Assembly: GCA_003116975.1 (NCBI GenBank)
Contig: BGKB01000101.1
Location: forward strand, 1-64,000
DNA length: 64,000 bases
Direction of reading: 5' to 3'
Source: Aurantiochytrium sp. KH105
Lineage: Eukaryota; Sar; Bigyra; Thraustochytrida; Thraustochytriidae
The notes under the pieces were generated by a model. That model made no database searches, was not told the origin of the DNA, and saw only the letters and a list, made by a program, of their open reading frames with translations. The translations under genes were made by a program, and so were the position numbers. Positions 1 to 64,000 of the stretch are shown piece after piece; position 1 is the stretch's first letter, and each line of letters starts with the position of its first letter.

Positions 1-56
1 AAGGAGGCGACGTCGCTCGAGCCTCGACGCGGCTCCGACCCGCGCGCGCGCGCAGG

Positions 57-1202
57 ATGCCCGCGGCCGCGGCGCGGGGCGGCCAGCGCGCCGCGGCGCT
101 GCGCAGCAGGCGCGCCGCGACGCAGGCCGACGACGGGAAGCCCAGCGCGGTGGACACGGGCGCGGCCAGGGAGGGCGCCCCCGCGGAGGGCGACAGGGAG
201 TGGGCCAGCCCGACGTCGGCGAGCTCGAAAGAGGGCAAGATCCGAATTATTCGCAGCAGTAGTGGCAACAATCTCGGGAAGCGGCTCACGCGGCCGCGGC
301 AGATGGTTCTGCTGGGCATTGCGCTGGCCGTCACGGCGCACAGCGTCTACTTCTTGAGCGCCAGACTTGGTCCTCGGGCTCCAATCTTTGACCTGCACAA
401 GGCACCCTTGCACGATGCCATTGGCGTGGTCTGGAGCTCGGGGTGGATCACCGCAGCGTCGACGGGTCTCGGCGCCATCCCCTTTGTGCTCGTGAACGAG
501 CTCAGTCCGCGTCTTGTGGCTGTTTGTAACGCCGTGGCTGCGGGAATGATGATGGCTGCCGCCCTGGGTCTCGTCGTGGAGGGTTGCCTGGAGGAAACGG
601 CGCCCGACACAATGTTCACGCCCATGTTGCGCGTGTTGCTGGGTCTCTATCTGGGTGTCGGCTTTGTCAAGTTGTCCAGTCACGTTGTCGGCGACGAAGT
701 AGACCCGGCCGAGGTTCTTGACGATATGTCTCGCAGCAAGTCGCGCGATATCGACACGAAACGCGCCATGGTGATCATGGCTGTCATGACCCTTCACTCC
801 TTCACCGAGGGGGTTGGCATTGGCGTTTCATATCACTCGCAGTCGCTGGGCGGCTTCATTTCAGCAACCTTGGCGGTGCACAATGTGCCAGAAGGGATTG
901 CCGTCGCCATTGTTCTCATTCCTCGGGGGTTCGGCGTCCTTGCCACGACTCTTTGGTGCATTTTTTCGAGCCTGCCGCAGCCGCTCATGGCAGTGCCCGC
1001 CTATCTATTTGTAGACTACTTTCGTTTCGTGACACCTGTGGGCTTTGGATTTTCGGCGGGCGCCATGGCCTTTGTTTCGCTCTTTGAACTCTTGAGCGAG
1101 GCACGTGAACGCCTTTCGGCACGAGAGGCGTACTCAATTATGGCTCTTGCCATGACTGTGATGGGGCTCACACAAGCCTTTTTGCGCGAGAAGACCATGT
1201 AG
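57..1202 (+). CDS. ZIP family metal-ion transporter (paralog A)
   Basis: A 381-residue multi-pass membrane protein that would import Zn2+ or another divalent cation into the cytosol. The first ~80 residues are polar, Ala/Arg-rich and probably cytosolic. Hydrophobic segments follow from about residue 85. The two ZIP signature helices are clear: HSFTEG at residue ~247 and HNVPEG at ~275, whose His and Glu residues form the binuclear metal site in characterised ZIPs. The HNVPEGIAVA form resembles the GufA/ZupT-type branch. The start is the first ATG, only 56 nt inside the window, so an upstream exon cannot be excluded. A same-strand paralog lies at 4602-5618, and their C-terminal halves are strikingly similar. 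Family assignment is firm; metal specificity and membrane location are unknown. Confidence 0.93.
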   Translation: MPAAAARGGQRAAALRSRRAATQADDGKPSAVDTGAAREGAPAEGDREWASPTSASSKEGKIRIIRSSSGNNLGKRLTRPRQMVLLGIALAVTAHSVYFLSARLGPRAPIFDLHKAPLHDAIGVVWSSGWITAASTGLGAIPFVLVNELSPRLVAVCNAVAAGMMMAAALGLVVEGCLEETAPDTMFTPMLRVLLGLYLGVGFVKLSSHVVGDEVDPAEVLDDMSRSKSRDIDTKRAMVIMAVMTLHSFTEGVGIGVSYHSQSLGGFISATLAVHNVPEGIAVAIVLIPRGFGVLATTLWCIFSSLPQPLMAVPAYLFVDYFRFVTPVGFGFSAGAMAFVSLFELLSEARERLSAREAYSIMALAMTVMGLTQAFLREKTM

Positions 1203-1637
1203 ACCAAGGTGATGCGAGGAATGCATGTCGTGTACACTAGTCGTTGCGATATTCTGCGTGCAATGTTTCGGCGTTTGCGACACGTTGTGTCTGCACTAGG
1301 CTGGGCCTAGAGGTGCACTCAAGCGCATCTTGAGAAAACTGAACCTTGTAAGGAACGCTTTCGAACGTCAAGACGCTTGAATTGAACGTAGAAGAGACGG
1401 AACCTTTTCGGTTTATGAAATCATAATATTAGTGTCAGAAGGTCTATTGCTATGGTTGCATGGCGTTTAGCATGGTCATACAAGGGACCCCCCCCCCCAC
1501 CGTTTCTTTTCACAAGACTAAAAAGTTCTTCATTTTTGCTTCGTCAGTTATCTTTTTTCTCTTTTCTTTTGTAAATTTGCACCTCGAGGAAATCAAAGGA
1601 AAGAGGACACGATGGAGGATGATGGTCATTTTGAGAA
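1203..1637. other. Convergent intergenic region
   Basis: About 435 bp between the 3' ends of the ZIP-A gene and the flavoprotein gene on the other strand. It contains a short poly-C run near 1489 and pyrimidine-rich stretches. I see no gene or RNA in it. Confidence 0.6.
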
Positions 1638-3356
1638 TCAATGACCAAACACCAAGAATCTGCTTGGTGAAAAGGCTGGCGCCTCACGCTCCAAGCCGTA
1701 GCGCAAAAAGTCCGACTCGCCCGCGTAGGAAAGCCCGTCTGCGGTTGCAAGTTGATGAGCCAAAATGCGTGCTGTACCCGCAGCCATGGTCCAGCCTACA
1801 GGTCCATGGCCTGCATTGACCCAAATGTTAGGCAGCGGGCCGGGCGCGCGACCTGTGTACGGCAGGGAGTCGGGCGTCATGGGCCTCACACCGGACCATG
1901 GCTTTGACTCCTCGGTCCATGTCATATGCGGGAAGAGCAGGCGGACGCGGGTTTTTAGAGCACTGCCGTAGCGCTCACACTGGGCCTCGGTGACCGGGGT
2001 GGAGCCGTCGCCAATGAGATCTGCAAAACCGGCAAGACGGACCGTTCCATCCTCCAAAGGAGTCAATTGGAAGCCAAGGTCGCCGCTGACGTAGTCTGCA
2101 ATGCCGGCGTGTGGGCCGTATTCCACCCCATGGAGGTCAATGCTTGCGCCACGAAGACCAACCATGGGGAGCGCCGTCATGCCGAGCTCCCGTTGCACTG
2201 CATTTGTGCTTGGGCCACAACACAGAACCACGTGGTCCGCTTCAAGCGTGCTTGTTGTCACGCCGCCAGCGTCACCCGAAGACGTTAGCACGACGCGCAG
2301 ACGTCGCGAGCCTGCTGACGTCTCGGAGACGCTGCGGATTCGCTGGCCAAAGTGGAAACGTACAGGCAGAGGCCCACGCTCGCAAAGACTGCGCACTTCT
2401 GCGGTGAATTTGCGCGCATTCGCCGTATAATCATCGAGAACAGCGACACAGCCTGGCTCCATGCCCTGCGCGATCATCTTGTCAAAATAGGATTCCAGGA
2501 AAGGAAAGGTGGAGATACACGCCTGGCATGAAAGTTGATTCCAATGCTTGAAGCCCGCACCGCTGGCCTTTTGCGCGCGCTGCACGCCTTGTTCAAGCGC
2601 CTCTTGCGAGCCGTACACCCACACGTTGTCGAATCGCAGGTCGACACTTGCGGCACGATTGGGGAACTGCGCGATGAGCGCGGATGTCGAGTCCTGGCAC
2701 AAGTGGGACAATCTGCGAAATATTGCATTTTTGGCCTCGGTTTGTTTCTGCGTGCATCCACGCACAAAGTGCGCTCCCCAGCGAATCACATCAAGACTGA
2801 GCTCTGTCGTCGACGGCAGGGCCCCCGTGGATTTGAGTGCAACGGCGTCTGGGTTGCTCGTGGAGCCTGGACCTTGCGATTGCTCATCGCCACCTTTGCG
2901 CGATGGCGCCACGAGGGTCTTGAGGTTCTTGATTGAAACCAGCGACTTGAGGGTGCTCGGGTTCGAGAGCGGGTAGGTTGACAGCAGCGTAGGGCAGAAT
3001 CTGCCAGCGTTCGCAAAGCTCGTTTCGAGCGCGACTTCCTGGCGCGCTTCGACCACCGTCACGCGCAGACCGGCCTCGCGAAGGGCGTGCGCTGTGCAGA
3101 CGCCAACGATCCCGGCCCCCACCACCACCACCTCGCGCGTGCGCTGTGCCGTTGCCGCCAGCTCCGCGCGCCGTGCCGGGTCTGCCGCCGCGGCTTTCAT
3201 GGTCGCTGTCGCTGTCGCTGCTGGTCTCCGCCTCCGTCGCCGTCTCGACGCGGTGCGGCCTGCGAGTCCGAGTCCGAGTCCTCCGCTCGGCGTTCTGCGT
3301 TTGCCACTAGCGCACTGCGGTAGTAGTATCCTCGTGTTCCACTTGGCGCGGCGCAT
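1638..3356 (-). CDS. FAD-dependent D-amino-acid dehydrogenase (DadA-like) oxidoreductase
   Basis: A DAO/DadA-superfamily flavoprotein that would oxidatively deaminate D-amino acids to 2-oxo acids. A Rossmann FAD motif (VVVGAGIVG) lies near residue 77 and is followed by a typical acidic beta-strand end. The C-terminal part has the family's second FAD-contact block (GVRPMTPDSLPYTG, then GHGPVGWTMAAGTA). The first ATG gives 572 residues with an Arg-rich, low-acidic N-terminus that could be a mitochondrial presequence. A second ATG at 3200 gives 520 residues and still keeps the whole FAD fold; I cannot decide between them. The gene sits between two ZIP transporters, with no obvious functional link. 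Fold and superfamily are certain; the D-amino-acid substrate is inferred from resemblance to bacterial DadA. Confidence 0.88.
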   Translation of the reverse strand: MRRAKWNTRILLPQCASGKRRTPSGGLGLGLAGRTASRRRRRRRPAATATATMKAAAADPARRAELAATAQRTREVVVVGAGIVGVCTAHALREAGLRVTVVEARQEVALETSFANAGRFCPTLLSTYPLSNPSTLKSLVSIKNLKTLVAPSRKGGDEQSQGPGSTSNPDAVALKSTGALPSTTELSLDVIRWGAHFVRGCTQKQTEAKNAIFRRLSHLCQDSTSALIAQFPNRAASVDLRFDNVWVYGSQEALEQGVQRAQKASGAGFKHWNQLSCQACISTFPFLESYFDKMIAQGMEPGCVAVLDDYTANARKFTAEVRSLCERGPLPVRFHFGQRIRSVSETSAGSRRLRVVLTSSGDAGGVTTSTLEADHVVLCCGPSTNAVQRELGMTALPMVGLRGASIDLHGVEYGPHAGIADYVSGDLGFQLTPLEDGTVRLAGFADLIGDGSTPVTEAQCERYGSALKTRVRLLFPHMTWTEESKPWSGVRPMTPDSLPYTGRAPGPLPNIWVNAGHGPVGWTMAAGTARILAHQLATADGLSYAGESDFLRYGLEREAPAFSPSRFLVFGH

Positions 3357-4601
3357 CGCCGCCTTCTTTGCTAGTCCCAGCGACGCGGGCTCCGAGGTGT
3401 TCCTGAGCCGAGACCTCTATCCGCACCGCTGCCACGCACGCAAGCGCGTGAGCAACTGCAAGCTGCAGCTGCTGTAGCTGCAGCAGCAGCTGACAATCGT
3501 ACGTCAAAGACTGCTGCAGCTGCTGCTGTTGCAGCCCGGAATAACGTGAAGGTGGCACGTGCCGGCCGGGGTCAGTCGGGACCACGCTCCGCTCTCGCCT
3601 CTCTCCGCCTTTGCGCCTCCTCTCCTTCGCAGGAGCAGAGACCGCGCTCGCCTCGCTGCCAGCCGACCAGCCAGGCAACTGTCCGCCTGGACGCGCCACG
3701 TTGCGGCGGGCAGCAGCAGCAGCAGCAGCAGCAGCAGCTGCAGAGCGCGGCGAGGTCTTGCCCTGCGGGCGTGCATGCATGCGAGTGCCGACCGGGTAAT
3801 GATCGAAGGCGGAAACAACGAGCAAGCAAGCAAGCAAGCGTCGGGCCGGGGCGCCATCTTGGACCCATGCCGGCAGCCGCCGCCGGCAGCGCGCGCCCGC
3901 GCAGACCCGCGCGGCGCGGACTCGCATGCGGTCTTCGTCGGCACGCCGCGCTGCGCCGAAGAAGGGCCCTTTCTGCGCACGCTCAGCCGCGGCACGGGCA
4001 TCACGACCCGAAGGCGAGGCGGAGCGGAGCGTTGACGAGCTGGCTGCCTCGCAAGTGGAGAATGGGCGGCGCGCAAGTGGCGAGTTTCGCGGCCGCAAAG
4101 TGGGGAATAGCCGGCGCAAGTCGAAGAGAGGCGGCCGGCCGGCCGCCTAGACAGAGAGAAGAAAGAGCGGCAGACCGGAATCGCAGCGCCGCGCGGAGGC
4201 AGCTCGCGCAGCGCAGGCACGCCGGAGCGCGCGCGCCACCGCCCTCCCTCCCTGCAGGCGGCGCGCCCCTCCCCTTTCCTTGCTTCTACGCGGTCCCTTC
4301 CCTCGCGTGGAGCGGGCTGCGCAGCGCCGGGACGCAGAGGCCGCCGGCCGGACGCAAGGCGTCGACTCTTTTTGGCCTTTGCCTTTCGCACTTGGCCTCT
4401 ACTTCGTCGAGCGGCCGGACGCGGTCAAGGCGCGGCGCTGCTCCAGCAGTGGAGAGCGCGCAGACCGTGGCCGGAGATTGCGCTGCGGAAGCACGAAGAC
4501 CTCTCGTCGCGAAGTGACGGGAAGCAAAGAAAAAAGCGAAGAACAAGGAGAAGAGGAAGACGAAGAAGCACGAGGAGGGCGACGAGGTGAGGCCGGCCAG
4601 C
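3357..4601. other. GC-rich divergent intergenic region with CAG/CTG runs
   Basis: About 1.2 kb separating the divergently transcribed flavoprotein and ZIP-B genes, so it should hold both promoters. It contains CAG/CTG-rich tracts (3462-3535 and an uninterrupted CAG run around 3711-3738) and long Arg/Ala-rich overlapping ORFs on both strands. I treat these ORFs as composition artefacts because none shows a recognisable domain. Confidence 0.55.
3711..3738. repeat. CAG trinucleotide microsatellite
   Basis: An uninterrupted run of about nine CAG units in the divergent intergenic region, preceded by interrupted CAG/CTG tracts at 3462-3535. Confidence 0.85.
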
Positions 4602-5618
4602 ATGGCCGTCCTGCAGTCGACCATGCCAAACCCACAAGACCCCGAGCTGCCCAGGCGATTGGGAGCAAGAATGACAGATGATCACAGTTCCACCTCGAAC
4701 ACCACCACGACGAAGGTGATCGAATTGGGGCCCAGAGATTTGGAGGAGGGCAAAAGTCAAAGACCAAGTTCTGGAGTGTTAGAGAACGCCTGGCAGTTCA
4801 TGCTGCTGTTCCTCGCGGGCCTTCTCACCGTCCATAGCGTTAACGTCTTGCAAAGAGATGAAACGGAAGGCGTCATGCTCGTGTGGAGCTCTGCGTGGGT
4901 GACGGCCGCGTGCTCGGCTCTAGGCGTGGTTCCATTCTTTTTTATCAGAGACCTCGAATGCGTGGCTGGCGCGGGCAACGCGCTCGCCGCAGGCGTCATG
5001 ACGGCGGCCTCGCTCGGGCTTCTCGCAGAGGGACTCATGGAGCCCACCACACCCGACACGGCCTTTGAGCCTTCGATCAAGGTCCTTGTTGGCATGTATT
5101 TAGGTGTTGGCTTTATGAAAGCGTCGGAGCGTCTCATCACCGAGAAGGAGGCCGTCGACTTAGCAGAAGCCAAGAGCTGGCGAAGGGCTGTTGTCATTAT
5201 GATGGCCATGACCTTTCATGCTTTTGCAGAGGGCGTGGGCATCGGCGTTGCGTTTAGAACTCACACGCTCGGATCCGTCGTCAGTCTTTCCCTCGCACTG
5301 CACAATGTTCCAGAGGGGATTGCCGTTGCGGTGGTGCTCATTCCGCGAGGCTTCTCATCAGTTGCGACTGCGCTCATGTGCATTCTGTCAAGCATTCCGC
5401 AACCGCTCATGGCCGTGCCGGCTTTCATCTTTGTGGATTCCTTTGCATCGATTATTCCCATTGGTTTTGGTTTTGCTTCCAGCGCTATGCTCATGGTGTC
5501 GACGCTCGAGCTCATGCCCGAGGCGCTTGCTGCGATCAGCGCTTGCAGGGCCTACTCCATCATGTTTTGTTCTATGCTGGCTATGTGCGCGCTTCAGGTC
5601 GTCATTCGCACCATGTAA
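4602..5618 (+). CDS. ZIP family metal-ion transporter (paralog B)
   Basis: A 338-residue ZIP transporter, paralogous to the gene at 57-1202. The reading frame is open from a GTG at 4587, but the first ATG is at 4602; another in-frame ATG is at 4623. The metal-site helices are HAFAEG at residue ~206 and HNVPEG at ~234, followed by the same IPRGF and SSxPQPLMAVPA segments seen in paralog A. The N-terminus is shorter and differs in sequence, so the paralogs may differ in targeting or regulation. Both genes lie on the plus strand about 3.4 kb apart, with the flavoprotein gene between them on the opposite strand. Family assignment is firm; substrate is unknown. Confidence 0.93.
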   Translation: MAVLQSTMPNPQDPELPRRLGARMTDDHSSTSNTTTTKVIELGPRDLEEGKSQRPSSGVLENAWQFMLLFLAGLLTVHSVNVLQRDETEGVMLVWSSAWVTAACSALGVVPFFFIRDLECVAGAGNALAAGVMTAASLGLLAEGLMEPTTPDTAFEPSIKVLVGMYLGVGFMKASERLITEKEAVDLAEAKSWRRAVVIMMAMTFHAFAEGVGIGVAFRTHTLGSVVSLSLALHNVPEGIAVAVVLIPRGFSSVATALMCILSSIPQPLMAVPAFIFVDSFASIIPIGFGFASSAMLMVSTLELMPEALAAISACRAYSIMFCSMLAMCALQVVIRTM

Positions 5619-6124
5619 AATCTGCGTCGTGTCGCTCTTCATAGTTTGGAGCCCCAACTTCTTGTAGCTTGTTTTGATAGATGGTTCATTCACGTCGCCT
5701 CTCGTTTTAGTGCACTGGAGCGAAATGTTGAGTCCCCAACAAGAACAAGAATGACGCCACACGCTTCACAATGCGCATGATGGCAACTTTGAACTAACTC
5801 CCCCTCCCCCCGGACCCTGCCTGATTTTGTATTTTTTCATTTCGTAAAGACGCTTACAAACACAAGACTTTTCTCTCTCCTTGGTGTTCCTTCCTCCTCA
5901 TGTTCTTGCTTGCATTGCAGTTCTGTTGTAAGACCAGAAATCCCTTTTGTCCTGCCATGATCATCCGCACTCGCTCCAACAAACCTTTGGAACGTCTTCA
6001 ACACATCAATTTATTATTATTTTTTGGGGGGGGGGGGGGGGAAGGGAAAAATTCAACGCAGTCATGAGGAGGAAAGCGAAACGTCGATCATCTACGGTAA
6101 AATACGATATCGCAGCGTCAGAGT
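5619..6124. other. Convergent intergenic region with poly-G tract
   Basis: About 500 bp between two convergent gene ends. It carries a run of 16 G at 6026-6041 flanked by a T-rich stretch. No gene is seen. Confidence 0.6.
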
Positions 6125-7009
6125 CTAGGCAGGAATTTGACCTTGCAGCAAAAGCTCAAAGGTGTCGACGAGCTCCGGTGCCTCCGCTTCTCGTAACAAT
6201 ACGGCTGCAGTGGCAACGACATCCTCGCGTGTCACGTGTCCGCGATTGAGCTCTTTCATGCTCGAGAGCAGCTGCGCAAACTGATCCTCGGAAAGAAGCG
6301 TGCGCGCCTTGCCAAAGAACTCGCGCCCGCGTCGCGAGAGCTCTTCAGGATCGACCGAACCATGAGGTGAGACTGGAATCGTTGGTGACTTGGACTTTGA
6401 AGCACGTCCCAATGAAGTTGCCGAGGAGTATGAAAGCGACAATGGCGAGCTAGGTGCGGTCGTAGATACACGTGGAGCAGTACGCCCTAGCGTATGCGGG
6501 TATGCAGATTGTCTTGCGCTCAGTCGCTCGTCAATCTCGGCGAGCAGCTCGGCGTGATGATTTGTTGATTCTGTTTCGAGGTGGACGAGCTCTGGCGGTC
6601 GCAGTCGTCCATTATGTGCAAGGTGTCGCCCCCGGCTTGTAGCAGGACCTTCGCGTTGACGTGGACTCCATGTATGACTATTTGTTTCCCCTATTCGGTA
6701 TCGGTATGGATCCTTGAGCCCGCGCGGACTGTGCTGATCGATCGTTCCGGGCAATGGAGGAGGCCGCGACGATGCGACCGAGGTCGACGAGGATGTTGAT
6801 GCCGACCGCGAGGGCCGCGCGTGAGTCATTTGTGCAAGCAACGCGTTACGCTCTTCCACGAGGCGTCTGTTTTCCTCGACAAGTCTGTCAACAACGCCTT
6901 GGTGTTCTCTGCGCACGGCCTCGACTTCTTGGGCGTGGATCTCACGCTCGTTGGCGAGCTCCTCTTCGAAAGCCTGCCGCACGTGCTCGAGCGCCGCCTC
7001 GAGTGCCAT
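6125..7009 (-). CDS. At4g15545-like coiled-coil protein
   Basis: A 294-residue protein of unknown function. The frame is open from a TTG at 7036, but the first ATG is at 7009 and gives MALEAALEHV. Residues ~1-60 form an acidic/basic heptad-like coiled coil with many Glu and Arg. The middle (~65-205) is Ser/Pro-rich and probably disordered. The last ~75 residues (RRGREFFGKARTLLSEDQF, then MKELN, TREDVV and a final LL) match from memory the conserved C-terminal module of the plant protein family called 'uncharacterized At4g15545'. The gene is divergent from the IQ protein gene, with 313 bp between the starts. Biochemical role is unknown. Confidence 0.8.
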   Translation of the reverse strand: MALEAALEHVRQAFEEELANEREIHAQEVEAVRREHQGVVDRLVEENRRLVEERNALLAQMTHARPSRSASTSSSTSVASSRPPPLPGTIDQHSPRGLKDPYRYRIGETNSHTWSPRQREGPATSRGRHLAHNGRLRPPELVHLETESTNHHAELLAEIDERLSARQSAYPHTLGRTAPRVSTTAPSSPLSLSYSSATSLGRASKSKSPTIPVSPHGSVDPEELSRRGREFFGKARTLLSEDQFAQLLSSMKELNRGHVTREDVVATAAVLLREAEAPELVDTFELLLQGQIPA

Positions 7010-7322
7010 CGTTCGGAGCGAGCGCCGCAAACGCAACGCCCTCGCGCCCCGGGCCCTCGTCTCGCCTCGCCTTGGCTCACGTCACGGTTGGAGTTTTACA
7101 AATGGGCTCGGTTCACCTCTTCTCACCGCTTCTCACCCAGCCGTTGAACACAGGCAAAGCCTGAGCAGAGCCGCCTGAGGCGGTAAGACAGACCGTAGGA
7201 GACCTTTCTTAGACGTGACGCGCTCGCTCGTGTAGGACGACAACGCCGGTGTTGAAGCTTATTCCGACAACGGGCGACCTCAGGGTTGGCGCACGGGACG
7301 TTTTGCGAGCAAATTCAAAAGC
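7010..7322. promoter_or_regulatory. Shared divergent promoter region
   Basis: 313 bp between the start codons of two divergent genes (minus-strand coiled-coil, plus-strand IQ protein), so it must contain both promoters unless transcripts overlap. I could not identify a specific core element. Confidence 0.5.
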
Positions 7323-8708
7323 ATGGCCCTCACGCGCCTCGATCTTGATGAGCTGCTCCGGTTCGAGTCCCAGCGAGCCCAGGACCTGGCCACGCTGCTC
7401 TCCGGCGGCGACAAGCTTGCCGACCAGGAGCGGCAAAAGTGCATGCTTCGAGAAAGGTGGCGCAGACAACATGAAGACCTTACGTTGGAAAAATGCTCGC
7501 CAGAAGCCATGGGCCGACTCGACGCGAGTGTGTTGCAGTCGCTCAAGCAGCACGTCAAGGCTTCGACCGGGACGCGAATCGAGGAGGGCTTCGTGCCACT
7601 AGCATCGTCATCATCGTCAGCAGCAGCAGCAGCAGTAGCAGTGCGGAGATCGTCCGTCGCTGCTATATCGCCAGGACTCGATGACCTGACGTGTCTGCGA
7701 TGCTGGCCGCATCTCTCTGCACAGGGCGACTCAGAGGAAGAAGGACTTTTGGTTTTGGTACGCACGGCCCGCGAGTTTATGGATAAAGTCTTGCAAGGCA
7801 ATCGGGATCCAGGACCAAAACCTGGCGTTGCGTGGGAGCAACGTTGGCGCCATCGCGCTGAGCGCTTGAAGAGACAGTACAGTGCACAGGTTCTTCAAGG
7901 TAACATTCGAGGTTTTCTCGCACGTATCAAGCTCCACAAAATTGCTGCAGTGACTTGTATTGCAAGGTGGTGGCTTCGTCGCGCTCGACAAAACGCGCGA
8001 GTGCACGATCTTAAAGTCTTGATGCGCGTTCGCACATTGCAACGTTATTGGAGAAAAGTTTTATTGCGCAAACGAACGCGCTCAGACGTCAAGGTAAGCG
8101 TCACGCCAGATTCCGAGTCAGCTGTTATTCATATGCAGAGACTCGTTCGTGGTTGGCGCGCACGGCGCGTACTCTATCAGCGTCAACGTTGGGAGCGCAG
8201 GCAGCTTGCAGAAGCTCGTCTTTCGCGCGCGTGGAGGTCAACGCGGCATCGTCTTGCCGACAGGGCGAATGCAGGAGTTCTCGCAGACCTCGCGGCCTCG
8301 GAACTCTCCTTGGCAAAGGATTCCTTGGAAATGGAGGCGCTCAAGATTGCAGAACGCGACGCATGTGCTCAGCAAGTTCGCGCCTACGAAAAACGTATTG
8401 GTCATCATCTGCGGCGGGCTAAGCTTCCACCAGGCTGGGTTCTTTCCGAAGAGGAAACTGACGATTCTGCGTCAAGTGGTGATGCGCGTGTAGAGGACGG
8501 CCGTGCGAATCGCAATCGGTACTTGAACCTCAAGTCAGGCCAGCTCGTCGATAAGCACCCAAACTTGACCAAGCTCGACGAACTCAAGATGAAGGCGCGG
8601 CGCGGCGCGGATCGGGCGCTGCAAATGCGCCTTGAGGAGCTTGACGCCCTCAAGGCTGCAATTCGGATGCAGCATGTTGCACTTGTCGAGCAAACAATGA
8701 GATTGTAG
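7323..8708 (+). CDS. IQ-motif coiled-coil protein with WW-like segment
   Basis: A 461-residue basic protein. At least two IQ-type calmodulin-binding motifs are visible: VLQGNIRGFLARIKLHK near residue ~190 and IHMQRLVRGWRARRVLYQ near ~270. Further Trp/Arg-rich helices lie between them. A Ser/Ala run (~95-110) is low complexity. Near residue ~374 LPPGW starts a segment followed by RYLNLKSGQLVDKHPNL, which resembles a divergent WW fold (GW ... YxN ... G ... HP). The C-terminus is a charged helix. Proteins of this type are often axonemal or centrosomal, and a flagellar EF-hand candidate is the next gene, but localisation is inference. The start is the first ATG. Confidence 0.8.
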   Translation: MALTRLDLDELLRFESQRAQDLATLLSGGDKLADQERQKCMLRERWRRQHEDLTLEKCSPEAMGRLDASVLQSLKQHVKASTGTRIEEGFVPLASSSSSAAAAAVAVRRSSVAAISPGLDDLTCLRCWPHLSAQGDSEEEGLLVLVRTAREFMDKVLQGNRDPGPKPGVAWEQRWRHRAERLKRQYSAQVLQGNIRGFLARIKLHKIAAVTCIARWWLRRARQNARVHDLKVLMRVRTLQRYWRKVLLRKRTRSDVKVSVTPDSESAVIHMQRLVRGWRARRVLYQRQRWERRQLAEARLSRAWRSTRHRLADRANAGVLADLAASELSLAKDSLEMEALKIAERDACAQQVRAYEKRIGHHLRRAKLPPGWVLSEEETDDSASSGDARVEDGRANRNRYLNLKSGQLVDKHPNLTKLDELKMKARRGADRALQMRLEELDALKAAIRMQHVALVEQTMRL

Positions 8709-8715
8709 TCTTGTA

Positions 8716-9353
8716 AAAAGTCTGAGACGGCTTGGCCAATAACAAAAAGACAGCAACGCGTGCGCGGACATGCTATCTGAATCATGGAGTCAACACAAAA
8801 GGGAAAGCTTTGATTACACTTTTTGACTTTGTAAGACGAGGTTCCATAGAAGTACCAGCCTGTCCGACACAACCTAATCAATAAGAAGAAACAAAAAGAC
8901 GACAACGTGTGCGTGGACATGCTGTCTGAATCATGGAGTCAACACAAAAGGGAAAGCTTTGACTATACTTTTTGATTTTATAAGACGAGATTCCGTAGAA
9001 GTACCAGCCGACAATGAGAATGCAGTGTTGGAAAGAGTTCGACACGACTTGGCCAATAAGAAGAAACAGAAAGACGACAACGTGTGCATGGACATACTGT
9101 CTGAATCATGGAGTCAACACAAAAGGAAAAGCTTTGATTATACTTTTCAATTTTGTAAGACGAGGCTCATGGGAGTGCCAGCAAACAATGAGAATGTAAT
9201 GTTGTAGAAATTCCGACACGACTTGGTCAATAAGAAGAAACAGAAAGACGACAACGTGTGCATGGACATACTGTCTGAATCATGGAGTCAACACAAAAGG
9301 GAAGCTTTGATTATACTTTTTGATTTTAAGACGAGGTTCCATGGGAATGCCGA
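8716..9353. repeat. Four tandem degenerate repeats of the EF-hand gene's 3' end
   Basis: Four copies of a unit of about 150-175 bp. The shared core ATCATGGAGTCAACACAAAA starts at 8781, 8930, 9105 and 9279, giving spacings of 149, 175 and 174 bp. The last copy contains the stop codon and final codons of the minus-strand EF-hand gene; the other three lie beyond it, so they look like tandem copies of that gene's 3' end and 3' UTR. Copies differ by scattered substitutions and small indels. Confidence 0.9.
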
Positions 9354-10118
9354 CCTTTGTTTGTGCGCTGAATTGCAACACAATATTCTGAAAAGGAGAG
9401 CTCCCCATCGCCGTCCTGAGTGCTGAGATCCTCGCCAAAGAGGAGCTTCATTTGCTGTATAAAACCGAAAGAGGAGTGTTAGCTGAGCTAGCAAAGTAAT
9501 GTACAATGGGAAACTTACGCCTTCGAGTCTGTCCCGTCCGTAGCGTGTGTAGAGCATGTGCATGGTCTCGTCGACCGTGACTTTTCCGCTGCCGTCCTTG
9601 TCATAAATCATAAACTGGATGACATTGAATAACTGACAAGGCTCAAGACCTGTTGTATCTGCGAGATTTCGCTGATAGGTGAGCTTGAACTCTTCCCAAT
9701 CCACGACGCCGTCGAGACTTTCGTCAACCTCCCAGATCATCTCCTCGATTTCCTTTTTGGAAATTGGTTTGCCAAGAGTTTTCAAGCATTCTGCAAGATC
9801 TGCAGGTCGAATTCGGCGCTGCGGATCACTGTCGAGAACTGCGACTTCCTTTTCCAAGGCGGCAATTTCTTGTCGTAGGGCTTCGTACTCTGCTTCAATT
9901 TCCTCGCTTGACATGGCCTCTCCCTCTTTGTTTGTGACAACAATGTTGTCGGGTGCCTTTCTGTGCGCCACAAGACGATCTCGTCGGGCACGCTGGGGCT
10001 GCAGCCGTGCGTACAGTTTGCTCTTGGGTTGATAGTTGCACATTGTATTGTACACGCGCAAGAGCTCCTTTTCCTCGTTTTGCGAGATACCCTTTGACCC
10101 TTCTGCGTCGGCCGTCAT
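9326..10118 (-). CDS. EF-hand calcium-binding protein, two exons
   Basis: A 242-residue calmodulin-like protein after splicing. Exon 1 is 10118-9519 and exon 2 is 9454-9326. A 64-nt GT-AG intron (GTAAGT at its 5' end, T-rich then ATACAG at its 3' end) lies between. Reading through the intron would give an unrelated hydrophobic tail, whereas splicing restores a third EF-hand-like loop (STQDGDGELSFSEY). Canonical loops in exon 1 are DESLDGVVDWEE and DKDGSGKVTVDE. The N-terminus is helical and basic, with a coiled-coil stretch before the first EF-hand. The DETMHMLYTRYGRD segment resembles EF-hand proteins conserved in flagellated protists, so an axonemal role is plausible but not shown. Confidence 0.87.
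9455..9518 (-). other. Intron of the EF-hand gene
   Basis: A 64-nt intron beginning GTAAGT (minus strand, from 9518) and ending in a T-rich tract and CAG (to 9455). It keeps the frame between EGxQMK-type residues and restores an EF-hand. Confidence 0.85.
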
Positions 10119-10797
10119 TGTGAAGGCTATCCGTGTGCTTCTTTCCTGATGATGCTCCTTTGCTGCTTCTCCTTTGTCGGCTGTGCAGGGTCGCTCCTGT
10201 TCTTACGCTCGCTTTTCTCCGCCGCTTCTGCAGCCTGTGACGTGAAAGTATGAATGACCTTTTCGTCAATCTCCTCAAGTCAAGAGGAGGAATGCATTGT
10301 CGAAGCTCTTGTCTCACGCACGTGCCGCTGCAAATGTGATGGTAGGTGGAGTGGAGTGATCTTCGCGAGCACGTGCCCCAATGCTACGATAAAAAGTGAA
10401 AGAGACCTATATAACGGACTAACGGATTCCTGGAGTCGCCGTCGAAACAGAGCGTTGCACAAATTTGCGTTGCGCACATCGCGGCAGGTCGTCGGAAACG
10501 GTGTTGTTGAAGAAAATGTTGGAGTGACGGTGCGACAAGCGAGCTGCTTAAACTCAAGCCGCCACTCGTCGCGGACGCAAGGCCGCTGCCTGCGCGAGAC
10601 AAAGGACAGCGCGTCGTCGCGGCCAGGCAAACTAGTCGTTCTCGCGGCAACAGCGCTTGCTCAGGAGGCACCCGGTGTTAAGTCGACACAGAGGACGAGC
10701 CCTCGAACGTCGGTACGCGCGTACGCTCGTACGCTCGTACGCTCGTACGCTCGTACGCTCGTACGCGTCGAGCGAGCTTGAGCCGCGGAATCGAAGA
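10119..10797. promoter_or_regulatory. Divergent intergenic region, EF-hand / TMEM128-like
   Basis: About 680 bp separating two divergent starts. Its most distinct element is an 8-bp tandem repeat just upstream of the plus-strand gene. An open frame at 10254-10781 reads through that repeat but has no recognisable domain. Confidence 0.5.
10713..10768. repeat. Seven tandem GTACGCTC-type 8-bp units
   Basis: Seven units of GTACGCTC (the first GTACGCGC, the last GTACGCGT) in perfect 8-bp phase. Every unit junction recreates the palindrome CGTACG. The array ends 30 bp before the ATG of the downstream membrane protein, so it lies in its 5' UTR or core promoter. Confidence 0.9.
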
Positions 10798-11307
10798 ATG
10801 TCGAGCAGACCGCGACGAGCGCAATATTCGCGCGTAAATGAGTCAGCGAGCGAGGATGCAGCTAGCCAGAGTAGCAAGTCAAAGTCGACGCGAGTCAAGG
10901 CCCGCTCAGCTCGTGCGGCCCGTGCCGAGCTCTACGCGATCAAGCTGCACGCGGCCCTCTGGGTGGCAGGAGCCGTTGCTGTCGTGGTGTACACTGACTT
11001 TTTCACCGTGGCGCGAACGAGCCCCGATGTGAACCGCATATGGTTTAATCTTGGGCTTTTCCTCTTTGCAGTCGCAACCTGTTTGGTCTTATACATGGCA
11101 ATCTATGTGCCGCGAGTACTAAAATGCGACTTGGATCCCTCAGTGTACAGCCCAAAGATGCTTCCAGTGACGGGCACAATATCTTTGCTCAGTGGTCTCT
11201 TTCTTCTGATTGGCCTTTGGCCTGCGTTTGGGCTCTTTACGCCAGCTATTCTTGGCGTTATTTGGATTGGCGGCCTCATGAGCGCCCACTTCTTGCCCTC
11301 GGTCTAA
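10798..11307 (+). CDS. TMEM128-like four-pass membrane protein
   Basis: A 169-residue protein with a basic, Ser-rich N-terminal ~50 residues and four predicted transmembrane helices. The first helix holds LWVAGAVAVVVYTDFF, the second FNLGLFLFAVATCLVLYMAIYVP, the third SLLSGLFLLIGLWPAFG and the fourth FTPAILGVIWIGGL. The order of segments and the PVTGTIS...WPAFGLFTP pattern match the TMEM128 family, an ER-associated membrane family of unknown biochemical role. The start is the first ATG (10798); a longer frame from a TTG at 10657 would translate the GTACGCTC repeat and is unlikely. Confidence 0.8.
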   Translation: MSSRPRRAQYSRVNESASEDAASQSSKSKSTRVKARSARAARAELYAIKLHAALWVAGAVAVVVYTDFFTVARTSPDVNRIWFNLGLFLFAVATCLVLYMAIYVPRVLKCDLDPSVYSPKMLPVTGTISLLSGLFLLIGLWPAFGLFTPAILGVIWIGGLMSAHFLPSV

Positions 11308-12431
11308 AGGCGGATGTATTCTTTGATTCAATCTGCTTGCATGCTGTTCAGATAAAAGAAGATGGAGGTGCAATGTTGTCCTTTCTGGCCTCACCTTCAT
11401 CGCTGCTGCTATAGCCGGTGCTGCTCCGTGTTGGGATTACACGATAGCGCATAGTGTTCGCTAGACGATCGCAGAGAATTAGATTGGCATACATTGATTT
11501 CTGATCAATTGGTTAAAAGAACTTGAATGGGCACTGAGCTGTTGTCTTGAGGAGTGAAGTCAAAATCGTTTGCAAAGACCAAAAAGGAGAGCATTGAATT
11601 AGAAAACGTAAATCCGTGCAACTGACTTTCTCGAGTCAATGAAAGGTTCTTACGGACATCATTTTCGCTTTTTTCTTTTGAAGAAAGACAAATTTCGGGA
11701 TTTGACGCCTGTTCCAGACTATATCAACCGGTCCTGCTGTCTGCGACATTTTTTCAAAAATGAGACACGGCTTGAGAATGGATAGTTAGTTACCTCGGCG
11801 GTAGGCCTCGTCGGACAAAATTGGCTTTTAAATTACTTTGCAAATGGCGCACATAACGATTAACCATGGCTGCTACAAACCTTCTTTAAACCAAGCTCCT
11901 TTCTCGAACTTAGCAGACTCGTCAATCAACTCGATAACAAGCACCGTGTCCTTTTTCTTTAGGCCAAACAAAGGTTGATGTCAAGCAATGCAGTATGACC
12001 TTTTATTTTAGCCATAAATACAGGAAAAGCTGCCTAGCCTCTTTCGCTCGAATGCTTTCACCTTGATCCTTTCGTGGAAATAACGTTCATCTAAGTCACT
12101 GTCAAGGGAGATCTAAGTCGAATGTTTTGGCGTCTCCAACATCGCACCTCTCTTCGCTTGCAGTGCTTTCTGCCGCGTCGATGGCCATTAGGAGATCGGA
12201 GACTGGCTGCGCTGTTCTCCACGCCAGCCTTAGCCAACTAGGCACTTAGTTGTGCACTGTCCAACGAAGCGCTTGTGCACTGTCCGCGCGTGCCAACGTG
12301 TGCGCTCGTGCTGGTTCTTCGAACAAATCGCTAAACCCCCCCCCCACCGCCCCCCCCTTGTCAACCTCGAGCGCGCGCGCGTCCCTGCGCGGTAGGTTGG
12401 CGCGTCTGCGCAAGTCAGCGGCCTTCCCCTC

Positions 12432-12432
<1 letters not shown>

Positions 12433-12476
<44 letters not shown>
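12433..12476. repeat. Poly-C tract of 44 bases
   Basis: A homopolymer of C immediately before the N gap. It is probably the reason the assembly broke here, and its true length is uncertain. Confidence 0.9.
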
Positions 12477-12477
<1 letters not shown>

Positions 12478-12482
12478 CCTCT

Positions 12483-12795
12483 NNNNNNNNNNNNNNNNNN
12501 NNNNNNNNNNNNNNNNNNNNNNNNNNNNNNNNNNNNNNNNNNNNNNNNNNNNNNNNNNNNNNNNNNNNNNNNNNNNNNNNNNNNNNNNNNNNNNNNNNNN
12601 NNNNNNNNNNNNNNNNNNNNNNNNNNNNNNNNNNNNNNNNNNNNNNNNNNNNNNNNNNNNNNNNNNNNNNNNNNNNNNNNNNNNNNNNNNNNNNNNNNNN
12701 NNNNNNNNNNNNNNNNNNNNNNNNNNNNNNNNNNNNNNNNNNNNNNNNNNNNNNNNNNNNNNNNNNNNNNNNNNNNNNNNNNNNNNNNNNNNNNN
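12483..12795. other. Assembly gap (313 N)
   Basis: A run of N ending four bases before the ATG of the first WD40-Roc-COR-TIR gene, so that gene's proximal promoter or 5' UTR is missing. Confidence 0.99.
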
Positions 12796-12799
12796 CAAT

Positions 12800-15700
12800 A
12801 TGGTCCTCATTCAAGACAGTGTGTACGGCGTCGCGCAGACCGCCGACCTCGTGCTGGCTGCCAGCGGAAATCACTTGACTCGCAATGACGGCTTCTTGCG
12901 CGCGTGGAGCAAGAAGGACGGCGCCCTCGTCTTCGAGATGAAGACGCCCAACAATCAAGAGGCCAACACAGTGGCCGTGCAGGGCAACCTCGCCGCCGTG
13001 GGGACTGACGCAGGCGGCCTCTTCCTCATTGACCTGGCCACCGCCACCGTCCTGCAGACCCTCCAGGGCCACACTGGCCATATTTTGAGCGTCATTTTCG
13101 ACGGCGACAAGGTCATCTCCGGTGGCGGGGCCGCCGACAAGACCATCCGCGTCTGGGACAGGATCAGTGGCCGAGAGACCTTGAGGATTGACGCCGGGGC
13201 GAGGGTCGGGAGCCTTGCCGCCCACGAGGACCTGCTTGTGGCCGGGTTGGGCGACTATACCGTACGCATCTTCGACCGGGCCAGCGGCGGCCCACGCCAC
13301 ATCCTCACGGAGGCGACAGACTGGGTGCGAGCGGTCGCGATCGACGCGCAGCACATGGTGAGCGGGTCCGACGACAACAAGGTGAGGGTCTACGGCGTGC
13401 CTTCCTTCCAGCTCGTCCGCGTCCTTGAAGGGCACACCGACTGGGTGTACTCTGTCGCGCTCGAGGGAGACCGCATCGTGAGCGGGTCCAACGACCACAC
13501 CGTCAGAGTCTGGGACGTGCGCAACGGAGACTCGTTGCATGTCTTGCATGGACACTCGGACACGGTGTACTCGGTCTCTTTCTTGGGGTCGGAGATCGTA
13601 AGCGGATCTGACGACAAGAACGTGCGCATCTGGGACGCGGAGACGGGCGCCTCGACGCGCGTGCTGGACGGCACGGAGGCCGTGCGGCCCATCGAGGAAG
13701 TGCTCATGGCTTCTGCCGCGACTACTGCGGCGGCAAAGGAGGCGCTCAAGGCGGCGCTGGCGAATGGGGACCCCGCGGAACTGGGCCGCTGCAAGCTCAT
13801 GGTCGTCGGTCAGGGCGCCGCCGGCAAGACGTCCGTGGTGCGCTCGCTGCTGGGCATGAAGCCCGAACCAACGCACAAGTCAACGGTGGGCGTCGAGCTC
13901 ACGCGCACCGATGCAGAGTCCTGGGAAGAGATCGAGGACCTTGACAGCGGATTTGAACGCCAGGCGTGTCGCGTAGCGGCGCTGCGCATGGCCGTGCAAG
14001 AGGAGCAAACGGCGAGCGAGATGCAGCAATCATTGCCGAGGCGAGTGTCCCAGGGCTCTTCAAATCCCGTCTTCACCGCGGAGGTGCAGGTGGAATTGGT
14101 GCCTGAGGCCGAGGTGGCGCGGCGCTTCGACATTGAGGAGATTGAGGACATGGCCGGCAAGACGCAATCTGGCCAGAAGATCTTCTTTACGATCTGGGAC
14201 TATGCGGGTCAAGAGGTCTTTTACGCGCTGCACCACATTTTCCTCACGCGCGAGGGCGGCGTCTTCTTGATCGTCTTCGACATGCAAGAACTCCTCATCA
14301 AGCAAGACCAAGCCGTGGAGTACCTTTCCTTTTGGCTCAACTCGGTCAAGCTGCATGCGCCGACTGCACCCATCATTCTAGTGGGCACGCACTATGACGA
14401 GGCGTCAGTTGACATCAACGAGGTGGAGGAAATCCTTGTCGAAAATCTGTCTGTTGACGAAAACGAAAACATCGTCACGAGTCCCGCAGGGGAGCTGAGC
14501 TTTTTTCCGATCGACAACATGAGTCGCGCGCCGGGCCATGCCTCGGAATTGCGCGCTGCGGTCGAAGCAAGCGCGTCATCGCTTGAGGCCGTCTCGCGGA
14601 AGATCTCGCTGCGCTGGCTCAAGGTGTTGGACGACCTGCTGAAGCTCGACTGTGATCATGTGCCTTTCGGGACAGTGCAAGAGCTCGCGACCAAGTATCA
14701 CGCCGGTGATCAGACCGACGAGCTCTTGAGCTTCTTCCACGAGCTCGGCATGCTCGTTCATCTCCGCGCAACAAACACCTTGCACGACAAGGTCGTTCTG
14801 AAGCCTCAGTGGCTTCTGGACAACCTTTCGCGGGTTATCGCGGACAAGATCCATGTCAAGCAAATGCGATACAATCGCGAACTGCAAAATGCTGGTCTCA
14901 AAAACGATTTTACCGTGCTTCGCAAACACGGCATCGCCACGCTCAGTCTGCTGAGGTTTCTGTGGAATGACAAAGAAGTCGACTACCTGCGGGAATTTAT
15001 GCACGACAACATGCTGATGTCAGACTGGAACTTTCACGAAAAGTTGCTGCCGAGAAATCGTCGAAACGAGCCGCTTTTCTTGGTGAGCAGTCTGCTTAAG
15101 AACTCGAGGGACCGCAAACTCGAACAAGACATTGCGAAAATTCAGAGCGGGCTCACCTGCGTGTTGGACTTTTCCGAGTTCTTTCTCCCGGACGGTGTCT
15201 TTGCGCGAATGCTCTCGCTATGTGCGCAGTACAGCGGAGAAGTGAAAAAGAACAAGCGCGCACCTCAGCTTGCCGGAGATCGAGCGATTGTTCGCTTCGG
15301 CCTCTCGGTATTTGCGCTCGAGCAGGACGACAACAAAATATGGGTTCGCATGGCACAAGACGCGCACAAACCGGCAACTACACTCAAGACGCTGGTTAGC
15401 ATTTTTCGCGGGGCGCGCGATGCCGTGTTTCGGGACTTGCCGTGGGAGCTTCTGTTGCAGTCCCCGTCAGACGACTCTGTGCTGGTCAGGTATGACGACA
15501 TGGCCGACGCTCGTAGGACCGAGGTCGCTGAGGTCGCGTCAGTCGGCGTTGGCAATGCTCTGGTCACCGACTTTGAGCCCTTTTTTGAGGACGGTTCCTT
15601 GACCGAAGATGAGAACGACACGGGGACCGTGGGACAGGCGAGCATTCCGCTCGCTGCTGGGCTCAAGTACCACGTCTTTCTGAGTCATCGTCAATATGAC

Positions 15701-16288
15701 GCAGGCGATGCTTGCAATCTTATGGCGGAAAAGCTTCGCAATCGTGGACTTCATGTCTGGGTTGATCAGGAGACCGAGGGCAACCTCGCAGAGGATGCAA
15801 TGAAGCGAGGTATTCGTGAGTCCAAGTGCTATTTGCTTTTTCTTTCCAAGACGGTGTTCTCCGACGCCGTGAAAATGGAGCTGGAAGCGGCACTACGAGA
15901 GGAGAAACCGATCTTGGTCGTGCACGAGAGTGATCCAAATCGTCCGGGCTTCGCTCCTTTCTCCGCTTACATTGCCGCTGCTCCGGCATCGTCCAAGCAC
16001 CTTTTCAAAGAGAATGAGTCCATGCCTTTTCAGCGTCGCCTGTACCTTGCAGAAGCTTTTTACAAGGAGCTCATTTCGCGCATTAAGAAATCGCCGTACC
16101 GGTGGGGGGGAAGGGAATGGGATTCGCGTGTGCAGACAGACGAGTTTGCGCAACCGGGGACCATGCACAGAATGCACATGCTTCAAAAGAGATTGCGTTA
16201 CCTCGGCTTTTGGGTTGCTCTTTTTGCCACTGTCTTTGCTCGTAGCAAGCTCGATGGCCGTACCTCATCGCACATTGCCGCCGCTTGA
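12800..16288 (+). CDS. WD40-Roc-COR-TIR protein A
   Basis: A 1162-residue multidomain protein. Residues ~1-300 form WD40 repeats, about seven blades (IRVWD, VRVWDVRNG, VRIWDAETG). Roc GTPase follows: P-loop GQGAAGKTS at ~337, G3 WDYAGQE at ~466 and G4 VGTHYD at ~528, the Roco-type THxD variant. A COR-like region with WLLDNLSRVI spans ~600-850. A TIR domain starts at ~955 (YHVFLSHRQYD) and includes a Glu at 1027 (MELEAAL), aligned with the catalytic Glu of TIR NADases. A C-terminal extension of ~70 residues absent from the paralog includes a hydrophobic LGFWVALFATVFA stretch. The ATG at 12800 aligns with the starts of four paralogs, although it lies four bases after an N gap. An NLR-like sensor role is inference. 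Confidence 0.9.
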   Translation: MVLIQDSVYGVAQTADLVLAASGNHLTRNDGFLRAWSKKDGALVFEMKTPNNQEANTVAVQGNLAAVGTDAGGLFLIDLATATVLQTLQGHTGHILSVIFDGDKVISGGGAADKTIRVWDRISGRETLRIDAGARVGSLAAHEDLLVAGLGDYTVRIFDRASGGPRHILTEATDWVRAVAIDAQHMVSGSDDNKVRVYGVPSFQLVRVLEGHTDWVYSVALEGDRIVSGSNDHTVRVWDVRNGDSLHVLHGHSDTVYSVSFLGSEIVSGSDDKNVRIWDAETGASTRVLDGTEAVRPIEEVLMASAATTAAAKEALKAALANGDPAELGRCKLMVVGQGAAGKTSVVRSLLGMKPEPTHKSTVGVELTRTDAESWEEIEDLDSGFERQACRVAALRMAVQEEQTASEMQQSLPRRVSQGSSNPVFTAEVQVELVPEAEVARRFDIEEIEDMAGKTQSGQKIFFTIWDYAGQEVFYALHHIFLTREGGVFLIVFDMQELLIKQDQAVEYLSFWLNSVKLHAPTAPIILVGTHYDEASVDINEVEEILVENLSVDENENIVTSPAGELSFFPIDNMSRAPGHASELRAAVEASASSLEAVSRKISLRWLKVLDDLLKLDCDHVPFGTVQELATKYHAGDQTDELLSFFHELGMLVHLRATNTLHDKVVLKPQWLLDNLSRVIADKIHVKQMRYNRELQNAGLKNDFTVLRKHGIATLSLLRFLWNDKEVDYLREFMHDNMLMSDWNFHEKLLPRNRRNEPLFLVSSLLKNSRDRKLEQDIAKIQSGLTCVLDFSEFFLPDGVFARMLSLCAQYSGEVKKNKRAPQLAGDRAIVRFGLSVFALEQDDNKIWVRMAQDAHKPATTLKTLVSIFRGARDAVFRDLPWELLLQSPSDDSVLVRYDDMADARRTEVAEVASVGVGNALVTDFEPFFEDGSLTEDENDTGTVGQASIPLAAGLKYHVFLSHRQYDAGDACNLMAEKLRNRGLHVWVDQETEGNLAEDAMKRGIRESKCYLLFLSKTVFSDAVKMELEAALREEKPILVVHESDPNRPGFAPFSAYIAAAPASSKHLFKENESMPFQRRLYLAEAFYKELISRIKKSPYRWGGREWDSRVQTDEFAQPGTMHRMHMLQKRLRYLGFWVALFATVFARSKLDGRTSSHIAAA

Positions 16289-16888
16289 GGAGGCGGCTCT
16301 GCCCGCTGCCGATTCCAAGATGGCCGATCACCTCGAGTCCGACTCGCCCCAGGCAATTTGCGCACGTCGTTAGATTCGTATAACAAGTTGTTGCCGACTC
16401 GGAAATAAAGGGTCCAAAAGTTAATTTGTTCCTTGCCAGTCGCTTGCCAGACAGACAAATGCAGTAGGCCGATTGTGTGCACCATCCGCGCGTGCCAGCA
16501 TGTGCACACGCTCGGCCTTCGCCCGAACACCTAATCCCCCTTTCGCCCCTGCGCGCGCGCACGTCTGCGCGGCAGGCAGGCAGGCAGGCAGACCCGCAAG
16601 GCGCAAGCCAGCAACCCCCTCCCTCTCTCTTTCTCCGCGCGGGCGCCGCCGCGACACGCTCCGTCCGCGCGCGCGCCCCGCGGAGAACGCGCCAAGGCCG
16701 CATCGCATCAGCAGCCAGCCCAGCCAGGCTCTCCCCTCGAGCCCTTCATTCCTTACCCTCGCCCGAGTCTCTCTCTCTCTCTGCTATCTCGTCCCTTCTC
16801 TCGCCGCAGCTGCTCGCTCGCGCCGCTTCTTCACGTCGCCCCCCCGCCCGCACGCACGCACGCCCTCGCTCCCCTCGCCGCCGCCGCC
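16289..16888. promoter_or_regulatory. Intergenic/promoter region duplicated between the two TIR genes
   Basis: 600 bp between the tandem genes. From about 16470 to 16640 it resembles 12272-12430 upstream of gene A (shared CCGCGCGTGCCA core, then a CGCGCGCG block). The proximal part is CT-rich (16740-16800), and the ATG context is a GCC-rich stretch. Confidence 0.65.
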
Positions 16889-19800
16889 ATGGGCCGCATA
16901 GGCGCCGTAAACGGCGTCGCGCAGACCGCCGACGTCGTGCTGGCCGCCAGCGAAGACGGCTACTTGCGCGCATGGAGCAAGAAGGATGGCGCCCTCGTGT
17001 TGGAGATGAAGACGCCCGACAATAGTGCGGCCGTCTCACTGGCCGTTCAGGGCAACCTGGCCGTCGTGGGGACTAGCTGTTATCGCAAGGGCCTCTCCAG
17101 GACTGAAGTACCCGGCGGCCTCTTTCTGATTGACCTGGCCACCGCCTCCGTCCTGCACGCCCTGGAAGGCCACACCAAAAGTGTCTTAAGCGTCATCTTC
17201 GACGGCATCGAGATCATCTCGGGGTCCGACGACCAGACCGTCCGCGTCTGGGACAAGATCAGCGGCCGAGAGACCTTGAGGATCGACGCCGGGGCGGAGG
17301 TCTTCAGCGTTGCCGCCCACGAGAACCTGCTCGTGGCCGGGTTGGGCAACTGCACCGTGCGCATCTGCGATCGGGCCAGCGGCGACCCACGCCACGTCCT
17401 TAGGGAGGCGAGAGGCGCGGTCTTCGCGGTCGCGATCGACGCGCAACGCATGGTGAGCGGGTCCAAAGACCAGAAGGTGAGGGTCTACGCCGTGCCTTCG
17501 TTCAAGCTCCTCCACGTGCTCAGAGGACACACCAATTGGGTGTACTCTGTTGCACTCGAGGGAGAACGCATCGTGAGCGGGTCGAAAAACGAACCAAGAA
17601 CTAGGCCTATACCTAGACGTGTAGCTGCAACTGCGAACGGTCGTACTGGCCGTGGCTACGTTTATAATGGATACGGCGAACGCGTCGACGGCCTGATCAT
17701 GCCTACCAGTACGGTCAGAGTCTGGGACTCGCGCGACGGAATGGAGCTGCGCGTTTTGCGAGGACACGATGACACGGTGCGGTCGCTCTCTCTCTTGGGT
17801 TCGGAGATCGTGAGCGGATCTCACGACAGGAGCGTACGCATCTGGGACGCGGAGACGGGCGCCTCGACGCGCACGTTTTCAGGCACAGAGGCCGTGCGGC
17901 CCATCGAGGAAGTGCTTGGCGCGACGGAAGCTGCGACGGAAGGCCTCAAAGCTGCTCTGGCGAATGGGGACCCCGCGGAACTGGGCCGCTGCAAGCTCAT
18001 GGTCATCGGCCAGGGCGCCGCCGGCAAGACGTCCGTGGTACGCTCGCTGCTGGGCATACCGCCCGTGGTGGAGCACATCTCGACGGTGGGCGTCAAGCTC
18101 ACGCGCACCGATGCAAAGTCCTGGGATGAGATCAAGGATTCCGACAGCGGATTTGAACGCCAGGCGTATCGCGTGGCGGCGCTTCGCATTGCCGCGCAAA
18201 AGAAGCAGCCTACGAGCAATAAGCGGCCAGAGGAGCGATCTGCGAGGAAGAATCGACAATCGCTGCCCAAGCGCGTGTCCCAAGGCCTTTCAAATGTTGT
18301 CTTTGGGCGCCGACGTTCTTCTGCGGCTCAGACTTTCGTTGCAGAGGTGCAGGTGGAGCTGGTACCCGAGGCCGAGGTGGCGCAGCGGTTCGACATAGCC
18401 GAAATCGCGGATATGGCCGGCAAGACGCAGTCGGGCCAGAAGATCTACTTTACGATCTGGGACTATGCGGGTCAGGACGTCTTTTACGCGCTGCACCACA
18501 TTTTCCTCACGCGCGAGGGCGGCATCTTCATGCTCGTCTTTGACATGCAAGAACTCCTCATCAAGCAAGAGAAAGCCGTGAACTACCTTTTCTTTTGGCT
18601 CAACTCGGTCAAGCTGCATGCACCGACTGCACCCATCATTCTAGTGGGCACGCACTATGACGAGGCGTCAATTGACATCAACGAGGTGGAGGAAATCCTT
18701 GTCGAAAATCTGTCTGTTGACGAAAACGAAAACATCGTCACGAATCCCGCAGGGGAGCTGAGCTTCTTTCCCATTGACAACATGAGCCGCGAGCCAGGCC
18801 ACGCGTCAGAACTGAGAAGTGCGGTCGAAGCAAGCGCGTCGTCGCTCGAGGCAGTCTCGCGAAAGATCTCGCTGCGCTGGCTCAAGGTGTTGGACGACTT
18901 GCTGAAGCTCGACTGCGATCATGTACCTTTTGAGACAGTGCAAGAGCTCGCGACCAATTACCACGCCGGTGATCAGACCGACGAGCTCTTGAGCTTTTTC
19001 CACGAGCTCGGCGTCCTTGTCCATCTCCGCGCAACAGACATTTTACACGATAAGGTTGTCCTAAACCCGCAGTGGCTTCTGGACAAGCTTTCGCGTGTGA
19101 TTGCGGACAAGATCCATGTCAAGCAGATGCGTTACAATCGCGAACTGCGAAATGCTGGTCTCAAAAAAGACTTTGCAGCGCTGCGCAAGCGCGGCATTGC
19201 CACGCTCAGTCTACTGAGGTTTCTGTGGAATGACGAAGAAGTCGACTATCTGCGGGGGTTTATGCACGAGACAATGCTGATGTCAGACTGGGCGTTTCCA
19301 GAAGAAGCGCTGACAAGCGGTCGCGAAGATGAGACGTTCTTCTTGGTGAGCAGTCTGCTCAAGAACGTGACGGACCGCGAACTCGAACAAGACATTCACA
19401 GCGTTCGGCAAGGATTAACATGTATACTGGACTTTTCCCAGCTCTACCTTCCCGACGGCGTCTTTGCGCGTCTACTTTCGCTTTGTTCCAAGCACAGTGG
19501 CGACGTGACCACGAAATGGGGTGCCCCACGCCTCGCCGGACACCAGGCCATTATTCGTTTTGGTTTGTCGGAGTTCGCGTTGGAAGAACGAAACAATCAG
19601 ATTAGGCTCATCATGGTTCCTGGAACAAGAGACCCGGCCAGCACGCTCAAGACGCTCATCAGCATGTTTCGCGGCGCTCGTGACGCCGTTTTTAAGGATT
19701 TACCCTGGCAACTGCACCTGCAGTCACCACGCAACTCTTCCATTCGGGTCGAGTACGGTTACTTGGTCGATGCTCGCAGGGCCGAGGTCGCTGAGGTCGC

Positions 19801-20362
19801 GTCAGTCGGCGTTGGCAATGCTCTGGTCACCGACTTTGAGCCCTTTTTTGAGGACGGTTCATTGATCGAAGATGAAAAGGACACGGGCGCCGTAGGACAG
19901 GCGAATATTCCGCTCGCTGCTGGGCTCAAGTACCACGTCTTTTTGAGTCATCGTCAATATGACGCAGGCGATGCTTGCAATCTCATGGCCGAAAAGCTTC
20001 GCAATCGTGGCCTTCGTGTCTGGATCGACCAGGAGACCGAGGGCAACCTTGCAGAGGATGCAATGAAGCGAGGGATCCGCGAATCCAAATTCTACTTGCT
20101 CTTTCTTTCCAAGACTGTGTTCGAGGGCACCGTGGTTATGGAGCTGGAAGCGGCACTACAAGAGGAGAAACCGATCTTGGTCGTGCACGAGAGTGATCCA
20201 AATCGTCCGGGCTTCGCTCCTTTCTCCGCTTACATTGCCGCTGCTCCGGCATCGGCCAAGCATCTTTTCAAAGAGAAAGAGTCCATGCCTTTTCAGCGTC
20301 GCCTATACCTTGCAGAAGCTTTTTACAAGGAGCTCATTGAGCGCATCAGCGCCACCAGATGA
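16889..20362 (+). CDS. WD40-Roc-COR-TIR protein B
   Basis: An 1157-residue tandem paralog of the upstream gene with the same domain order. WD40 repeats occupy ~1-345, Roc ~360-610 (P-loop GQGAAGKTS at ~374, WDYAGQD at ~524, VGTHYD at ~586), then COR, and TIR from ~1013 with the conserved Glu at 1085 (MELEAAL). It differs from A in three ways. A 39-residue insertion sits inside one WD blade (about 17588-17708). A longer basic loop lies in Roc (KRPEERSARKNRQS region). The protein stops right after the TIR (ERISATR), without A's hydrophobic extension. Identity with A is patchy, with near-identical tracts next to diverged ones. The start ATG follows a GCC repeat and matches the MGRIG start of WD40-only paralogs. 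Confidence 0.92.
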   Translation: MGRIGAVNGVAQTADVVLAASEDGYLRAWSKKDGALVLEMKTPDNSAAVSLAVQGNLAVVGTSCYRKGLSRTEVPGGLFLIDLATASVLHALEGHTKSVLSVIFDGIEIISGSDDQTVRVWDKISGRETLRIDAGAEVFSVAAHENLLVAGLGNCTVRICDRASGDPRHVLREARGAVFAVAIDAQRMVSGSKDQKVRVYAVPSFKLLHVLRGHTNWVYSVALEGERIVSGSKNEPRTRPIPRRVAATANGRTGRGYVYNGYGERVDGLIMPTSTVRVWDSRDGMELRVLRGHDDTVRSLSLLGSEIVSGSHDRSVRIWDAETGASTRTFSGTEAVRPIEEVLGATEAATEGLKAALANGDPAELGRCKLMVIGQGAAGKTSVVRSLLGIPPVVEHISTVGVKLTRTDAKSWDEIKDSDSGFERQAYRVAALRIAAQKKQPTSNKRPEERSARKNRQSLPKRVSQGLSNVVFGRRRSSAAQTFVAEVQVELVPEAEVAQRFDIAEIADMAGKTQSGQKIYFTIWDYAGQDVFYALHHIFLTREGGIFMLVFDMQELLIKQEKAVNYLFFWLNSVKLHAPTAPIILVGTHYDEASIDINEVEEILVENLSVDENENIVTNPAGELSFFPIDNMSREPGHASELRSAVEASASSLEAVSRKISLRWLKVLDDLLKLDCDHVPFETVQELATNYHAGDQTDELLSFFHELGVLVHLRATDILHDKVVLNPQWLLDKLSRVIADKIHVKQMRYNRELRNAGLKKDFAALRKRGIATLSLLRFLWNDEEVDYLRGFMHETMLMSDWAFPEEALTSGREDETFFLVSSLLKNVTDRELEQDIHSVRQGLTCILDFSQLYLPDGVFARLLSLCSKHSGDVTTKWGAPRLAGHQAIIRFGLSEFALEERNNQIRLIMVPGTRDPASTLKTLISMFRGARDAVFKDLPWQLHLQSPRNSSIRVEYGYLVDARRAEVAEVASVGVGNALVTDFEPFFEDGSLIEDEKDTGAVGQANIPLAAGLKYHVFLSHRQYDAGDACNLMAEKLRNRGLRVWIDQETEGNLAEDAMKRGIRESKFYLLFLSKTVFEGTVVMELEAALQEEKPILVVHESDPNRPGFAPFSAYIAAAPASAKHLFKEKESMPFQRRLYLAEAFYKELIERISATR

Positions 20363-21291
20363 CCCCCACGAGAAATTTGTTTGAAAATTGATCATTTTTT
20401 GTTTCAATCGAATTCGATGCCTACCTTTTTCACCTCTTTACGCTTGCAAGTACGCGCAATTTTTTGTTGTTTGTTGATCTGTCTGTTCACGATATAGAAA
20501 CTCCTCTGCTTGCATATTTTCGCAGCCAAAGCCTCGGACAATGATAAAGATAACCGATGCATGCCACTTCAGTTCAGGTCGGTGTGTCGATCCCCGTTGA
20601 TGACAGACTCGGAGAACGTTGAGCATTGTTAAAATTCGGAAAATCGCGCCCGCGACGTTCGAGCAAAAATGGTGCACCAGTGAACGAGCACGTATTCGAC
20701 AAACTTTGAATCAATGCTTGCGTCTGGTACGCGATGCAACCAACAGTGGTTTTGTCTCACAACCAAGCCTCATCCTGCAAATCATGAATGTGTCGATATT
20801 TGCTTGCACAAAATGTCGATCGAAGTCGGCGAATTTGACATTGCGAGGACTCGGGAAACATGTATCTCAACCGCTCGGCCTCGTCTTGAGGATTTCCAAG
20901 CCACTGCTGAGTTTTCCTGAATCATACAGTGAAGCCGTCTTGAGCCAATGTACTCGACTCCTTTTTTTTTTTCAGTTCTTCTCAGGTGAATCTGGTGAAA
21001 ATGACAAGTGTATGCTCACTTGCTCATGATGATCGTTGTCTGTGTCTGTTTTTCTAATCTCAACACACAGATGGATGGAAACGGAATAACTGTCTGAGAA
21101 TTTATAGCGAAAGCACATGGAAAAAGAGCAAGAATGCAGAGGATGATCAATCATTCTTTCCCTTTCTAAGTATGCGGCGTTCAAGGCGAGATGGTCGGAT
21201 TTGCGCAGCGTATGCTTGATTGTGCTCATGTACACAGACCATACGCATATGCATATGTATGGTATGTCATGGTATGTTCGCTTCCGCTCAT
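20363..21291. other. Convergent intergenic region
   Basis: About 930 bp, AT-richer than the genes, between the TIR gene B and DHFR-TS 3' ends. It has a T run at 20961-20971 and a 12-bp CATATGCATATG palindrome at 21246-21257. Small ORFs here show no recognisable domain. Confidence 0.6.
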
Positions 21292-22932
21292 CTACACAGA
21301 CATTTCCATCTTGATGGTCTTGTGTGGCTTGTAGCCCACGAGCTCAAGATCCTCGTACTTGAAGCCATCAATGTCAGTGTTGTCAGTGTTGATCTTGAGC
21401 GTGGGAAAGGGGCGGGGGTCACGCAACAACTGCTCTTTGAGCGGCTCGACGTGATTTTTGTAAATGTGACAGTCGCCAATCACGTGAATGAATTCGCCCG
21501 CGCGCAAGCCCGTGCACTTTGCAAGGAGGTGCGTGAGCAAGGCGTAGGAGGCAATGTTGAACGGCACGCCAAGACCAATGTCACCAGAACGCTGGTACAT
21601 TTGGCACGAAAGCTCGCCCTTGGAAACGTAGAACTGAGCAAACATGTGGCAGGGCGGAAGCGCCATAAGGTGAAAGGCAGCCGGGTTCCACGCCGAAAGG
21701 ATCATACGACGATCGTTGGGGTTGGTTTTGATCGTGTGCACAAGCTGCGCAAGCTGGTCGACACCCTTACCCGAGTAGTCATCGTGCATCGTGGTGTAGT
21801 CCGCGCCAAAGTGCCGCCACTGAAAACCATAGACGGGGCCGAGGTCACCTTCCTCTCGGTCTGTGAGGCCGATCTTGTCGAGATATTCACGAGACCCGTT
21901 GCCATCCCAAATGTGAATGTTCTTTTCTTGCAGTGTCTTGGCGCTCGTGTCGCCTGACATGAACCAAAGAAGCTCCTCGGCGACGCCGCGCCAAAAGACG
22001 CGCTTCGTCGTGAGAAGCGGGATGGTGTCGTTGCGAAGGCTGAAGCGCATCGTTGTGCCAAAGGTGGACAAGGTGCCAGTGCCAGTGCGATCGCCGCGGT
22101 CATCACCGTGCTCAAGAACATAGCGCACCATGTCCAAGTATTGAAGTTCCTCGTGACACGAGGAGCGTTTGGTGACAGGGTGTGCGATGGGCGGGCGCGC
22201 GTTCTCCGTAAAAGGTGCCTCGGTTTCGGCTTCGGGAGAATCGGTAGTGGCAGCCGCCGGTTCTGGGCTTGTCGAGCGACGACGATCGGAGGCCTCGGCG
22301 GCAGGGTCCACATCTGCCTCGCTCGTCTTGCGTACAAAGTGCAGAAACTCGTACTGGACGCCATCTTCTTCCTGCCGACCCTCGGGAGCGAGATCCGGAT
22401 GTCCAGCGCATCGAAAGACCGCCTCGTCAATTTCAGGAAAGAACGTGTCGCACTTGAAGTCACCGTAGACACGCGTGAGAAATACGGAATCGCAAGCTTC
22501 GTGCGCAAGTGCCTCAGCGTACACGCTGGCGCCACCAATGACGATGGCGCGCTCGACATCAGGGCGCGCGCTGAGCTCCTTGAGTGCGGCATCAAGACTG
22601 GCGAAAATATCGACCTCCTTGGGAATGTCGAGCTCCTTCCGCACAGCCTCGGCGCCTGACTTGTCGGCGGCCCGAGTCGAAAGCACGACGTTAACGCGTC
22701 CTTCGAGCGGACGCATCTTGGCGGGAATGCTTGTCCACGTTTTTCTGCCCATAATGACGGCGTTCTTCTTGCCCTCTTCGCGCGCCGTGCTCGTCAACAG
22801 CTTAAAGACGCGCAGCTCGTTGCGCAGGCGCCAGGGGAGTCTGCCTTCGATCCCAATGCCGCTGCCGCTCTCTGCCACGGCTACCGCCAGGCTCACCGGC
22901 AGGCATGCCGCCTTGCCGACGTTCCCGCTCAT
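21292..22932 (-). CDS. DHFR-TS: Bifunctional dihydrofolate reductase-thymidylate synthase
   Basis: A 546-residue fusion enzyme for dTMP synthesis and folate recycling. The frame is open from a GTG at 22962, but the first ATG (22932) gives [15 protein letters not shown]. Residues ~10-190 are DHFR ([10 protein letters not shown] substrate loop, [19 protein letters not shown] motif). Residues ~190-260 are a low-complexity linker (Ala/Glu/Ser-rich). Residues ~265-546 are thymidylate synthase: [10 protein letters not shown] phosphate loop, PPCHM with catalytic Cys at ~428, and [20 protein letters not shown]. Order and length fit the fusion found in plants, alveolates, kinetoplastids and stramenopiles, which supports the host assignment. 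It is a single intronless frame. Confidence 0.97.
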
Positions 22933-23247
22933 GCTGTCACGCGCTTCCGCTCTCTCCCGCACCGCACCGCGTCGCGCGCCTGTCGTCGCGAGTCCACCTT
23001 CGTTCGCCGACTCGTGCTTGATGTTGGTTTGCTACCCGCTGTCGGTTTTGGTCACCTAACGACCATCCTAACCACCATGACCAGCCTTTTCCCTCAAAAA
23101 ACAAAAGGGGGGACGCAAGACAACTTTTGGTGGGCCATTGTAGCAAAGGCAAGAAGATTACGCAAAAGAGTTGCTGGTTGATGCACATGATGTTGACCGC
23201 CAACGTAACGTAAATCACCAGAGCAGAACCAAGGGCAATTTGTTTGT
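22933..23247. promoter_or_regulatory. DHFR-TS upstream region
   Basis: 315 bp between the DHFR-TS start and the 3' end of the next minus-strand gene; it should contain the DHFR-TS promoter. No specific motif is recognised. Confidence 0.4.
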
Positions 23248-25248
23248 TTACATGGCAAAGGAGATATTGAGGCTGGGGGGACAGCTTGCCGTGATCTCGG
23301 CGTGCGCGACCTTCATGAGAGTAAAGGGGGACACCGAAGGGGCGGGGAGGGAGGAAGATGCCACCACTTTTTGACCTGGCGGATCAAAATACGGAATGGC
23401 AGCATAGTCGTACAATGCGGGCGGCTGCATGGCCGGGTCCGCGCTGTTATAGGCGTCGTGCACAAACTGCATGCGAAAGATGGAGTGTTGCTTGAGAGCA
23501 AAGTCCTTCCCAAACAAGGTCTTGCGGAAATAAGGGGAATCGCGAGATATCCACCGTCGAGGCGGCGCGCGGTTGAAAGCAAGAACTGCAATTTCGTCGC
23601 CCGTATCCACGCGTATAGAGTCCAGACAGCGAAGAGCGACACGCTTGTCATACGCCAAACATTCGCCCGTCTCCTCGTAGCCATCGCAATCGAAGATGAC
23701 GCTTGGCTTGGTCATTTCACAAACAAGCTCTACATTTTCTGCTTCCATAACAGCTGTCAGAACTTTCTTCTTTGCAGCGTCCATGGACCCGCCGAGTTGA
23801 CTGTTGCACTCAATCAAGCTTGGCAGGGCCAGCTGATTGCGGAAAGGCTCCAGCGTAAGAAATGCATTTTTGCCACGAAAGACAAAAACCGAGTCTGCCA
23901 TGGTCTGGTGCGTATGAACGTGAAACTCACGCGCCGTGCCTGCAAAAGGAAAACGAAAGCGATGCCACATGACTGAGTGACTTGGGTCGGCCGGAAGATC
24001 ATATGTGCAAGGTCCCGTGCCAAGGCAGCCGTTGCCCGAGTGCAGATAGGTTACGGGGCGGGCAGGGATGGCGTCCTTGTGCAAAATGACAGCATCAAGG
24101 TAAACCCCTGACAACGTTTCGTTTAAAACATTGTTCAGGTCGAAATCCCCGGAGAACCCTGTTTGCTGGTCGTATATGAGGTGGCCCTCGTCGTCGGCAA
24201 GCTCATCCAGCAGACACGCGAGACCGCCTTCAGAAGCCTGGCATTCACTGTCGCCATGTGCTTGCACAAGTACATGGTGCAAGTCGCTGTTTGATTGGTA
24301 TCCGTGAAGCGTTTTCTTCGCAAGCTCGCTCCGCGCAGTGTAAGCGAAAAGGTGAGCGTGATGAATATGCAGGGGCGGATAACCGATGGCAGTCCCATTC
24401 GCAAATGTTGGAAGAAACATGCCACCCATGACAGAAAAGGTTTTGCCCATGTGACTTCGACGAAGACCACCCACATCTTGCCAGGATCCCGAAGCCCAAT
24501 CATAGCCACCGGGCATGTAAAAAGGACCGACCCGATCAATCGTGACGGTGACACCCTCTCGAGAGGGATCAGGAAAATGACAGACCTGGTGCAAGAGCAA
24601 TAGCTTCGTGGAACATTTTCGGTGCGGCTCCTTGCAGAGGACGAACTTTCTTCCAGAGGTTGAGCCTTTGATGAGCTGCCAGCCGGTCTCGTCCGGTTCC
24701 TCTTGACTCTCGACATTCTTGGTCAGCTCCAAGTGCCGGTCGAATTGTCCGCAGAATTTTGCTCGTGCTTCCATGAGTTCATCGAATCGTTTCCGTTTCC
24801 GCTTGATGCGTTCTTGGTCATGAATGAGAACCTTGTACTTGGGATCCGTTCCGAGCAGCGTTGTCGACCGGTCCTGCAGGTACAGATCCCATTCTTCGCG
24901 CGGAACAGCGCCGTTTGGGCTGTCGATAAGCTGTTTGGAAGACGAAGTAAGACCGTCATCGTTCCATGTCGTTGCGGCTGCAAAGAAGATTATGAGCGCA
25001 AAGACGAGGCTGCCCGCCCCGAGGGCCATTCTCGTGACTTTGGCGTGCCTCGCCGCGTCGGATGTCGCCTGCTCATCCTTTGCGTCAGAGATGAAGGGAT
25101 CTTTGGTGGGCACAAATGCCTCTGTTTCCTCTTGTCCTTTCTCCTCGAGCTGCTCATTTTCTTCGGGGGCTGTGCGAGTGGCTGCGGCTTTTTCACGACC
25201 TGAGGCCAGCGGCACGCGGACGTCCTCGCCGTCCTCCTCGGCCTTCAT
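23248..25248 (-). CDS. Type II membrane protein with His-rich lumenal domain, unknown function
   Basis: A 666-residue protein I do not recognise. The frame is open further upstream from a TTG, but the first ATG is at 25248. Residues ~1-70 are acidic and cytosolic in prediction. A single transmembrane helix follows at ~76-97 (GAGSLVFALIIFFAAATTW), then a ~560-residue lumenal or extracellular domain. It contains many Cys and two histidine clusters: PPLHIHHAHLF near ~285 and FHVHTHQTMAD near ~440, a spacing that suggests a bound metal. A possible relation to copper type-II monooxygenases (PHM-like His pairs) crossed my mind, but the other signature residues are not clear, so no function is assigned. 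It is divergent from the HROB-like gene. Confidence 0.75.
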   Translation of the reverse strand: MKAEEDGEDVRVPLASGREKAAATRTAPEENEQLEEKGQEETEAFVPTKDPFISDAKDEQATSDAARHAKVTRMALGAGSLVFALIIFFAAATTWNDDGLTSSSKQLIDSPNGAVPREEWDLYLQDRSTTLLGTDPKYKVLIHDQERIKRKRKRFDELMEARAKFCGQFDRHLELTKNVESQEEPDETGWQLIKGSTSGRKFVLCKEPHRKCSTKLLLLHQVCHFPDPSREGVTVTIDRVGPFYMPGGYDWASGSWQDVGGLRRSHMGKTFSVMGGMFLPTFANGTAIGYPPLHIHHAHLFAYTARSELAKKTLHGYQSNSDLHHVLVQAHGDSECQASEGGLACLLDELADDEGHLIYDQQTGFSGDFDLNNVLNETLSGVYLDAVILHKDAIPARPVTYLHSGNGCLGTGPCTYDLPADPSHSVMWHRFRFPFAGTAREFHVHTHQTMADSVFVFRGKNAFLTLEPFRNQLALPSLIECNSQLGGSMDAAKKKVLTAVMEAENVELVCEMTKPSVIFDCDGYEETGECLAYDKRVALRCLDSIRVDTGDEIAVLAFNRAPPRRWISRDSPYFRKTLFGKDFALKQHSIFRMQFVHDAYNSADPAMQPPALYDYAAIPYFDPPGQKVVASSSLPAPSVSPFTLMKVAHAEITASCPPSLNISFAM

Positions 25249-25994
25249 TTCTTGATCAAGAGGAATATGACTTCTTTCTACGCACAAGAGCAGCGCGAGG
25301 AAAGTGGCGGCGGTGGCAGCAGGAGCAGCACCGGCAACGGCGGCCACGGGCGCGCGCGGCCAGGGTATCGCGAGCCGGCCGCGGCGACGCGCCACAGTAT
25401 GAAAGGTTCTGCCCGGCGAAAAAAACGTGATGTGCGCGATGTGCGTATACACATTTTTTTTAAGGTCTCGGGTGGTCGGTCGGAGGCACCTAATCGGGGT
25501 CCTCGGTTCTTCGTCGAAAGAATGTGGAGAAGGCGAGAGCACGCGAGCACCCGGGGCCCGACGCGAGACGGATTTGAGGTGATAAATAATGGAGAGAGAC
25601 ACGTCTCTTGAGGCAGATACCAAATCTGCGTGTAGGCATTAAAGTCTTTCGTTTTCTGGTGTGGCTATAGTTGCTGGCAAAGTTGTTCGTTCCAGCATGC
25701 TGTGCATGCGCTCAATCAAGATTTTGGAGAAGTGCAGCAAGAAAACAGTATGACTGGAAGGAGAGAATGGCAACGTTGCGACCATTGCGCAGCACAAGAA
25801 CATCGATAAGTTTGACGCGATGCAGCTGAAGACCGTCCGCGGAACTGCCATCGGCGCGAAGACCGACCTCGAAAGGTCTGACTTGCGATACGCTGGTTTG
25901 ACTCTCGTCGCCTCCGTGTTACAGAGCAGCAGATGCAAAAGCGTTTCGAGCACAGAACGTGGAGCTCGCGCGCTTGCAGTGCTGGCGCGCGAGG
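25249..25994. promoter_or_regulatory. Divergent intergenic region
   Basis: About 750 bp between the starts of the membrane protein (minus) and the HROB-like gene (plus). Open frames extend into it from both genes but only with GTG or TTG starts. No domain or clear element is seen. Confidence 0.45.
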
Positions 25995-27995
25995 ATGGCG
26001 GACCCGGAGGAGGCGGCGCGCGCGGCGTCGCAGGCCGAGTCGGTCTTCTCGTACGGCAACCTATCGTTCTCGAGCTCGCAGCCGCAGGCCGAGCGCAGCC
26101 GCAAGAGAGCGGCACGGCGGGAAAGCAACCACCGCGAGCACAACGGGGACCACGCACGGCGGAACCGGCGCGAGCGCGACGGCGGCCAAGCGCCTCGGGA
26201 CGCAGAGGATGCCGTACCAGGATCAGGAGCAGGCGATGGCCGCGAATGTCAGACCAGCGAGGCGAAAGCTGCCGAAGGCGAGGAAGAGCCGCGCAAAGGT
26301 CGCAAGGTCCGCAAGTCACATGTTTTTTGGGCGGCGCGCGCCAACGCGGCCATCAGCAGCGACTTTTGCCTGAAGCTTTCTTCGCAAGAGGTGCAAAGTA
26401 TGGGCCAGACGGCAAAGCTAGGTCTGCGGCAAGACTTTCGACCGCCGCGACAAGCGCCCGTCGCCGCATCCCGATTTGACGTTCGGGCTGATGATGCGGC
26501 GCAACTTCAAGGAACCATCTTTGAACAACCTGCGCCACGAGCAGCAAAGAGACCTGATTATGCCAATGACGATGCATTCGGAGAAACGTCCCGTCTTGTC
26601 CAATCCACTTTGTCCTTCGCCACGGCTCCTAAGCGCTCGCGCACGAGCAAGTGCTTTGACGTTGCGCCGGTCGACGAGGACGAGGCCGCACTAAGCGGGG
26701 CCGAGCCGGAACGCTCGGCAGACGGGCTCGCCGCAGAGGCTGAGGCACGGCAGCGGCGCAATCCCTTTGAATCCGCGCCCTGGCGCATGGTACAAAGACG
26801 ATTTCCTTCAGCCTTGGAGGAGTATTCTGTGCGAGCCATTTTGGAGAACCGTCTTGGGAATGCGAGAAAGGTTCCCTCTCTGGCCGTGATCGTGCTCAAG
26901 ACGCACTACCTCGAAGAAGGTGCCACCTGCGTTCTCGCGGATCCAACGGGTGAAATTGAGTCAGAGGTTCACCCACAAGTTCTTAGTTCAGACCAGTACG
27001 ATTTCGTCGAAGGCTGCGCCGTCGTGCTCAAGGACTTTACTGTCTTTCGTGCGCACTTGAATCGTGAAGGCTATGCAAGTCACTCCGTTATCATTACACC
27101 GCGCAACATCGAGCGACTTTTTGGCGCAAACGAGATGACGGATACGCAAGATCAAGCGCATGTTAACACCGAAGACAAGCAGCCTGTCGACGCGGAAGAC
27201 GACAGCGATCTTGTGGGCTGGCTATCGGGTAACGCGGCAGAGGACGAGGCAACAAAACAGTCCGATGAAGTCCACCATCAAGAGGACACAGAGTCGTCTC
27301 TGCGCTTGAAGCAATTCGAAGCCTTGCTCACTTCCCAAGCATCATCGTCATCGCGAGAGCAAGAGCAAAAGCAAAAGCAAAAGCAAGATCAAAAACAAAA
27401 GCAAAAGCAAAAGGAGAAACAGACGCGACATCAGGGGGAGAAGACGCCCGCAACGCCGGACGTGGGTAAAGAAACAAAAGCGATGGACCGGCGAACGACG
27501 TTGATGTCCGCAAAAATAGACCCTGCAACCACAGAGGACGCAAGTCCGCGCATGGAGCAAATGGAAACCATCCACGATTCACAAATGTCGGTGTCGGTTG
27601 AAGAACGCAAGACGCAGGACCGAGAGCTCGAGAAGCCCCCAAAGCCGACTGTGGAGGGCAACACTACAACAGTGACAGTTCACCAGCAAGACACTTTAGT
27701 CTCCTGCTCCTCAAGGAACGACACCATTTCCGCAGAAACTGCAAGCTCGCGGATGAAGCAATTGGAGGTCATGCTGACGTCTCAGGGCGAAGGCGCCCAG
27801 CAAAATGCATCGCAATCATCTGATCCAGACTGCGCTTTTGCCTTCGCCTCGCAGGCTGCCACCGTCGCCGTCGCGGACCCAGCCACAAGCACTACTGCCG
27901 CGACGCCCGCCGTCGCTTCATCGCAAGCTTCCTCGTTTAACGACGATCGCTGGCTCGACGACGACGCCGACGCCGACGAGGATCTTTTCGCCTAA
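25995..27995 (+). CDS. HROB-like homologous-recombination OB-fold protein
   Basis: A 666-residue protein whose central block, residues ~270-385, matches the OB-fold domain of HROB/C17orf53. The block runs from APWRMVQRRFPS through VPSLAVIVLKT and DPTGEIESEVHP to VIITPRNIERLF. In animals HROB loads the MCM8-MCM9 helicase for DNA synthesis in recombination repair and meiosis. The flanks are low complexity: an Arg/Glu-rich N-terminus and a C-terminal tail with a Gln/Lys run (EQKQKQKQDQKQKQKQ) and Asp-rich end. Two similar blocks around LKQFEALLTSQ and MKQLEVMLTSQ, and a weaker MEQMETIHDSQ, repeat in the tail and may be short interaction motifs. The ATG at 25995 is chosen over a GTG at 25959. The OB match is from memory of the family pattern. 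Confidence 0.78.
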   Translation: MADPEEAARAASQAESVFSYGNLSFSSSQPQAERSRKRAARRESNHREHNGDHARRNRRERDGGQAPRDAEDAVPGSGAGDGRECQTSEAKAAEGEEEPRKGRKVRKSHVFWAARANAAISSDFCLKLSSQEVQSMGQTAKLGLRQDFRPPRQAPVAASRFDVRADDAAQLQGTIFEQPAPRAAKRPDYANDDAFGETSRLVQSTLSFATAPKRSRTSKCFDVAPVDEDEAALSGAEPERSADGLAAEAEARQRRNPFESAPWRMVQRRFPSALEEYSVRAILENRLGNARKVPSLAVIVLKTHYLEEGATCVLADPTGEIESEVHPQVLSSDQYDFVEGCAVVLKDFTVFRAHLNREGYASHSVIITPRNIERLFGANEMTDTQDQAHVNTEDKQPVDAEDDSDLVGWLSGNAAEDEATKQSDEVHHQEDTESSLRLKQFEALLTSQASSSSREQEQKQKQKQDQKQKQKQKEKQTRHQGEKTPATPDVGKETKAMDRRTTLMSAKIDPATTEDASPRMEQMETIHDSQMSVSVEERKTQDRELEKPPKPTVEGNTTTVTVHQQDTLVSCSSRNDTISAETASSRMKQLEVMLTSQGEGAQQNASQSSDPDCAFAFASQAATVAVADPATSTTAATPAVASSQASSFNDDRWLDDDADADEDLFA

Positions 27996-28189
27996 CTTTT
28001 GGCAAGCCAAAATGCAAAGCAAAGTCCGCCCCCCCCCCCCCAGGAAACCTGACCGCCCTCGGCCAGCTTGACTTGCCATTCTCCCTCGCCGTCCGGGACG
28101 CTGCCGCTCCTGCGGGCTGGCTCTGCCTCGAACTTGGCTCCAAGCCGCCTCCACACCTGGCTGGAGCCCGGCCCTCCAGCCTATACCAG

Positions 28190-28229
28190 CAGTGCAGAGC
28201 AGTGCAGTGCAGTGCAGTGCAGTGCAGTA
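28190..28229. repeat. GCAGT pentanucleotide array
   Basis: About eight GCAGT units, some imperfect, lying roughly 450 bp upstream of the HSP100 start. Confidence 0.8.
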
Positions 28230-28363
28230 CCGTGCGGGTTTGACGCGCAAAATTCGCGACAATACTTGTCATTTTTATTTTTATTTTTTTTCTCGTTGGA
28301 AGGTTTTCCACGCGGCTCCGAGGGTGTCCAAATTTAATAGACCCAGTGCGCTTGCCGGGGGGG

Positions 28364-28364
28364 N
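28364..28364. other. Single-N join in the assembly
   Basis: One N after a run of seven G. CCAGTGCG occurs on both sides of it, which suggests two contig ends were joined here. Confidence 0.7.
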
Positions 28365-28388
28365 ATCCAGTGCGGGTTGAGGAGGTTG

Positions 28389-28440
28389 TTCGAGATTCTT
28401 CGAGAGTGTTCCAGAGTGTTCCAGAAGCTGGTTCTGGTTC
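28389..28440 (+). promoter_or_regulatory. Heat-shock-element-like array upstream of HSP100
   Basis: TTC triplets at 28389, 28399, 28409 and 28419 are exactly 10 bp apart, followed by GAA at 28424 to make TTCcaGAA, and further TTC at 28432 and 28438. HSF binds alternating nGAAn/nTTCn units in 5-bp steps, and gapped or stepped forms are known. The position about 240 bp before the chaperone ATG fits an HSE. Confidence 0.65.
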
Positions 28441-28603
28441 TGGCTGGAAGGATCGCGAAGGAAGCTCGGGCCGCCGCGTCCCGGACGAAGGAAAAAAGCG
28501 AAAGGGCCGCGGCGGGACGCAGACGAAGGGGAGGGGAGGGAGAGCAAACCCGGAACTCGGAAAGCACGAAGACACGCATCGAGCGAGGAGGAAGGAAGAA
28601 GCA

Positions 28604-28631
28604 CTGCAGCAGCAGCAGCAGCAGCAGCAGC
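28604..28631. repeat. CAG run in probable HSP100 5' UTR
   Basis: About nine GCA/CAG units ending some 38 bp before the HSP100 ATG. Confidence 0.8.
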
Positions 28632-28668
28632 AAGAGCAGGAGCGACTGCGACTGTGACGTGCGCCACC

Positions 28669-31473
28669 ATGGACCCGTCCAAGTGGAGCGATGAGACGAC
28701 CAAGGTGGTGAACGCCGCGCACGAACTGGCCGTGAGCAAGGGCCATGCGCAGCTAACGCCAGCAGTGGTGGCCGCGGCGATGCTGGAGCAGTCAGCCTCG
28801 CTGGGGGCGAGACTCGTGGACAGGGCTGGCGGCGACCGTGCGGGTCTGCTGCATGAGATTAATATGGCCGTGAGCAAGATGCCGACCCAGGATCCGCCCC
28901 CGGCGCAGCTTGCGCCCTCGAGCGGACTCCTCGGCGTCTTGCGTGCGGCAAGCAACTTTCAAAAGAAGCAAGGCGACTCGTTTTTGACCCTAGACAGTCT
29001 CCTCAAGGCGCTGGCGGGCGACGCCTCCCTCAAGTCAGCCTTCAAAAGCGCGGGCCTCACGCCAAGCAAAATCGAAGAGGCCGCCAAGGCAGCTCGCGGC
29101 TCAAGTAACAAGCAGGTTCACAGCCGCAGCGGCGAGCAGAATTTTGAGGCACTCGCCAAATACGGTCGGGATCTTACCCAAGCCGCCATGGACGGCAAGC
29201 TCGACCCCGTCATTGGCCGCGACCGCGAGGTCGCGCGTGTCGTACAAATCCTTTCGCGCAAGACCAAATCCAACGCCATTCTCGTAGGGCCACCCGGCGT
29301 CGGCAAGACCGCCATTTGTACCATGTTTGCCACGCGCATCGTCCAGGGTGATGTGCCCGAGTCAATTGTAAACTGCAAGCTCTGGGAGCTCGACGTGGCC
29401 GCGCTCCTGGCAGGGGCCTCTCATCGCGGCGAATTCGAGGAGCGCCTCAAGTCTGTGCTCAAGGAAATCGAGGAATCAGATGGCCAAATCATTCTCTTTG
29501 TGGACGAAGTCCATCTTCTCATGGGTGCGGGTGGCGGCCAGGGCGCAGCGGACGCGGCCAACATTCTCAAGCCCGCCCTTGCGCGCGGACTCAAGTGCAT
29601 TGGCGCCACCACGCTCGACGAATACCAAAAGCACATCGAAAAGGACAAGGCCTTTTCGCGCCGCTTCCAAAAGGTGGACGTGCAGGAACCCAGCATCGAA
29701 GACACCGTTTCGATCCTGCGCGGTATCAAGGACAGCTACCAGTCCCACCACGGTGTGACGATCCAGGACGCAGCCGTGGTTCTGGCAGCCAAGCTTGCCA
29801 AGCGCTACGTTACGCAGCGGCGTCTTCCAGACTCGGCCATTGACCTTCTCGACGAGGCTGCTGCGCACGTTCGCGTCCAGCTCGACTCGCAGCCCGAGGA
29901 AATTGACCGTCTCGAGCGCCGCAAGCTGCAGCTCGAGGTCGAGGAGACAGCGCTCAAGCAAGAAAAGGACAAGGCCAGCAAGGAGCGTCTCAAGGCATGC
30001 CAGCGCGAGCTCAGTGCCATTGAAGATGAACTGCGACCTCTTCGTCTCAAACACGCTGACGAGAAGAAGCGCGTCGACGAGCTGCGCCGCCTTCGCAACA
30101 AGATCAAGGAAGTTCATCTCAAGATCGCCCAGGCGGAGCGCGACCGCGACCTCACCAAGGTCGCTGACCTGCGCTATGGCGCTATCCCGGAACTCGAAGG
30201 CCAGCTCGAGCGGCTCACTGTCGAGGATGCCAAGCGCAAACTCGAACAGGCGGACGACCGTCTCTTGACCGAAATCATTGGCCCCCAGGATATCGCCATG
30301 GTAGTCAGTCGCTGGACCGGCATTCCCGTGGACCGTCTGCAGAGCTCCGAGTCTGACAAGCTGCTCAAGCTCGCGGCTCGTCTCAAGACGCGCGTTATTG
30401 GCCAGGACACGGCCATTGACGCCGTTGCGGACAGCATCATTCGCGCACGCGCCGGTCTCGCGCCCGAAACGCGGCCCATTGCCAGTTTTCTCTTTCTCGG
30501 CCCTACGGGTGTCGGCAAGACCGAGTCGGTCAAGGCGCTTGCACAGGAGCTCTTTGACGATCCCAACAGCATGGTGCGCATCGACATGTCCGAGTACATG
30601 GAGAAGCACGCTGTATCGCGTCTCATTGGCGCGGCGCCCGGCTATGTTGGCTATGAGGAGGGCGGCCAGCTTACCGAGGCGGTCAAGCGTCGCCCCTACA
30701 CGGTGATCTTGCTGGACGAGGTCGAAAAGGCGCATCGCGACGTCTTCAACGTCCTCTTGCAGGTATTGGACGACGGCCGACTCACCGATGGCCAGGGCAC
30801 GCTCGTTGATTTCCGCAACACGATCATCATCATGACTTCCAACATTGGCAGCCAGTATCTGATTGAGGCCGCGGCTGCAGCGCAATCGAGCAAGCGTCGT
30901 CGCATCTCCCAGAACCGCCCGGAGAGCGACGGCGTTGTCGATGACGATGCCGACGATGTCGTCTCTGACGAGGGATCCATGGACCTGGACAATGCCAAGG
31001 CCTCGGTTATGCGCGAAGTGCGGGCACACTTCCGTCCGGAGCTGCTCAACCGTCTCGATGACATTATCGTCTTTGAGCCTCTCGCGCAATCCCAGTTGCA
31101 TTCGATTGCGGAGCAGCAACTCGACGTGCTCACGCGTCAGCTCAAGGTAGACCGCAATGTGACCGTCAAGGCGACGCGCGACACTCTCGACTACATTGTC
31201 AGCGTTGCCTATGATCCGGCATATGGTGCCCGCCCGCTGCGTCGCTGGCTTGAGCGCCATGTGGGTACCGACATTGGTCGTCTCATTCTTTCTGGCGCAG
31301 TTGCGGACTCGGCGTACATTTCGATCGCAATGCAATCTGAGGCTGTGCCCAAGGGTATTACCAAGTCCATGCCTTCTCCGGGCTCGAGCGACCTGCGCTA
31401 TGACATTACCATGTCGGCCCGCAGTAGTGACGAGTACGACACGGACACCCCGATGGCGGCCAGCAAATACTAA
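28669..31473 (+). CDS. HSP100/ClpB disaggregase
   Basis: A 934-residue Hsp104/ClpB-type AAA+ protein that extracts and refolds aggregated proteins together with Hsp70. Domains in order: N domain ~1-150; AAA-1 with Walker A GPPGVGKT at ~207 and Walker [11 protein letters not shown]; a long coiled-coil middle domain (~410-530) that separates ClpB/Hsp104 from ClpA/ClpC; AAA-2 with GPTGVGKT at ~611 and [11 protein letters not shown]; and a C-terminal D2 small domain. An Asp-rich insertion ([19 protein letters not shown]) lies in AAA-2. No plastid or mitochondrial presequence is evident, so it is probably cytosolic/nuclear. The ATG at 28669 (CCACC context) is preferred over a GTG at 28654. Upstream HSE-like repeats suggest heat-shock control. 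Confidence 0.96.
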
Positions 31474-31665
31474 AGTTTGAAGTGTAGAGAACGAACACAA
31501 AATGCATGTACTATCTTTCTATTTGCCTCAGCTGCAGATTCTTATCTCTCGAATTTTCTCGTTGCTGTGTGTGTGTGGCTGCCCTGACAGGTGGTGTAAT
31601 GATTAAAAAATAAAATCTTGATGTCCTGCATTGCATTCTGAATGACGGTCTCAGGAAAATTCATT

Positions 31666-33306
31666 TCAGTTCGTTTGTGAGGTCTGCGCTCCCACAAGAC
31701 TTGCTAGTTCGTCAAGACTTGACGACATTTCTTGTGTGAATGCAACAAATTCCGTACGCAAACGACATAGATCCAGCTCGGCTTGCTTCACCCGAGTCTC
31801 AAGAGACCGCACCGTACCAGCCAATTGAGACCCGAGAGGTGCAGGCTTTTCGACACGTGATTTTCCAATACCGCGCTTGGTAGTCGGTGGAGCTTTGCTC
31901 TGTCTGTGAGGCGGTGCCTTGTCACTCTTATGTCCGTCTTTTTCTTTGCGCGCTTGCCCAGATATTGGTTTGGGGTGTCGTTGCTGTTGTTGCGAATGCA
32001 CGTTTTCCTTTGTCGAGAGCGACGCAGTACAGTTTTCCTCCGTGACACACTCGTCTCTGTCTACAAAGACAAAGGAGATGCCGACCTCTGTAAGCACCAA
32101 AACAGCAAATTCTGCTTCGGTAGAGGCACCGCTTTCTATTGCCCATGACGGCACCTTGTTTTCTTCAAAACGACAACTCGTCGCGCCGAGAATCGAACCA
32201 CCTGCAATTGAATGCATCCCCCTACGCAAGATATCCACAACGGCACTCGCCGGTCTGTCAAAACGTCGAAAACCATACAACTTGGTCTCCTGCTGCTCGT
32301 CGCGAGACCCTTGCACGCCCGGCGGCGTGAACCCGCCCATGATCCAGAAGCCTGCATTCGCGGTCTCAAGACGAAGCGGTAAAAGCCACTGTGCTTCGGC
32401 ATTTGCACACAATGCTTGGTACGAGACTCGTTCTGCGCCAGATGGCACAGAAACAAGCTTGCGCATGCCGTCTCGACGCACAAGAAGGGCCGTCTCTCCA
32501 GGCTTGATCCATTGTGCAGCCAGCCAGTGCACACCGAGACCGACTCGTTGCGCTCGTGGTTCCGAGTCTTCTTCACGCTGCTCTTCGCCGAGATTGACGT
32601 ACGCTGCACAGCCCTCTTCAAGAGTGAGAACGAGTACGTGTCGACCTTGTGGACAAAATGTGCATGACGCAAGGGGCATGTTTATTGAAGCGAGCTGGAT
32701 TTGGGATTTGTGCGAGGCCAGCTCTCTCGCGGAGAGGTTGTGGTCATATTCGAAACGGGCAATCTCGCCCGATGAGAACGCGGTCGCAACCCAGAATTTG
32801 CCCTCGCCCGAGACGGCCTCTCGTCCGGTTGCAAGTGCCACGAGTTGAGGTTTGTCCACAAGCTTACCCAGCTCTACCCGCGTCCGAAGTTGCCAGAGCA
32901 CAGGACTTTGAGCTAGCGGTGAGGCTACATGGCCAGAAATCGCTCCAAACCAGGCGCGAAAGCCCAGCTGAAAGACCTTGAGCTCGTCGTCCACGACGAC
33001 GGCGAGGACTTCTGCGCCGGGGTCAAGAAATTGCAGCGCCTGCACGTCTCCCGTGCCTACGCGTTTACTCATAAGAAACGCCATGCGGACGTCGCCCGCG
33101 CGGCCTCCTTCGCTGCTCTCCAAAGGCTCGACGCGGCGCGTGTGCTCCAGGTGGAAGAGGTCGACGCGCGCGGTCCCGCGGCGCGCCGCCGCGACGATGC
33201 CCATGCCCGACGACATGGACACCGCCGCCTGCGCGCCGCGGGCGCCGGCGTCAGCGCCGTCCGCGCGGGCGCCGGGGTACGCGTGCACGCGCGCGCGCGA
33301 CGCCAT
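31666..33306 (-). CDS. Possible beta-propeller protein with C-terminal coiled coil, unknown
   Basis: A 546-residue protein of unknown function. The first ATG of the conserved-looking part is at 33306; the longer frame to 34020 runs through the promoter of the divergent gene and is Arg/Pro-rich, so it was rejected. Residues ~30-400 contain repeated beta-rich segments (LQFLDPGAEVLAVVVDDELKVF, GKFWVATAFSSGEIARFEYD, LASCTFCPQGRHVLVLTLEE) reminiscent of a divergent WD40/propeller. A Lys/Gln-rich linker follows, and the last ~55 residues form a coiled coil (VRSLETRVKQAELDLCRLRT). No family was recognised. It shares a 300-bp divergent promoter region with the coiled-coil gene at 33607. Confidence 0.65.
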   Translation of the reverse strand: MASRARVHAYPGARADGADAGARGAQAAVSMSSGMGIVAAARRGTARVDLFHLEHTRRVEPLESSEGGRAGDVRMAFLMSKRVGTGDVQALQFLDPGAEVLAVVVDDELKVFQLGFRAWFGAISGHVASPLAQSPVLWQLRTRVELGKLVDKPQLVALATGREAVSGEGKFWVATAFSSGEIARFEYDHNLSARELASHKSQIQLASINMPLASCTFCPQGRHVLVLTLEEGCAAYVNLGEEQREEDSEPRAQRVGLGVHWLAAQWIKPGETALLVRRDGMRKLVSVPSGAERVSYQALCANAEAQWLLPLRLETANAGFWIMGGFTPPGVQGSRDEQQETKLYGFRRFDRPASAVVDILRRGMHSIAGGSILGATSCRFEENKVPSWAIESGASTEAEFAVLVLTEVGISFVFVDRDECVTEENCTASLSTKENVHSQQQQRHPKPISGQARKEKDGHKSDKAPPHRQSKAPPTTKRGIGKSRVEKPAPLGSQLAGTVRSLETRVKQAELDLCRLRTEFVAFTQEMSSSLDELASLVGAQTSQTN

Positions 33307-33606
33307 GGCGGCCGCCCCGCGCCGGCCGCTCCCGACGGTTATGCTCTTGCCGCACGCTCCGAAGCGTTGAAAAAAGATAGAGACAGAGACGAGGTCGAGA
33401 CAAAGTTCGCAGTGGCGGTTAGAGGTGGTTATAAGCTGGTTAAAAGTTACAGTTAGTTCGTTAGGCAACTTCGCTTCGAGAGCGCGACCCGAAGCGGCGC
33501 GGCGCAGACCCGCAAGGCAAAAACCGCGCGAGCCCGCGCGACCCGCGCGACCCGCGCGAGCTCGGCCGGCCGCTGCGCGAGGGCGCGGAGGCGGCCGGCG
33601 GAGAGC
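33307..33606. promoter_or_regulatory. Shared divergent promoter region
   Basis: 300 bp between two divergent ATGs. It contains a GGTTA-rich segment near 33419-33455 and Ala/Arg-coding-like GC repeats (CCCGCG units near 33530-33560). Confidence 0.45.
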
Positions 33607-35799
33607 ATGGCGGACCCCGAGGCGGAGCTGTCGGCGGCCATGGCGGAGCTGACGGCGCAGCTGGACGCGAGGTCGACGACGAGCGCGAGGACGACGACGA
33701 CGAGGACGACGACGGCGACGGCGGCGGCGAGCAGGGGCCCGGCGGGGCGGGGGACGAGGGCCGGCGGAGGGAAGATCGGCGGCGGGGGAGAGGCCGAGGA
33801 GGAAAGCCAGGCGACAGCCGTGGCGGTGAGGAGACTGTCGAGGTCCAGGAGGAGGGGGAGCGCGACAGGAAGCTGGGAGGGCGGCGTGAATGCCGACGAC
33901 AACGACATGCTGGCGGCCGCGCGTCAAGACCCAGAAGAGGCCAGAGATATGGCGTTTGGACGAAACGCGTGGCAAAATGTCCCGGCAATCGTGCGCGATA
34001 AAATGCTCGTTCTCTCCCAAACCGTGGACACGCAGGCGACGGAGATTGCAGACCTCCGTAGCATCGTGACCGCTCTCCAGGAAAGCTCCCGCGACACGGC
34101 CTCACACACCTGGGTCGAAACGAATGTGAAAAAGCTTTCTTCGACACAGGACGCCCGCATTGAAGGACTTGCAAGGCGCGTTGACCAAATGCGGCAGACG
34201 GTCGACCTCAAGGCAGATGCCGCATATCTCACGAGCTGCCTGCTGACCAAAGCGAACAAGTCCGAAGTAAACTCGATGCAAGCCAAGGTTGACCGGGCAG
34301 CGGAGCGCGTCGAGACAAATCTTCGTCAACAGCATGATGATCGATGGGAGAGACTCCAGCGCGCCAGCGAAGCCTACCGCGAAGGCGTTGCGATGCAGTT
34401 GCAAGAAGCGCTCCGATCCATGTCTACGCAGCGCACCAAGATCGATGAGCGTATTGCAAGGGTGCAAGCGTCAATGCGGGACCGTCTGGACCGTCCAGAG
34501 ACGACAGAGAGCGGTGGCAGCTCGAGTGGCAGCGATAACTTTGGTTACGACGAGCCTCGTCCTGCCTACGAAGCAAATGGGAAATTGATTCGCGGAAAAA
34601 GTCGCCGTTGCCCTCATAGCCCGGTCCATGGCGGGAAAACAGGTTCCAACGCGGATCCGACTGTATCTCGCGAATTCAACAGTCTCGTACGCCAGGTAGA
34701 GACGCTGGCAGCAGTGCAGTCGAAAATGCAACAGGTCATGCAACAACTCGAGTCGAGGGTTGACTCGAGCGCGAGCAAGACCGATCTGCAATCCATCGCT
34801 GCCGAAAAGGCAAACAAGCTTTCTGTTGCCAACGCGATCCACCGCAAGGCGAATAAAGATGATCTGGAGAACATAATTGCCGCTCTCACGGCACGTCTAC
34901 AGGCAGTCGAGGATGGTCTTTCGGGAGGCAGCGCGCGCCCGAGCACGGGGAAGACGGGACGTCTGCGCACCGATCTCGATCGCGCCCTCAAAGCATTAGA
35001 AAACGTGCCCTCGCTCGAACAGGTTGGAACTGCGCTCGATAAACTCGCCGAAGAGCTTAAGCCTCAGATTGATAATGCGCTTCTCGGAGTAGATCAGCTA
35101 CGCCGAAACGCGGGCAAGAACCATGTTGGAACAGGCGTCAATGAGGGTGCAAGTGGTATTGCAAACCTCTCTGCAATCGAAGGCCGCGTCAGAGCCGCGC
35201 ACGAACGCTGCGCATCGCTTCAATCTGATCTTGAAGAAAGATTCGGAGATTTAAGTGCCAGACTTCGTTCAGTAGAAGATCAAATCGTAGCGCAAGATCT
35301 CGTCGCTAAACGCATGGAGCTGTCCGGTGTGACGCATCACAACGACAACATCGATGACGAGATTGAGGACGTTGCTCTTGAGATTGTCTTTAGTGATAGT
35401 GACGAGGACAATAAAGAGTTCGTCGCAGAGGACGTCAAACAGGCCTTCGAGGCTCGCTCGATGCTTGACAAACAAGCCGCGCACGTGCAATTATCGGAAT
35501 TACACGAGCTGGCGCCCGCGCGACGACCCTCACCGCGAAAAGGGACGCGCGCATCTCGTCTAGGGAGCGGTGTGGCTGGCACCCTTAAATCCAAGTCCAA
35601 AACTGGCGCATCATCTAAACCAAAGATTGCGAAGGGAACGCGCAAAAAGGTATCGAGCGAAAAGGGGAGCCGGGCGACCAAGAAGAAACATGAATGTGCT
35701 GTAGGTGCTGCTGCACGCGAGGTGGTACGCGATCGACTTCAGCGGCAAGTTTCGGGGTCGCGGAGGGGACGCCCTTGGACAGCGCCCAAAGTAAGGTGA
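33607..35799 (+). CDS. Large coiled-coil protein, unknown
   Basis: A 730-residue protein. Residues ~20-80 are Thr/Arg/Gly low complexity. Several coiled coils follow (~125-300, ~355-460, ~470-600). They contain repeated motifs of the KADAAYLTSCLLTKANKSEV and AIHRKANKDDLENIIAAL type, spaced like those in centrosomal and axonemal rod proteins. The C-terminal ~120 residues are basic and rich in Ser/Lys/Gly. The last codons read CCC AAA GTA AGG TGA; the GTAAGG could be a 5' splice site, but only ~230 bp remain before the convergent neighbour, so I keep the stop as read. No family assigned. The gene is divergent from the possible propeller gene. Confidence 0.7.
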   Translation: MADPEAELSAAMAELTAQLDARSTTSARTTTTRTTTATAAASRGPAGRGTRAGGGKIGGGGEAEEESQATAVAVRRLSRSRRRGSATGSWEGGVNADDNDMLAAARQDPEEARDMAFGRNAWQNVPAIVRDKMLVLSQTVDTQATEIADLRSIVTALQESSRDTASHTWVETNVKKLSSTQDARIEGLARRVDQMRQTVDLKADAAYLTSCLLTKANKSEVNSMQAKVDRAAERVETNLRQQHDDRWERLQRASEAYREGVAMQLQEALRSMSTQRTKIDERIARVQASMRDRLDRPETTESGGSSSGSDNFGYDEPRPAYEANGKLIRGKSRRCPHSPVHGGKTGSNADPTVSREFNSLVRQVETLAAVQSKMQQVMQQLESRVDSSASKTDLQSIAAEKANKLSVANAIHRKANKDDLENIIAALTARLQAVEDGLSGGSARPSTGKTGRLRTDLDRALKALENVPSLEQVGTALDKLAEELKPQIDNALLGVDQLRRNAGKNHVGTGVNEGASGIANLSAIEGRVRAAHERCASLQSDLEERFGDLSARLRSVEDQIVAQDLVAKRMELSGVTHHNDNIDDEIEDVALEIVFSDSDEDNKEFVAEDVKQAFEARSMLDKQAAHVQLSELHELAPARRPSPRKGTRASRLGSGVAGTLKSKSKTGASSKPKIAKGTRKKVSSEKGSRATKKKHECAVGAAAREVVRDRLQRQVSGSRRGRPWTAPKVR

Positions 35800-35896
35800 G
35801 CGTGCAGCGATTACGAGAAACAAAAGATGGCATTGTCTCGTGGAAAGCGCGGGTACACTGGGGCAGTAACGTGATCGCTCGCGCGCGTGCGTCGAT

Positions 35897-35910
35897 TAAT
35901 CGATCGATTA
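35897..35910. other. Perfect 14-bp palindrome between convergent genes
   Basis: TAATCGATCGATTA lies midway between two convergent 3' ends (35799 and 36029). Function is unknown. Confidence 0.6.
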
Positions 35911-36028
35911 GTCAACGGACGCGGGACAAGCAAACTGTAAGACAAACAAGAAGAAAAGATAAATGTTTACCACCCTTGTCGTATGCGTGTACTCGTGGTA
36001 ATGTTTGCTTGTAGAATTGTAAGCCAAA

Positions 36029-37470
36029 TCAAGTCTTGCGGGAAGTGAGCGCTTCATGAAAGGTCGTAAGCAGACGAACACCGCGCGCCTTGTGCTGCTG
36101 CGAGTCGAGGCCGTTGACACAATACGCCATGACGGCCTTGAGCTCTGGGTTAAAGACCTGCAAGTGAATAAAGTACGAGTTAGCATCCAGAATACTTTGT
36201 GGGGCATTTCACGCGATAAATTCGTCAAACTTACCAGAACGCTCCCACCCGCACCGCCCCATCCGACCCAGCCTGGCGCGCCAAAGATCTCGAAGCGATC
36301 AAGTCCCCAGCCACAGTTTGAAAGCTTCATCTTGCGGCACATGAACTCGTCCTTGAGCACAGTGTGACGCTCGGCATCAAAACCAAGAGCAGACTTGAGT
36401 CCCTCGGGCGAAAGATAGTCGCCCTCAAGGAGATTACGAAGAATGCGTCCGACGGATTGGGCATTGGAAACGCCCGCCGCGGAAGAAAGCGGAAGCGCGC
36501 GCACTTCAGGGTTGTTGCAGATCTCGTAGAGGCTTGCAGGAACGTCGCTGAAGAGAGCGAGAACCCGCGATGCAGGCGAGCCCTTGGTGGTCATGCCCTT
36601 GATCACCTCGCGATCAAAAGGCTGCAACGCGTCCATGGGACCGAAAAAGAGACTGAGGAGGGAGCGCGGGAGGTACGAGTACAAGAGGTAGCGCAGCACG
36701 ACAAATCTGCGTGACTGCGTCGGGTAGTGCGTCGACACGCGAGATTGCCACTCAGAAGGGCAGCCGATGGAAAAGTCGATCTTGTCGTCCTTGTTGACGA
36801 TTTCCTCGGCGACGAATTCATCAATGCTACGTCCATCAACGCGGCGAACGAGCTCATTCGCGTACATGCCGCGCGTAACAGCATGGTAGATTTGACGCTT
36901 GGGAGGCTGCTCGGTGACATACTCTGGCTTGTTGGCCTCGAGGAACTCGCGTGCCTTGTCATGATCGGAAAAAATCTTGAGGCCCTCGGCTTTGGTCGGT
37001 GCGGGATTGAGCGTGCTCACGCCGGCCTGATGGCGCATGAGGTCCGCCACGGTAGCTTTATTGTCGAGACTGGGCCAGTACTTTGTGATGGGCGCGTCGT
37101 AGTCGAGCTTGCCTCGATCCGCCAGCATGGCCATAGCAAGCGACTCGATCACTTTGGTGCAGCTGAAAATTACCGTGAACGAGTCAGCCTCGAGTTTGTG
37201 TTCCTTGTCGCAGCCGCCATTCAAGTCGACCACCAGCTCACCATTGACATAGCACGCCAGCTGAGAGCCCACCTCTCGGCCCTCGCGGTAGTTGGCCTCG
37301 AAGGCCCTCTTGACGGCTTCCAGACCGGGCTGGAGCTTGTTGGTGTCAATCTCCATCTTGCGCTCTCGCTGCTGCTTCTTGAACGCCACGCCGCCCATCA
37401 CGGCGGCGCAAAGCAGCGCCGCGCCGGCAACGAGCTTGTTGCCGGCGACCCACTCGATCACCTCGCTCAT
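36029..37470 (-). CDS. LACTB/EstB-like serine beta-lactamase-fold hydrolase, two exons
   Basis: A 454-residue class-C beta-lactamase-fold hydrolase/esterase. Exon 1 is 37470-36235 and exon 2 is 36157-36029. A 77-nt intron (GTAAGT ... TTGCAG) separates them. Read without splicing, the frame continues into unrelated sequence to 35908; spliced, it gives the expected family ending VFNPELKAVMAYCVNGLD. An N-terminal hydrophobic helix (~12-30) suggests membrane anchoring or mitochondrial import. The catalytic SxxK is SCTK at 103-106, and the YHAVTRG motif fits the Tyr motif of the EstB/LACTB branch. Substrate is unknown; these enzymes include esterases and peptidases, not only beta-lactamases. Confidence 0.9.
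36158..36234 (-). other. Intron of the LACTB-like gene
   Basis: A 77-nt intron with GTAAGT at its 5' end (36234) and TTGCAG at its 3' end (36158). Removing it restores the conserved C-terminus. Confidence 0.87.
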
Positions 37471-38050
37471 CCTCGCGTGCTCGAATGCTCGCGTGCTCGA
37501 CTCTTCGCCTCCTCGTTCCGGACTTGCCCGGCCGGGGCTCGAGATCCCGCGACAGCGGATACTCGCAGCTACCCGGTCGGTCGGACACAGAAATTTTCGG
37601 CGGGTGGAAAAGTCGAATAAAAGCGCGGCAAAAGCAAAAGCGTATAGGCACCCGCCACGAAAAAGGGGGAGGGGGCGACAGAAGGCATAAGAATCTTGCG
37701 GCCTGACTGTGAGGAAGAAGACGATGAAGTTGAGCGATTGTAGCTAGGTCAAGGCATAGACCTTGCAGCGAGTTGAGCCTTGTATGTTCAGCGAAGAGAT
37801 GCGGACTGGCGTGGCGGCCGCAAGAATCAGCCTTTTGTTGTCAAAATATGAACTCGGAGGACGGTCTTGAGAAAATCATCGTCCTCTGCAATCTTGACCC
37901 TTTAATTTTAAAGTGAAACTGAAACTGTTGAGGCAAGCGAAGAGATGATCAAATCTTCACATCGCCGACGTAAGAGGTCAAAACTCGTTCTCTCTTTCTC
38001 TCGATCTCTCTCAATGCCTCTCTACACAAGTTGAACAATGGATCATCATA
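37471..38050. other. Upstream region of the LACTB-like gene
   Basis: 580 bp between the LACTB-like start and the 3' end of the kinesin gene. The distal half is AT-richer and contains a CTCTCT stretch near 37990. No gene is seen. Confidence 0.5.
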
Positions 38051-41000
38051 TTACTGTTTTTGCTGTTTCTGTTTGGTAGCCTGGCCGAGCTGCGTACGAC
38101 GGCAGCGATTCGCAAAGGTGAGCGAGCACAGAGTCTCTGGGGCGTTCCACTCGACAGGCGAGACGTTGACGAACATGAGCACCTTGGATGAACCGCTGAG
38201 CGAGTCTTGAAGCAAAAAGGTTAATTTCGAGTCGCGAAACGGCACATGGTCCTGCTTCTCGTTGCCAAGCGCTTGAATGACATTGCCAAGCGCCGAGAGC
38301 GACTTGTTAATGTTCTTGGCCTCGGTGAGCATGCCGCCCGTCGCATTTGTTTTGTCGAGGCGCTCAGAACCGGCAAGATCAATGAGATTGAGCTTGGAGC
38401 GTGTCGTAAACTTTTCGTGCTTCGCCACGAGCGTAATGGTAACGACCAAGTGGGAGCGGGACGAGTGCTGATTCACATTGTGGCGGCCCACGGTGCGGTT
38501 CAAGATGCCCTTCTTCATGAGTTCCTCAACGCGTTCCATAGACTCGATTGGAACCTGTTCCAGACCGGGCACATGGAGACCGTGCGGCCCGCGACGAACC
38601 TCTAGCTTCTTGCGCACCTGGTGCTGTGGGAGCTGTTTGGGGTCCACAGGCGCCGCAAAGAGATCTCGAATAGACTCATTGTAAATCTCCAGCATGGACA
38701 TCTCCACAGAGTACTCGACGAGGCCCTTGCGCTCCTCCACGGTATCAAAGAGCGTCTGAAAAGTGCGGTGGATCACGCCGCGGTCGGTGGCCGTTCCATC
38801 CATTGTATACGTCTTGCCCGAACCCGTCTGCCCGTAAGCAAAGATGCAGACATTGTATCCATCAAGAGCAGACTGCACGAGCGGTTCGACCTGAGCATAG
38901 ACCTGGGCTTGCTGGGATGCGGGATTAAAAACCTCGTCAAACTCAAAGAGGTCATTCTGGTCGCGACAGGCTAGCGACTGAACGAGCTGGATTTCTCCCT
39001 CGTTTGGAAAGCTCACCACCACGTCAGCCTTGCCGGACTTTGTCTCATGGCCCAGCACGGGCCGGACACGGCAGTACACGCGAATGTTACCCTGGAGATC
39101 GACGAGCTTGTTGTGAATGGTGCGCCGCTTGCGAATTTCGTCGGCAAGACGGTCTTCAACTGCAGCCACCGTCTGCTTCATGGCCTCAAACTCCATTGGA
39201 TCGATTGACTCAGCATTACGCAGCGTCTCGAGATCCTGCTCGAGTTGCGCAACGCGACGTGCCTTTGCCGCAAGTTCTTGGGTTTGACTCTGAAGGCGCT
39301 CTTCCTGCTCTTGGAGCTTTTGCTCGTTGGCAGCGCCCGTGCGGGCGTCATGAGCACGTATTGCGGTCTCCATTTCGTCCTTGCAACGCGCGAGATTTTG
39401 TTCGAGACTGCGAGACTTTTCTTTGGCGCGCCGCAACTTCATCTCGAGGTCGGCGACCTGCTGCTCGTGCGCTTCGTTGCGCGAGGAGAGCGCGGCAAGT
39501 TCCTCGATTTTGGCTTGCGCGGCGGCAAGCTCACGACGTAGCTGGGCGCACTGCGCGGCCTCGCGCGCAAGTTCCTCGCGCGCTGTCTTAGCACTCGATT
39601 CGAGAACCTCGCGCTCGGAGGCTTCGCGCTCGTGCGTGCGGGCCAAGCCCTGTGCATTTTCGCGCGCAGCAATGAGCTCGGCATGCGTCGCGTCGAGTTC
39701 TGCGTCCTTTTCATGCAACTGCTCGCGCAGACGATGCAGAGAGGAGGCGAGCTCTTCGATTTTGCGCGTCGCGCCATCATCGGCCTGAGAGCGTTTTTTG
39801 CCAGCTTCCTGCATGTCGACGAGGGCCTCTTGCGCAGCCGCGAGATCCCGCTTGGCACTTTCCGACGCATCCGCGGCTCGTTGCGCCTCGTGCCGAAGGG
39901 CTGCGGACGTGGCGAACTCTTGCTGAAGTTCAGCCTTGACCTGAGTGAGAGCTTTTTGCAAGACATCGCGCTCATTACCGGCTCGCGTGGCGCGACGCTC
40001 AGCAGCGTGAAGCTTTTCCTCTGTATCAATGAGTTCAGACTTTTGCTGGGAGAGCTTGTCGTGAAGATTTGACACTTCGTCGCGCAATTCCTTGAGCTCT
40101 GCGCTTTCTCCGCCTCGCGCGCCGCTCTTGCTACTCGCAGAGGAAGGAGAGCCTGCGGATGCCGACGCTTTCTGAGGCGAGGCGCGCGACGCAGCAGCGA
40201 GTTCATGACGGACTGTTTGCACCTCGCGCTCAAGAGCGTCGGCGCGATCTTGAGCCTGTTGCGCATCTTGTCGCAGGCGCGCTGTGGTCTTGAACTCGAG
40301 ATCGAGCTCAACCTTGACCTTGTCGAGTGCAGACTGCACCACGTCACGCTCGTTGGCGGCTCGGTTGAGCTGACGCTTTGACGCTTCGAGAGCCTCCGTG
40401 GTTGCGAGAAGTTTGTTCGCCGATGTCGAAATCTCGGTGCGCAGACGCTGGAGCTCTTGCTCCTGCGCATGGATCTCCTGATCTTGCCCGTTACTCCCGT
40501 TAGTTCCGCTGTTTGCAGCAGCTAAATCTCTTGAGCGAAGTCTACGTTCGGCCTCGGAAGCTCGCTGCTTAGCCTTGGTCCTGTCCTCTTCAGCTTGTTG
40601 GCATTGGCGGCGCACCTGATCAAGTTCGGCCTCAAGACCCACGACTTGCTTGCGGGACGCGAGACTGGCCTCCATTTCTTCGTTGAGCTCCTCCTTGACT
40701 TGGCCGAGAGCGTGCTCCAAGCTCCGCTTTGCCGCGGCCAAATCTTCGAGTTGTTGTGCAAGAGCCTCGCGCTCTTTCGACTCGGTCGCATTTGCGGGCT
40801 TTGGCGAAGCTGCATGACTCGCTTCATCGAGAGCCCGTTGGCGTTCATCGTCAAGCTCTGCCTGGAGTGCATCAAGCTCTTTTTCGGATCGAGCTCTTTC
40901 CTCCTTGAGCGAGCGCTTGAGTGCCGCGACGCGCGCGCGCTCCTCCTCCAGCTGGACCTCGAGTGATTTTGTCGCCTGCGCGCGTGTGGAGAGGATGCTG

Positions 41001-41881
41001 TTGTTGTACTCGTGAATAAGATCTGGCACATCCGTGTAAAGCACGCTGGCGGAAAACCAGCACGAAGTACCATCACTATGAACTGCCTTGTATTGCATGT
41101 CAACCTCGCCATCGGGCAGTGCTGACGCGCGATGATCCGTGATGCTCTCAATGAGATTCTGATCTTCGGTTTTGTCTTCGTCATCGTCGTCTTGATGTTG
41201 ATTGTCATGCGCTTTGGGAGCTCGCGGAGGATCTTCGTCCGTGTCGAATGGGCTCAGACCGAGCTCTTCGGTCATTTTCCGCTCGCGCTCGGCAACGTCA
41301 ATCTCTCGCCCTGGAGTCGATGCGACGGTGTGGCGATATTGTTTGGGTTGCTCTGTGTGGACATGATGACTCTGACTTGCTTGCGCTCGAGCGACGTTTG
41401 CAGTTGCGGCGCCGAGCTCACGAGACCAATTGACCGAGCTGGCCCTGCGTTGGCGCACCTCGTTGGCGTTGGAAGGGTCGTCGCGAAGCTTGAGAAAGAG
41501 TCGTCTGTACGGCTCGTCGAGCGGATTTTCCCACGTGCTTTGGCCCGTACGATGGTTGTAGTAGTACGGATTACCATTGGCGTCCTCAGCGGGCTCCCAC
41601 TCGCTGGGCAGATCGGCGGTGAGCGCCTCTTCGGCGAGCCAGAGGAAGCCCGCGTCGCGCTGGGGGTCCATGCCCAAAAGCATAGCATGGTCTACGACTG
41701 CCTTACGGAAGACATCGTCTTCGTTGCCGCCGAGCTCCATGGCGTCGCGCCAAGGGGATCGCGCGCCGTCCTCAGCGCCCGGCCCCTCTCGATCCTGCTT
41801 TGGCCGTGGCAGCGTGCGAGCTGCTGCAAGCGACTTGCAGCGTCGCGTTATGGACAGCGCTGGCCTCACCATTTTTTTCAT
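38051..41881 (-). CDS. Kinesin-14 (C-terminal motor) with N-terminal WW domain
   Basis: A 1276-residue microtubule motor. Residues ~90-125 form a WW domain (LPSEWEPAEDANGNPYYYNH, then STWENP) followed by a DEPYRRLFLKLR helix, an arrangement like CEP164-type WW proteins. A beta-rich segment YKAVHSDGTSCWFSA lies near ~265. A very long coiled coil spans ~300-900. The motor is at the C-terminus (~925-1265), with the kinesin-14 neck directly before GNIRVYCRVRP. P-loop YGQTGSGKT is at ~1016, switch I NQHSSRSH and switch II LIDLAGSE. C-terminal motor position predicts minus-end-directed movement; the WW suggests a proline-motif partner. The start is the first ATG of a frame in which the WW is complete. 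Confidence 0.92.
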   Translation of the reverse strand: MKKMVRPALSITRRCKSLAAARTLPRPKQDREGPGAEDGARSPWRDAMELGGNEDDVFRKAVVDHAMLLGMDPQRDAGFLWLAEEALTADLPSEWEPAEDANGNPYYYNHRTGQSTWENPLDEPYRRLFLKLRDDPSNANEVRQRRASSVNWSRELGAATANVARAQASQSHHVHTEQPKQYRHTVASTPGREIDVAERERKMTEELGLSPFDTDEDPPRAPKAHDNQHQDDDDEDKTEDQNLIESITDHRASALPDGEVDMQYKAVHSDGTSCWFSASVLYTDVPDLIHEYNNSILSTRAQATKSLEVQLEEERARVAALKRSLKEERARSEKELDALQAELDDERQRALDEASHAASPKPANATESKEREALAQQLEDLAAAKRSLEHALGQVKEELNEEMEASLASRKQVVGLEAELDQVRRQCQQAEEDRTKAKQRASEAERRLRSRDLAAANSGTNGSNGQDQEIHAQEQELQRLRTEISTSANKLLATTEALEASKRQLNRAANERDVVQSALDKVKVELDLEFKTTARLRQDAQQAQDRADALEREVQTVRHELAAASRASPQKASASAGSPSSASSKSGARGGESAELKELRDEVSNLHDKLSQQKSELIDTEEKLHAAERRATRAGNERDVLQKALTQVKAELQQEFATSAALRHEAQRAADASESAKRDLAAAQEALVDMQEAGKKRSQADDGATRKIEELASSLHRLREQLHEKDAELDATHAELIAARENAQGLARTHEREASEREVLESSAKTAREELAREAAQCAQLRRELAAAQAKIEELAALSSRNEAHEQQVADLEMKLRRAKEKSRSLEQNLARCKDEMETAIRAHDARTGAANEQKLQEQEERLQSQTQELAAKARRVAQLEQDLETLRNAESIDPMEFEAMKQTVAAVEDRLADEIRKRRTIHNKLVDLQGNIRVYCRVRPVLGHETKSGKADVVVSFPNEGEIQLVQSLACRDQNDLFEFDEVFNPASQQAQVYAQVEPLVQSALDGYNVCIFAYGQTGSGKTYTMDGTATDRGVIHRTFQTLFDTVEERKGLVEYSVEMSMLEIYNESIRDLFAAPVDPKQLPQHQVRKKLEVRRGPHGLHVPGLEQVPIESMERVEELMKKGILNRTVGRHNVNQHSSRSHLVVTITLVAKHEKFTTRSKLNLIDLAGSERLDKTNATGGMLTEAKNINKSLSALGNVIQALGNEKQDHVPFRDSKLTFLLQDSLSGSSKVLMFVNVSPVEWNAPETLCSLTFANRCRRTQLGQATKQKQQKQ

Positions 41882-42563
41882 TCCACCGTCGCGAGACGGT
41901 TACACTTGTTGTTATAATCAACGCGTACGGTGACCGGTGACCCGAACGAAAGGGCTGGCCCGCACCGCACCTTTTCTCTCCTACCTCACGTCTCGAGAAA
42001 TTGACGAAGCGAATAAGCAGAGTTGTCGCTAGATCTGGGAGCAAGCGGATGATGAAGTGATCGTCCAAACCAAAAACGGTTTGGGGAAAAAAGTGGAAAT
42101 GAAGATGACAAGATGCAAGCGCAACAAAGGCCAAGACGTTCAATGCATATGCTATAGCCACTCTGCTCGATGATCGCGCCAGGTTTTGAATGAAGACTTG
42201 AGCGGGCTCTCCATGCGTTTAGTCGTTGGACACATACGAGTTCAAGAAGGTATGACGCCGTTGTCACTGGAATGAAAAACAGGAAACAAGACGAGAGAAA
42301 CAAAAAAAAATCCGTCTGATTTCTTGCTACAGCAACGTTCCTACGATGATGCAGAAGAAGTGGCCGAGTCCACAAAGTTTTCCCCTTCAATATAAACAGA
42401 AATAGGTGAAGGTCACCATCATACGGCAGCCAAACCAGAAAACCACTGTCTGATGTCATGCCTGCAATCTTCCCAAGATGATGCTCAAGAAGAAATCCTC
42501 GTGTCACGCTGTGAGCCAAGGTAAAGGAAAAGGAAAATGTCTGATTTCATGCTGGCAACATCC
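41882..42563. other. Kinesin upstream region and GABA-transaminase downstream repeats
   Basis: 680 bp between the kinesin start and the GABA transaminase stop. The part nearest the transaminase holds degenerate copies of that gene's 3' end (see the repeat entry). The rest must contain the kinesin promoter. Confidence 0.6.
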
Positions 42564-42590
42564 CTACGATGATGCAGAAGCGGCCTCGTC
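42310..42590. repeat. Three degenerate tandem copies of the GABA-transaminase 3' end
   Basis: In plus-strand orientation the TCTGATxTCxTGC core starts at 42315, 42449 and 42540. Each is followed within ~20 bp by GATGATGCxxAAG, which in the copy nearest the gene encodes the last residues and stop of the transaminase. The other two copies lie downstream of that stop. Confidence 0.8.
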
Positions 42591-43817
42591 GACGGCCTCG
42601 GTAAAGATTTCCACAGCACGGTCAATCTCGTCGGCGGAGACTGTGAGAGGAGGAATGAAACGAACCGTTTCGAAGGCAGAGCAACCAAGAAGAATCATGT
42701 CGCGATCAAGGCAAGCCTTGGATACTGCGCCCTTGATGCCCGACAACTTGGTGTTGAATTCTACGCCAACCATGCATCCAAGTCCGCGCACATCGGAAAC
42801 AATGTCAGGTCGATCCTTTTGAATGCCGCGCAAGGCGTCCATGAGTTGTGCGCCTCGATCGTGGCTGTTCTGGACAAGATTTTCGTCCTTGATAACTTGC
42901 TGCGTGGCGATGGCCGCAGCGCAGGCGACCGCATTTGCGGTGTAGGTTCCGCCCATGGTGCCCGGATCCTGCTTGTCTGTGATATCCTGCCGCGACCAGA
43001 CAGCAGCGAGGGGGAACCCAGACGCGATACCCTTGGCCGTGACGAGGATGTCGGGTACGACGTCAAAGTGTTCGGTGGCAAAAAGCTTGCCGGTGCGCCC
43101 AAATCCTGTCTGCACCTCGTCCATGACGAGGAGAATGTCATTGGCCTTGCAAAAAGCTTGCACGTGCTCAACGTACTCGCGCGTCGCCGGGACATAGCCG
43201 CCCTCTCCAAGCACGGGCTCCATGACCACGGCCGCGATGTCGTCCGGGTGAACTTGCTGCTTGAAGAGGAGATCGAACTCGGCGATGGCCTTGGCCGTGG
43301 AGGTGCCTTGATGCTCGTAGGGAAAGGGGGTGACATAGACGGAGGGCATGAAGGGCCCAAACTTTTGTCTGTAGCCGCGGCCCGAGGTCGTCATGGCGGC
43401 CGTGCCGAGGGTGCGGCCGTGGTAGGACCCTTGCATGACGATGACGCCGCCCTTGCCGGTGGCGTTGCGGGCAATCTTGACGGCATTCTCGACGGCCTCG
43501 GCGCCCGAGTTCGTGTAAAAGACGCTGTCCAGGCCCTTGGGCATAAGCGGCTGCAGTACGTCGGTGAGTTCGAGCATCTTGTCATGGTAGGCAATATTGA
43601 CCTGCGCGTGAATGACCCTGCCGACTTGCTCCTGGGCAGCTGCTACGACGCGGGGATGGCAGTGGCCCGTGGACACGACGCCAATTCCGCTCGCCATGTC
43701 CAGCAGCTTGCGGCCCTCCTCCGTGGCGACCCAGCATCCCTTCGCCTCGGTCACGACCAGGTCCGCGAGCCGTCCCACGCCCCTGTTGATGGCCCGCTTC
43801 GCCGAGACATGCGCCAT
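42564..43817 (-). CDS. 4-aminobutyrate aminotransferase (class-III PLP aminotransferase)
   Basis: A 417-residue class-III aminotransferase that would convert GABA and 2-oxoglutarate to succinic semialdehyde and glutamate. Visible motifs: GIGVVSTGHCHP near the N-terminus, the TNSGAEAVENAVKIAR PLP-phosphate region, GSYHGRT, the MDEVQTGFGRTG motif, and the PLP lysine in TAKGIASGFP at ~262. The YVPATREYVEHVQAFC segment is typical of GabT rather than acetylornithine transaminase. The frame is open to a GTG at 44102, but the upstream part is repeat-derived Leu/Cys and Arg sequence, so the ATG at 43817 is chosen. No mitochondrial presequence is obvious. Ornithine aminotransferase is the main alternative. 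Confidence 0.92.
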   Translation of the reverse strand: MAHVSAKRAINRGVGRLADLVVTEAKGCWVATEEGRKLLDMASGIGVVSTGHCHPRVVAAAQEQVGRVIHAQVNIAYHDKMLELTDVLQPLMPKGLDSVFYTNSGAEAVENAVKIARNATGKGGVIVMQGSYHGRTLGTAAMTTSGRGYRQKFGPFMPSVYVTPFPYEHQGTSTAKAIAEFDLLFKQQVHPDDIAAVVMEPVLGEGGYVPATREYVEHVQAFCKANDILLVMDEVQTGFGRTGKLFATEHFDVVPDILVTAKGIASGFPLAAVWSRQDITDKQDPGTMGGTYTANAVACAAAIATQQVIKDENLVQNSHDRGAQLMDALRGIQKDRPDIVSDVRGLGCMVGVEFNTKLSGIKGAVSKACLDRDMILLGCSAFETVRFIPPLTVSADEIDRAVEIFTEAVDEAASASS

Positions 43818-44386
43818 CCCCTCGACCGGGCCTCCGCGCTGCTCCCTCTGCCCTGCGCTGCTCTGCTCTGCTCTGCTCTGCTCTGCTCTGCTCTGCTCTG
43901 CGTCGCCGCTGCCGCGCCTCTTCTCCGCGCAGAACCTGCTCTGCTCCTGCGCAAAGCTCGGCGCTCTGGTCGAGGCTCTGCTCCGCGCTCTGCCGCTGCG
44001 GCTCGAGCAGAGCGAGCAGAGCAAGCAAAGCAAGCAGAGCAAGCAGAGCAAGCACGGCGCGCTTCCCGCGTCCCTGCTCAGCGCCGAGCCACGCCGAGCC
44101 ACGCCGAGCCACGCCGAGAAAAGAAGCGTCCCGCCCGCCCGCCCGCCCGCCCGCGTCCTCGGCGCCCGGAAGCCTCGCGGCGAGGCGGGCGCGGCGGGCG
44201 CGGCGGGCGCGGCGGAGATGGGACGGGACGATCGATGATGGGCGGGGCCGCTGGCGCGGAGTATCTTTCTGCAGGTTAATTAACGGCGCGCGCGGCAGGT
44301 CGCGGCAGACCGTCAACGCGCGCGACCGGCGGGCGCGGCAGAGCTCTCGCGCGGCAGCTCTTGTGCTGCACGCGCGCGCAGGGACG
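43818..44386. promoter_or_regulatory. Divergent promoter region rich in short tandem repeats
   Basis: 570 bp between the GABA transaminase and SUMT starts. It contains eight CTCTG pentamers (43861-43900), AGAGCAAGC-type units (43990-44053), four CCACGCCGAG-type units (44084-44120) and GGGCGCGGC units (44180-44215). Confidence 0.7.
43861..43900. repeat. CTCTG pentamer x8
   Basis: Eight perfect CTCTG units, 44 to 83 bp upstream of the minus-strand GABA transaminase start. Confidence 0.95.
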
Positions 44387-45430
44387 ATGGCGGAGTGGTC
44401 GACGCCGCAGCTGGCCGCGGCGGCGGCGGCGGCGGCGACCGTGGGCGTGGCGGCGACGCTCTGGGCGACGAGCGCGACGGGCGGCGGCGACGCGGCGCGC
44501 GCGCTCTGGGGCGGCGGCAGCGCGGGGCGCAGGGGAGGCCGCCGCGTGGTGCTGGTGGGCGCGGGGCCCGGAAGCGCGGACCTCATCACCGTGCGGGGCG
44601 CGCGGGCCATTGCCGAGGCGGATTTTCTCGTGCACGACCGACTGGTGTCGCCGGAGCTGGTGGCCTTGGCCAAGCCGGGCGTCACCCTTGTCAACGTGGG
44701 CAAGGCGCCGACCAAGAAACGGTTTCCGCAGTCTGAAATCAACCAAATCCTGGTGGACCTTGCAACAAATGCGCACGCGCACTACAAAGTGCCCGAGAAC
44801 GCTTCCATTGTGCGACTCAAGGGCGGCGATCCGTTCATCTATGGCCTGGGCGGCGACGAGGTCATGGCGCTGCGCGAGGCTGGCCTTGCGTGTGAGGTCG
44901 TTCCCGGCCTTTCGAGCGCGACAGCAGTGCCAGCCTGCGCAGGAATCCCCGTGACGCAAAAGGGAGTGGCCACCTCGTTCACGGTTCTCACGGGTCACGT
45001 GGCGCCGGGCGAGCCGGGCGCCGCTGACTGGGCGCACGTGCCGCGACAGGATGCTACGCTTGTCGTGCTCATGGGTGTCAAGAACATGCGCAAAATTTGC
45101 TCGTACCTTGTGTCTTCCGTGGGCTGGGCGGCCAGTACGCCGGCTGCCGCAATTCAAAGTGGAACGACAACGGGCGAGGTGGTTGTGCGCGGCACGCTCA
45201 CTACACTTGCCGATAAGGCCGAGCAGGCCTCGTTGGCGTCACCCACAATTCTCGTTATTGGCCAAGTGTGCGACGTGTTGGAGCCTGGAGCTGTCATTCC
45301 TTATGCTCAGCTGGAGAATCTTGCCAAGGCCTCAGATGGGACTTCGCAAGCTTCCTCATGGCTGCCGGCGCCGCCCCGCAACATTTGGGGCCTGGCGCGG
45401 CCTCCGCCCTCGGAAGAAGCAGAAAAGTAG
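44387..45430 (+). CDS. Uroporphyrinogen-III C-methyltransferase (SUMT-like)
   Basis: A 347-residue tetrapyrrole methylase that would use S-adenosylmethionine to methylate uroporphyrinogen III towards precorrin-2 and sirohaem, the cofactor of sulfite and nitrite reductases. Motifs: VLVGAGPGSADLIT from residue ~56 (SAM-binding glycine loop), YDRLV-like VHDRLVSPEL, VRLKGGDPFIYGLGGDE, VVPGLSSATAVPACAGIPVT, FTVLTGH, and a C-terminal TILVIGQV. An Ala-rich N-terminal helix (residues ~9-25) could be a membrane anchor or part of a targeting peptide. The ATG at 44387 is preferred to a GTG at 44363. It is monofunctional: no HemD or CysG dehydrogenase domain is fused. Confidence 0.93.
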   Translation: MAEWSTPQLAAAAAAAATVGVAATLWATSATGGGDAARALWGGGSAGRRGGRRVVLVGAGPGSADLITVRGARAIAEADFLVHDRLVSPELVALAKPGVTLVNVGKAPTKKRFPQSEINQILVDLATNAHAHYKVPENASIVRLKGGDPFIYGLGGDEVMALREAGLACEVVPGLSSATAVPACAGIPVTQKGVATSFTVLTGHVAPGEPGAADWAHVPRQDATLVVLMGVKNMRKICSYLVSSVGWAASTPAAAIQSGTTTGEVVVRGTLTTLADKAEQASLASPTILVIGQVCDVLEPGAVIPYAQLENLAKASDGTSQASSWLPAPPRNIWGLARPPPSEEAEK

Positions 45431-45703
45431 AGCTCTTGACGGAGATTGTGCTCGGTATGACGCGATCGTCGTGCGATGAGCTCAGCCAGCTGAATCTGTA
45501 CGTATCGGTGTGCAGTGGACTCAAGAAGAACAAGAACACACGAATAAGAAGCGCTTTGCAAAAGCTGCACTCACGCAAATCCTTGTACGCTCGGACAGAC
45601 ATTCCTTGTATGAAAAAACAAATAGAGAGAAAAAAAAAAAAGAGACAAATGGAAAGCAACGAAAGGGCGCGGCAAGGCAGAGAAAGAGAGAAAAGAGGCA
45701 ATT
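45431..45703. other. Short convergent intergenic region
   Basis: 273 bp between the SUMT stop and the PX protein stop, with an A-rich purine tract near 45625-45650. No gene is seen. Confidence 0.6.
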
Positions 45704-46897
45704 CTACATGTAATTATGCGCAGCTGCGGCCACAAGAGCGACAACGACTACGACAGCTGATACTGTGACAATGAATGAAGTCGTGGACTGACTTTTGGGA
45801 TCTTCTTGTTCATCTTCTTTTTCATTTTGAGGTGCGAGACCCTTCTTGCCGCCACTACCGTTGAGTGCAGACGAGGAATCCTTTTCCTGTGCAGCAGCAG
45901 CAGCAGCAGCTGAAGCAGCGGACTTATCCTTTTGGTCCTTTGGTGCAAGCTTGCGCAGGTTGACGAGATTCTCGGCAATCATGCCCGTAGTGTAGTCCTC
46001 AACCTTGGAGCGGTACGAGTCTGGGACACTGACGCGCGCGTCAAGATCATTGGCAATAAGTACGAAGCAGCCACCCTTGGCAGGTCGAAGTACCATTCCG
46101 CCAAAGCTTTGCGTCGCGCGCTTGCGATCGCCAGAGTCTGAGGGCGCAGGAACCTCGGGGTGCTCGTTGAGACCGAGATGCACAATCACCTCTGTCCCAT
46201 CCGATTCGCGCGAATGCTTGATGGCCATGACAACGTCCCGTGGGCGCATAAACATCATAGCTTTCATGACAAGATACTTGACATCGAGTCCGCCGACAGG
46301 CGAGACCTCGTCGATCGTGTCGATGTTAGTTTCGACCTCCTTCATGCGCGAGAGAAGAATCTGAGCGAGGGAGGCGGGCGAAGCGTTAGGCACGAGTCCG
46401 GAGACGCATCGTCTGCCAAGATCCGGATTGTTGCAGCTGGTGAGGCCGTTCTTGGAGCTGCAGAGCTTCCAGTCTGGAGGGCAGTGCCGCGCATCGGCCT
46501 GAACGGCGTCTGCGAGATCAAGTAATTCGCGACGGACCTTGGTCGCGCTGGCAAGAAGTCCGGTCTCGTCCTCGGGGATGCGTAGAAAGCGAAAGAGGGC
46601 TGGGCTGGTCCCGGCCTTCTTTACGACCGCGAGCAGGAGTGCATTGAGGCCGTGTTGCCGCTTCCGTGGGGACTTGCTGCCGAAAACCTTGCCGGGCAGC
46701 TCGTCCTCTCCCGCGCGGACCTCTTTGGAGAGGGCGTCGAACTCGCGAAAGCGCCTCCAGGCCGTCCCGCTCGCGCCGTCCTCCGTCTCCCAGGCCACCT
46801 CGTACTCTACGTGGCCCTTTTCCGCCGTGCGCCAGTCTTTGACGCGCGCGCTGCGCACGGTGCGGGAGTCGTCGTTGTTGTCGTCCTCGTTCACCAT
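45704..46897 (-). CDS. Tail-anchored PX plus START-like lipid-binding protein
   Basis: A 397-residue protein. Residues ~15-115 resemble a PX phosphoinositide-binding domain (YEVAWETE, WRRFREFDALSKEV, LPGKVFGS, ALFRFLRI). Residues ~165-310 resemble a START lipid-transfer domain (RPRDVVMAIKHSRESDGTEV, then GLNEHPEVPAP, GGMVLRPA). A poly-Ala/Lys-rich linker follows, and a C-terminal transmembrane helix (FIVTVSAVVVVVALVAAAA) ends three to four residues before the stop, making it tail-anchored. The predicted job is lipid transfer or sensing at a membrane contact site. The ATG at 46897 gives MVNEDDNNDD; longer frames run into pentamer repeats. The PX call is moderately sure, the START call weaker. 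Confidence 0.75.
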   Translation of the reverse strand: MVNEDDNNDDSRTVRSARVKDWRTAEKGHVEYEVAWETEDGASGTAWRRFREFDALSKEVRAGEDELPGKVFGSKSPRKRQHGLNALLLAVVKKAGTSPALFRFLRIPEDETGLLASATKVRRELLDLADAVQADARHCPPDWKLCSSKNGLTSCNNPDLGRRCVSGLVPNASPASLAQILLSRMKEVETNIDTIDEVSPVGGLDVKYLVMKAMMFMRPRDVVMAIKHSRESDGTEVIVHLGLNEHPEVPAPSDSGDRKRATQSFGGMVLRPAKGGCFVLIANDLDARVSVPDSYRSKVEDYTTGMIAENLVNLRKLAPKDQKDKSAASAAAAAAAQEKDSSSALNGSGGKKGLAPQNEKEDEQEDPKSQSTTSFIVTVSAVVVVVALVAAAAHNYM

Positions 46898-47370
46898 GTT
46901 TTCTTCCTCTGCGAGCCTCGCGTACACGCAGAGAATGAGGGGCGGAGGGAGGGCGGAGGGGAGAAAAGAGAAGCGCTGTTGCCCGCGCTGCTCGCAAGCG
47001 CTACCTGCCCTGCCCTGCACTGCCCTACCCTGCCCTGCCCTGCGCAAAAGCGCGATAGTTCTGGGTTTGTTTGCTTCACGTGGCCAGCGGCTTCGGCCGG
47101 ACCTTGACAGTGAGTGAAGGTGTGAGGTCCGCTTCATTTTTATCGTTCGAGCCAGCCAGCCAGCCAGGCAACCAGTCCAGTCACCCAAGCCCAGCCATGT
47201 GCTCGTCGTGGTAGGTTCTAGAGAGAGGGAGGGACGGAACGCCCGACTTTGGTGTGGATGATCGTGCGATCGATGAGCAGCAGAACGATGTCGACGCATG
47301 CGTCGAAGTGGGCATCTATCTGCCAAAGGGGCTTTTTGTAAGCCTAGCCACAGCAAGTGCTCCGGAAGAC
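46898..47370. promoter_or_regulatory. PX protein upstream region
   Basis: 470 bp upstream of the PX protein start. It contains a CCTGC pentamer array at 47004-47043 and CAGC-rich stretches near 47150-47180. No gene is seen. Confidence 0.5.
47004..47043. repeat. CCTGC pentamer array
   Basis: About eight CCTGC units (two imperfect), roughly 110-145 bp upstream of the PX protein start. Confidence 0.85.
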
Positions 47371-47806
47371 TGAGTTGCATTGTGAGTAGTAAAGAGATAA
47401 AGAGGACGCCTGTTTGCTATGCTTGAGGCCGACCTGACTGTCAGTCAGACCGTCAAGCCTGAAAAATGGAGAGTGCGATGGTTTTCCATATCCCAAACAC
47501 AATTCAATGATACAAATGATGTTAAAGCATATAAGACTTTCTGGTGCTGGCGTTCGCGAGCGAGGTTTGACGTTCGAGTCCACGATCGTGAGTTGCATTG
47601 TGAGTAGTAAAGAGATAAAGAGGACGCCTGTTTGCTATGCTTGAGGCCGACCTGACTGTCAGTCAGACCGTCAAGCCGGAAAAATGGAGAGTGCAAAACC
47701 ATTCAATATCCCAAACACAATTCAATGATACAAATGATGTTAAAGCATATAAGACTTTCTGGTGCTGGCGTTCGCGAGCGAGGTTTGACGTTCGAGTCCA
47801 CGATCT
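47371..47806. repeat. 218-bp tandem duplication at the 3' end of a WD40 gene
   Basis: Two head-to-tail copies, 47371-47588 and 47589-47806, nearly identical. The second copy contains the last ~20 codons and the stop (47740) of the minus-strand WD40 gene; the first lies downstream of it. The main difference is a short block near 47478 and 47696 where ATGGTTTT in one copy corresponds to AAAACCAT in the other. Confidence 0.92.
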
Positions 47807-48783
47807 CGTTGCCAAGGCCAGCAGCCAGCAAAGCAGCCAAGAGGAGGAGGAGAAGGAGACGGTGGTGCGTCTGCTGCCTCAAGAGCGAGCGCCAGCGCAC
47901 CCCACGTTCGCGCAGATGGCGAAGCCTCGGTGCCGTCAAAAGCGCGCTTCACGGCGCCCGTCTCCACGTCCCAGATCTTGACAGAGCAGTCCCACGATCC
48001 ACTGACAATATCAGACCCCAGCAAAGAAACGGATTGCACTGCGTTCGAGTGGCCGTGAAGCGTGCGAAGTTCTTGACCATTCGTAGCATCCCAGACTTTG
48101 ATGGTCCTGTCCCAAGAACTGCTGACAATGGTATCTCCGTCAAGAGAAACGGAATTGACCCAGCTTGTGTGTCCCTCGAGGGTGTGAAGGAGCTCAAAGG
48201 AAGGCACGTCGTAGACCCGAATTCGTCGATCGTCAGATCCGGTGACCAAGTGTTTGTCGTTCATGGCAATAGATTTGGCCCACACGGTCGGCACGCTGAA
48301 AATATGCACACGTTCGCCACTAGACTTTGAAAATACCTGAACTGTGCTGTCTTTACAACCTACGACAATGAAATCGTCTTGGGTGGCAAGACCGCCAACT
48401 TTTGAGCCAACTGAAATTGTTGAGGTGCATACCCCGGTGGATGCGTCCCACATCCGAATGGAGCCATCCCAAGATCCAGAGAACACGACGTCGCCATCTA
48501 AAACGACGTCCCAAACGGCGTCCGTGTGTCCTTGCAGCACGTAAACAACTGCCCCCGAGAGGACGTCAACAAGATAGACGGCACCTGTGTACGTCCCGAC
48601 GACAGCGAGATTGCCGTGAACATCGACGGCTAGGGCTCCTGCGTTATTAGGCGTCTTGACCTCCAAGACCAAGGCGCCCTCTTTGCTCCACGCGCGGAGA
48701 GCGGGGTCGAAGCCGCCGCTTCCGGCCACGATGAGCTCGTTCGACTGCGCGACAGCCCAGACGCTCCCTCCGATACGACCCAT
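47740..48783 (-). CDS. WD40-only paralog of the Roc-TIR proteins (C)
   Basis: A 347-residue protein made almost entirely of a seven-blade-like WD40 propeller (residues ~1-290; MRIWD-like SIRMWD, TIKVWD, VKIWD). Its start MGRIGGSVWAVAQ and its propeller end AVKRAFDGTEA match those of the two WD40-Roc-COR-TIR proteins (MGRIGAVNGVAQ and the DGTEA end). After DGTE the sequence diverges into a Pro/Ser/Cys-rich tail that ends inside the 218-bp tandem repeat. There is no Roc, COR or TIR part. The role is unknown; a decoy, adaptor or competing sensor for the larger family members is inference. It is first of three same-strand WD40-only genes. Confidence 0.88.
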   Translation of the reverse strand: MGRIGGSVWAVAQSNELIVAGSGGFDPALRAWSKEGALVLEVKTPNNAGALAVDVHGNLAVVGTYTGAVYLVDVLSGAVVYVLQGHTDAVWDVVLDGDVVFSGSWDGSIRMWDASTGVCTSTISVGSKVGGLATQDDFIVVGCKDSTVQVFSKSSGERVHIFSVPTVWAKSIAMNDKHLVTGSDDRRIRVYDVPSFELLHTLEGHTSWVNSVSLDGDTIVSSSWDRTIKVWDATNGQELRTLHGHSNAVQSVSLLGSDIVSGSWDCSVKIWDVETGAVKRAFDGTEASPSARTWGALALALEAADAPPSPSPPPLGCFAGCWPWQRDRGLERQTSLANASTRKSYML

Positions 48784-49607
48784 GGCGCTTTTGCTTCCTG
48801 TCTGCCGAGCCGAGATCCTGCTGCCCTGCTATACTACTATACCCTCCCAAAGCACCAAGCCAAGTCGCACCCACGATGGCGCGAGCGAACTACGTTTGCC
48901 ACGCACGAACTGCAGCACCCGGGCACGGCGAGAGCGTGGGCGGCCGCCGAGGCCGAGGCGCCTCGATCGATCGATTGCGCGAGCCAGTCCGAGTCGAGTC
49001 GCGTGTGAGTTGAGCTGGTCCTGTCAGCCAGGCAGGCAGCAGCACCTGGGCGTGTGCCGCCGCTACTGCAACTGCACGTGCTAGGCAAGTTGAAGGTAAA
49101 GTAAAACCTCTGACTGTGAAGGCGGCACGAGGTGACGCTCCGCGGAACGTGCTGGAACCAAGGCGAGAGGGGGCTGCCAGCGAGGGGTAGATCGGCCCTC
49201 GCAGCGGCAAGACGCAAGCCCAAGTCTTCGGATAACGGTGGTAGAGGCTCGCGGTACGTCTCGCATCGACAAGAACGCCAGCGGGCGTACTTACGTGTGA
49301 TTTGGCTCTGGATTTTGCCTGGACCACTCGTTCGCTGATCATCTGCATCATCACACTTTGCCGTGCATGTCCCGTTTTCGGGCCGTCCAGGGCATGTAGC
49401 AGCTGCTGCTGCAGAAAGCCCACTACAGTGAAGTATCGTCATGGCACGAGGACCATGCATGCCACTTGATCTATCAACATTCTATCGTTCGTTTCGCTCA
49501 TGAGACTAATAACAAACAAACTACACACACACATAAATTTGTTTTAGCTTTGATTACGCTGGCTTCCCCGGACACGAAAGTCGGGCGTCGGGGCTTCGTT
49601 TTACAAA
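48784..49607. other. Intergenic region upstream of WD40 gene C
   Basis: 820 bp between WD40 genes C and D. Minus-strand ORFs here (such as 48837-49460) have no recognisable domain. It should contain the promoter of C. Confidence 0.5.
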
Positions 49608-50777
49608 TTACAAGTCCTCGGCGAGGGACGCACCTGATGATGATGGGTTGCGTCGGGTTCGATACCATTGAGAAAAGAGCATGCGCGGCAAAAGATCGCC
49701 CTTGATATCTTCATGAATAGTTCTTCGCAATCGCTCGAGCTGTTGTTGTGGATGCTCCTCCTGCTTCGCCAACTTTTGCTGCTGTTTTCGCTGTTTCCTC
49801 TTCTTTTGCCATTGCGTCTTCCGATCTAACAGAGAAGACGACAACGAGCAAACTGGGACTTCCTTGCGGTTCATCGCTCGGTTCAGGGCTGCCAGTTCCC
49901 GAGTGGACGGCAGCGGTTCTGTTCCGTCATACGTATGCTTCAAGGCCCCCGTACGAAGGTCCCAGGTTTTTACGGAAAAGTCCCAAGCCCCACTCACAAT
50001 GTCGGAGCCAAAGATTGAAACCGAAAGGATGGCGTTGTCATGTCCGTGGAGCATCAAGAGCGGGTCACTCGTATAGCAGTCCCAAATGATGATTGTTGTG
50101 TCCCACGAGCAGCTTACAACATGGCTTCCGGCCACAGCGACAGAGTGCACCCAGCTTGTATGTCCTTCGAGGACGTTGAGCAGCTCAAACGAGGGTATTG
50201 CGTAGACCCTCACTTTTTTGTCATTCGAGGCGGAGACCAGGTGACGCGCGTCCATCGCGACCGAGTGCACATCGTCGCCAGCGTCTCGAATCACCGCAAG
50301 AGTTTCTTCGGTCGTCCTGTCAAAGATGCGCACCGAATTGTCCACCAGGAAGCCTGCGGCGATCAGGTTGCCGTGCGTGGCAATGCCGCCGATCTTGGGT
50401 CCAACGAAGATCGACTGCACGCACTCGCCGGTCTCCTCATCCCAGATCCGAATGGACCCATCCCAGGAGCCCGTGACGATCGCGTCATCGAGGACGACGC
50501 TCCAGACCGCTGCCGTGTGGCCTTGGAGCTCGTGCACGACTTCTGCGGCGAGCACGTCGACGATGAAGACGGCGCCCGGAAATGTTCCTGCGGCGGCACG
50601 GTTACCCCGCACGGCGACGGCCAGCACTCCAGCCTGGTTGGGCGTGGCCATCTCGAGCACCAGCGCGCCCCCGCGCCTGGTCCACGCCCTCAGCACCGGG
50701 TCGAAGGCGCCGCTGCCGGCCACGACCAGCTGCTCCGACTGCGCCACGGCCCACACGCTCCCGTTGATGAGCACCAT
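49608..50777 (-). CDS. WD40-only paralog of the Roc-TIR proteins (D)
   Basis: A 389-residue protein. Residues ~1-300 are a WD40 propeller starting MVLINGSVWAVAQ, which parallels MVLIQDSVYGVAQ of the Roc-TIR protein A, and ending ALKHTYDGTEP. The remaining ~90 residues differ from every paralog: a Lys/Gln-rich basic helix (KKRKQRKQQQKLAKQEE) then HEDIKGDLLPRMLFSQWYRTRR. The basic helix could be a coiled coil or nuclear-localisation segment. The ATG at 50777 is chosen because it aligns with paralogs; the frame upstream is Arg/Pro-rich promoter sequence. It lacks Roc, COR and TIR. Confidence 0.88.
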   Translation of the reverse strand: MVLINGSVWAVAQSEQLVVAGSGAFDPVLRAWTRRGGALVLEMATPNQAGVLAVAVRGNRAAAGTFPGAVFIVDVLAAEVVHELQGHTAAVWSVVLDDAIVTGSWDGSIRIWDEETGECVQSIFVGPKIGGIATHGNLIAAGFLVDNSVRIFDRTTEETLAVIRDAGDDVHSVAMDARHLVSASNDKKVRVYAIPSFELLNVLEGHTSWVHSVAVAGSHVVSCSWDTTIIIWDCYTSDPLLMLHGHDNAILSVSIFGSDIVSGAWDFSVKTWDLRTGALKHTYDGTEPLPSTRELAALNRAMNRKEVPVCSLSSSLLDRKTQWQKKRKQRKQQQKLAKQEEHPQQQLERLRRTIHEDIKGDLLPRMLFSQWYRTRRNPSSSGASLAEDL

Positions 50778-51747
50778 CCCGCCCGCCCGGCCTCCCGCGC
50801 GCCCGCGCCTCCGCCTCCTCGCCCGCGCCCGCCCGCGAAAGCCCGCGCCCGCCCGCGCAGGAGCGAACGGGTTCTGTCGCCTGCCTCGCGCCGCTGGCTT
50901 TGGCGGCTCCGTCGCCGCGGCGTGCGCGCATCCCGGCACGCCTCTTCGCATCGCCCGCCCGCTCGCGATGCCATCCACGCGCTGCGGCCGCAGCCGCTGC
51001 GCCGGGCCGAGAGGAGAGCAGGAGAGGGAGGGGAGGACGGGCTCGCCGCGCGCGAGCTCGGCGACGGGGAGCGGGCACCCGCGGCACGGCCTGGCCTGGC
51101 GCGGCCTGGCAGGGCAGGGCCTGGCAGGGCGTTCACGCAGAGCACCCACGGTCGATGGCTCCTCTACCGCCACGTGCACCAAAACACGCGTCGACGCAGT
51201 GCAGTTCGTGCTTCTCGAGCGCCCCTGCGCGCTGCGCTGGCTCGACTCGGCCCGACCCGGCTTGACGCGGCCCGACTCGACTCGCAGCGGCAAGGCGAGA
51301 CGCGGGAGGAGAGCAGGCCAGCCAGGCCAGGCCAGGCACGCGCGCACGCCCAGTCCTGCTGCTGCTGCTGCTGCTGCTGTGCGCGGCGCCGAAGGAGCTG
51401 GGGCAAAAGCGGCGCGAGGTCGAGACTGCGTGCAGGGCAGAGCAGGGAAGCGGGAAGGAAGGGTGGACCGAGTTGAAGGTATCGAAGCCAAGAAGGAAGA
51501 GGAGGAGGAGAAGAAGAGCAAAAGTATGATTCACAGAGAGGTTGGTTGGGAGGGAGGTATTGCGAAGGGGGAGGGGAGCGACCTTGACGAGCGAGACATC
51601 ACGGCTGTTCGTGTGTCTGCGTTGTTATGTTCTACGCACCACTGCAGGCTAGGCTCGGCTCAGCTTAGCTCAACTCAGCTCAGCTCCGCTCCGCTCAGCA
51701 AGGCCTTGGGCTTTTTCAGGCTTGGCCTAGTAGGGCCTAGTTATCCG
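50778..51747. promoter_or_regulatory. Upstream region of WD40 gene D with short repeats
   Basis: 970 bp with GGCCTGGCxx pentamer-like units (51087-51130), a CTG run (51354-51380) and a GCTCA-type array (51650-51700). Long ORFs here are composition artefacts. No gene is supported. Confidence 0.55.
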
Positions 51748-52650
51748 CTACCATAGACAAAGACACGATGAGGAGGACGAAGAAGACTCGAGCAGCGGCT
51801 CCATTCCATTGAGCACATACTTGGCAGAGCCGGACTCGAGATCCCATGCCCGGACAGTTCCGTCCCAGGACCCAGAAACAATCTCTTGCCCCACAAGAGA
51901 GACGGATTGCACGTCTCCTTCATGATCCTGGAGCATGTGAATTTGCTCGCCAGAATCGGAGTCCCAGACTCTCACCGTATTGTCTGCCGATCCGCTGACA
52001 ATATATGCGCCCTCGAGCGCAATGGACCACACGCGATGACTATGTCCCGATAGAACGTGGACGAGGTCGTATGAAGGCAAAGCGTAAATTCGTATCATGC
52101 AGTCATGAGACCCCGTCACAATACGCTCAGTGTCCATTGCGACGGCCCCAAACACATCGGTTCCTTCGCGAATGACACGTAAGCGTTTGCCGCTATCATG
52201 TTCAAAGACGCGAATGGTGCCATCCTGCAAGGCTGTGGCAATCAATTCTCCATTCGATGCAAGGTCTCCCACCTTGGACCCTGTTGCGATTGTCTTGATG
52301 CAATCCCCGCCCATCTTGTCCCATACGCGTATGGTTCCATCCCAAGACCCAGAAACGACCTCATCGTTGAGGATGATGCCTCCGATGGCGTCTTCGTGAC
52401 CTCTTAAAGTCTGCACGAGCTCACCAGATTCAACATTGACAATGAAAATGTTGCCTTCGTACGTGCCGAGTGCAGCCAGGTTGCCTTCTAGCGCCAGGGT
52501 TGTCGCTGCGGCCGCATCTGGCGTCTTCATTTCGAAAATCAAGGCGCCCGCTTTGGTCCACGCATACAAGGCCGGGTACTCGCCTGCCGTCGCCGCGACG
52601 ATGAGCGTCTCGGATTGTGCGACCGCATAGACCTCGCTAAGGCGGCCCAT
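51748..52650 (-). CDS. WD40-only paralog of the Roc-TIR proteins (E)
   Basis: A 300-residue, almost pure WD40 propeller starting MGRLSEVYAVAQSETLIVAA and ending SAKYVLNGMEP followed by a run of seven Ser and CLCLW. It is the shortest of the five family members and stops just past the point where the Roc-bearing proteins continue. Blades are regular (TIRVWDKMGG, TVRVWDSDSG, TVRAWDLESG). The ATG at 52650 aligns with the other paralogs; a CGTG tetramer array begins about 19 bp upstream. There are no enzymatic residues. A scaffold or decoy role is inference. Confidence 0.9.
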   Translation of the reverse strand: MGRLSEVYAVAQSETLIVAATAGEYPALYAWTKAGALIFEMKTPDAAAATTLALEGNLAALGTYEGNIFIVNVESGELVQTLRGHEDAIGGIILNDEVVSGSWDGTIRVWDKMGGDCIKTIATGSKVGDLASNGELIATALQDGTIRVFEHDSGKRLRVIREGTDVFGAVAMDTERIVTGSHDCMIRIYALPSYDLVHVLSGHSHRVWSIALEGAYIVSGSADNTVRVWDSDSGEQIHMLQDHEGDVQSVSLVGQEIVSGSWDGTVRAWDLESGSAKYVLNGMEPLLESSSSSSSCLCLW

Positions 52651-52667
52651 CGTCCGAGCGTCCGAGC

Positions 52668-52668
<1 letters not shown>

Positions 52669-52722
<54 letters not shown>

Positions 52723-52724
52723 TG
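52669..52724. repeat. CGTG tetranucleotide array (~14 units)
   Basis: Uninterrupted CGTG/GTGC units starting about 19 bp upstream of the WD40 gene E ATG (minus strand). Confidence 0.95.
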
Positions 52725-53813
52725 AGCGGAATCAAGCGAGCAAGCAAGAGTGCAAGGGAGAAGACTGGTGTGTCTTCTCGCGCGGCGTCGTGTCGAGGAG
52801 GGGCGGCAGCGCGCGCAGATGCGCCTCCTCTTTCAGGTCTGACCCTGTTTTGGTTGCAGTGCAGCGGTTTGGGCAGCGCGTGCCGCACTTTTTCTTTTAG
52901 CCTGCTTTCGAGCGAGGGATTTTTTTTTCTCTCTCTCGTGGCCGGCCAATCCTTCCACACAACGGAACGTGGCGGACACTGCCAGTGCGAGTCGTCGTGC
53001 GTGTCTGCTTGATTCGCAACGTTGGTCAGAAAAGAATTGGAGTGTTGGATGAGACGCAACAGAGGAAACAAAAGCAATTGATGCTAGCAATGACATCAAT
53101 TTGCAGAAAGAAAGAAAAGAAGATGTATGCACGGCGTCGTTGGGCAAAAGCAGCTTCACTTCTACAGCAACGCGCGCAAACAAGCGCAAAAGATATTTTC
53201 GGCAGCAAAAGGCAAAATGCGGCGATGTCTGCACGAAATTCGGTGACTTGCAGTTTTTTAATCGACGATGCCCGTCACGATGAGCCTGCCATCACTTTAA
53301 TACCATTTGCGTCAACTACAGTTCGTGTGCACAAAAACTTTCGAACAAAGCCCTATCCGATTTTTCGATACGGCAAAAAGTGATCCTCTTGGAATCCAAA
53401 AGCGAGAGACATAACAGTAAAAGAGAGAGATGCGGGACATTGGAGCAATGGAGACATGATCAATACGATACATACAGTGTGTGATGTTTGAGTAGTAGGT
53501 TGACGCGTCGGTAGTCCCTGTCCGAAAGACGTAAGATGATTCCGCGTAGTACGCGTGTGCGTAGCACGTGGGGAGAAAAGAGACATGCAAAGACGTCATG
53601 CTATACACGGAAAACCCGTCTTTTGGCTCTGGAGTTTGGACATGCCGTGAAAGTACCTAGAGTCTCACGTGGTCGCGGCTTGCATGACAAGCCCAAGAGG
53701 TAGTATGTCCAGCACGAACAAGAGCTTGACGAACTAAAAACTACGTTTCGAAGTCTCCAACTCGTCGCCTCGGCTTCTCCGTCGCCTTTAGCTCTTTAAG
53801 CACTTTTGTAACT

Positions 53814-53952
53814 TTCGAACCTTCTATAACTTTACTTTACAGTTCCCTGCGTTCCCGTACCTCCGGTTCTTCTAGAAAACATCCTATAGTCAACATTTGT
53901 CTACAATATTTCGGCGTCCGGTGCGCTCCGCACGGCCCGAACCTTCTCGAAG
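53814..53952 (+). promoter_or_regulatory. Cluster of heat-shock elements upstream of HSP90
   Basis: Three sites: TTCGAAccTTC at 53814-53824, TTCtaGAA at 53870-53877, and a perfect three-unit element GAAccTTCtcGAA at 53940-53952. This is the canonical alternating nGAAn/nTTCn HSF site in 5-bp steps. They lie about 550-680 bp before the HSP90 ATG. Confidence 0.75.
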
Positions 53953-54497
53953 GATCGTCGTTAGTAGGCCCTCTTAGGGATTTTCTAAAGACTCCAACGA
54001 CCGGTGGCGGGGTGCACGCCTCAGTAAACTCGTATGAGCGCCCGTTTGCAGCGTGTGCAAGGCGGAGATCGAAAGAGAGATTGGCGGCGCAGCACCAGAC
54101 CCGAAACCTGCACAGCGAGCCTGCCCTGCCCCGACAGAGGTACGTGACACACGACGAAACGACCGCGCTGCGCGCAAGTCCTTGGACATCACTCTTTCTT
54201 TCGCGTGGCCCTCGTTCCCGCTCCTTTGTTTCCTTCGCAATCCACGCACCGCCTTGCTCGTGTGCCGCGGACGTTGCCCCTGAGGGGAGTGCATGCATTG
54301 CGTCCCTTGGTGAGCTGGCAACCGCCCGTTTGCGGAGAACAAGGCGCCCAAGGAGAGAAAGGAGAAAGAAACCGGAGGGCGCAAGAAGAAGAGTGGGAGA
54401 GAGTGAGAGTGAGAGTGAGAGAAGGACTCGGGACGAGAGAGACTAACTGAAGGCGAACGCGATCAACCAACAGCCAGACAACAAAACACTAGGAACC

Positions 54498-57225
54498 ATG
54501 AGCGACGATTCGGAGACGTTCTCGTTCGCGGCGGACATCAGCCAGCTGCTGTCCCTGATTATCAACACCTTCTACTCGTCCAAGGAGGTCTTCCTTCGCG
54601 AGCTCATCTCGAACTCGAGCGATGCCCTCGATAAGATTCGCTTCTCGTCCATCGCGGACCCCTCGGTCCTCGAGGCCAACGAGAAGATGGAGATCAAGCT
54701 CATCCCCGACAAGGCCAACAAGACCCTGACCATCTGCGATACCGGCCTCGGTATGTCCAAGAAGGACCTCGTCACCAACCTCGGTACCATCGCCAAGTCC
54801 GGCACCAAGGCCTTCATGGAGGCCCTTCAGGCCGGCGCTGATATCTCGATGATTGGTCAGTTCGGTGTGGGCTTTTACTCCGCCTACCTCGTCGCCGAGC
54901 GCGTCGAGGTGCACTCCAAGAGCAACGATGACGACAAGCAGTGGGTTTGGTCCTCGAGCGCTGGTGGCTCGTTCACCGTGGCCGAGGACACCGACTACGA
55001 GAAGATCCCCCGCGGTACCCACATTGTCCTCCACCTCAAGGACGACCAGGAGGAGTACCTCGAGGAGCGCCGCATCAAGGACCTCGTCAAGAAGCACTCC
55101 GAGTTCATCAGCTTCCCCATCTACCTTCTCGTTGAGAAGGAGACCGAGAAGGAGGTCACCGACGACGAAGAGGAGGAGGAAGAGGAGGAGGGCGACGCCC
55201 CCAAGGTCGAGGACGTGACCGACAAGGAGGAGGAAGGCGAGAAGAAGAAGAAGACCAAGAAGGTCAAGGAAGTCACCTCGGAGTGGGAGCTCCTCAACAA
55301 CCAGAAGCCCATCTGGATGCGCAAGCCCGACGAGGTCACCACCGAGGAGTACGATGCCTTCTACAAGAGCATCAGCAACGACTGGGAGGCTCCCCTCGCC
55401 ACCAAGCACTTTTCGGTCGAGGGTAACCTCGAGTTCCGCGCTCTCCTCTTTGTGCCCAAGCGCGCTCCCTTTGACATGTTCGAGGGCGGCAACACCAAGA
55501 AGAAGAACCAGATCAAGCTCTACGTGCGCCGTGTCTTCATCATGGACAACTGCGAGGACCTCATGCCCGAGTGGCTCGGCTTTGTCCGCGGCATTGTCGA
55601 CTCCGAGGATCTCCCCCTCAACATTTCCCGCGAGACCCTCCAGCAGAACCGCGTGCTCAAGGTCATCCGCAAGAACCTTGTCAAGAAGACCCTCGAGCTC
55701 TTTGCCGAGCTCGCCGAGGACGACTCGGCCGACGGCAAGTACGCCAAGTTCTACGAGGCCTTCTCCAAGAACCTCAAGCTTGGTGTGCACGAGGACTCGC
55801 AGAACCGCAACAAGATTGCCGAGCTCCTCCGCTACCCGAGCACCAAGTCTGGCGACGAGATGACCTCGCTCAAGGACTACATCTCGCGCATGCCCGAGAA
55901 GCAGCAGGGTATCTTTTACATCACCGGCGAGTCCCGCAAGGCTGTTGAGAACTCGCCCTTCCTCGAGCGTCTTCGCAAGAAGGGCNCACTTTTCGGTCGA
56001 GGGTAACCTCGAGTTCCGCGCTCTCCTCTTTGTGCCCAAGCGCGCTCCCTTTGACATGTTCGAGGGCGGCAACACCAAGAAGAAGAACCAGATCAAGCTC
56101 TACGTGCGCCGTGTCTTCATCATGGACAACTGCGAGGACCTCATGCCCGAGTGGCTCGGCTTTGTCCGCGGCATTGTCGACTCCGAGGATCTCCCCCTCA
56201 ACATTTCCCGCGAGACCCTCCAGCAGAACCGCGTGCTCAAGGTCATCCGCAAGAACCTTGTCAAGAAGACCCTCGAGCTCTTTGCCGAGCTCGCCGAGGA
56301 CGACTCGGCCGACGGCAAGTACGCCAAGTTCTACGAGGCCTTCTCCAAGAACCTCAAGCTTGGTGTGCACGAGGACTCGCAGAACCGCAACAAGATTGCC
56401 GAGCTCCTCCGCTACCCGAGCACCAAGTCTGGCGACGAGATGACCTCGCTCAAGGACTACATCTCGCGCATGCCCGAGAAGCAGCAGGGTATCTTTTACA
56501 TCACCGGCGAGTCCCGCAAGGCTGTTGAGAACTCGCCCTTCCTCGAGCGTCTTCGCAAGAAGGGCTACGAGTGCCTCTTCATGGTCGACCCCATTGACGA
56601 GTACGCCGTCCAGCAGCTCAAGGAGTTCGAGGGCAAGAAGCTCATCTCCGTCACCAAGGAGGGTCTTGACCTCAGCCTTGATGAGGATGAGAAGAAGAAC
56701 TTCGAGGAGGAGAAGGCCAAGACCGAGAAGCTCACTGAGCTCATCAAGTCTGTGCTCGACGACAAGGTCGAGAAGGTCATCGTCTCTGACCGCATGGTCG
56801 ACTCGCCCTGCACGCTCTCCACCGGCGAGTACGGCTGGTCCGCCAACATGGAGCGTGTCATGAAGGCCCAGGCCCTTCGCGACTCGTCCACCATGGGCTA
56901 CATGGCTTCCAAGAAGACCATGGAGGTCAACCCCTACAGCAGCATCATCCAGGCCCTCCGCACCAAGGCCGATGCCGATGCCTCGGACAAGACCGTCAAG
57001 GATCTTATCTGGCTTCTCTACGAGACTGCCCTCCTCACTTCGGGCTTCAGCCTCGACGACCCCGTCCAGTTTGCCGGCCGCCTTCACAAGCTCGTCAAGC
57101 TCGGCCTTTCCATCGATGACGCCACTGACGGCGATGATGGCCTCGATGATCTTGACGACCTTCCGGCCCTCGACGAGTCCGGTGGTGATGATGAGGACTT
57201 CTCCGCCATGGAGTCCGTCGACTAA
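54498..57225 (+). CDS. Cytosolic HSP90 (with assembly duplication)
   Basis: An ATP-dependent chaperone for kinases, receptors and other clients. The N-terminal ATPase has [22 protein letters not shown]-type and [14 protein letters not shown]-type motifs and [13 protein letters not shown] charged linker with Glu and Lys runs follows, then the middle domain and the C-terminal dimerisation domain. The last residues MESVD are close to the MEEVD tail that binds TPR co-chaperones. As given, the frame is broken by one N at 55986: 55407-55985 and 55987-56565 are the same 579 bp. Removing one copy plus the N leaves one open frame of 715 residues, normal for cytosolic HSP90. No ER signal or KDEL is present. 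HSEs lie upstream. Confidence 0.95.
55407..56565. other. 579-bp assembly duplication around a single N
   Basis: Bases 55407-55985 recur at 55987-56565, separated only by the N at 55986. I compared the translations and several stretches of DNA and found no difference. Exact identity, the join at an N and restoration of a normal HSP90 when collapsed all point to two overlapping contig ends that were scaffolded instead of merged. Confidence 0.92.
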
Positions 57226-58114
57226 TTGTCCAGCGTTCGCGCTATCCTGTGAGTCTGGCCGCGTCTCCTTTGCCATTGCCTAACAACTTTGACGAGAGTT
57301 AGACTCTCTTTTATCTAAAAGAAGGAAATCTAATTTCGTCTTTTCGTGACAAATTTTACCTCTTTTATTCTAGTCGCTTGACTTCTTGTTGTCTGGCCTC
57401 CTTGTTGATTTTACAGTATACGTATGTGAAAACTTGGATCTCTGAGCGAGCATGTTGAAGTCGAACATGAAGCAAAAGGTGGAATAGTCCTGCATGCTCG
57501 CTCGGTTCCCGAAGCATGTTCAACTCGAGCATGAAGAAAAAGATGTGTAGTAGCGGTAGTGTGTTCGTTCAGTTTGCGTCTTTATCAATCTTTCTCAAGA
57601 AAAGGTGATCAGAGCCCAAGCGCCTCTTGCACTTGTGAAGAAGGCTATGAAAGAAACTGGGAATCCATCGATTCGTTCACAACACGATTCCTGAGATCTA
57701 GAAATTCGTTTATACTTCAAGAGTGGTAGAATACCCCCCTCCCAAAAATGAAAAAAGACATCGCCTCTCATCACCTCTGGCCATCGCCTGATATCCGCAT
57801 GCATTCGCCTTTCGCCTCGCCTCGCATCCGCTTTTCGCCTCGCACCCTATTGCTCAAAGAAGCCATCACCGCCCACCAAAACTAGCAGCAGAAGCAGCAG
57901 GTTTTTCGCAAAGGCAAAGAGGCAGGCCGATAGTGGCAGGGAAAAACAAAGAGCAAAAGCGGACAAGGCTCTGCTCGTGCGCGGCGTGCGGCCGGTCAGC
58001 CGATTGATCGGCCAAGCGAGCGAGCGAGCAAGCCAGCGAACGAGCAAGCCAGCGAGAGAGGTCTCTCGCTTGCGCGCAAAAGCAACCGAAGGTGCGAGGT
58101 GCGCGGGATATATC
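57226..58114. other. Intergenic region downstream of HSP90
   Basis: About 890 bp. It includes an inverted repeat, a direct repeat (57444-57545), and a GAGCGAGCAAGCCAGC-rich stretch just upstream of the next gene. No gene is supported. Confidence 0.55.
57444..57545. repeat. Inverted and direct repeats downstream of HSP90
   Basis: GAGCGAGCATG at 57444-57454 is inverted as CATGCTCGCTC at 57493-57503. A ~30-bp block starting AGCATGTT at 57449 recurs imperfectly at 57513, 64 bp later. Confidence 0.8.
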
Positions 58115-59884
58115 ATGACGACCATCCGTATCAAGGTGCCGCGCGGCGGCGCGGCGGCGGCGTCGAACGTGGACATCGACATTAGCAGCAGCAGCGAGGA
58201 CGAAGACGAGGTAGAGTCGAACGCCGACAAGTCGTTGACGGGCGACGCCGAAAATACAGACCAACGCAAGCCGCAGGACCGAGACTACGAGCCAGAGCGC
58301 CTCGAGACCGCACCGGGGCTGGCCGGCAGGGGCAGCGCCGCCAGCGCGGGCGCCGGGCCTGGCAGGCATGGCGAAGATGACGACGACGATGACGATAACG
58401 ACTCAATCGACAAGTACATGCCCGCCTCCGCGCAGTCTAAACCGGCAGCCGGGCACGACGACACCATTTCCAACCTTTCTGTCCCAGAGCGCTATCAACC
58501 GATTATTCACGAGCTCACGGAGCAAGAGCGTCGACTCTTGGACAAATTCGTGCGCTCCAAGAAACTTGTGCTAAAAATGCCGGTCCGCATGGAGCAGGTC
58601 GCAGCCGCTCGACGCGCGCAAGAGAACGAGCGCAAGCGACGCGGGAACGCCTTTACGGATTCTGACCGTGTCGCGGGTCTCGTCAAGCGTCCTCGCATCA
58701 ACGTCGGAGGACCGCTCGCAGACGGCGCGCACCCACAATCTCCGCCACAACAGCCCATGCTCTCGCAGAGAGGGGCTCAGCCGCGGACTCCCACGCAGCT
58801 TGACCGTGGCAAGTCGATTGCCGCTCTTAGTACCCATTATGACGATGCAGGCGTGCTCATGCTTTCGGACTGGCGTTCTACCGAGAGCAAAGAGCCCCTG
58901 GTCATCGAACTTCCAAACCTCCAACACGAACCCAACGCCGCCGAAGGCTCGGGCAATCCGCAAAGTGTTCAGTCTGGAAATACCGTTGTTGTCTGGGGGA
59001 CCTTCCCGGATGCTTCCGAGCGCTTTTGCATTAATTTGGCGCCGTCCACCTCGTACAAGGAAAGTGACCCAAATACCGTCTTTCTGTACCACTTTAATCC
59101 TCGCGACGGCTGGGGCAAGAAGCAGATCCAACAGAACGCCTTTGTACACGGCAAATGGGGCCGTGCTGATCGGGCTGTGCAGAGCATGCCGATTGTGAAA
59201 AACAAGCGCTTCGAATTACGGATCACCGCTACGCCCAAGGAATTTCTTATTTTTCTTGACGGAAGGCACTTTGACACATTTGCAAACCGTGCAGACCCTC
59301 GCTACCTTCAACCGGGCCGCTCGCTATACCTCATTGTGCCTCTCGTCGAGGATCACTACGGCGACAAGGAAGATGTCAAGATTCATGGTGTCTGGTGGGG
59401 CCATCGCCCTGCGCGGATGCGCAGCCCCTCACATAGTGGACCAGCCTATTCTCCTAACAGAAGGTTTCCTTCTGGCCCTGGCGGCATGTCGGGTCCGCGG
59501 CCCGGCCCCGGCGGCGGGCCTGGCGGCGGGTACGGTGGAGGCCCGGGTTTTCATTCACGGGGCCCCCCACATCCTGGCGGTCATCGCCGTCCAAGGTCCA
59601 CGCCACAGCTCGAGGAAAAGGTCCTCTTTGTTTCGGGGCTTCCCAAAGACACTGGGTCGGCATTCAACGAGCTCTTGCGACTTTTTGAGCATTACGGCGT
59701 CGAAAAGGATCACAATGGTCAGCCACGCATACGCGTCATCGAAGGCAAGGATTTTGCCTTTGTTACGCTTCGCGAAGAGTCAAGTGTTGCCGAGGCCATT
59801 CGCTTTCTCGACGGCAAGCCCGGACAGGCTGGTCTCACACTATCGGTCACTCGTGCCCGTAAACGACCAGGCTACCACGGCTGA
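58115..59884 (+). CDS. Galectin-domain protein with C-terminal RRM
   Basis: A 589-residue protein with an unusual domain pair. Residues ~1-130 are acidic and Ser/Asp-rich. The middle ~130-280 is charged and Pro-rich. A galectin-type lectin domain lies at ~288-425: VVWGTF, then the HFNPR signature (H326, N328, R330), N in QQNAF, and W348 in KWGRADR with R353; the usual Glu after W is Ala. A Gly/Pro-rich linker (GPRPGPGGGPGGGYGGGPG) leads to an RRM at ~503-582 (VLFVSGLP and FAFVTL as RNP2 and RNP1-like). There is no signal peptide, so it is probably nuclear/cytosolic and RNA-binding. The ATG at 58115 is the first in frame after a GTG-only extension. Confidence 0.82.
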   Translation: MTTIRIKVPRGGAAAASNVDIDISSSSEDEDEVESNADKSLTGDAENTDQRKPQDRDYEPERLETAPGLAGRGSAASAGAGPGRHGEDDDDDDDNDSIDKYMPASAQSKPAAGHDDTISNLSVPERYQPIIHELTEQERRLLDKFVRSKKLVLKMPVRMEQVAAARRAQENERKRRGNAFTDSDRVAGLVKRPRINVGGPLADGAHPQSPPQQPMLSQRGAQPRTPTQLDRGKSIAALSTHYDDAGVLMLSDWRSTESKEPLVIELPNLQHEPNAAEGSGNPQSVQSGNTVVVWGTFPDASERFCINLAPSTSYKESDPNTVFLYHFNPRDGWGKKQIQQNAFVHGKWGRADRAVQSMPIVKNKRFELRITATPKEFLIFLDGRHFDTFANRADPRYLQPGRSLYLIVPLVEDHYGDKEDVKIHGVWWGHRPARMRSPSHSGPAYSPNRRFPSGPGGMSGPRPGPGGGPGGGYGGGPGFHSRGPPHPGGHRRPRSTPQLEEKVLFVSGLPKDTGSAFNELLRLFEHYGVEKDHNGQPRIRVIEGKDFAFVTLREESSVAEAIRFLDGKPGQAGLTLSVTRARKRPGYHG

Positions 59885-60081
59885 TCATGAATCGCGTTTT
59901 GCTGAAAAACAACAAACAAACGACGAACAGTACAATTTTTCTCTTTCTTTTTCTGTTTACCTTTCTTTGCCAATCTCTTGCGGCGCTGTCTGCCAGGCAT
60001 CCATCCAGCCAGCCAATCGGCCGGCCAGCTGGTCAGATGACCAAACAGCTAAAATGAGACTAGAACTTTGCTTGCGCATCA

Positions 60082-61227
60082 TCACTTTTTCTTGCCCTTT
60101 TTCTTGGCGTTCAGCTCCGTCTCGACAAAGATTGCGTGTCGTTCATGCGCACGCTCGCGAGCTTCCTCGAGCTCCTTCTCGCGCTGCTCGCGCTCCTGCA
60201 AAAACTTGCGCATGCGCTCCTTGTGCCGTTCCTGCGCGCGTGCCTCAGCAGCGAGCTCTTCCTCGACAACTTTTTGCTCTCGCGCATTTTCAAGATCGAT
60301 TATGGCTTGCTGCTGTCGCTGCACACGTAGTTCGGCATGAAGCTCCACCTGTCGGTCGAGGTAAAGCGCCTTGTTGTCATCCAGAGTTTGCAAGATCACG
60401 TCCACGTCACTTTGCAAGGGCATGCCATTGAATTCAATGTCGAGTGATCGAATCGTCTCGTTCTTGCACACTGTGCGCGCGAGGGCCGCAACACCGCGCT
60501 GGCCGAGGTTTGTGCGCGCCAAGTTCAAGCAGGTTAATGCCCTGTTTGCTAGCAGCGCCTCGCTCAGAGCATCCACGCCACCAAAATCGTGACCGTCGTC
60601 TGTAAGATTATTGTCCTCGAGGCCAAGCGTCACGAGGTGGCTGTTGTCCATGAGTCCCATGCCAAGCGCAGCAAGACCTTCAGGCCCCACACAGGTGCGT
60701 GCAAGCTCAAGTCGTTGCAAAAGAGTGTCACCCCTGGCCAAGGCGGCCCCAAGAGCCCGTGTGCCTTCATTTCCGATCGATCCATTCGAAAGGTCGAGCG
60801 CCACGAGTGAGGTGCATCCTGGGAGCGCCGCTGCAAGGACACGACCCATGGGCGCTCCACCGATGAAAGTCGCCTCGGAGGCAGAGCGATTTTCCTTGGC
60901 GAGCTTGAGAAAAAGTCTTAACTTGCCGTCTTTGGCTACAAGTTGCTGATCCTCGCGCTCGTTGGCGAGCTTTCGCTGCTCTTCACGCAGTCTTTCCTGC
61001 TCTTCGACGATGCGCTGTGCACGCTCACGTTGCGCAGCATTGTAGCGCTCCAAATCTTGGACGAACTCGCGGTCAAAGGCCTCTTGAAGCGCGTTTTCAT
61101 CTTCTGCTAGAATCCCGAGCGGCTGAATGTCGCGGGACTGCAGCTCGCGTCGAGTGTCGTCGCGCGAGAGGCCCTTGGCCGTTCGCTGTTTCGGCGGCTC
61201 CAGCGCCAGCGGCTCGTCGATGTCCAT
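60082..61227 (-). CDS. Leucine-rich-repeat (RNI-type) protein flanked by coiled coils
   Basis: A 381-residue protein. An N-terminal charged helix (~40-100, Glu/Arg/Gln-rich) precedes about five RNI-like leucine-rich repeats (~115-270): LVALDLSNGSIGNEGTRALG, LQRLELARTCVGPEGLAALG, LVTLGLEDNNLTDDG, LTCLNLARTNLGQRG, IRSLDIEFNGM. A long coiled coil follows and ends in a Lys-rich tail (NAKKKGKKK). LRR plus coiled-coil architecture is common among axonemal and centriolar proteins, but no named family is recognised. The ATG at 61227 (MDIDEPLALEPP) is used; the frame upstream is open but non-conserved in composition. Cellular role unknown. Confidence 0.78.
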   Translation of the reverse strand: MDIDEPLALEPPKQRTAKGLSRDDTRRELQSRDIQPLGILAEDENALQEAFDREFVQDLERYNAAQRERAQRIVEEQERLREEQRKLANEREDQQLVAKDGKLRLFLKLAKENRSASEATFIGGAPMGRVLAAALPGCTSLVALDLSNGSIGNEGTRALGAALARGDTLLQRLELARTCVGPEGLAALGMGLMDNSHLVTLGLEDNNLTDDGHDFGGVDALSEALLANRALTCLNLARTNLGQRGVAALARTVCKNETIRSLDIEFNGMPLQSDVDVILQTLDDNKALYLDRQVELHAELRVQRQQQAIIDLENAREQKVVEEELAAEARAQERHKERMRKFLQEREQREKELEEARERAHERHAIFVETELNAKKKGKKK

Positions 61228-61441
61228 GGCGCATGCAAGTGCAAGCGCAGCAGTTCTGTCTGCGCTTGCATGCACGTGCTCTCTCTCTGTCTCTCTGTGT
61301 GTGTGGCTCCTTTGGCTGCTTGACCAACTTGGTTGTGATGCCCTGCACTGTGGCGGCACTGCACTTTTTCCCTGCAACGGATAGGCGTCATAGCCGTCGG
61401 CACCTATTCAAGAGAGAAAGAGACAGAGAGTCACAGTCAAG

Positions 61442-63988
61442 TCAATGTGAGTCAGCCAGTTTGGGCAAAGTCTGGTGGCGGGTCTGAAGACGGATCAGCG
61501 CCGCGCGCAGGTCAGGCAAAGTCATCGTCTGCGCGTTTCGTAGCAAGACCTCGAGGCCAGCTCTCTTGGCCTCGAGCGAAACGCGGTGCTCCAGTAAACG
61601 CTCTCGTACGATGCGAGCATCGGCAATGGTGACTTGAGGAAAGCCGCAAGCTTCTGCAAGGCGAATGCCGTAGTCGCAAGGGATCTCAGGCGTAGAAGCA
61701 AAAGCATGGGATGCCGAGGAAGCACGCGGATGGGAGGCATCTTGACTAGTATGCACGAGATGGCTGAGCACGAGGGCTTGGGTGACCTCGTCAATGCCAA
61801 CGGAGAAACGAAGAACTTGAACTCCAGGAAGCACTTCAAGCTGGCGGAAATGGGTCGCAAAAATCGTAAGCGTTCGAGGACGCTGCGACAGAAACTCGGA
61901 CGCAGCCCACGCTAGAGCAAGGCCCTCTCGAGAACTCGTTCCGCGACCGAGCTCGTCAATGAGCACGAGCTGACAGGTCCCGTTTTCCGCTTTGTCGGAC
62001 ATGGTCCTGGGAGAAGTCCGTAAGATGTGCGCCAGCTCGGTCATTTCGAGGCTAAATGTAGACGCGTTGGCCTCGAGATTATCCTCCGTCCCAATGCGCG
62101 TGAGGATCCGCTCCACAAGCGGAATCCGTGCCGCTCGAGCTGGAACCCACGCACCTGCTTGGGCCATAATGACAATGAGTGCCGTTTGCTTGAGCAAGGT
62201 CGACTTTCCGGCAGAATTGGGCCCCGTTACAAGTGCCATCTTTTGCAGACTGAGATCGTTTGGCACGAAAACGTCGACCTCCGCTGCCGCTGCTGCTGCC
62301 GCAGCAGCAGCCGCAGCCGTTGCCGCGGCATTAGCAGCATCTGCTGGAGAAGCTGGAGAAGCTGCATTCGACGTGGGCACAATTTCAGACTCCAAAGGCT
62401 CGGACGCTCGAGCTTTGCGTGCTTCGCGCTGACGTTCGAGCGTCGCTTCCACGAGCAGGTGACGCCCTTGGTCAATCGCCAGGTGTGGATCTGGATCTTG
62501 CGCGTTGAGTGCATAAATCACGGGGCGAACGACTTCCGTTTCCGCAGCCATGTTGGCAAAGCCTTGGAGAACGTCGAGAAGCGCAACGGCTTCGGCAATG
62601 GCGTAGAGCGCCGGAAGAGCGGTCTTGACGTTGGAGCGCAAATCTTCGAGGTGAAGCTCCGTGCGGCGGAGCGCTTCGCGCGTGGCCTGTTCCTGTTTGA
62701 GATTCAAACTGGCAAGCTCCTTGGTTGTGCAGTCGACAGTCTTCTTGTGAAACGCGGGACGAATGAGAAGCGATCCAAGTCTTGCTGGCGTGGCGTGTTC
62801 GCGTGGGACGCGCAAGTGATAGCCACGCTTGACAGAGAACCAAAGACAGGCCTCGAGATCTTCATGCTGCGTGTTGAGCTGCGTCACGTACTGTTTCATT
62901 TGTGCGATTTTCTCCGCATATGTTTGCCGCGCGACGTCGAGAACACCATCGAGACCCGTGACGACGCAGTAGACAACCTCGATGCGCTGCTCTTCGGGGC
63001 TTCGCTGGAAACTAACTCCAGCTTGTAGCCGCTTGGTCAATGCTTGCTCGAGATCCATGAGCAGCGGACGCGTGTTTGTGATGGAGGCAATGAGCGTCTT
63101 GCCGAGACGCGAGGCGAGTCGATCGGCTAAGTCAGCCTCGAGAGCAAGAAGACCGCGAAGGTTTTCCAATAAGCGAATGGTGTTATCCGCTTCGCGCTTG
63201 AGCGTGACGAGAGTGAATTGCTTGGGCCGAGCCGCATAGTGCGAAGTAAGCTGATCCATGTCGTGGAGTCCCGCAAGATGATGTGTCACGAGGTCGCGGA
63301 GCGAAGAAGCATCGAGCAGCTCTTGAACTAGGTCTTGGCGCCCCGTAACGACGGCATGTTTACATGGAGGTGCGACGAGCTCGGCACGCAATCTTCTGGC
63401 GCCTGGCGCAGTGACGGTAAAATCGAGAAAATCCACGACAGCCTTGCGTGAGGCTGCGGGCTGGCGATGTTGACTAAGCACGGCGCGCCGATCCTCGAGG
63501 AGCTCGAGGATACTAACCGTGACATTATCGAGGGTCATGCGAGAACGGTCGTCGTCATCGATTCGGACGCGAAGCGATCCCTCTGCAAATCGTGCGTCCT
63601 GCGTGAGCTCGACAAAGCCCAGCAGAGCAGCTGCGGCACCCCTGCAGAGGTAGCGGCGGTCTAGCTCGCGGAGGTCGAGGTCCACGGAGCTGAGCGCTCG
63701 AATTTTGTCGAGTCCATGGTCTTCAGAGAAGACTCGACGAGGTCTCGTCTCCACGTGCCAAGGACTTGCATTGTCGCGCACAAGTGCCTCATAGAGCGCA
63801 CTTTGCACGTGTGTGGCAGGAAAGATGACCTCGCAAGCCTTGCAGCCTACGAGCGTGGCGCGAGTGGCCTCGTACAGCTTTCCATCTCGAACTTGGCAAA
63901 GGTGCAAGGTAGGGTTGCCGAGGTCGATCCAAGCGAGGCCCACCTCGCCGCTCTTGTTGCCGATGGCCGCTGCGATCACGTGTGTCAT
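61442..63988 (-). CDS. MSH4: MutS homolog MSH4
   Basis: An 848-residue MutS-family ATPase that with MSH5 stabilises meiotic recombination intermediates. It begins at a domain-II-like segment (GLAWIDLGNPTLHLCQ) and lacks the N-terminal mismatch-recognition domain, as MSH4 does. Core signatures: DNVTVSILELL, a lever/clamp region, Walker A GPNSAGKST at ~589, the NASTFSLEMTELAHIL motif, Walker B LVLIDELGRGTSSREG and FATHFRQL. A poly-Ala/Ser insertion (~545-575) sits just before the ATPase, mostly from GCN codons near 62280-62350. The ATG at 63988 is 12 bases from the window end, so an upstream exon or longer N-terminus cannot be excluded. It implies a meiotic or parasexual cycle. Confidence 0.9.
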   Translation of the reverse strand: MTHVIAAAIGNKSGEVGLAWIDLGNPTLHLCQVRDGKLYEATRATLVGCKACEVIFPATHVQSALYEALVRDNASPWHVETRPRRVFSEDHGLDKIRALSSVDLDLRELDRRYLCRGAAAALLGFVELTQDARFAEGSLRVRIDDDDRSRMTLDNVTVSILELLEDRRAVLSQHRQPAASRKAVVDFLDFTVTAPGARRLRAELVAPPCKHAVVTGRQDLVQELLDASSLRDLVTHHLAGLHDMDQLTSHYAARPKQFTLVTLKREADNTIRLLENLRGLLALEADLADRLASRLGKTLIASITNTRPLLMDLEQALTKRLQAGVSFQRSPEEQRIEVVYCVVTGLDGVLDVARQTYAEKIAQMKQYVTQLNTQHEDLEACLWFSVKRGYHLRVPREHATPARLGSLLIRPAFHKKTVDCTTKELASLNLKQEQATREALRRTELHLEDLRSNVKTALPALYAIAEAVALLDVLQGFANMAAETEVVRPVIYALNAQDPDPHLAIDQGRHLLVEATLERQREARKARASEPLESEIVPTSNAASPASPADAANAAATAAAAAAAAAAAAEVDVFVPNDLSLQKMALVTGPNSAGKSTLLKQTALIVIMAQAGAWVPARAARIPLVERILTRIGTEDNLEANASTFSLEMTELAHILRTSPRTMSDKAENGTCQLVLIDELGRGTSSREGLALAWAASEFLSQRPRTLTIFATHFRQLEVLPGVQVLRFSVGIDEVTQALVLSHLVHTSQDASHPRASSASHAFASTPEIPCDYGIRLAEACGFPQVTIADARIVRERLLEHRVSLEAKRAGLEVLLRNAQTMTLPDLRAALIRLQTRHQTLPKLADSH

Positions 63989-64000
63989 GCTCGCTTCTCT

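Follow-up and report, generated by a model that had tools for sequence, protein, structure and literature searches.

Diversity-generating retroelements keep a scaffold invariant and rewrite contact codons by adenine-specific substitutions. CtRoco and MbRoco have, to our knowledge, LRR partners and no TIR domain, and we know of no Roc-COR module or hypervariable propeller in SARM1 or AbTIR. The LRR-ROCO genes of Ectocarpus were reportedly the subject of an earlier study by Zambounis in 2012. LRRK2, as far as it is described in PMC6337361, has LRR and kinase partners and no TIR. In the fungal NLRs HET-D and HET-E, residues flanking a conserved V and a conserved D of each WD40 blade are reported to be under diversifying selection, and the d-a loop and b-c turn are named as the sites of variation in the propellers (PMC1805685). 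A possible relation of the fungal effector domain HET to TIR has also been reported (PMC4986451).

Here we describe two genes of Aurantiochytrium sp. KH105, found in a window of 64,000 nucleotides (the whole stretch of DNA analysed), that place a WD40 propeller, a Roc GTPase, a COR region and a TIR domain in one chain. We consider it likely that the family to which they belong is an intracellular non-self receptor repertoire working like NLRs, in which Roc-COR takes the place of NACHT and a TIR of the SARM1/AbTIR type serves as output. Among titles and opening lines of abstracts in the open-access literature, we found no WD40-Roc-COR-TIR family and no labyrinthulomycete TIR/NLR repertoire, a result that is no proof of absence.

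Architecture of the gene pair

The sequence-only reading had proposed two adjacent genes with WD40, Roc, COR-like and TIR parts in one chain, and this is what we find: each copy is one open frame, and WD40, Roc, COR-A and TIR_2 all score over the Pfam cut-offs. The features of the locus are as follows.

12483..12795, no strand: run of N, abutting copy 1 on its upstream side
12800..16288, + strand: copy 1, WD40-Roc-COR-TIR gene, single open frame of 1162 aa (ATG 12800, stop 16286-16288)
12800..13672, + strand: copy 1 WD40 propeller (Pfam; AlphaFold2 pLDDT mostly 80-95; variability)
13781..14524, + strand, limits approximate: copy 1 Roc GTPase (P-loop 13808-13834, WDYAGQ 14195-14212, GTHYD 14384-14398)
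14597..15499, + strand, limits approximate: copy 1 COR region (Pfam finds only COR-A, about 14612-14884)
15662..16090, + strand: copy 1 TIR domain and C-terminal helix (Pfam, AbTIR alignment, structure model, fold match)
15878..15880, + strand: codon of E1027, copy 1 (pairs in the alignment with the helix C Glu of AbTIR; no exception in alignments A2 and A3)
16889..20362, + strand: copy 2, WD40-Roc-COR-TIR gene, single open frame of 1157 aa (ATG 16889, stop 20360-20362)
16889..17890, + strand: copy 2 propeller (Pfam; insertion of ~39 aa at about 17590-17707)
18008..18661, + strand: copy 2 Roc, P-loop through GTHYD (Pfam, motifs)
19928..20359, + strand: copy 2 TIR domain and C-terminal helix (Pfam; MELEAAL at 20138-20158)

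The two copies are 79% identical, and the motifs reported for the pair are present in both: GQGAAGKTS (starting at 13808 in copy 1 and 18008 in copy 2), WDYAGQ (14195 and 18458), GTHYD (14384 and 18647) and MELEAAL (15875 and 20138). The propellers match the WD40 profile with 98.3 bits in copy 1 and 85.6 bits in copy 2 (cut-off 27). By our own count the propeller of copy 1 has seven blades, and the insertion of copy 2 lies in its sixth blade. The final ~65 codons of copy 1 are without counterpart in the aligned relatives, the reading frame extending past their end.

The Roc-COR module

The profile search that had been suggested for Roc, COR and TIR finds Roc, COR-A and TIR in both copies. Roc (PF08477) scores 76.0 bits in copy 1 and 66.3 bits in copy 2 (cut-off 27), and COR-A 44.6 and 47.7 bits (cut-off 35.3). 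COR-B gave no Pfam match at E≤1 in either copy, and in one relative reached 17.9 bits, under the cut-off of 27. Among PDB entries, LRRK2, CtRoco and MbRoco match the sequence of the Roc-COR part best; the structure model is weak over this part, with most 10-residue blocks at pLDDT <60. Among 37 members looked at, the P-loop is intact in 36 (it is broken in L026), WDYAGQ is present in all 37 and GTHYD in 35. Judged from these matches and motifs, the module carries the Roc domain that defines Roco (Roc-COR) proteins. Neither NACHT nor NB-ARC is among the five families per copy that match the propeller-to-TIR segment at E≤1, and for this reason the WD40-Roc-COR-TIR proteins are not NLRs (STAND) by membership, though they appear to work like them.

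The TIR domain and its conserved glutamate

The C-terminal domain had been called a TIR, and both the profile and the structure model bear this out: TIR_2 (PF13676) scores 50.4 bits in copy 1 and 47.6 bits in copy 2 (cut-off 28), and SARM1 (7anw, E 8.1e-7) is the best PDB fold match of a model with pLDDT 80.5 and pTM 0.80. The best sequence match is AbTIR. A Glu of MELEAAL had been placed at the catalytic position of SARM1-type TIRs. Consistent with that placement, the first E of the motif (E1027 in copy 1) aligns with the Glu of AbTIR, the second E being variable, and sits in a helix in the model, so positioned by alignment and helix rather than by coordinates. The aligned Glu of AbTIR is presumably the catalytic residue. 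The first E is kept in 33 of 33 rows of alignment A2 (two of them Roc-COR-TIR relatives without a propeller), in 18 of 18 rows of A3 and in all 36 TIRs of the members looked at. The best reading of fold, alignment and model is a TIR of the SARM1/AbTIR type and a candidate NADase.

A dispersed gene family

Searched against the same assembly, the Roc-COR-TIR part of copy 1 gives 63 matches. These merge to at least 60 loci including copy 1 (both haplotypes counted); 60 of 230 candidates were scored, so that the locus count is a lower bound. The other loci, dispersed over many contigs, are 62-83% identical to copy 1 in the protein of this part. Uninterrupted stop-to-stop frames of at least 1100 aa are found at 47 loci, a count that leaves out C6:82858 (L049), which has an internal stop. 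The match on C58 (L064) ends ahead of the TIR, and L011 and L022 have no ATG at the usual place. The term "tandem" holds for the haplotype in the window, with its two genes, and not for the other haplotype, which has one gene at the locus; the flanks are about 90-97% identical. Mean dN/dS over all pairs of 27 members is 0.33 in Roc, 0.22 in COR and 0.13 in TIR, values that point to purifying selection on all three.

One scan of genome contigs with two short patterns gave 52 matches as candidate prokaryotic relatives, none of which was confirmed; distant relatives are possible. With silent donor cassettes in mind, one of 40 scored WD40 DNA matches (95 candidates), L067, which is without a Roc match, was examined, and it belongs to a different gene type and is not a proven donor.

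Hypervariable positions of the propeller

We analysed the propellers of 44 of the 58 members fetched, the other 14 being left out with a propeller incomplete or a start not found by script. The propeller combines a conserved scaffold with about 30 hypervariable residues whose places are fixed, most of them flanking the conserved V and the conserved D of each blade. Applied after the alignment had been seen, the flanking rule reported in PMC1805685 selects 26 positions (blade 2 yielding one pair only, around an A), at which mean entropy is 2.83 bits versus 0.48 bits elsewhere (Mann-Whitney p=8e-17; 44 propellers). Of the 26 most variable propeller positions, 20 fall among them, and 40 of the 44 propellers have distinct sets of variable residues. 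In the model the rule positions lie in the d-a loop or start of strand a and in the b-c turn, as placed by secondary structure only. The variable sites are rich in N, Y, R, G, D, S, K and W. As in the fungal HNWD type, diversifying selection appears to act on pairs of positions to either side of conserved residues, on a single face of the propeller.

For scaffold codons, the probability of a different codon given the same residue is 0.107. Codons sandwiched between variable codons have a value of 0.080, and codon usage would predict 0.48 (variable positions picked from the data, as also for the dN/dS, residue composition, same-locus and adenine comparisons). Scaffold codons are, on these values, identical by descent, and codon bias is rejected as the cause of their low synonymous variation. 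Micro gene conversion homogenising the scaffold only is likewise rejected, because the sandwiched codons show no less uniformity than the others. In 23 close pairs the nucleotide difference is 0.022 at sandwiched codons, slightly but not greatly above the 0.012 of the scaffold, and 0.452 at variable codons.

Many known Roco proteins are reported not to be immune receptors (PMC6337361, PMC11378527), and the family might in principle serve housekeeping or developmental Roco-type signalling, its propeller variation reflecting relaxed constraint. Relaxation would, however, affect surface positions and synonymous sites alike, whereas the variability is confined to fixed codons with near-invariant neighbours, and four allelic pairs have no variable-residue difference despite 2-3% scaffold divergence; we regard this explanation as very improbable. 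An artefact of assembly or sequencing, to which the run of N beside copy 1 and the broken members could point, is hardly credible: errors would not follow codon positions of a protein surface, nor would the four allelic pairs then agree at all variable residues.

Divergence between alleles and between loci

At the 26 rule sites, replacement changes run at 36 times the synonymous rate measured over the remaining propeller codons in 28 pairs with <3% difference (24.7-45.4 in 12 bootstraps over genes), and 22.8 times in 209 pairs at 3-6%; these composite-likelihood rates, from the 44 members, ignore genealogy and recombination and set aside only the six same-locus pairs with equal or nearly equal variable residues. 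Variable codons also have more synonymous change, by factors of 6.3 and 1.9, so that part of the replacement excess could be mutational. Within the variable sites replacement exceeds synonymous change (ratios of 5.7 and 11.8, with a synonymous rate that is unstable in the bootstrap), which disfavours hypermutation without selection.

Paralogues whose scaffolds differ by <1% differ at about 80% of variable residues (five different-locus pairs, mean 0.80-0.81), and the value is 0.85-0.86 at a scaffold difference of 12% or more, with a minimum of 0.50 in 935 pairs (all 11 same-locus pairs set aside; both position sets agree). The 11 same-locus pairs are bimodal, with differences of 0/30, 0/31, 0/32, 0/31, 2/31 and 4/32, then 23/32, 24/31, 24/31, 26/31 and 27/31, and no intermediate values between 4/32 and 23/32. 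L009 and L013, two loci on one contig, share 95-100% identity from +1200 onward, but 17 of their 31 variable sites differ.

Blades 3-7 inside one gene have a mean amino-acid identity of 30% and a maximum of 62% (44 genes), versus a mean of 78% for the same blade across genes, so that exchange keeps the blade register. Sharing of variable residues is enriched 1.49-fold at <5 aa and 1.16-1.26-fold farther away. Comparison of the loci indicates that sequence has been exchanged between them. The idea that blades are shuffled from a limited stock of cassettes is rejected, with 28-39 distinct sets per blade in the 44 genes.

A mutagenic process could rewrite the contact codons while the sensor part is copied from locus to locus, as opposed to successive selected substitutions. 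The nearly flat course of variable-site against scaffold divergence, the bimodal same-locus pairs, the L009/L013 pair and the raised synonymous change would all fit such targeting. On the other hand, the variable sites coincide with the contact positions reported as selected in fungi, a match that selection accounts for but a blind mutator would not; within these sites there is more replacement than synonymous change; variable-site distance still depends, weakly, on scaffold distance (rank correlation 0.42); and neither template nor enzyme was identified within the scope of one WD40 DNA search. An adenine-targeted (DGR-like) signature is also unsupported, as scaffold sites where A is the majority base show no consistently higher variability: by majority base, variability is A 0.119, C 0.091, G 0.070 and T 0.110 at codon position 1, A 0.068, C 0.076, G 0.077 and T 0.039 at position 2, and A 0.277 (n=13), T 0.204 (n=6), C 0.115 and G 0.107 at position 3. 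We think targeted diversification unlikely, and its fuller form, programmed receptor diversification in which copying of the sensor part among dozens of loci itself rewrites about 30 contact codons, a shade more doubtful. Were the latter true, a unicellular organism would hold a germline repertoire of antibody-like contact surfaces on a fixed propeller.

Discussion

We return to the likely reading, a repertoire of non-self receptors functioning in the manner of NLRs. The proposal of sensor, switch and output in one chain stands as to architecture, especially in the propeller diversity at the recognition positions of fungal NLRs; NAD+ cleavage, GTP-driven assembly and the ligand are what we infer. 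The variable face of the propeller (about 30 residues on seven blades) would bind rapidly changing or polymorphic ligands, which may be parasite proteins or, as in fungal allorecognition, partner alleles. In other Roco proteins the monomer-dimer state follows the nucleotide. Ligand binding relayed through the Roc-COR GTPase module may bring the C-terminal TIR domains together, and the assembled TIRs would cleave NAD+ or produce a nucleotide signal, with cell death or alarm as the outcome. Diversity would arise as gene parts including the propeller move between loci, combined with fast diversifying selection at contact codons, and an established specificity would then be retained by purifying selection.

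Whether such receptors serve defence is a separate matter. Allorecognition, in mating or fusion compatibility rather than against parasites, is what the closest functional parallel, HET-D/HET-E, is reported to serve (PMC1805685), and both the allelic replacement and the difference in copy number between haplotypes fit frequency-dependent selection. In our judgement, however, dozens of dispersed loci per diploid genome seem beyond the need of a compatibility system, and we hold this role to be rather unlikely.

If the receptor reading is right, an NLR-like repertoire was assembled independently, with the propeller positions of fungal allorecognition set on a Roc-COR switch with TIR output, in a single-celled eukaryote that by earlier inference is free-living. 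The sharp split between scaffold and contact positions, and stable alleles versus fully changed paralogues, would make eukaryotic receptor diversity without somatic recombination directly testable, and the family offers a natural binder library on one scaffold.

Comparison with known systems

With diversity-generating retroelements the family shares a constant scaffold and changed contact codons, and differs in showing no adenine bias. The link to the NADases SARM1 and AbTIR is the TIR fold and the aligned Glu, activity here being predicted, and that to LRRK2, CtRoco and MbRoco is the Roc-COR part. The TPR-ROCO-TIR proteins of the red alga Chondrus crispus have the same Roc-COR-TIR core behind a repeat domain, their sensor being TPR, and the account in PMC11378527, as far as available, reports neither expansion nor hypervariability for them. 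The LRR-ROCO genes of brown algae are likewise expanded, dispersed Roco GTPases with a diversifying repeat sensor and are proposed immune receptors, with an LRR sensor, exon shuffling, alternative splicing and, as far as described, a simple LRR-ROCO architecture of their own (PMC11378527).

The fungal HNWD proteins have NACHT and the order HET-NACHT-WD40, unlike the Roc-COR and the order WD40-Roc-COR-TIR found here. Their within-gene repeats are reported to be about 85% identical (PMC4986451), and the high identity among repeats that marks HNWD genes contrasts with the low identity of the present blades. What HNWD and the HET-D and HET-E proteins of Podospora do share with the present family is a WD40 sensor that diversifies at paired positions flanking a conserved residue (d-a loop, b-c turn), a central nucleotide switch and a gene family with sequence exchange (PMC1805685, PMC12222747).

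Family members in the window and across the genome

The two adjacent genes of the window, copy 1 and copy 2, are 79% identical, and in each a single open frame holds WD40, Roc, COR-A and TIR_2 above the Pfam curated cut-offs, in agreement with the sequence-only reading of WD40, Roc, COR and TIR in one chain.

12483-12795: run of N, directly 5' of copy 1
12800-16288, + strand: copy 1, single open frame, WD40 + Roc + COR-A + TIR_2
16889-20362, + strand: copy 2, single open frame, WD40 + Roc + COR-A + TIR_2

On contig C92, the other haplotype, the sequence is continuous through the region of the N run and the frame is open 5' of the same ATG. The locus carries two genes on one haplotype versus one on the other, with flanks ~90-97% identical. 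Copy 1 has ~65 extra codons past the end of its aligned relatives (window 16094-16285), and blade six of copy 2 contains an in-frame insertion of ~39 amino acids (window 17590-17707) without obvious origin. A frame at window 21292-23031 (- strand), with thymidylate synthase above the cut-off and dihydrofolate reductase matches below cut-offs in its first half, is likely a fused DHFR-TS; it has one further match in the assembly, on C92.

Both haplotypes appear to be present in the assembly (76.0 Mb, 367 contigs), because many unrelated GTPase matches pair at equal score on different contigs. The Roc-COR-TIR part of copy 1 finds 63 matches, which merge (three being split) into at least 60 loci, copy 1 included and both haplotypes counted, a lower bound because 60 of 230 candidates were scored. 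The other loci share 62-83% protein identity with this query, and on recount 47/60 have an uninterrupted stop-to-stop frame of at least 1100 amino acids. A second close pair, on the same strand with starts ~7 kb apart, lies at C106:106588 and C106:113367. One member has an internal stop (C6:82858-84951) and another match stops short of the TIR (C58:132433-133905), the allele of each being matched through the TIR; gene loss inside the repertoire is possible at both.

The TIR repertoire of the whole assembly is unusually large: all 150 scored TIR_2 matches (258 candidates) exceed the cut-off, many of them in frames of 870-930 and 1200-2000 amino acids. Three further Roc-COR-TIR genes (L036, L037, L040) have no propeller found by Pfam; the frame start of L040 resembles leucine-rich repeats by eye, without a Pfam match. 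L038 (2-2323, - strand) encodes a TIR followed by NPHP3_N above the cut-off and a weak NACHT match, by these matches a more conventional TIR-STAND layout. In L039 (597-2513, + strand; 639 amino acids) Pfam shows the C-terminal TIR alone, and the preceding region has a by-eye likeness to armadillo-type helices, a SARM1-like layout. L067 (324-1763; C26:115000-119600) is a stand-alone propeller of the family type without Roc-COR-TIR, whose protein end, ...CPTCSIL, resembles a CaaX prenylation box; here the sensor stands on a different C-terminus, which is perhaps membrane-anchored.

Hypervariable positions of the propeller

In the propeller alignment the scaffold is nearly invariant, and variable residues recur at equivalent places of each blade, in the context x V x S V where strand a begins and, at the b-c turn, in the context S G S x D x T V R. 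In fungal WD40 repeats, as described in the excerpted text of PMC1805685, strong positive selection acts on four codons in the d-a loop and b-c turn of the propeller top; they form two pairs, and the residue between the members of each pair is under purifying selection. This rule, applied after the alignment had already been viewed, sets 26 positions. Among 44 complete propellers (out of 58 fetched members) their mean entropy is 2.83 bits versus 0.48 bits at the other 264 (p = 8e-17). They make up 20/26 of the most variable positions, and the remaining six (23, 65, 66, 105, 208, 248) adjoin or neighbour rule sites. Distinct residue sets occur in 40/44 propellers, and the variable positions are rich in N, Y, R, G, D, S, K and W. 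In the AlphaFold2 propeller (10-residue pLDDT means mostly 80-95, one block 61), the rule positions map to the d-a loop and b-c turn. The best Foldseek matches of this model are WD40 propellers, a designed eight-bladed one at the top, with natural propellers, among them Fbw7, beta-TrCP and G-beta, just behind.

Alleles, loci and exchange

Alleles were recognised by matching downstream flanks. Four allelic pairs (L034/L035, L041/L042, L054/L056, L048/L064) have zero differences at 30-32 variable residues, and 0, 1, 1 and 1 nucleotides differ at these sites; their scaffolds are 15-23 nucleotides (2-3%) apart. For L034/L035 the matching flank is short (~215 nt, 88%), and contig pairing gives further support. 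Two same-locus pairs are nearly unchanged (L003/L028, 2/31; L001/L030, 4/32) and five strongly changed (L022/L025, 23/32; L007/L013 and L002/L030, 24/31; L047/L049, 26/31; L008/L011, 27/31), with no intermediate pair between 4/32 and 23/32. Some strongly changed members may be decaying genes, because L049 has an internal stop, and neither L011 nor L022 has an ATG where members usually start. L004/L005 (23/31) and L006/L012 (21/31), which share the flank in part only, were left out of this count; in L009/L019, L010/L014, L016/L020 and L024/L029 the flanks match and one or both propellers are incomplete in the set.

With the 11 same-locus pairs set aside, the variable-residue difference in 935 pairs is never below 0.50. 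Different-locus pairs average 0.80-0.81 at <1% scaffold difference (5 pairs) and 0.85-0.86 at ≥12%. The allelic zeros and this floor together indicate that some alleles keep their variable residues and that these residues differ almost totally among loci at any scaffold likeness. In both L008/L053 and L009/L024 the scaffold differs by 0.66%, yet 23/31 and 27/31 variable codons differ, respectively, with ~1.8-1.9 nt per changed codon.

Where genes share a residue, the codon differs in 0.107 of cases versus 0.48 expected from codon usage, which shows that the scaffold is identical by descent and rules out codon bias as the cause of its uniformity; codons sandwiched between variable codons are equally uniform (0.080 differ). 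By composite likelihood, which ignores genealogy and recombination, the replacement rate at rule positions exceeds the synonymous rate in the rest of the propeller codons by a factor of 36 (28 pairs, <3% divergence; 24.7-45.4 in 12 bootstraps over genes); the factor is 22.8 for 209 pairs with 3-6% divergence. Within rule sites replacement exceeds synonymous change 5.7-fold (<3%) and 11.8-fold (3-6%), a ratio unstable in bootstrap; synonymous change is also raised there, 6.3- and 1.9-fold over the remaining propeller. Mean dN/dS over all pairs of 27 members is 0.33 for Roc, 0.22 for COR and 0.13 for TIR.

Among six different-locus pairs with identity profiles, four (L009/L024, L008/L045, L006/L024, L008/L024) are 82-100% identical per 100 nt from ~-200 relative to the ATG (~-100 in L006/L024) to ~+1080, beyond which identity drops to 46-94%, mostly <85%. 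Judged from these profiles, the unit exchanged in the four pairs is the 5' part, propeller and P-loop. The boundary is variable, because similarity continues to ~+2400 in L008/L009 and ~+2100 in L006/L027. In a seventh pair, L009/L013, ~300 kb apart on one contig, +1200 to the end is 95-100% identical, the flanks drop to 33-69%, and 17/31 variable residues still differ. Blades within one gene are 30% identical on average and 62% at most, so internal-repeat reshuffling as in fungi is inapplicable here. Exchange, as these profiles indicate, runs between loci with blade order kept; that contact codons are rewritten during the copying step we consider improbable.

Putative switch and output domains

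The closest PDB entries to the Roc-COR part by sequence are 4wnr (tabulated as "leucine-rich-repeat protein"; presumably MbRoco), LRRK2 and 3dpu/6hlu, which we take to be CtRoco. COR-B has no match at E≤1 in copy 1 or copy 2, and the AlphaFold2 model is poor across Roc-COR, so that the proposed switch is the most tentative element. The Roc-COR of CtRoco forms dimers, and Roco proteins have been proposed to work by a monomer-dimer mechanism (excerpted text of PMC6337361). The modelled C-terminal domain (pLDDT 80.5) has SARM1 as its best fold match, which bears out its earlier reading as a TIR, and the matches to a profile built from 18 TIRs include AbTIR, Cat1, plant TIRs and SARM1. The Glu aligned with that of AbTIR is invariant in 33/33 rows of a family alignment that includes two Roc-COR-TIR relatives without propeller, recurs in 18/18 TIRs of a second alignment that takes in a TIR-NACHT gene and other architectures of this genome, and was located by motif in 36/36 family TIRs.

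Proposed mechanism and relation to known systems

We propose that a ligand would contact the propeller face, followed by a GTP-dependent change in Roc-COR, clustering of TIR domains, and a signal derived from NAD+ or NAD+ depletion, so that an infected or incompatible cell would die or raise alarm. A ligand on the propeller face is strongly supported by how the variation is distributed; for Roc-COR switching, TIR clustering, NAD+ output and death or alarm we argue from homology.

By domain content the family is a Roco-type protein plus TIR; it is not an NLR by membership, because NACHT and NB-ARC are absent at E≤1 between propeller and TIR. Neither the WD40-Roc-COR-TIR architecture nor a TIR/NLR-like repertoire in the labyrinthulomycete lineage is described in the open-access titles and abstracts covered. 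The general kind, NLR-like hypervariable receptors, is already known, and the present family is a variant of it. The nearest described proteins, in the excerpted text of PMC11378527, are brown algal LRR-ROCOs, with an LRR sensor, and the Chondrus TPR-ROCO-TIR, with a TPR domain in place of WD40. On the sensor side the fungal HNWD receptors have the same mode of working; the reshuffling of internal repeats is theirs, whereas here blades are only 30% identical on average.
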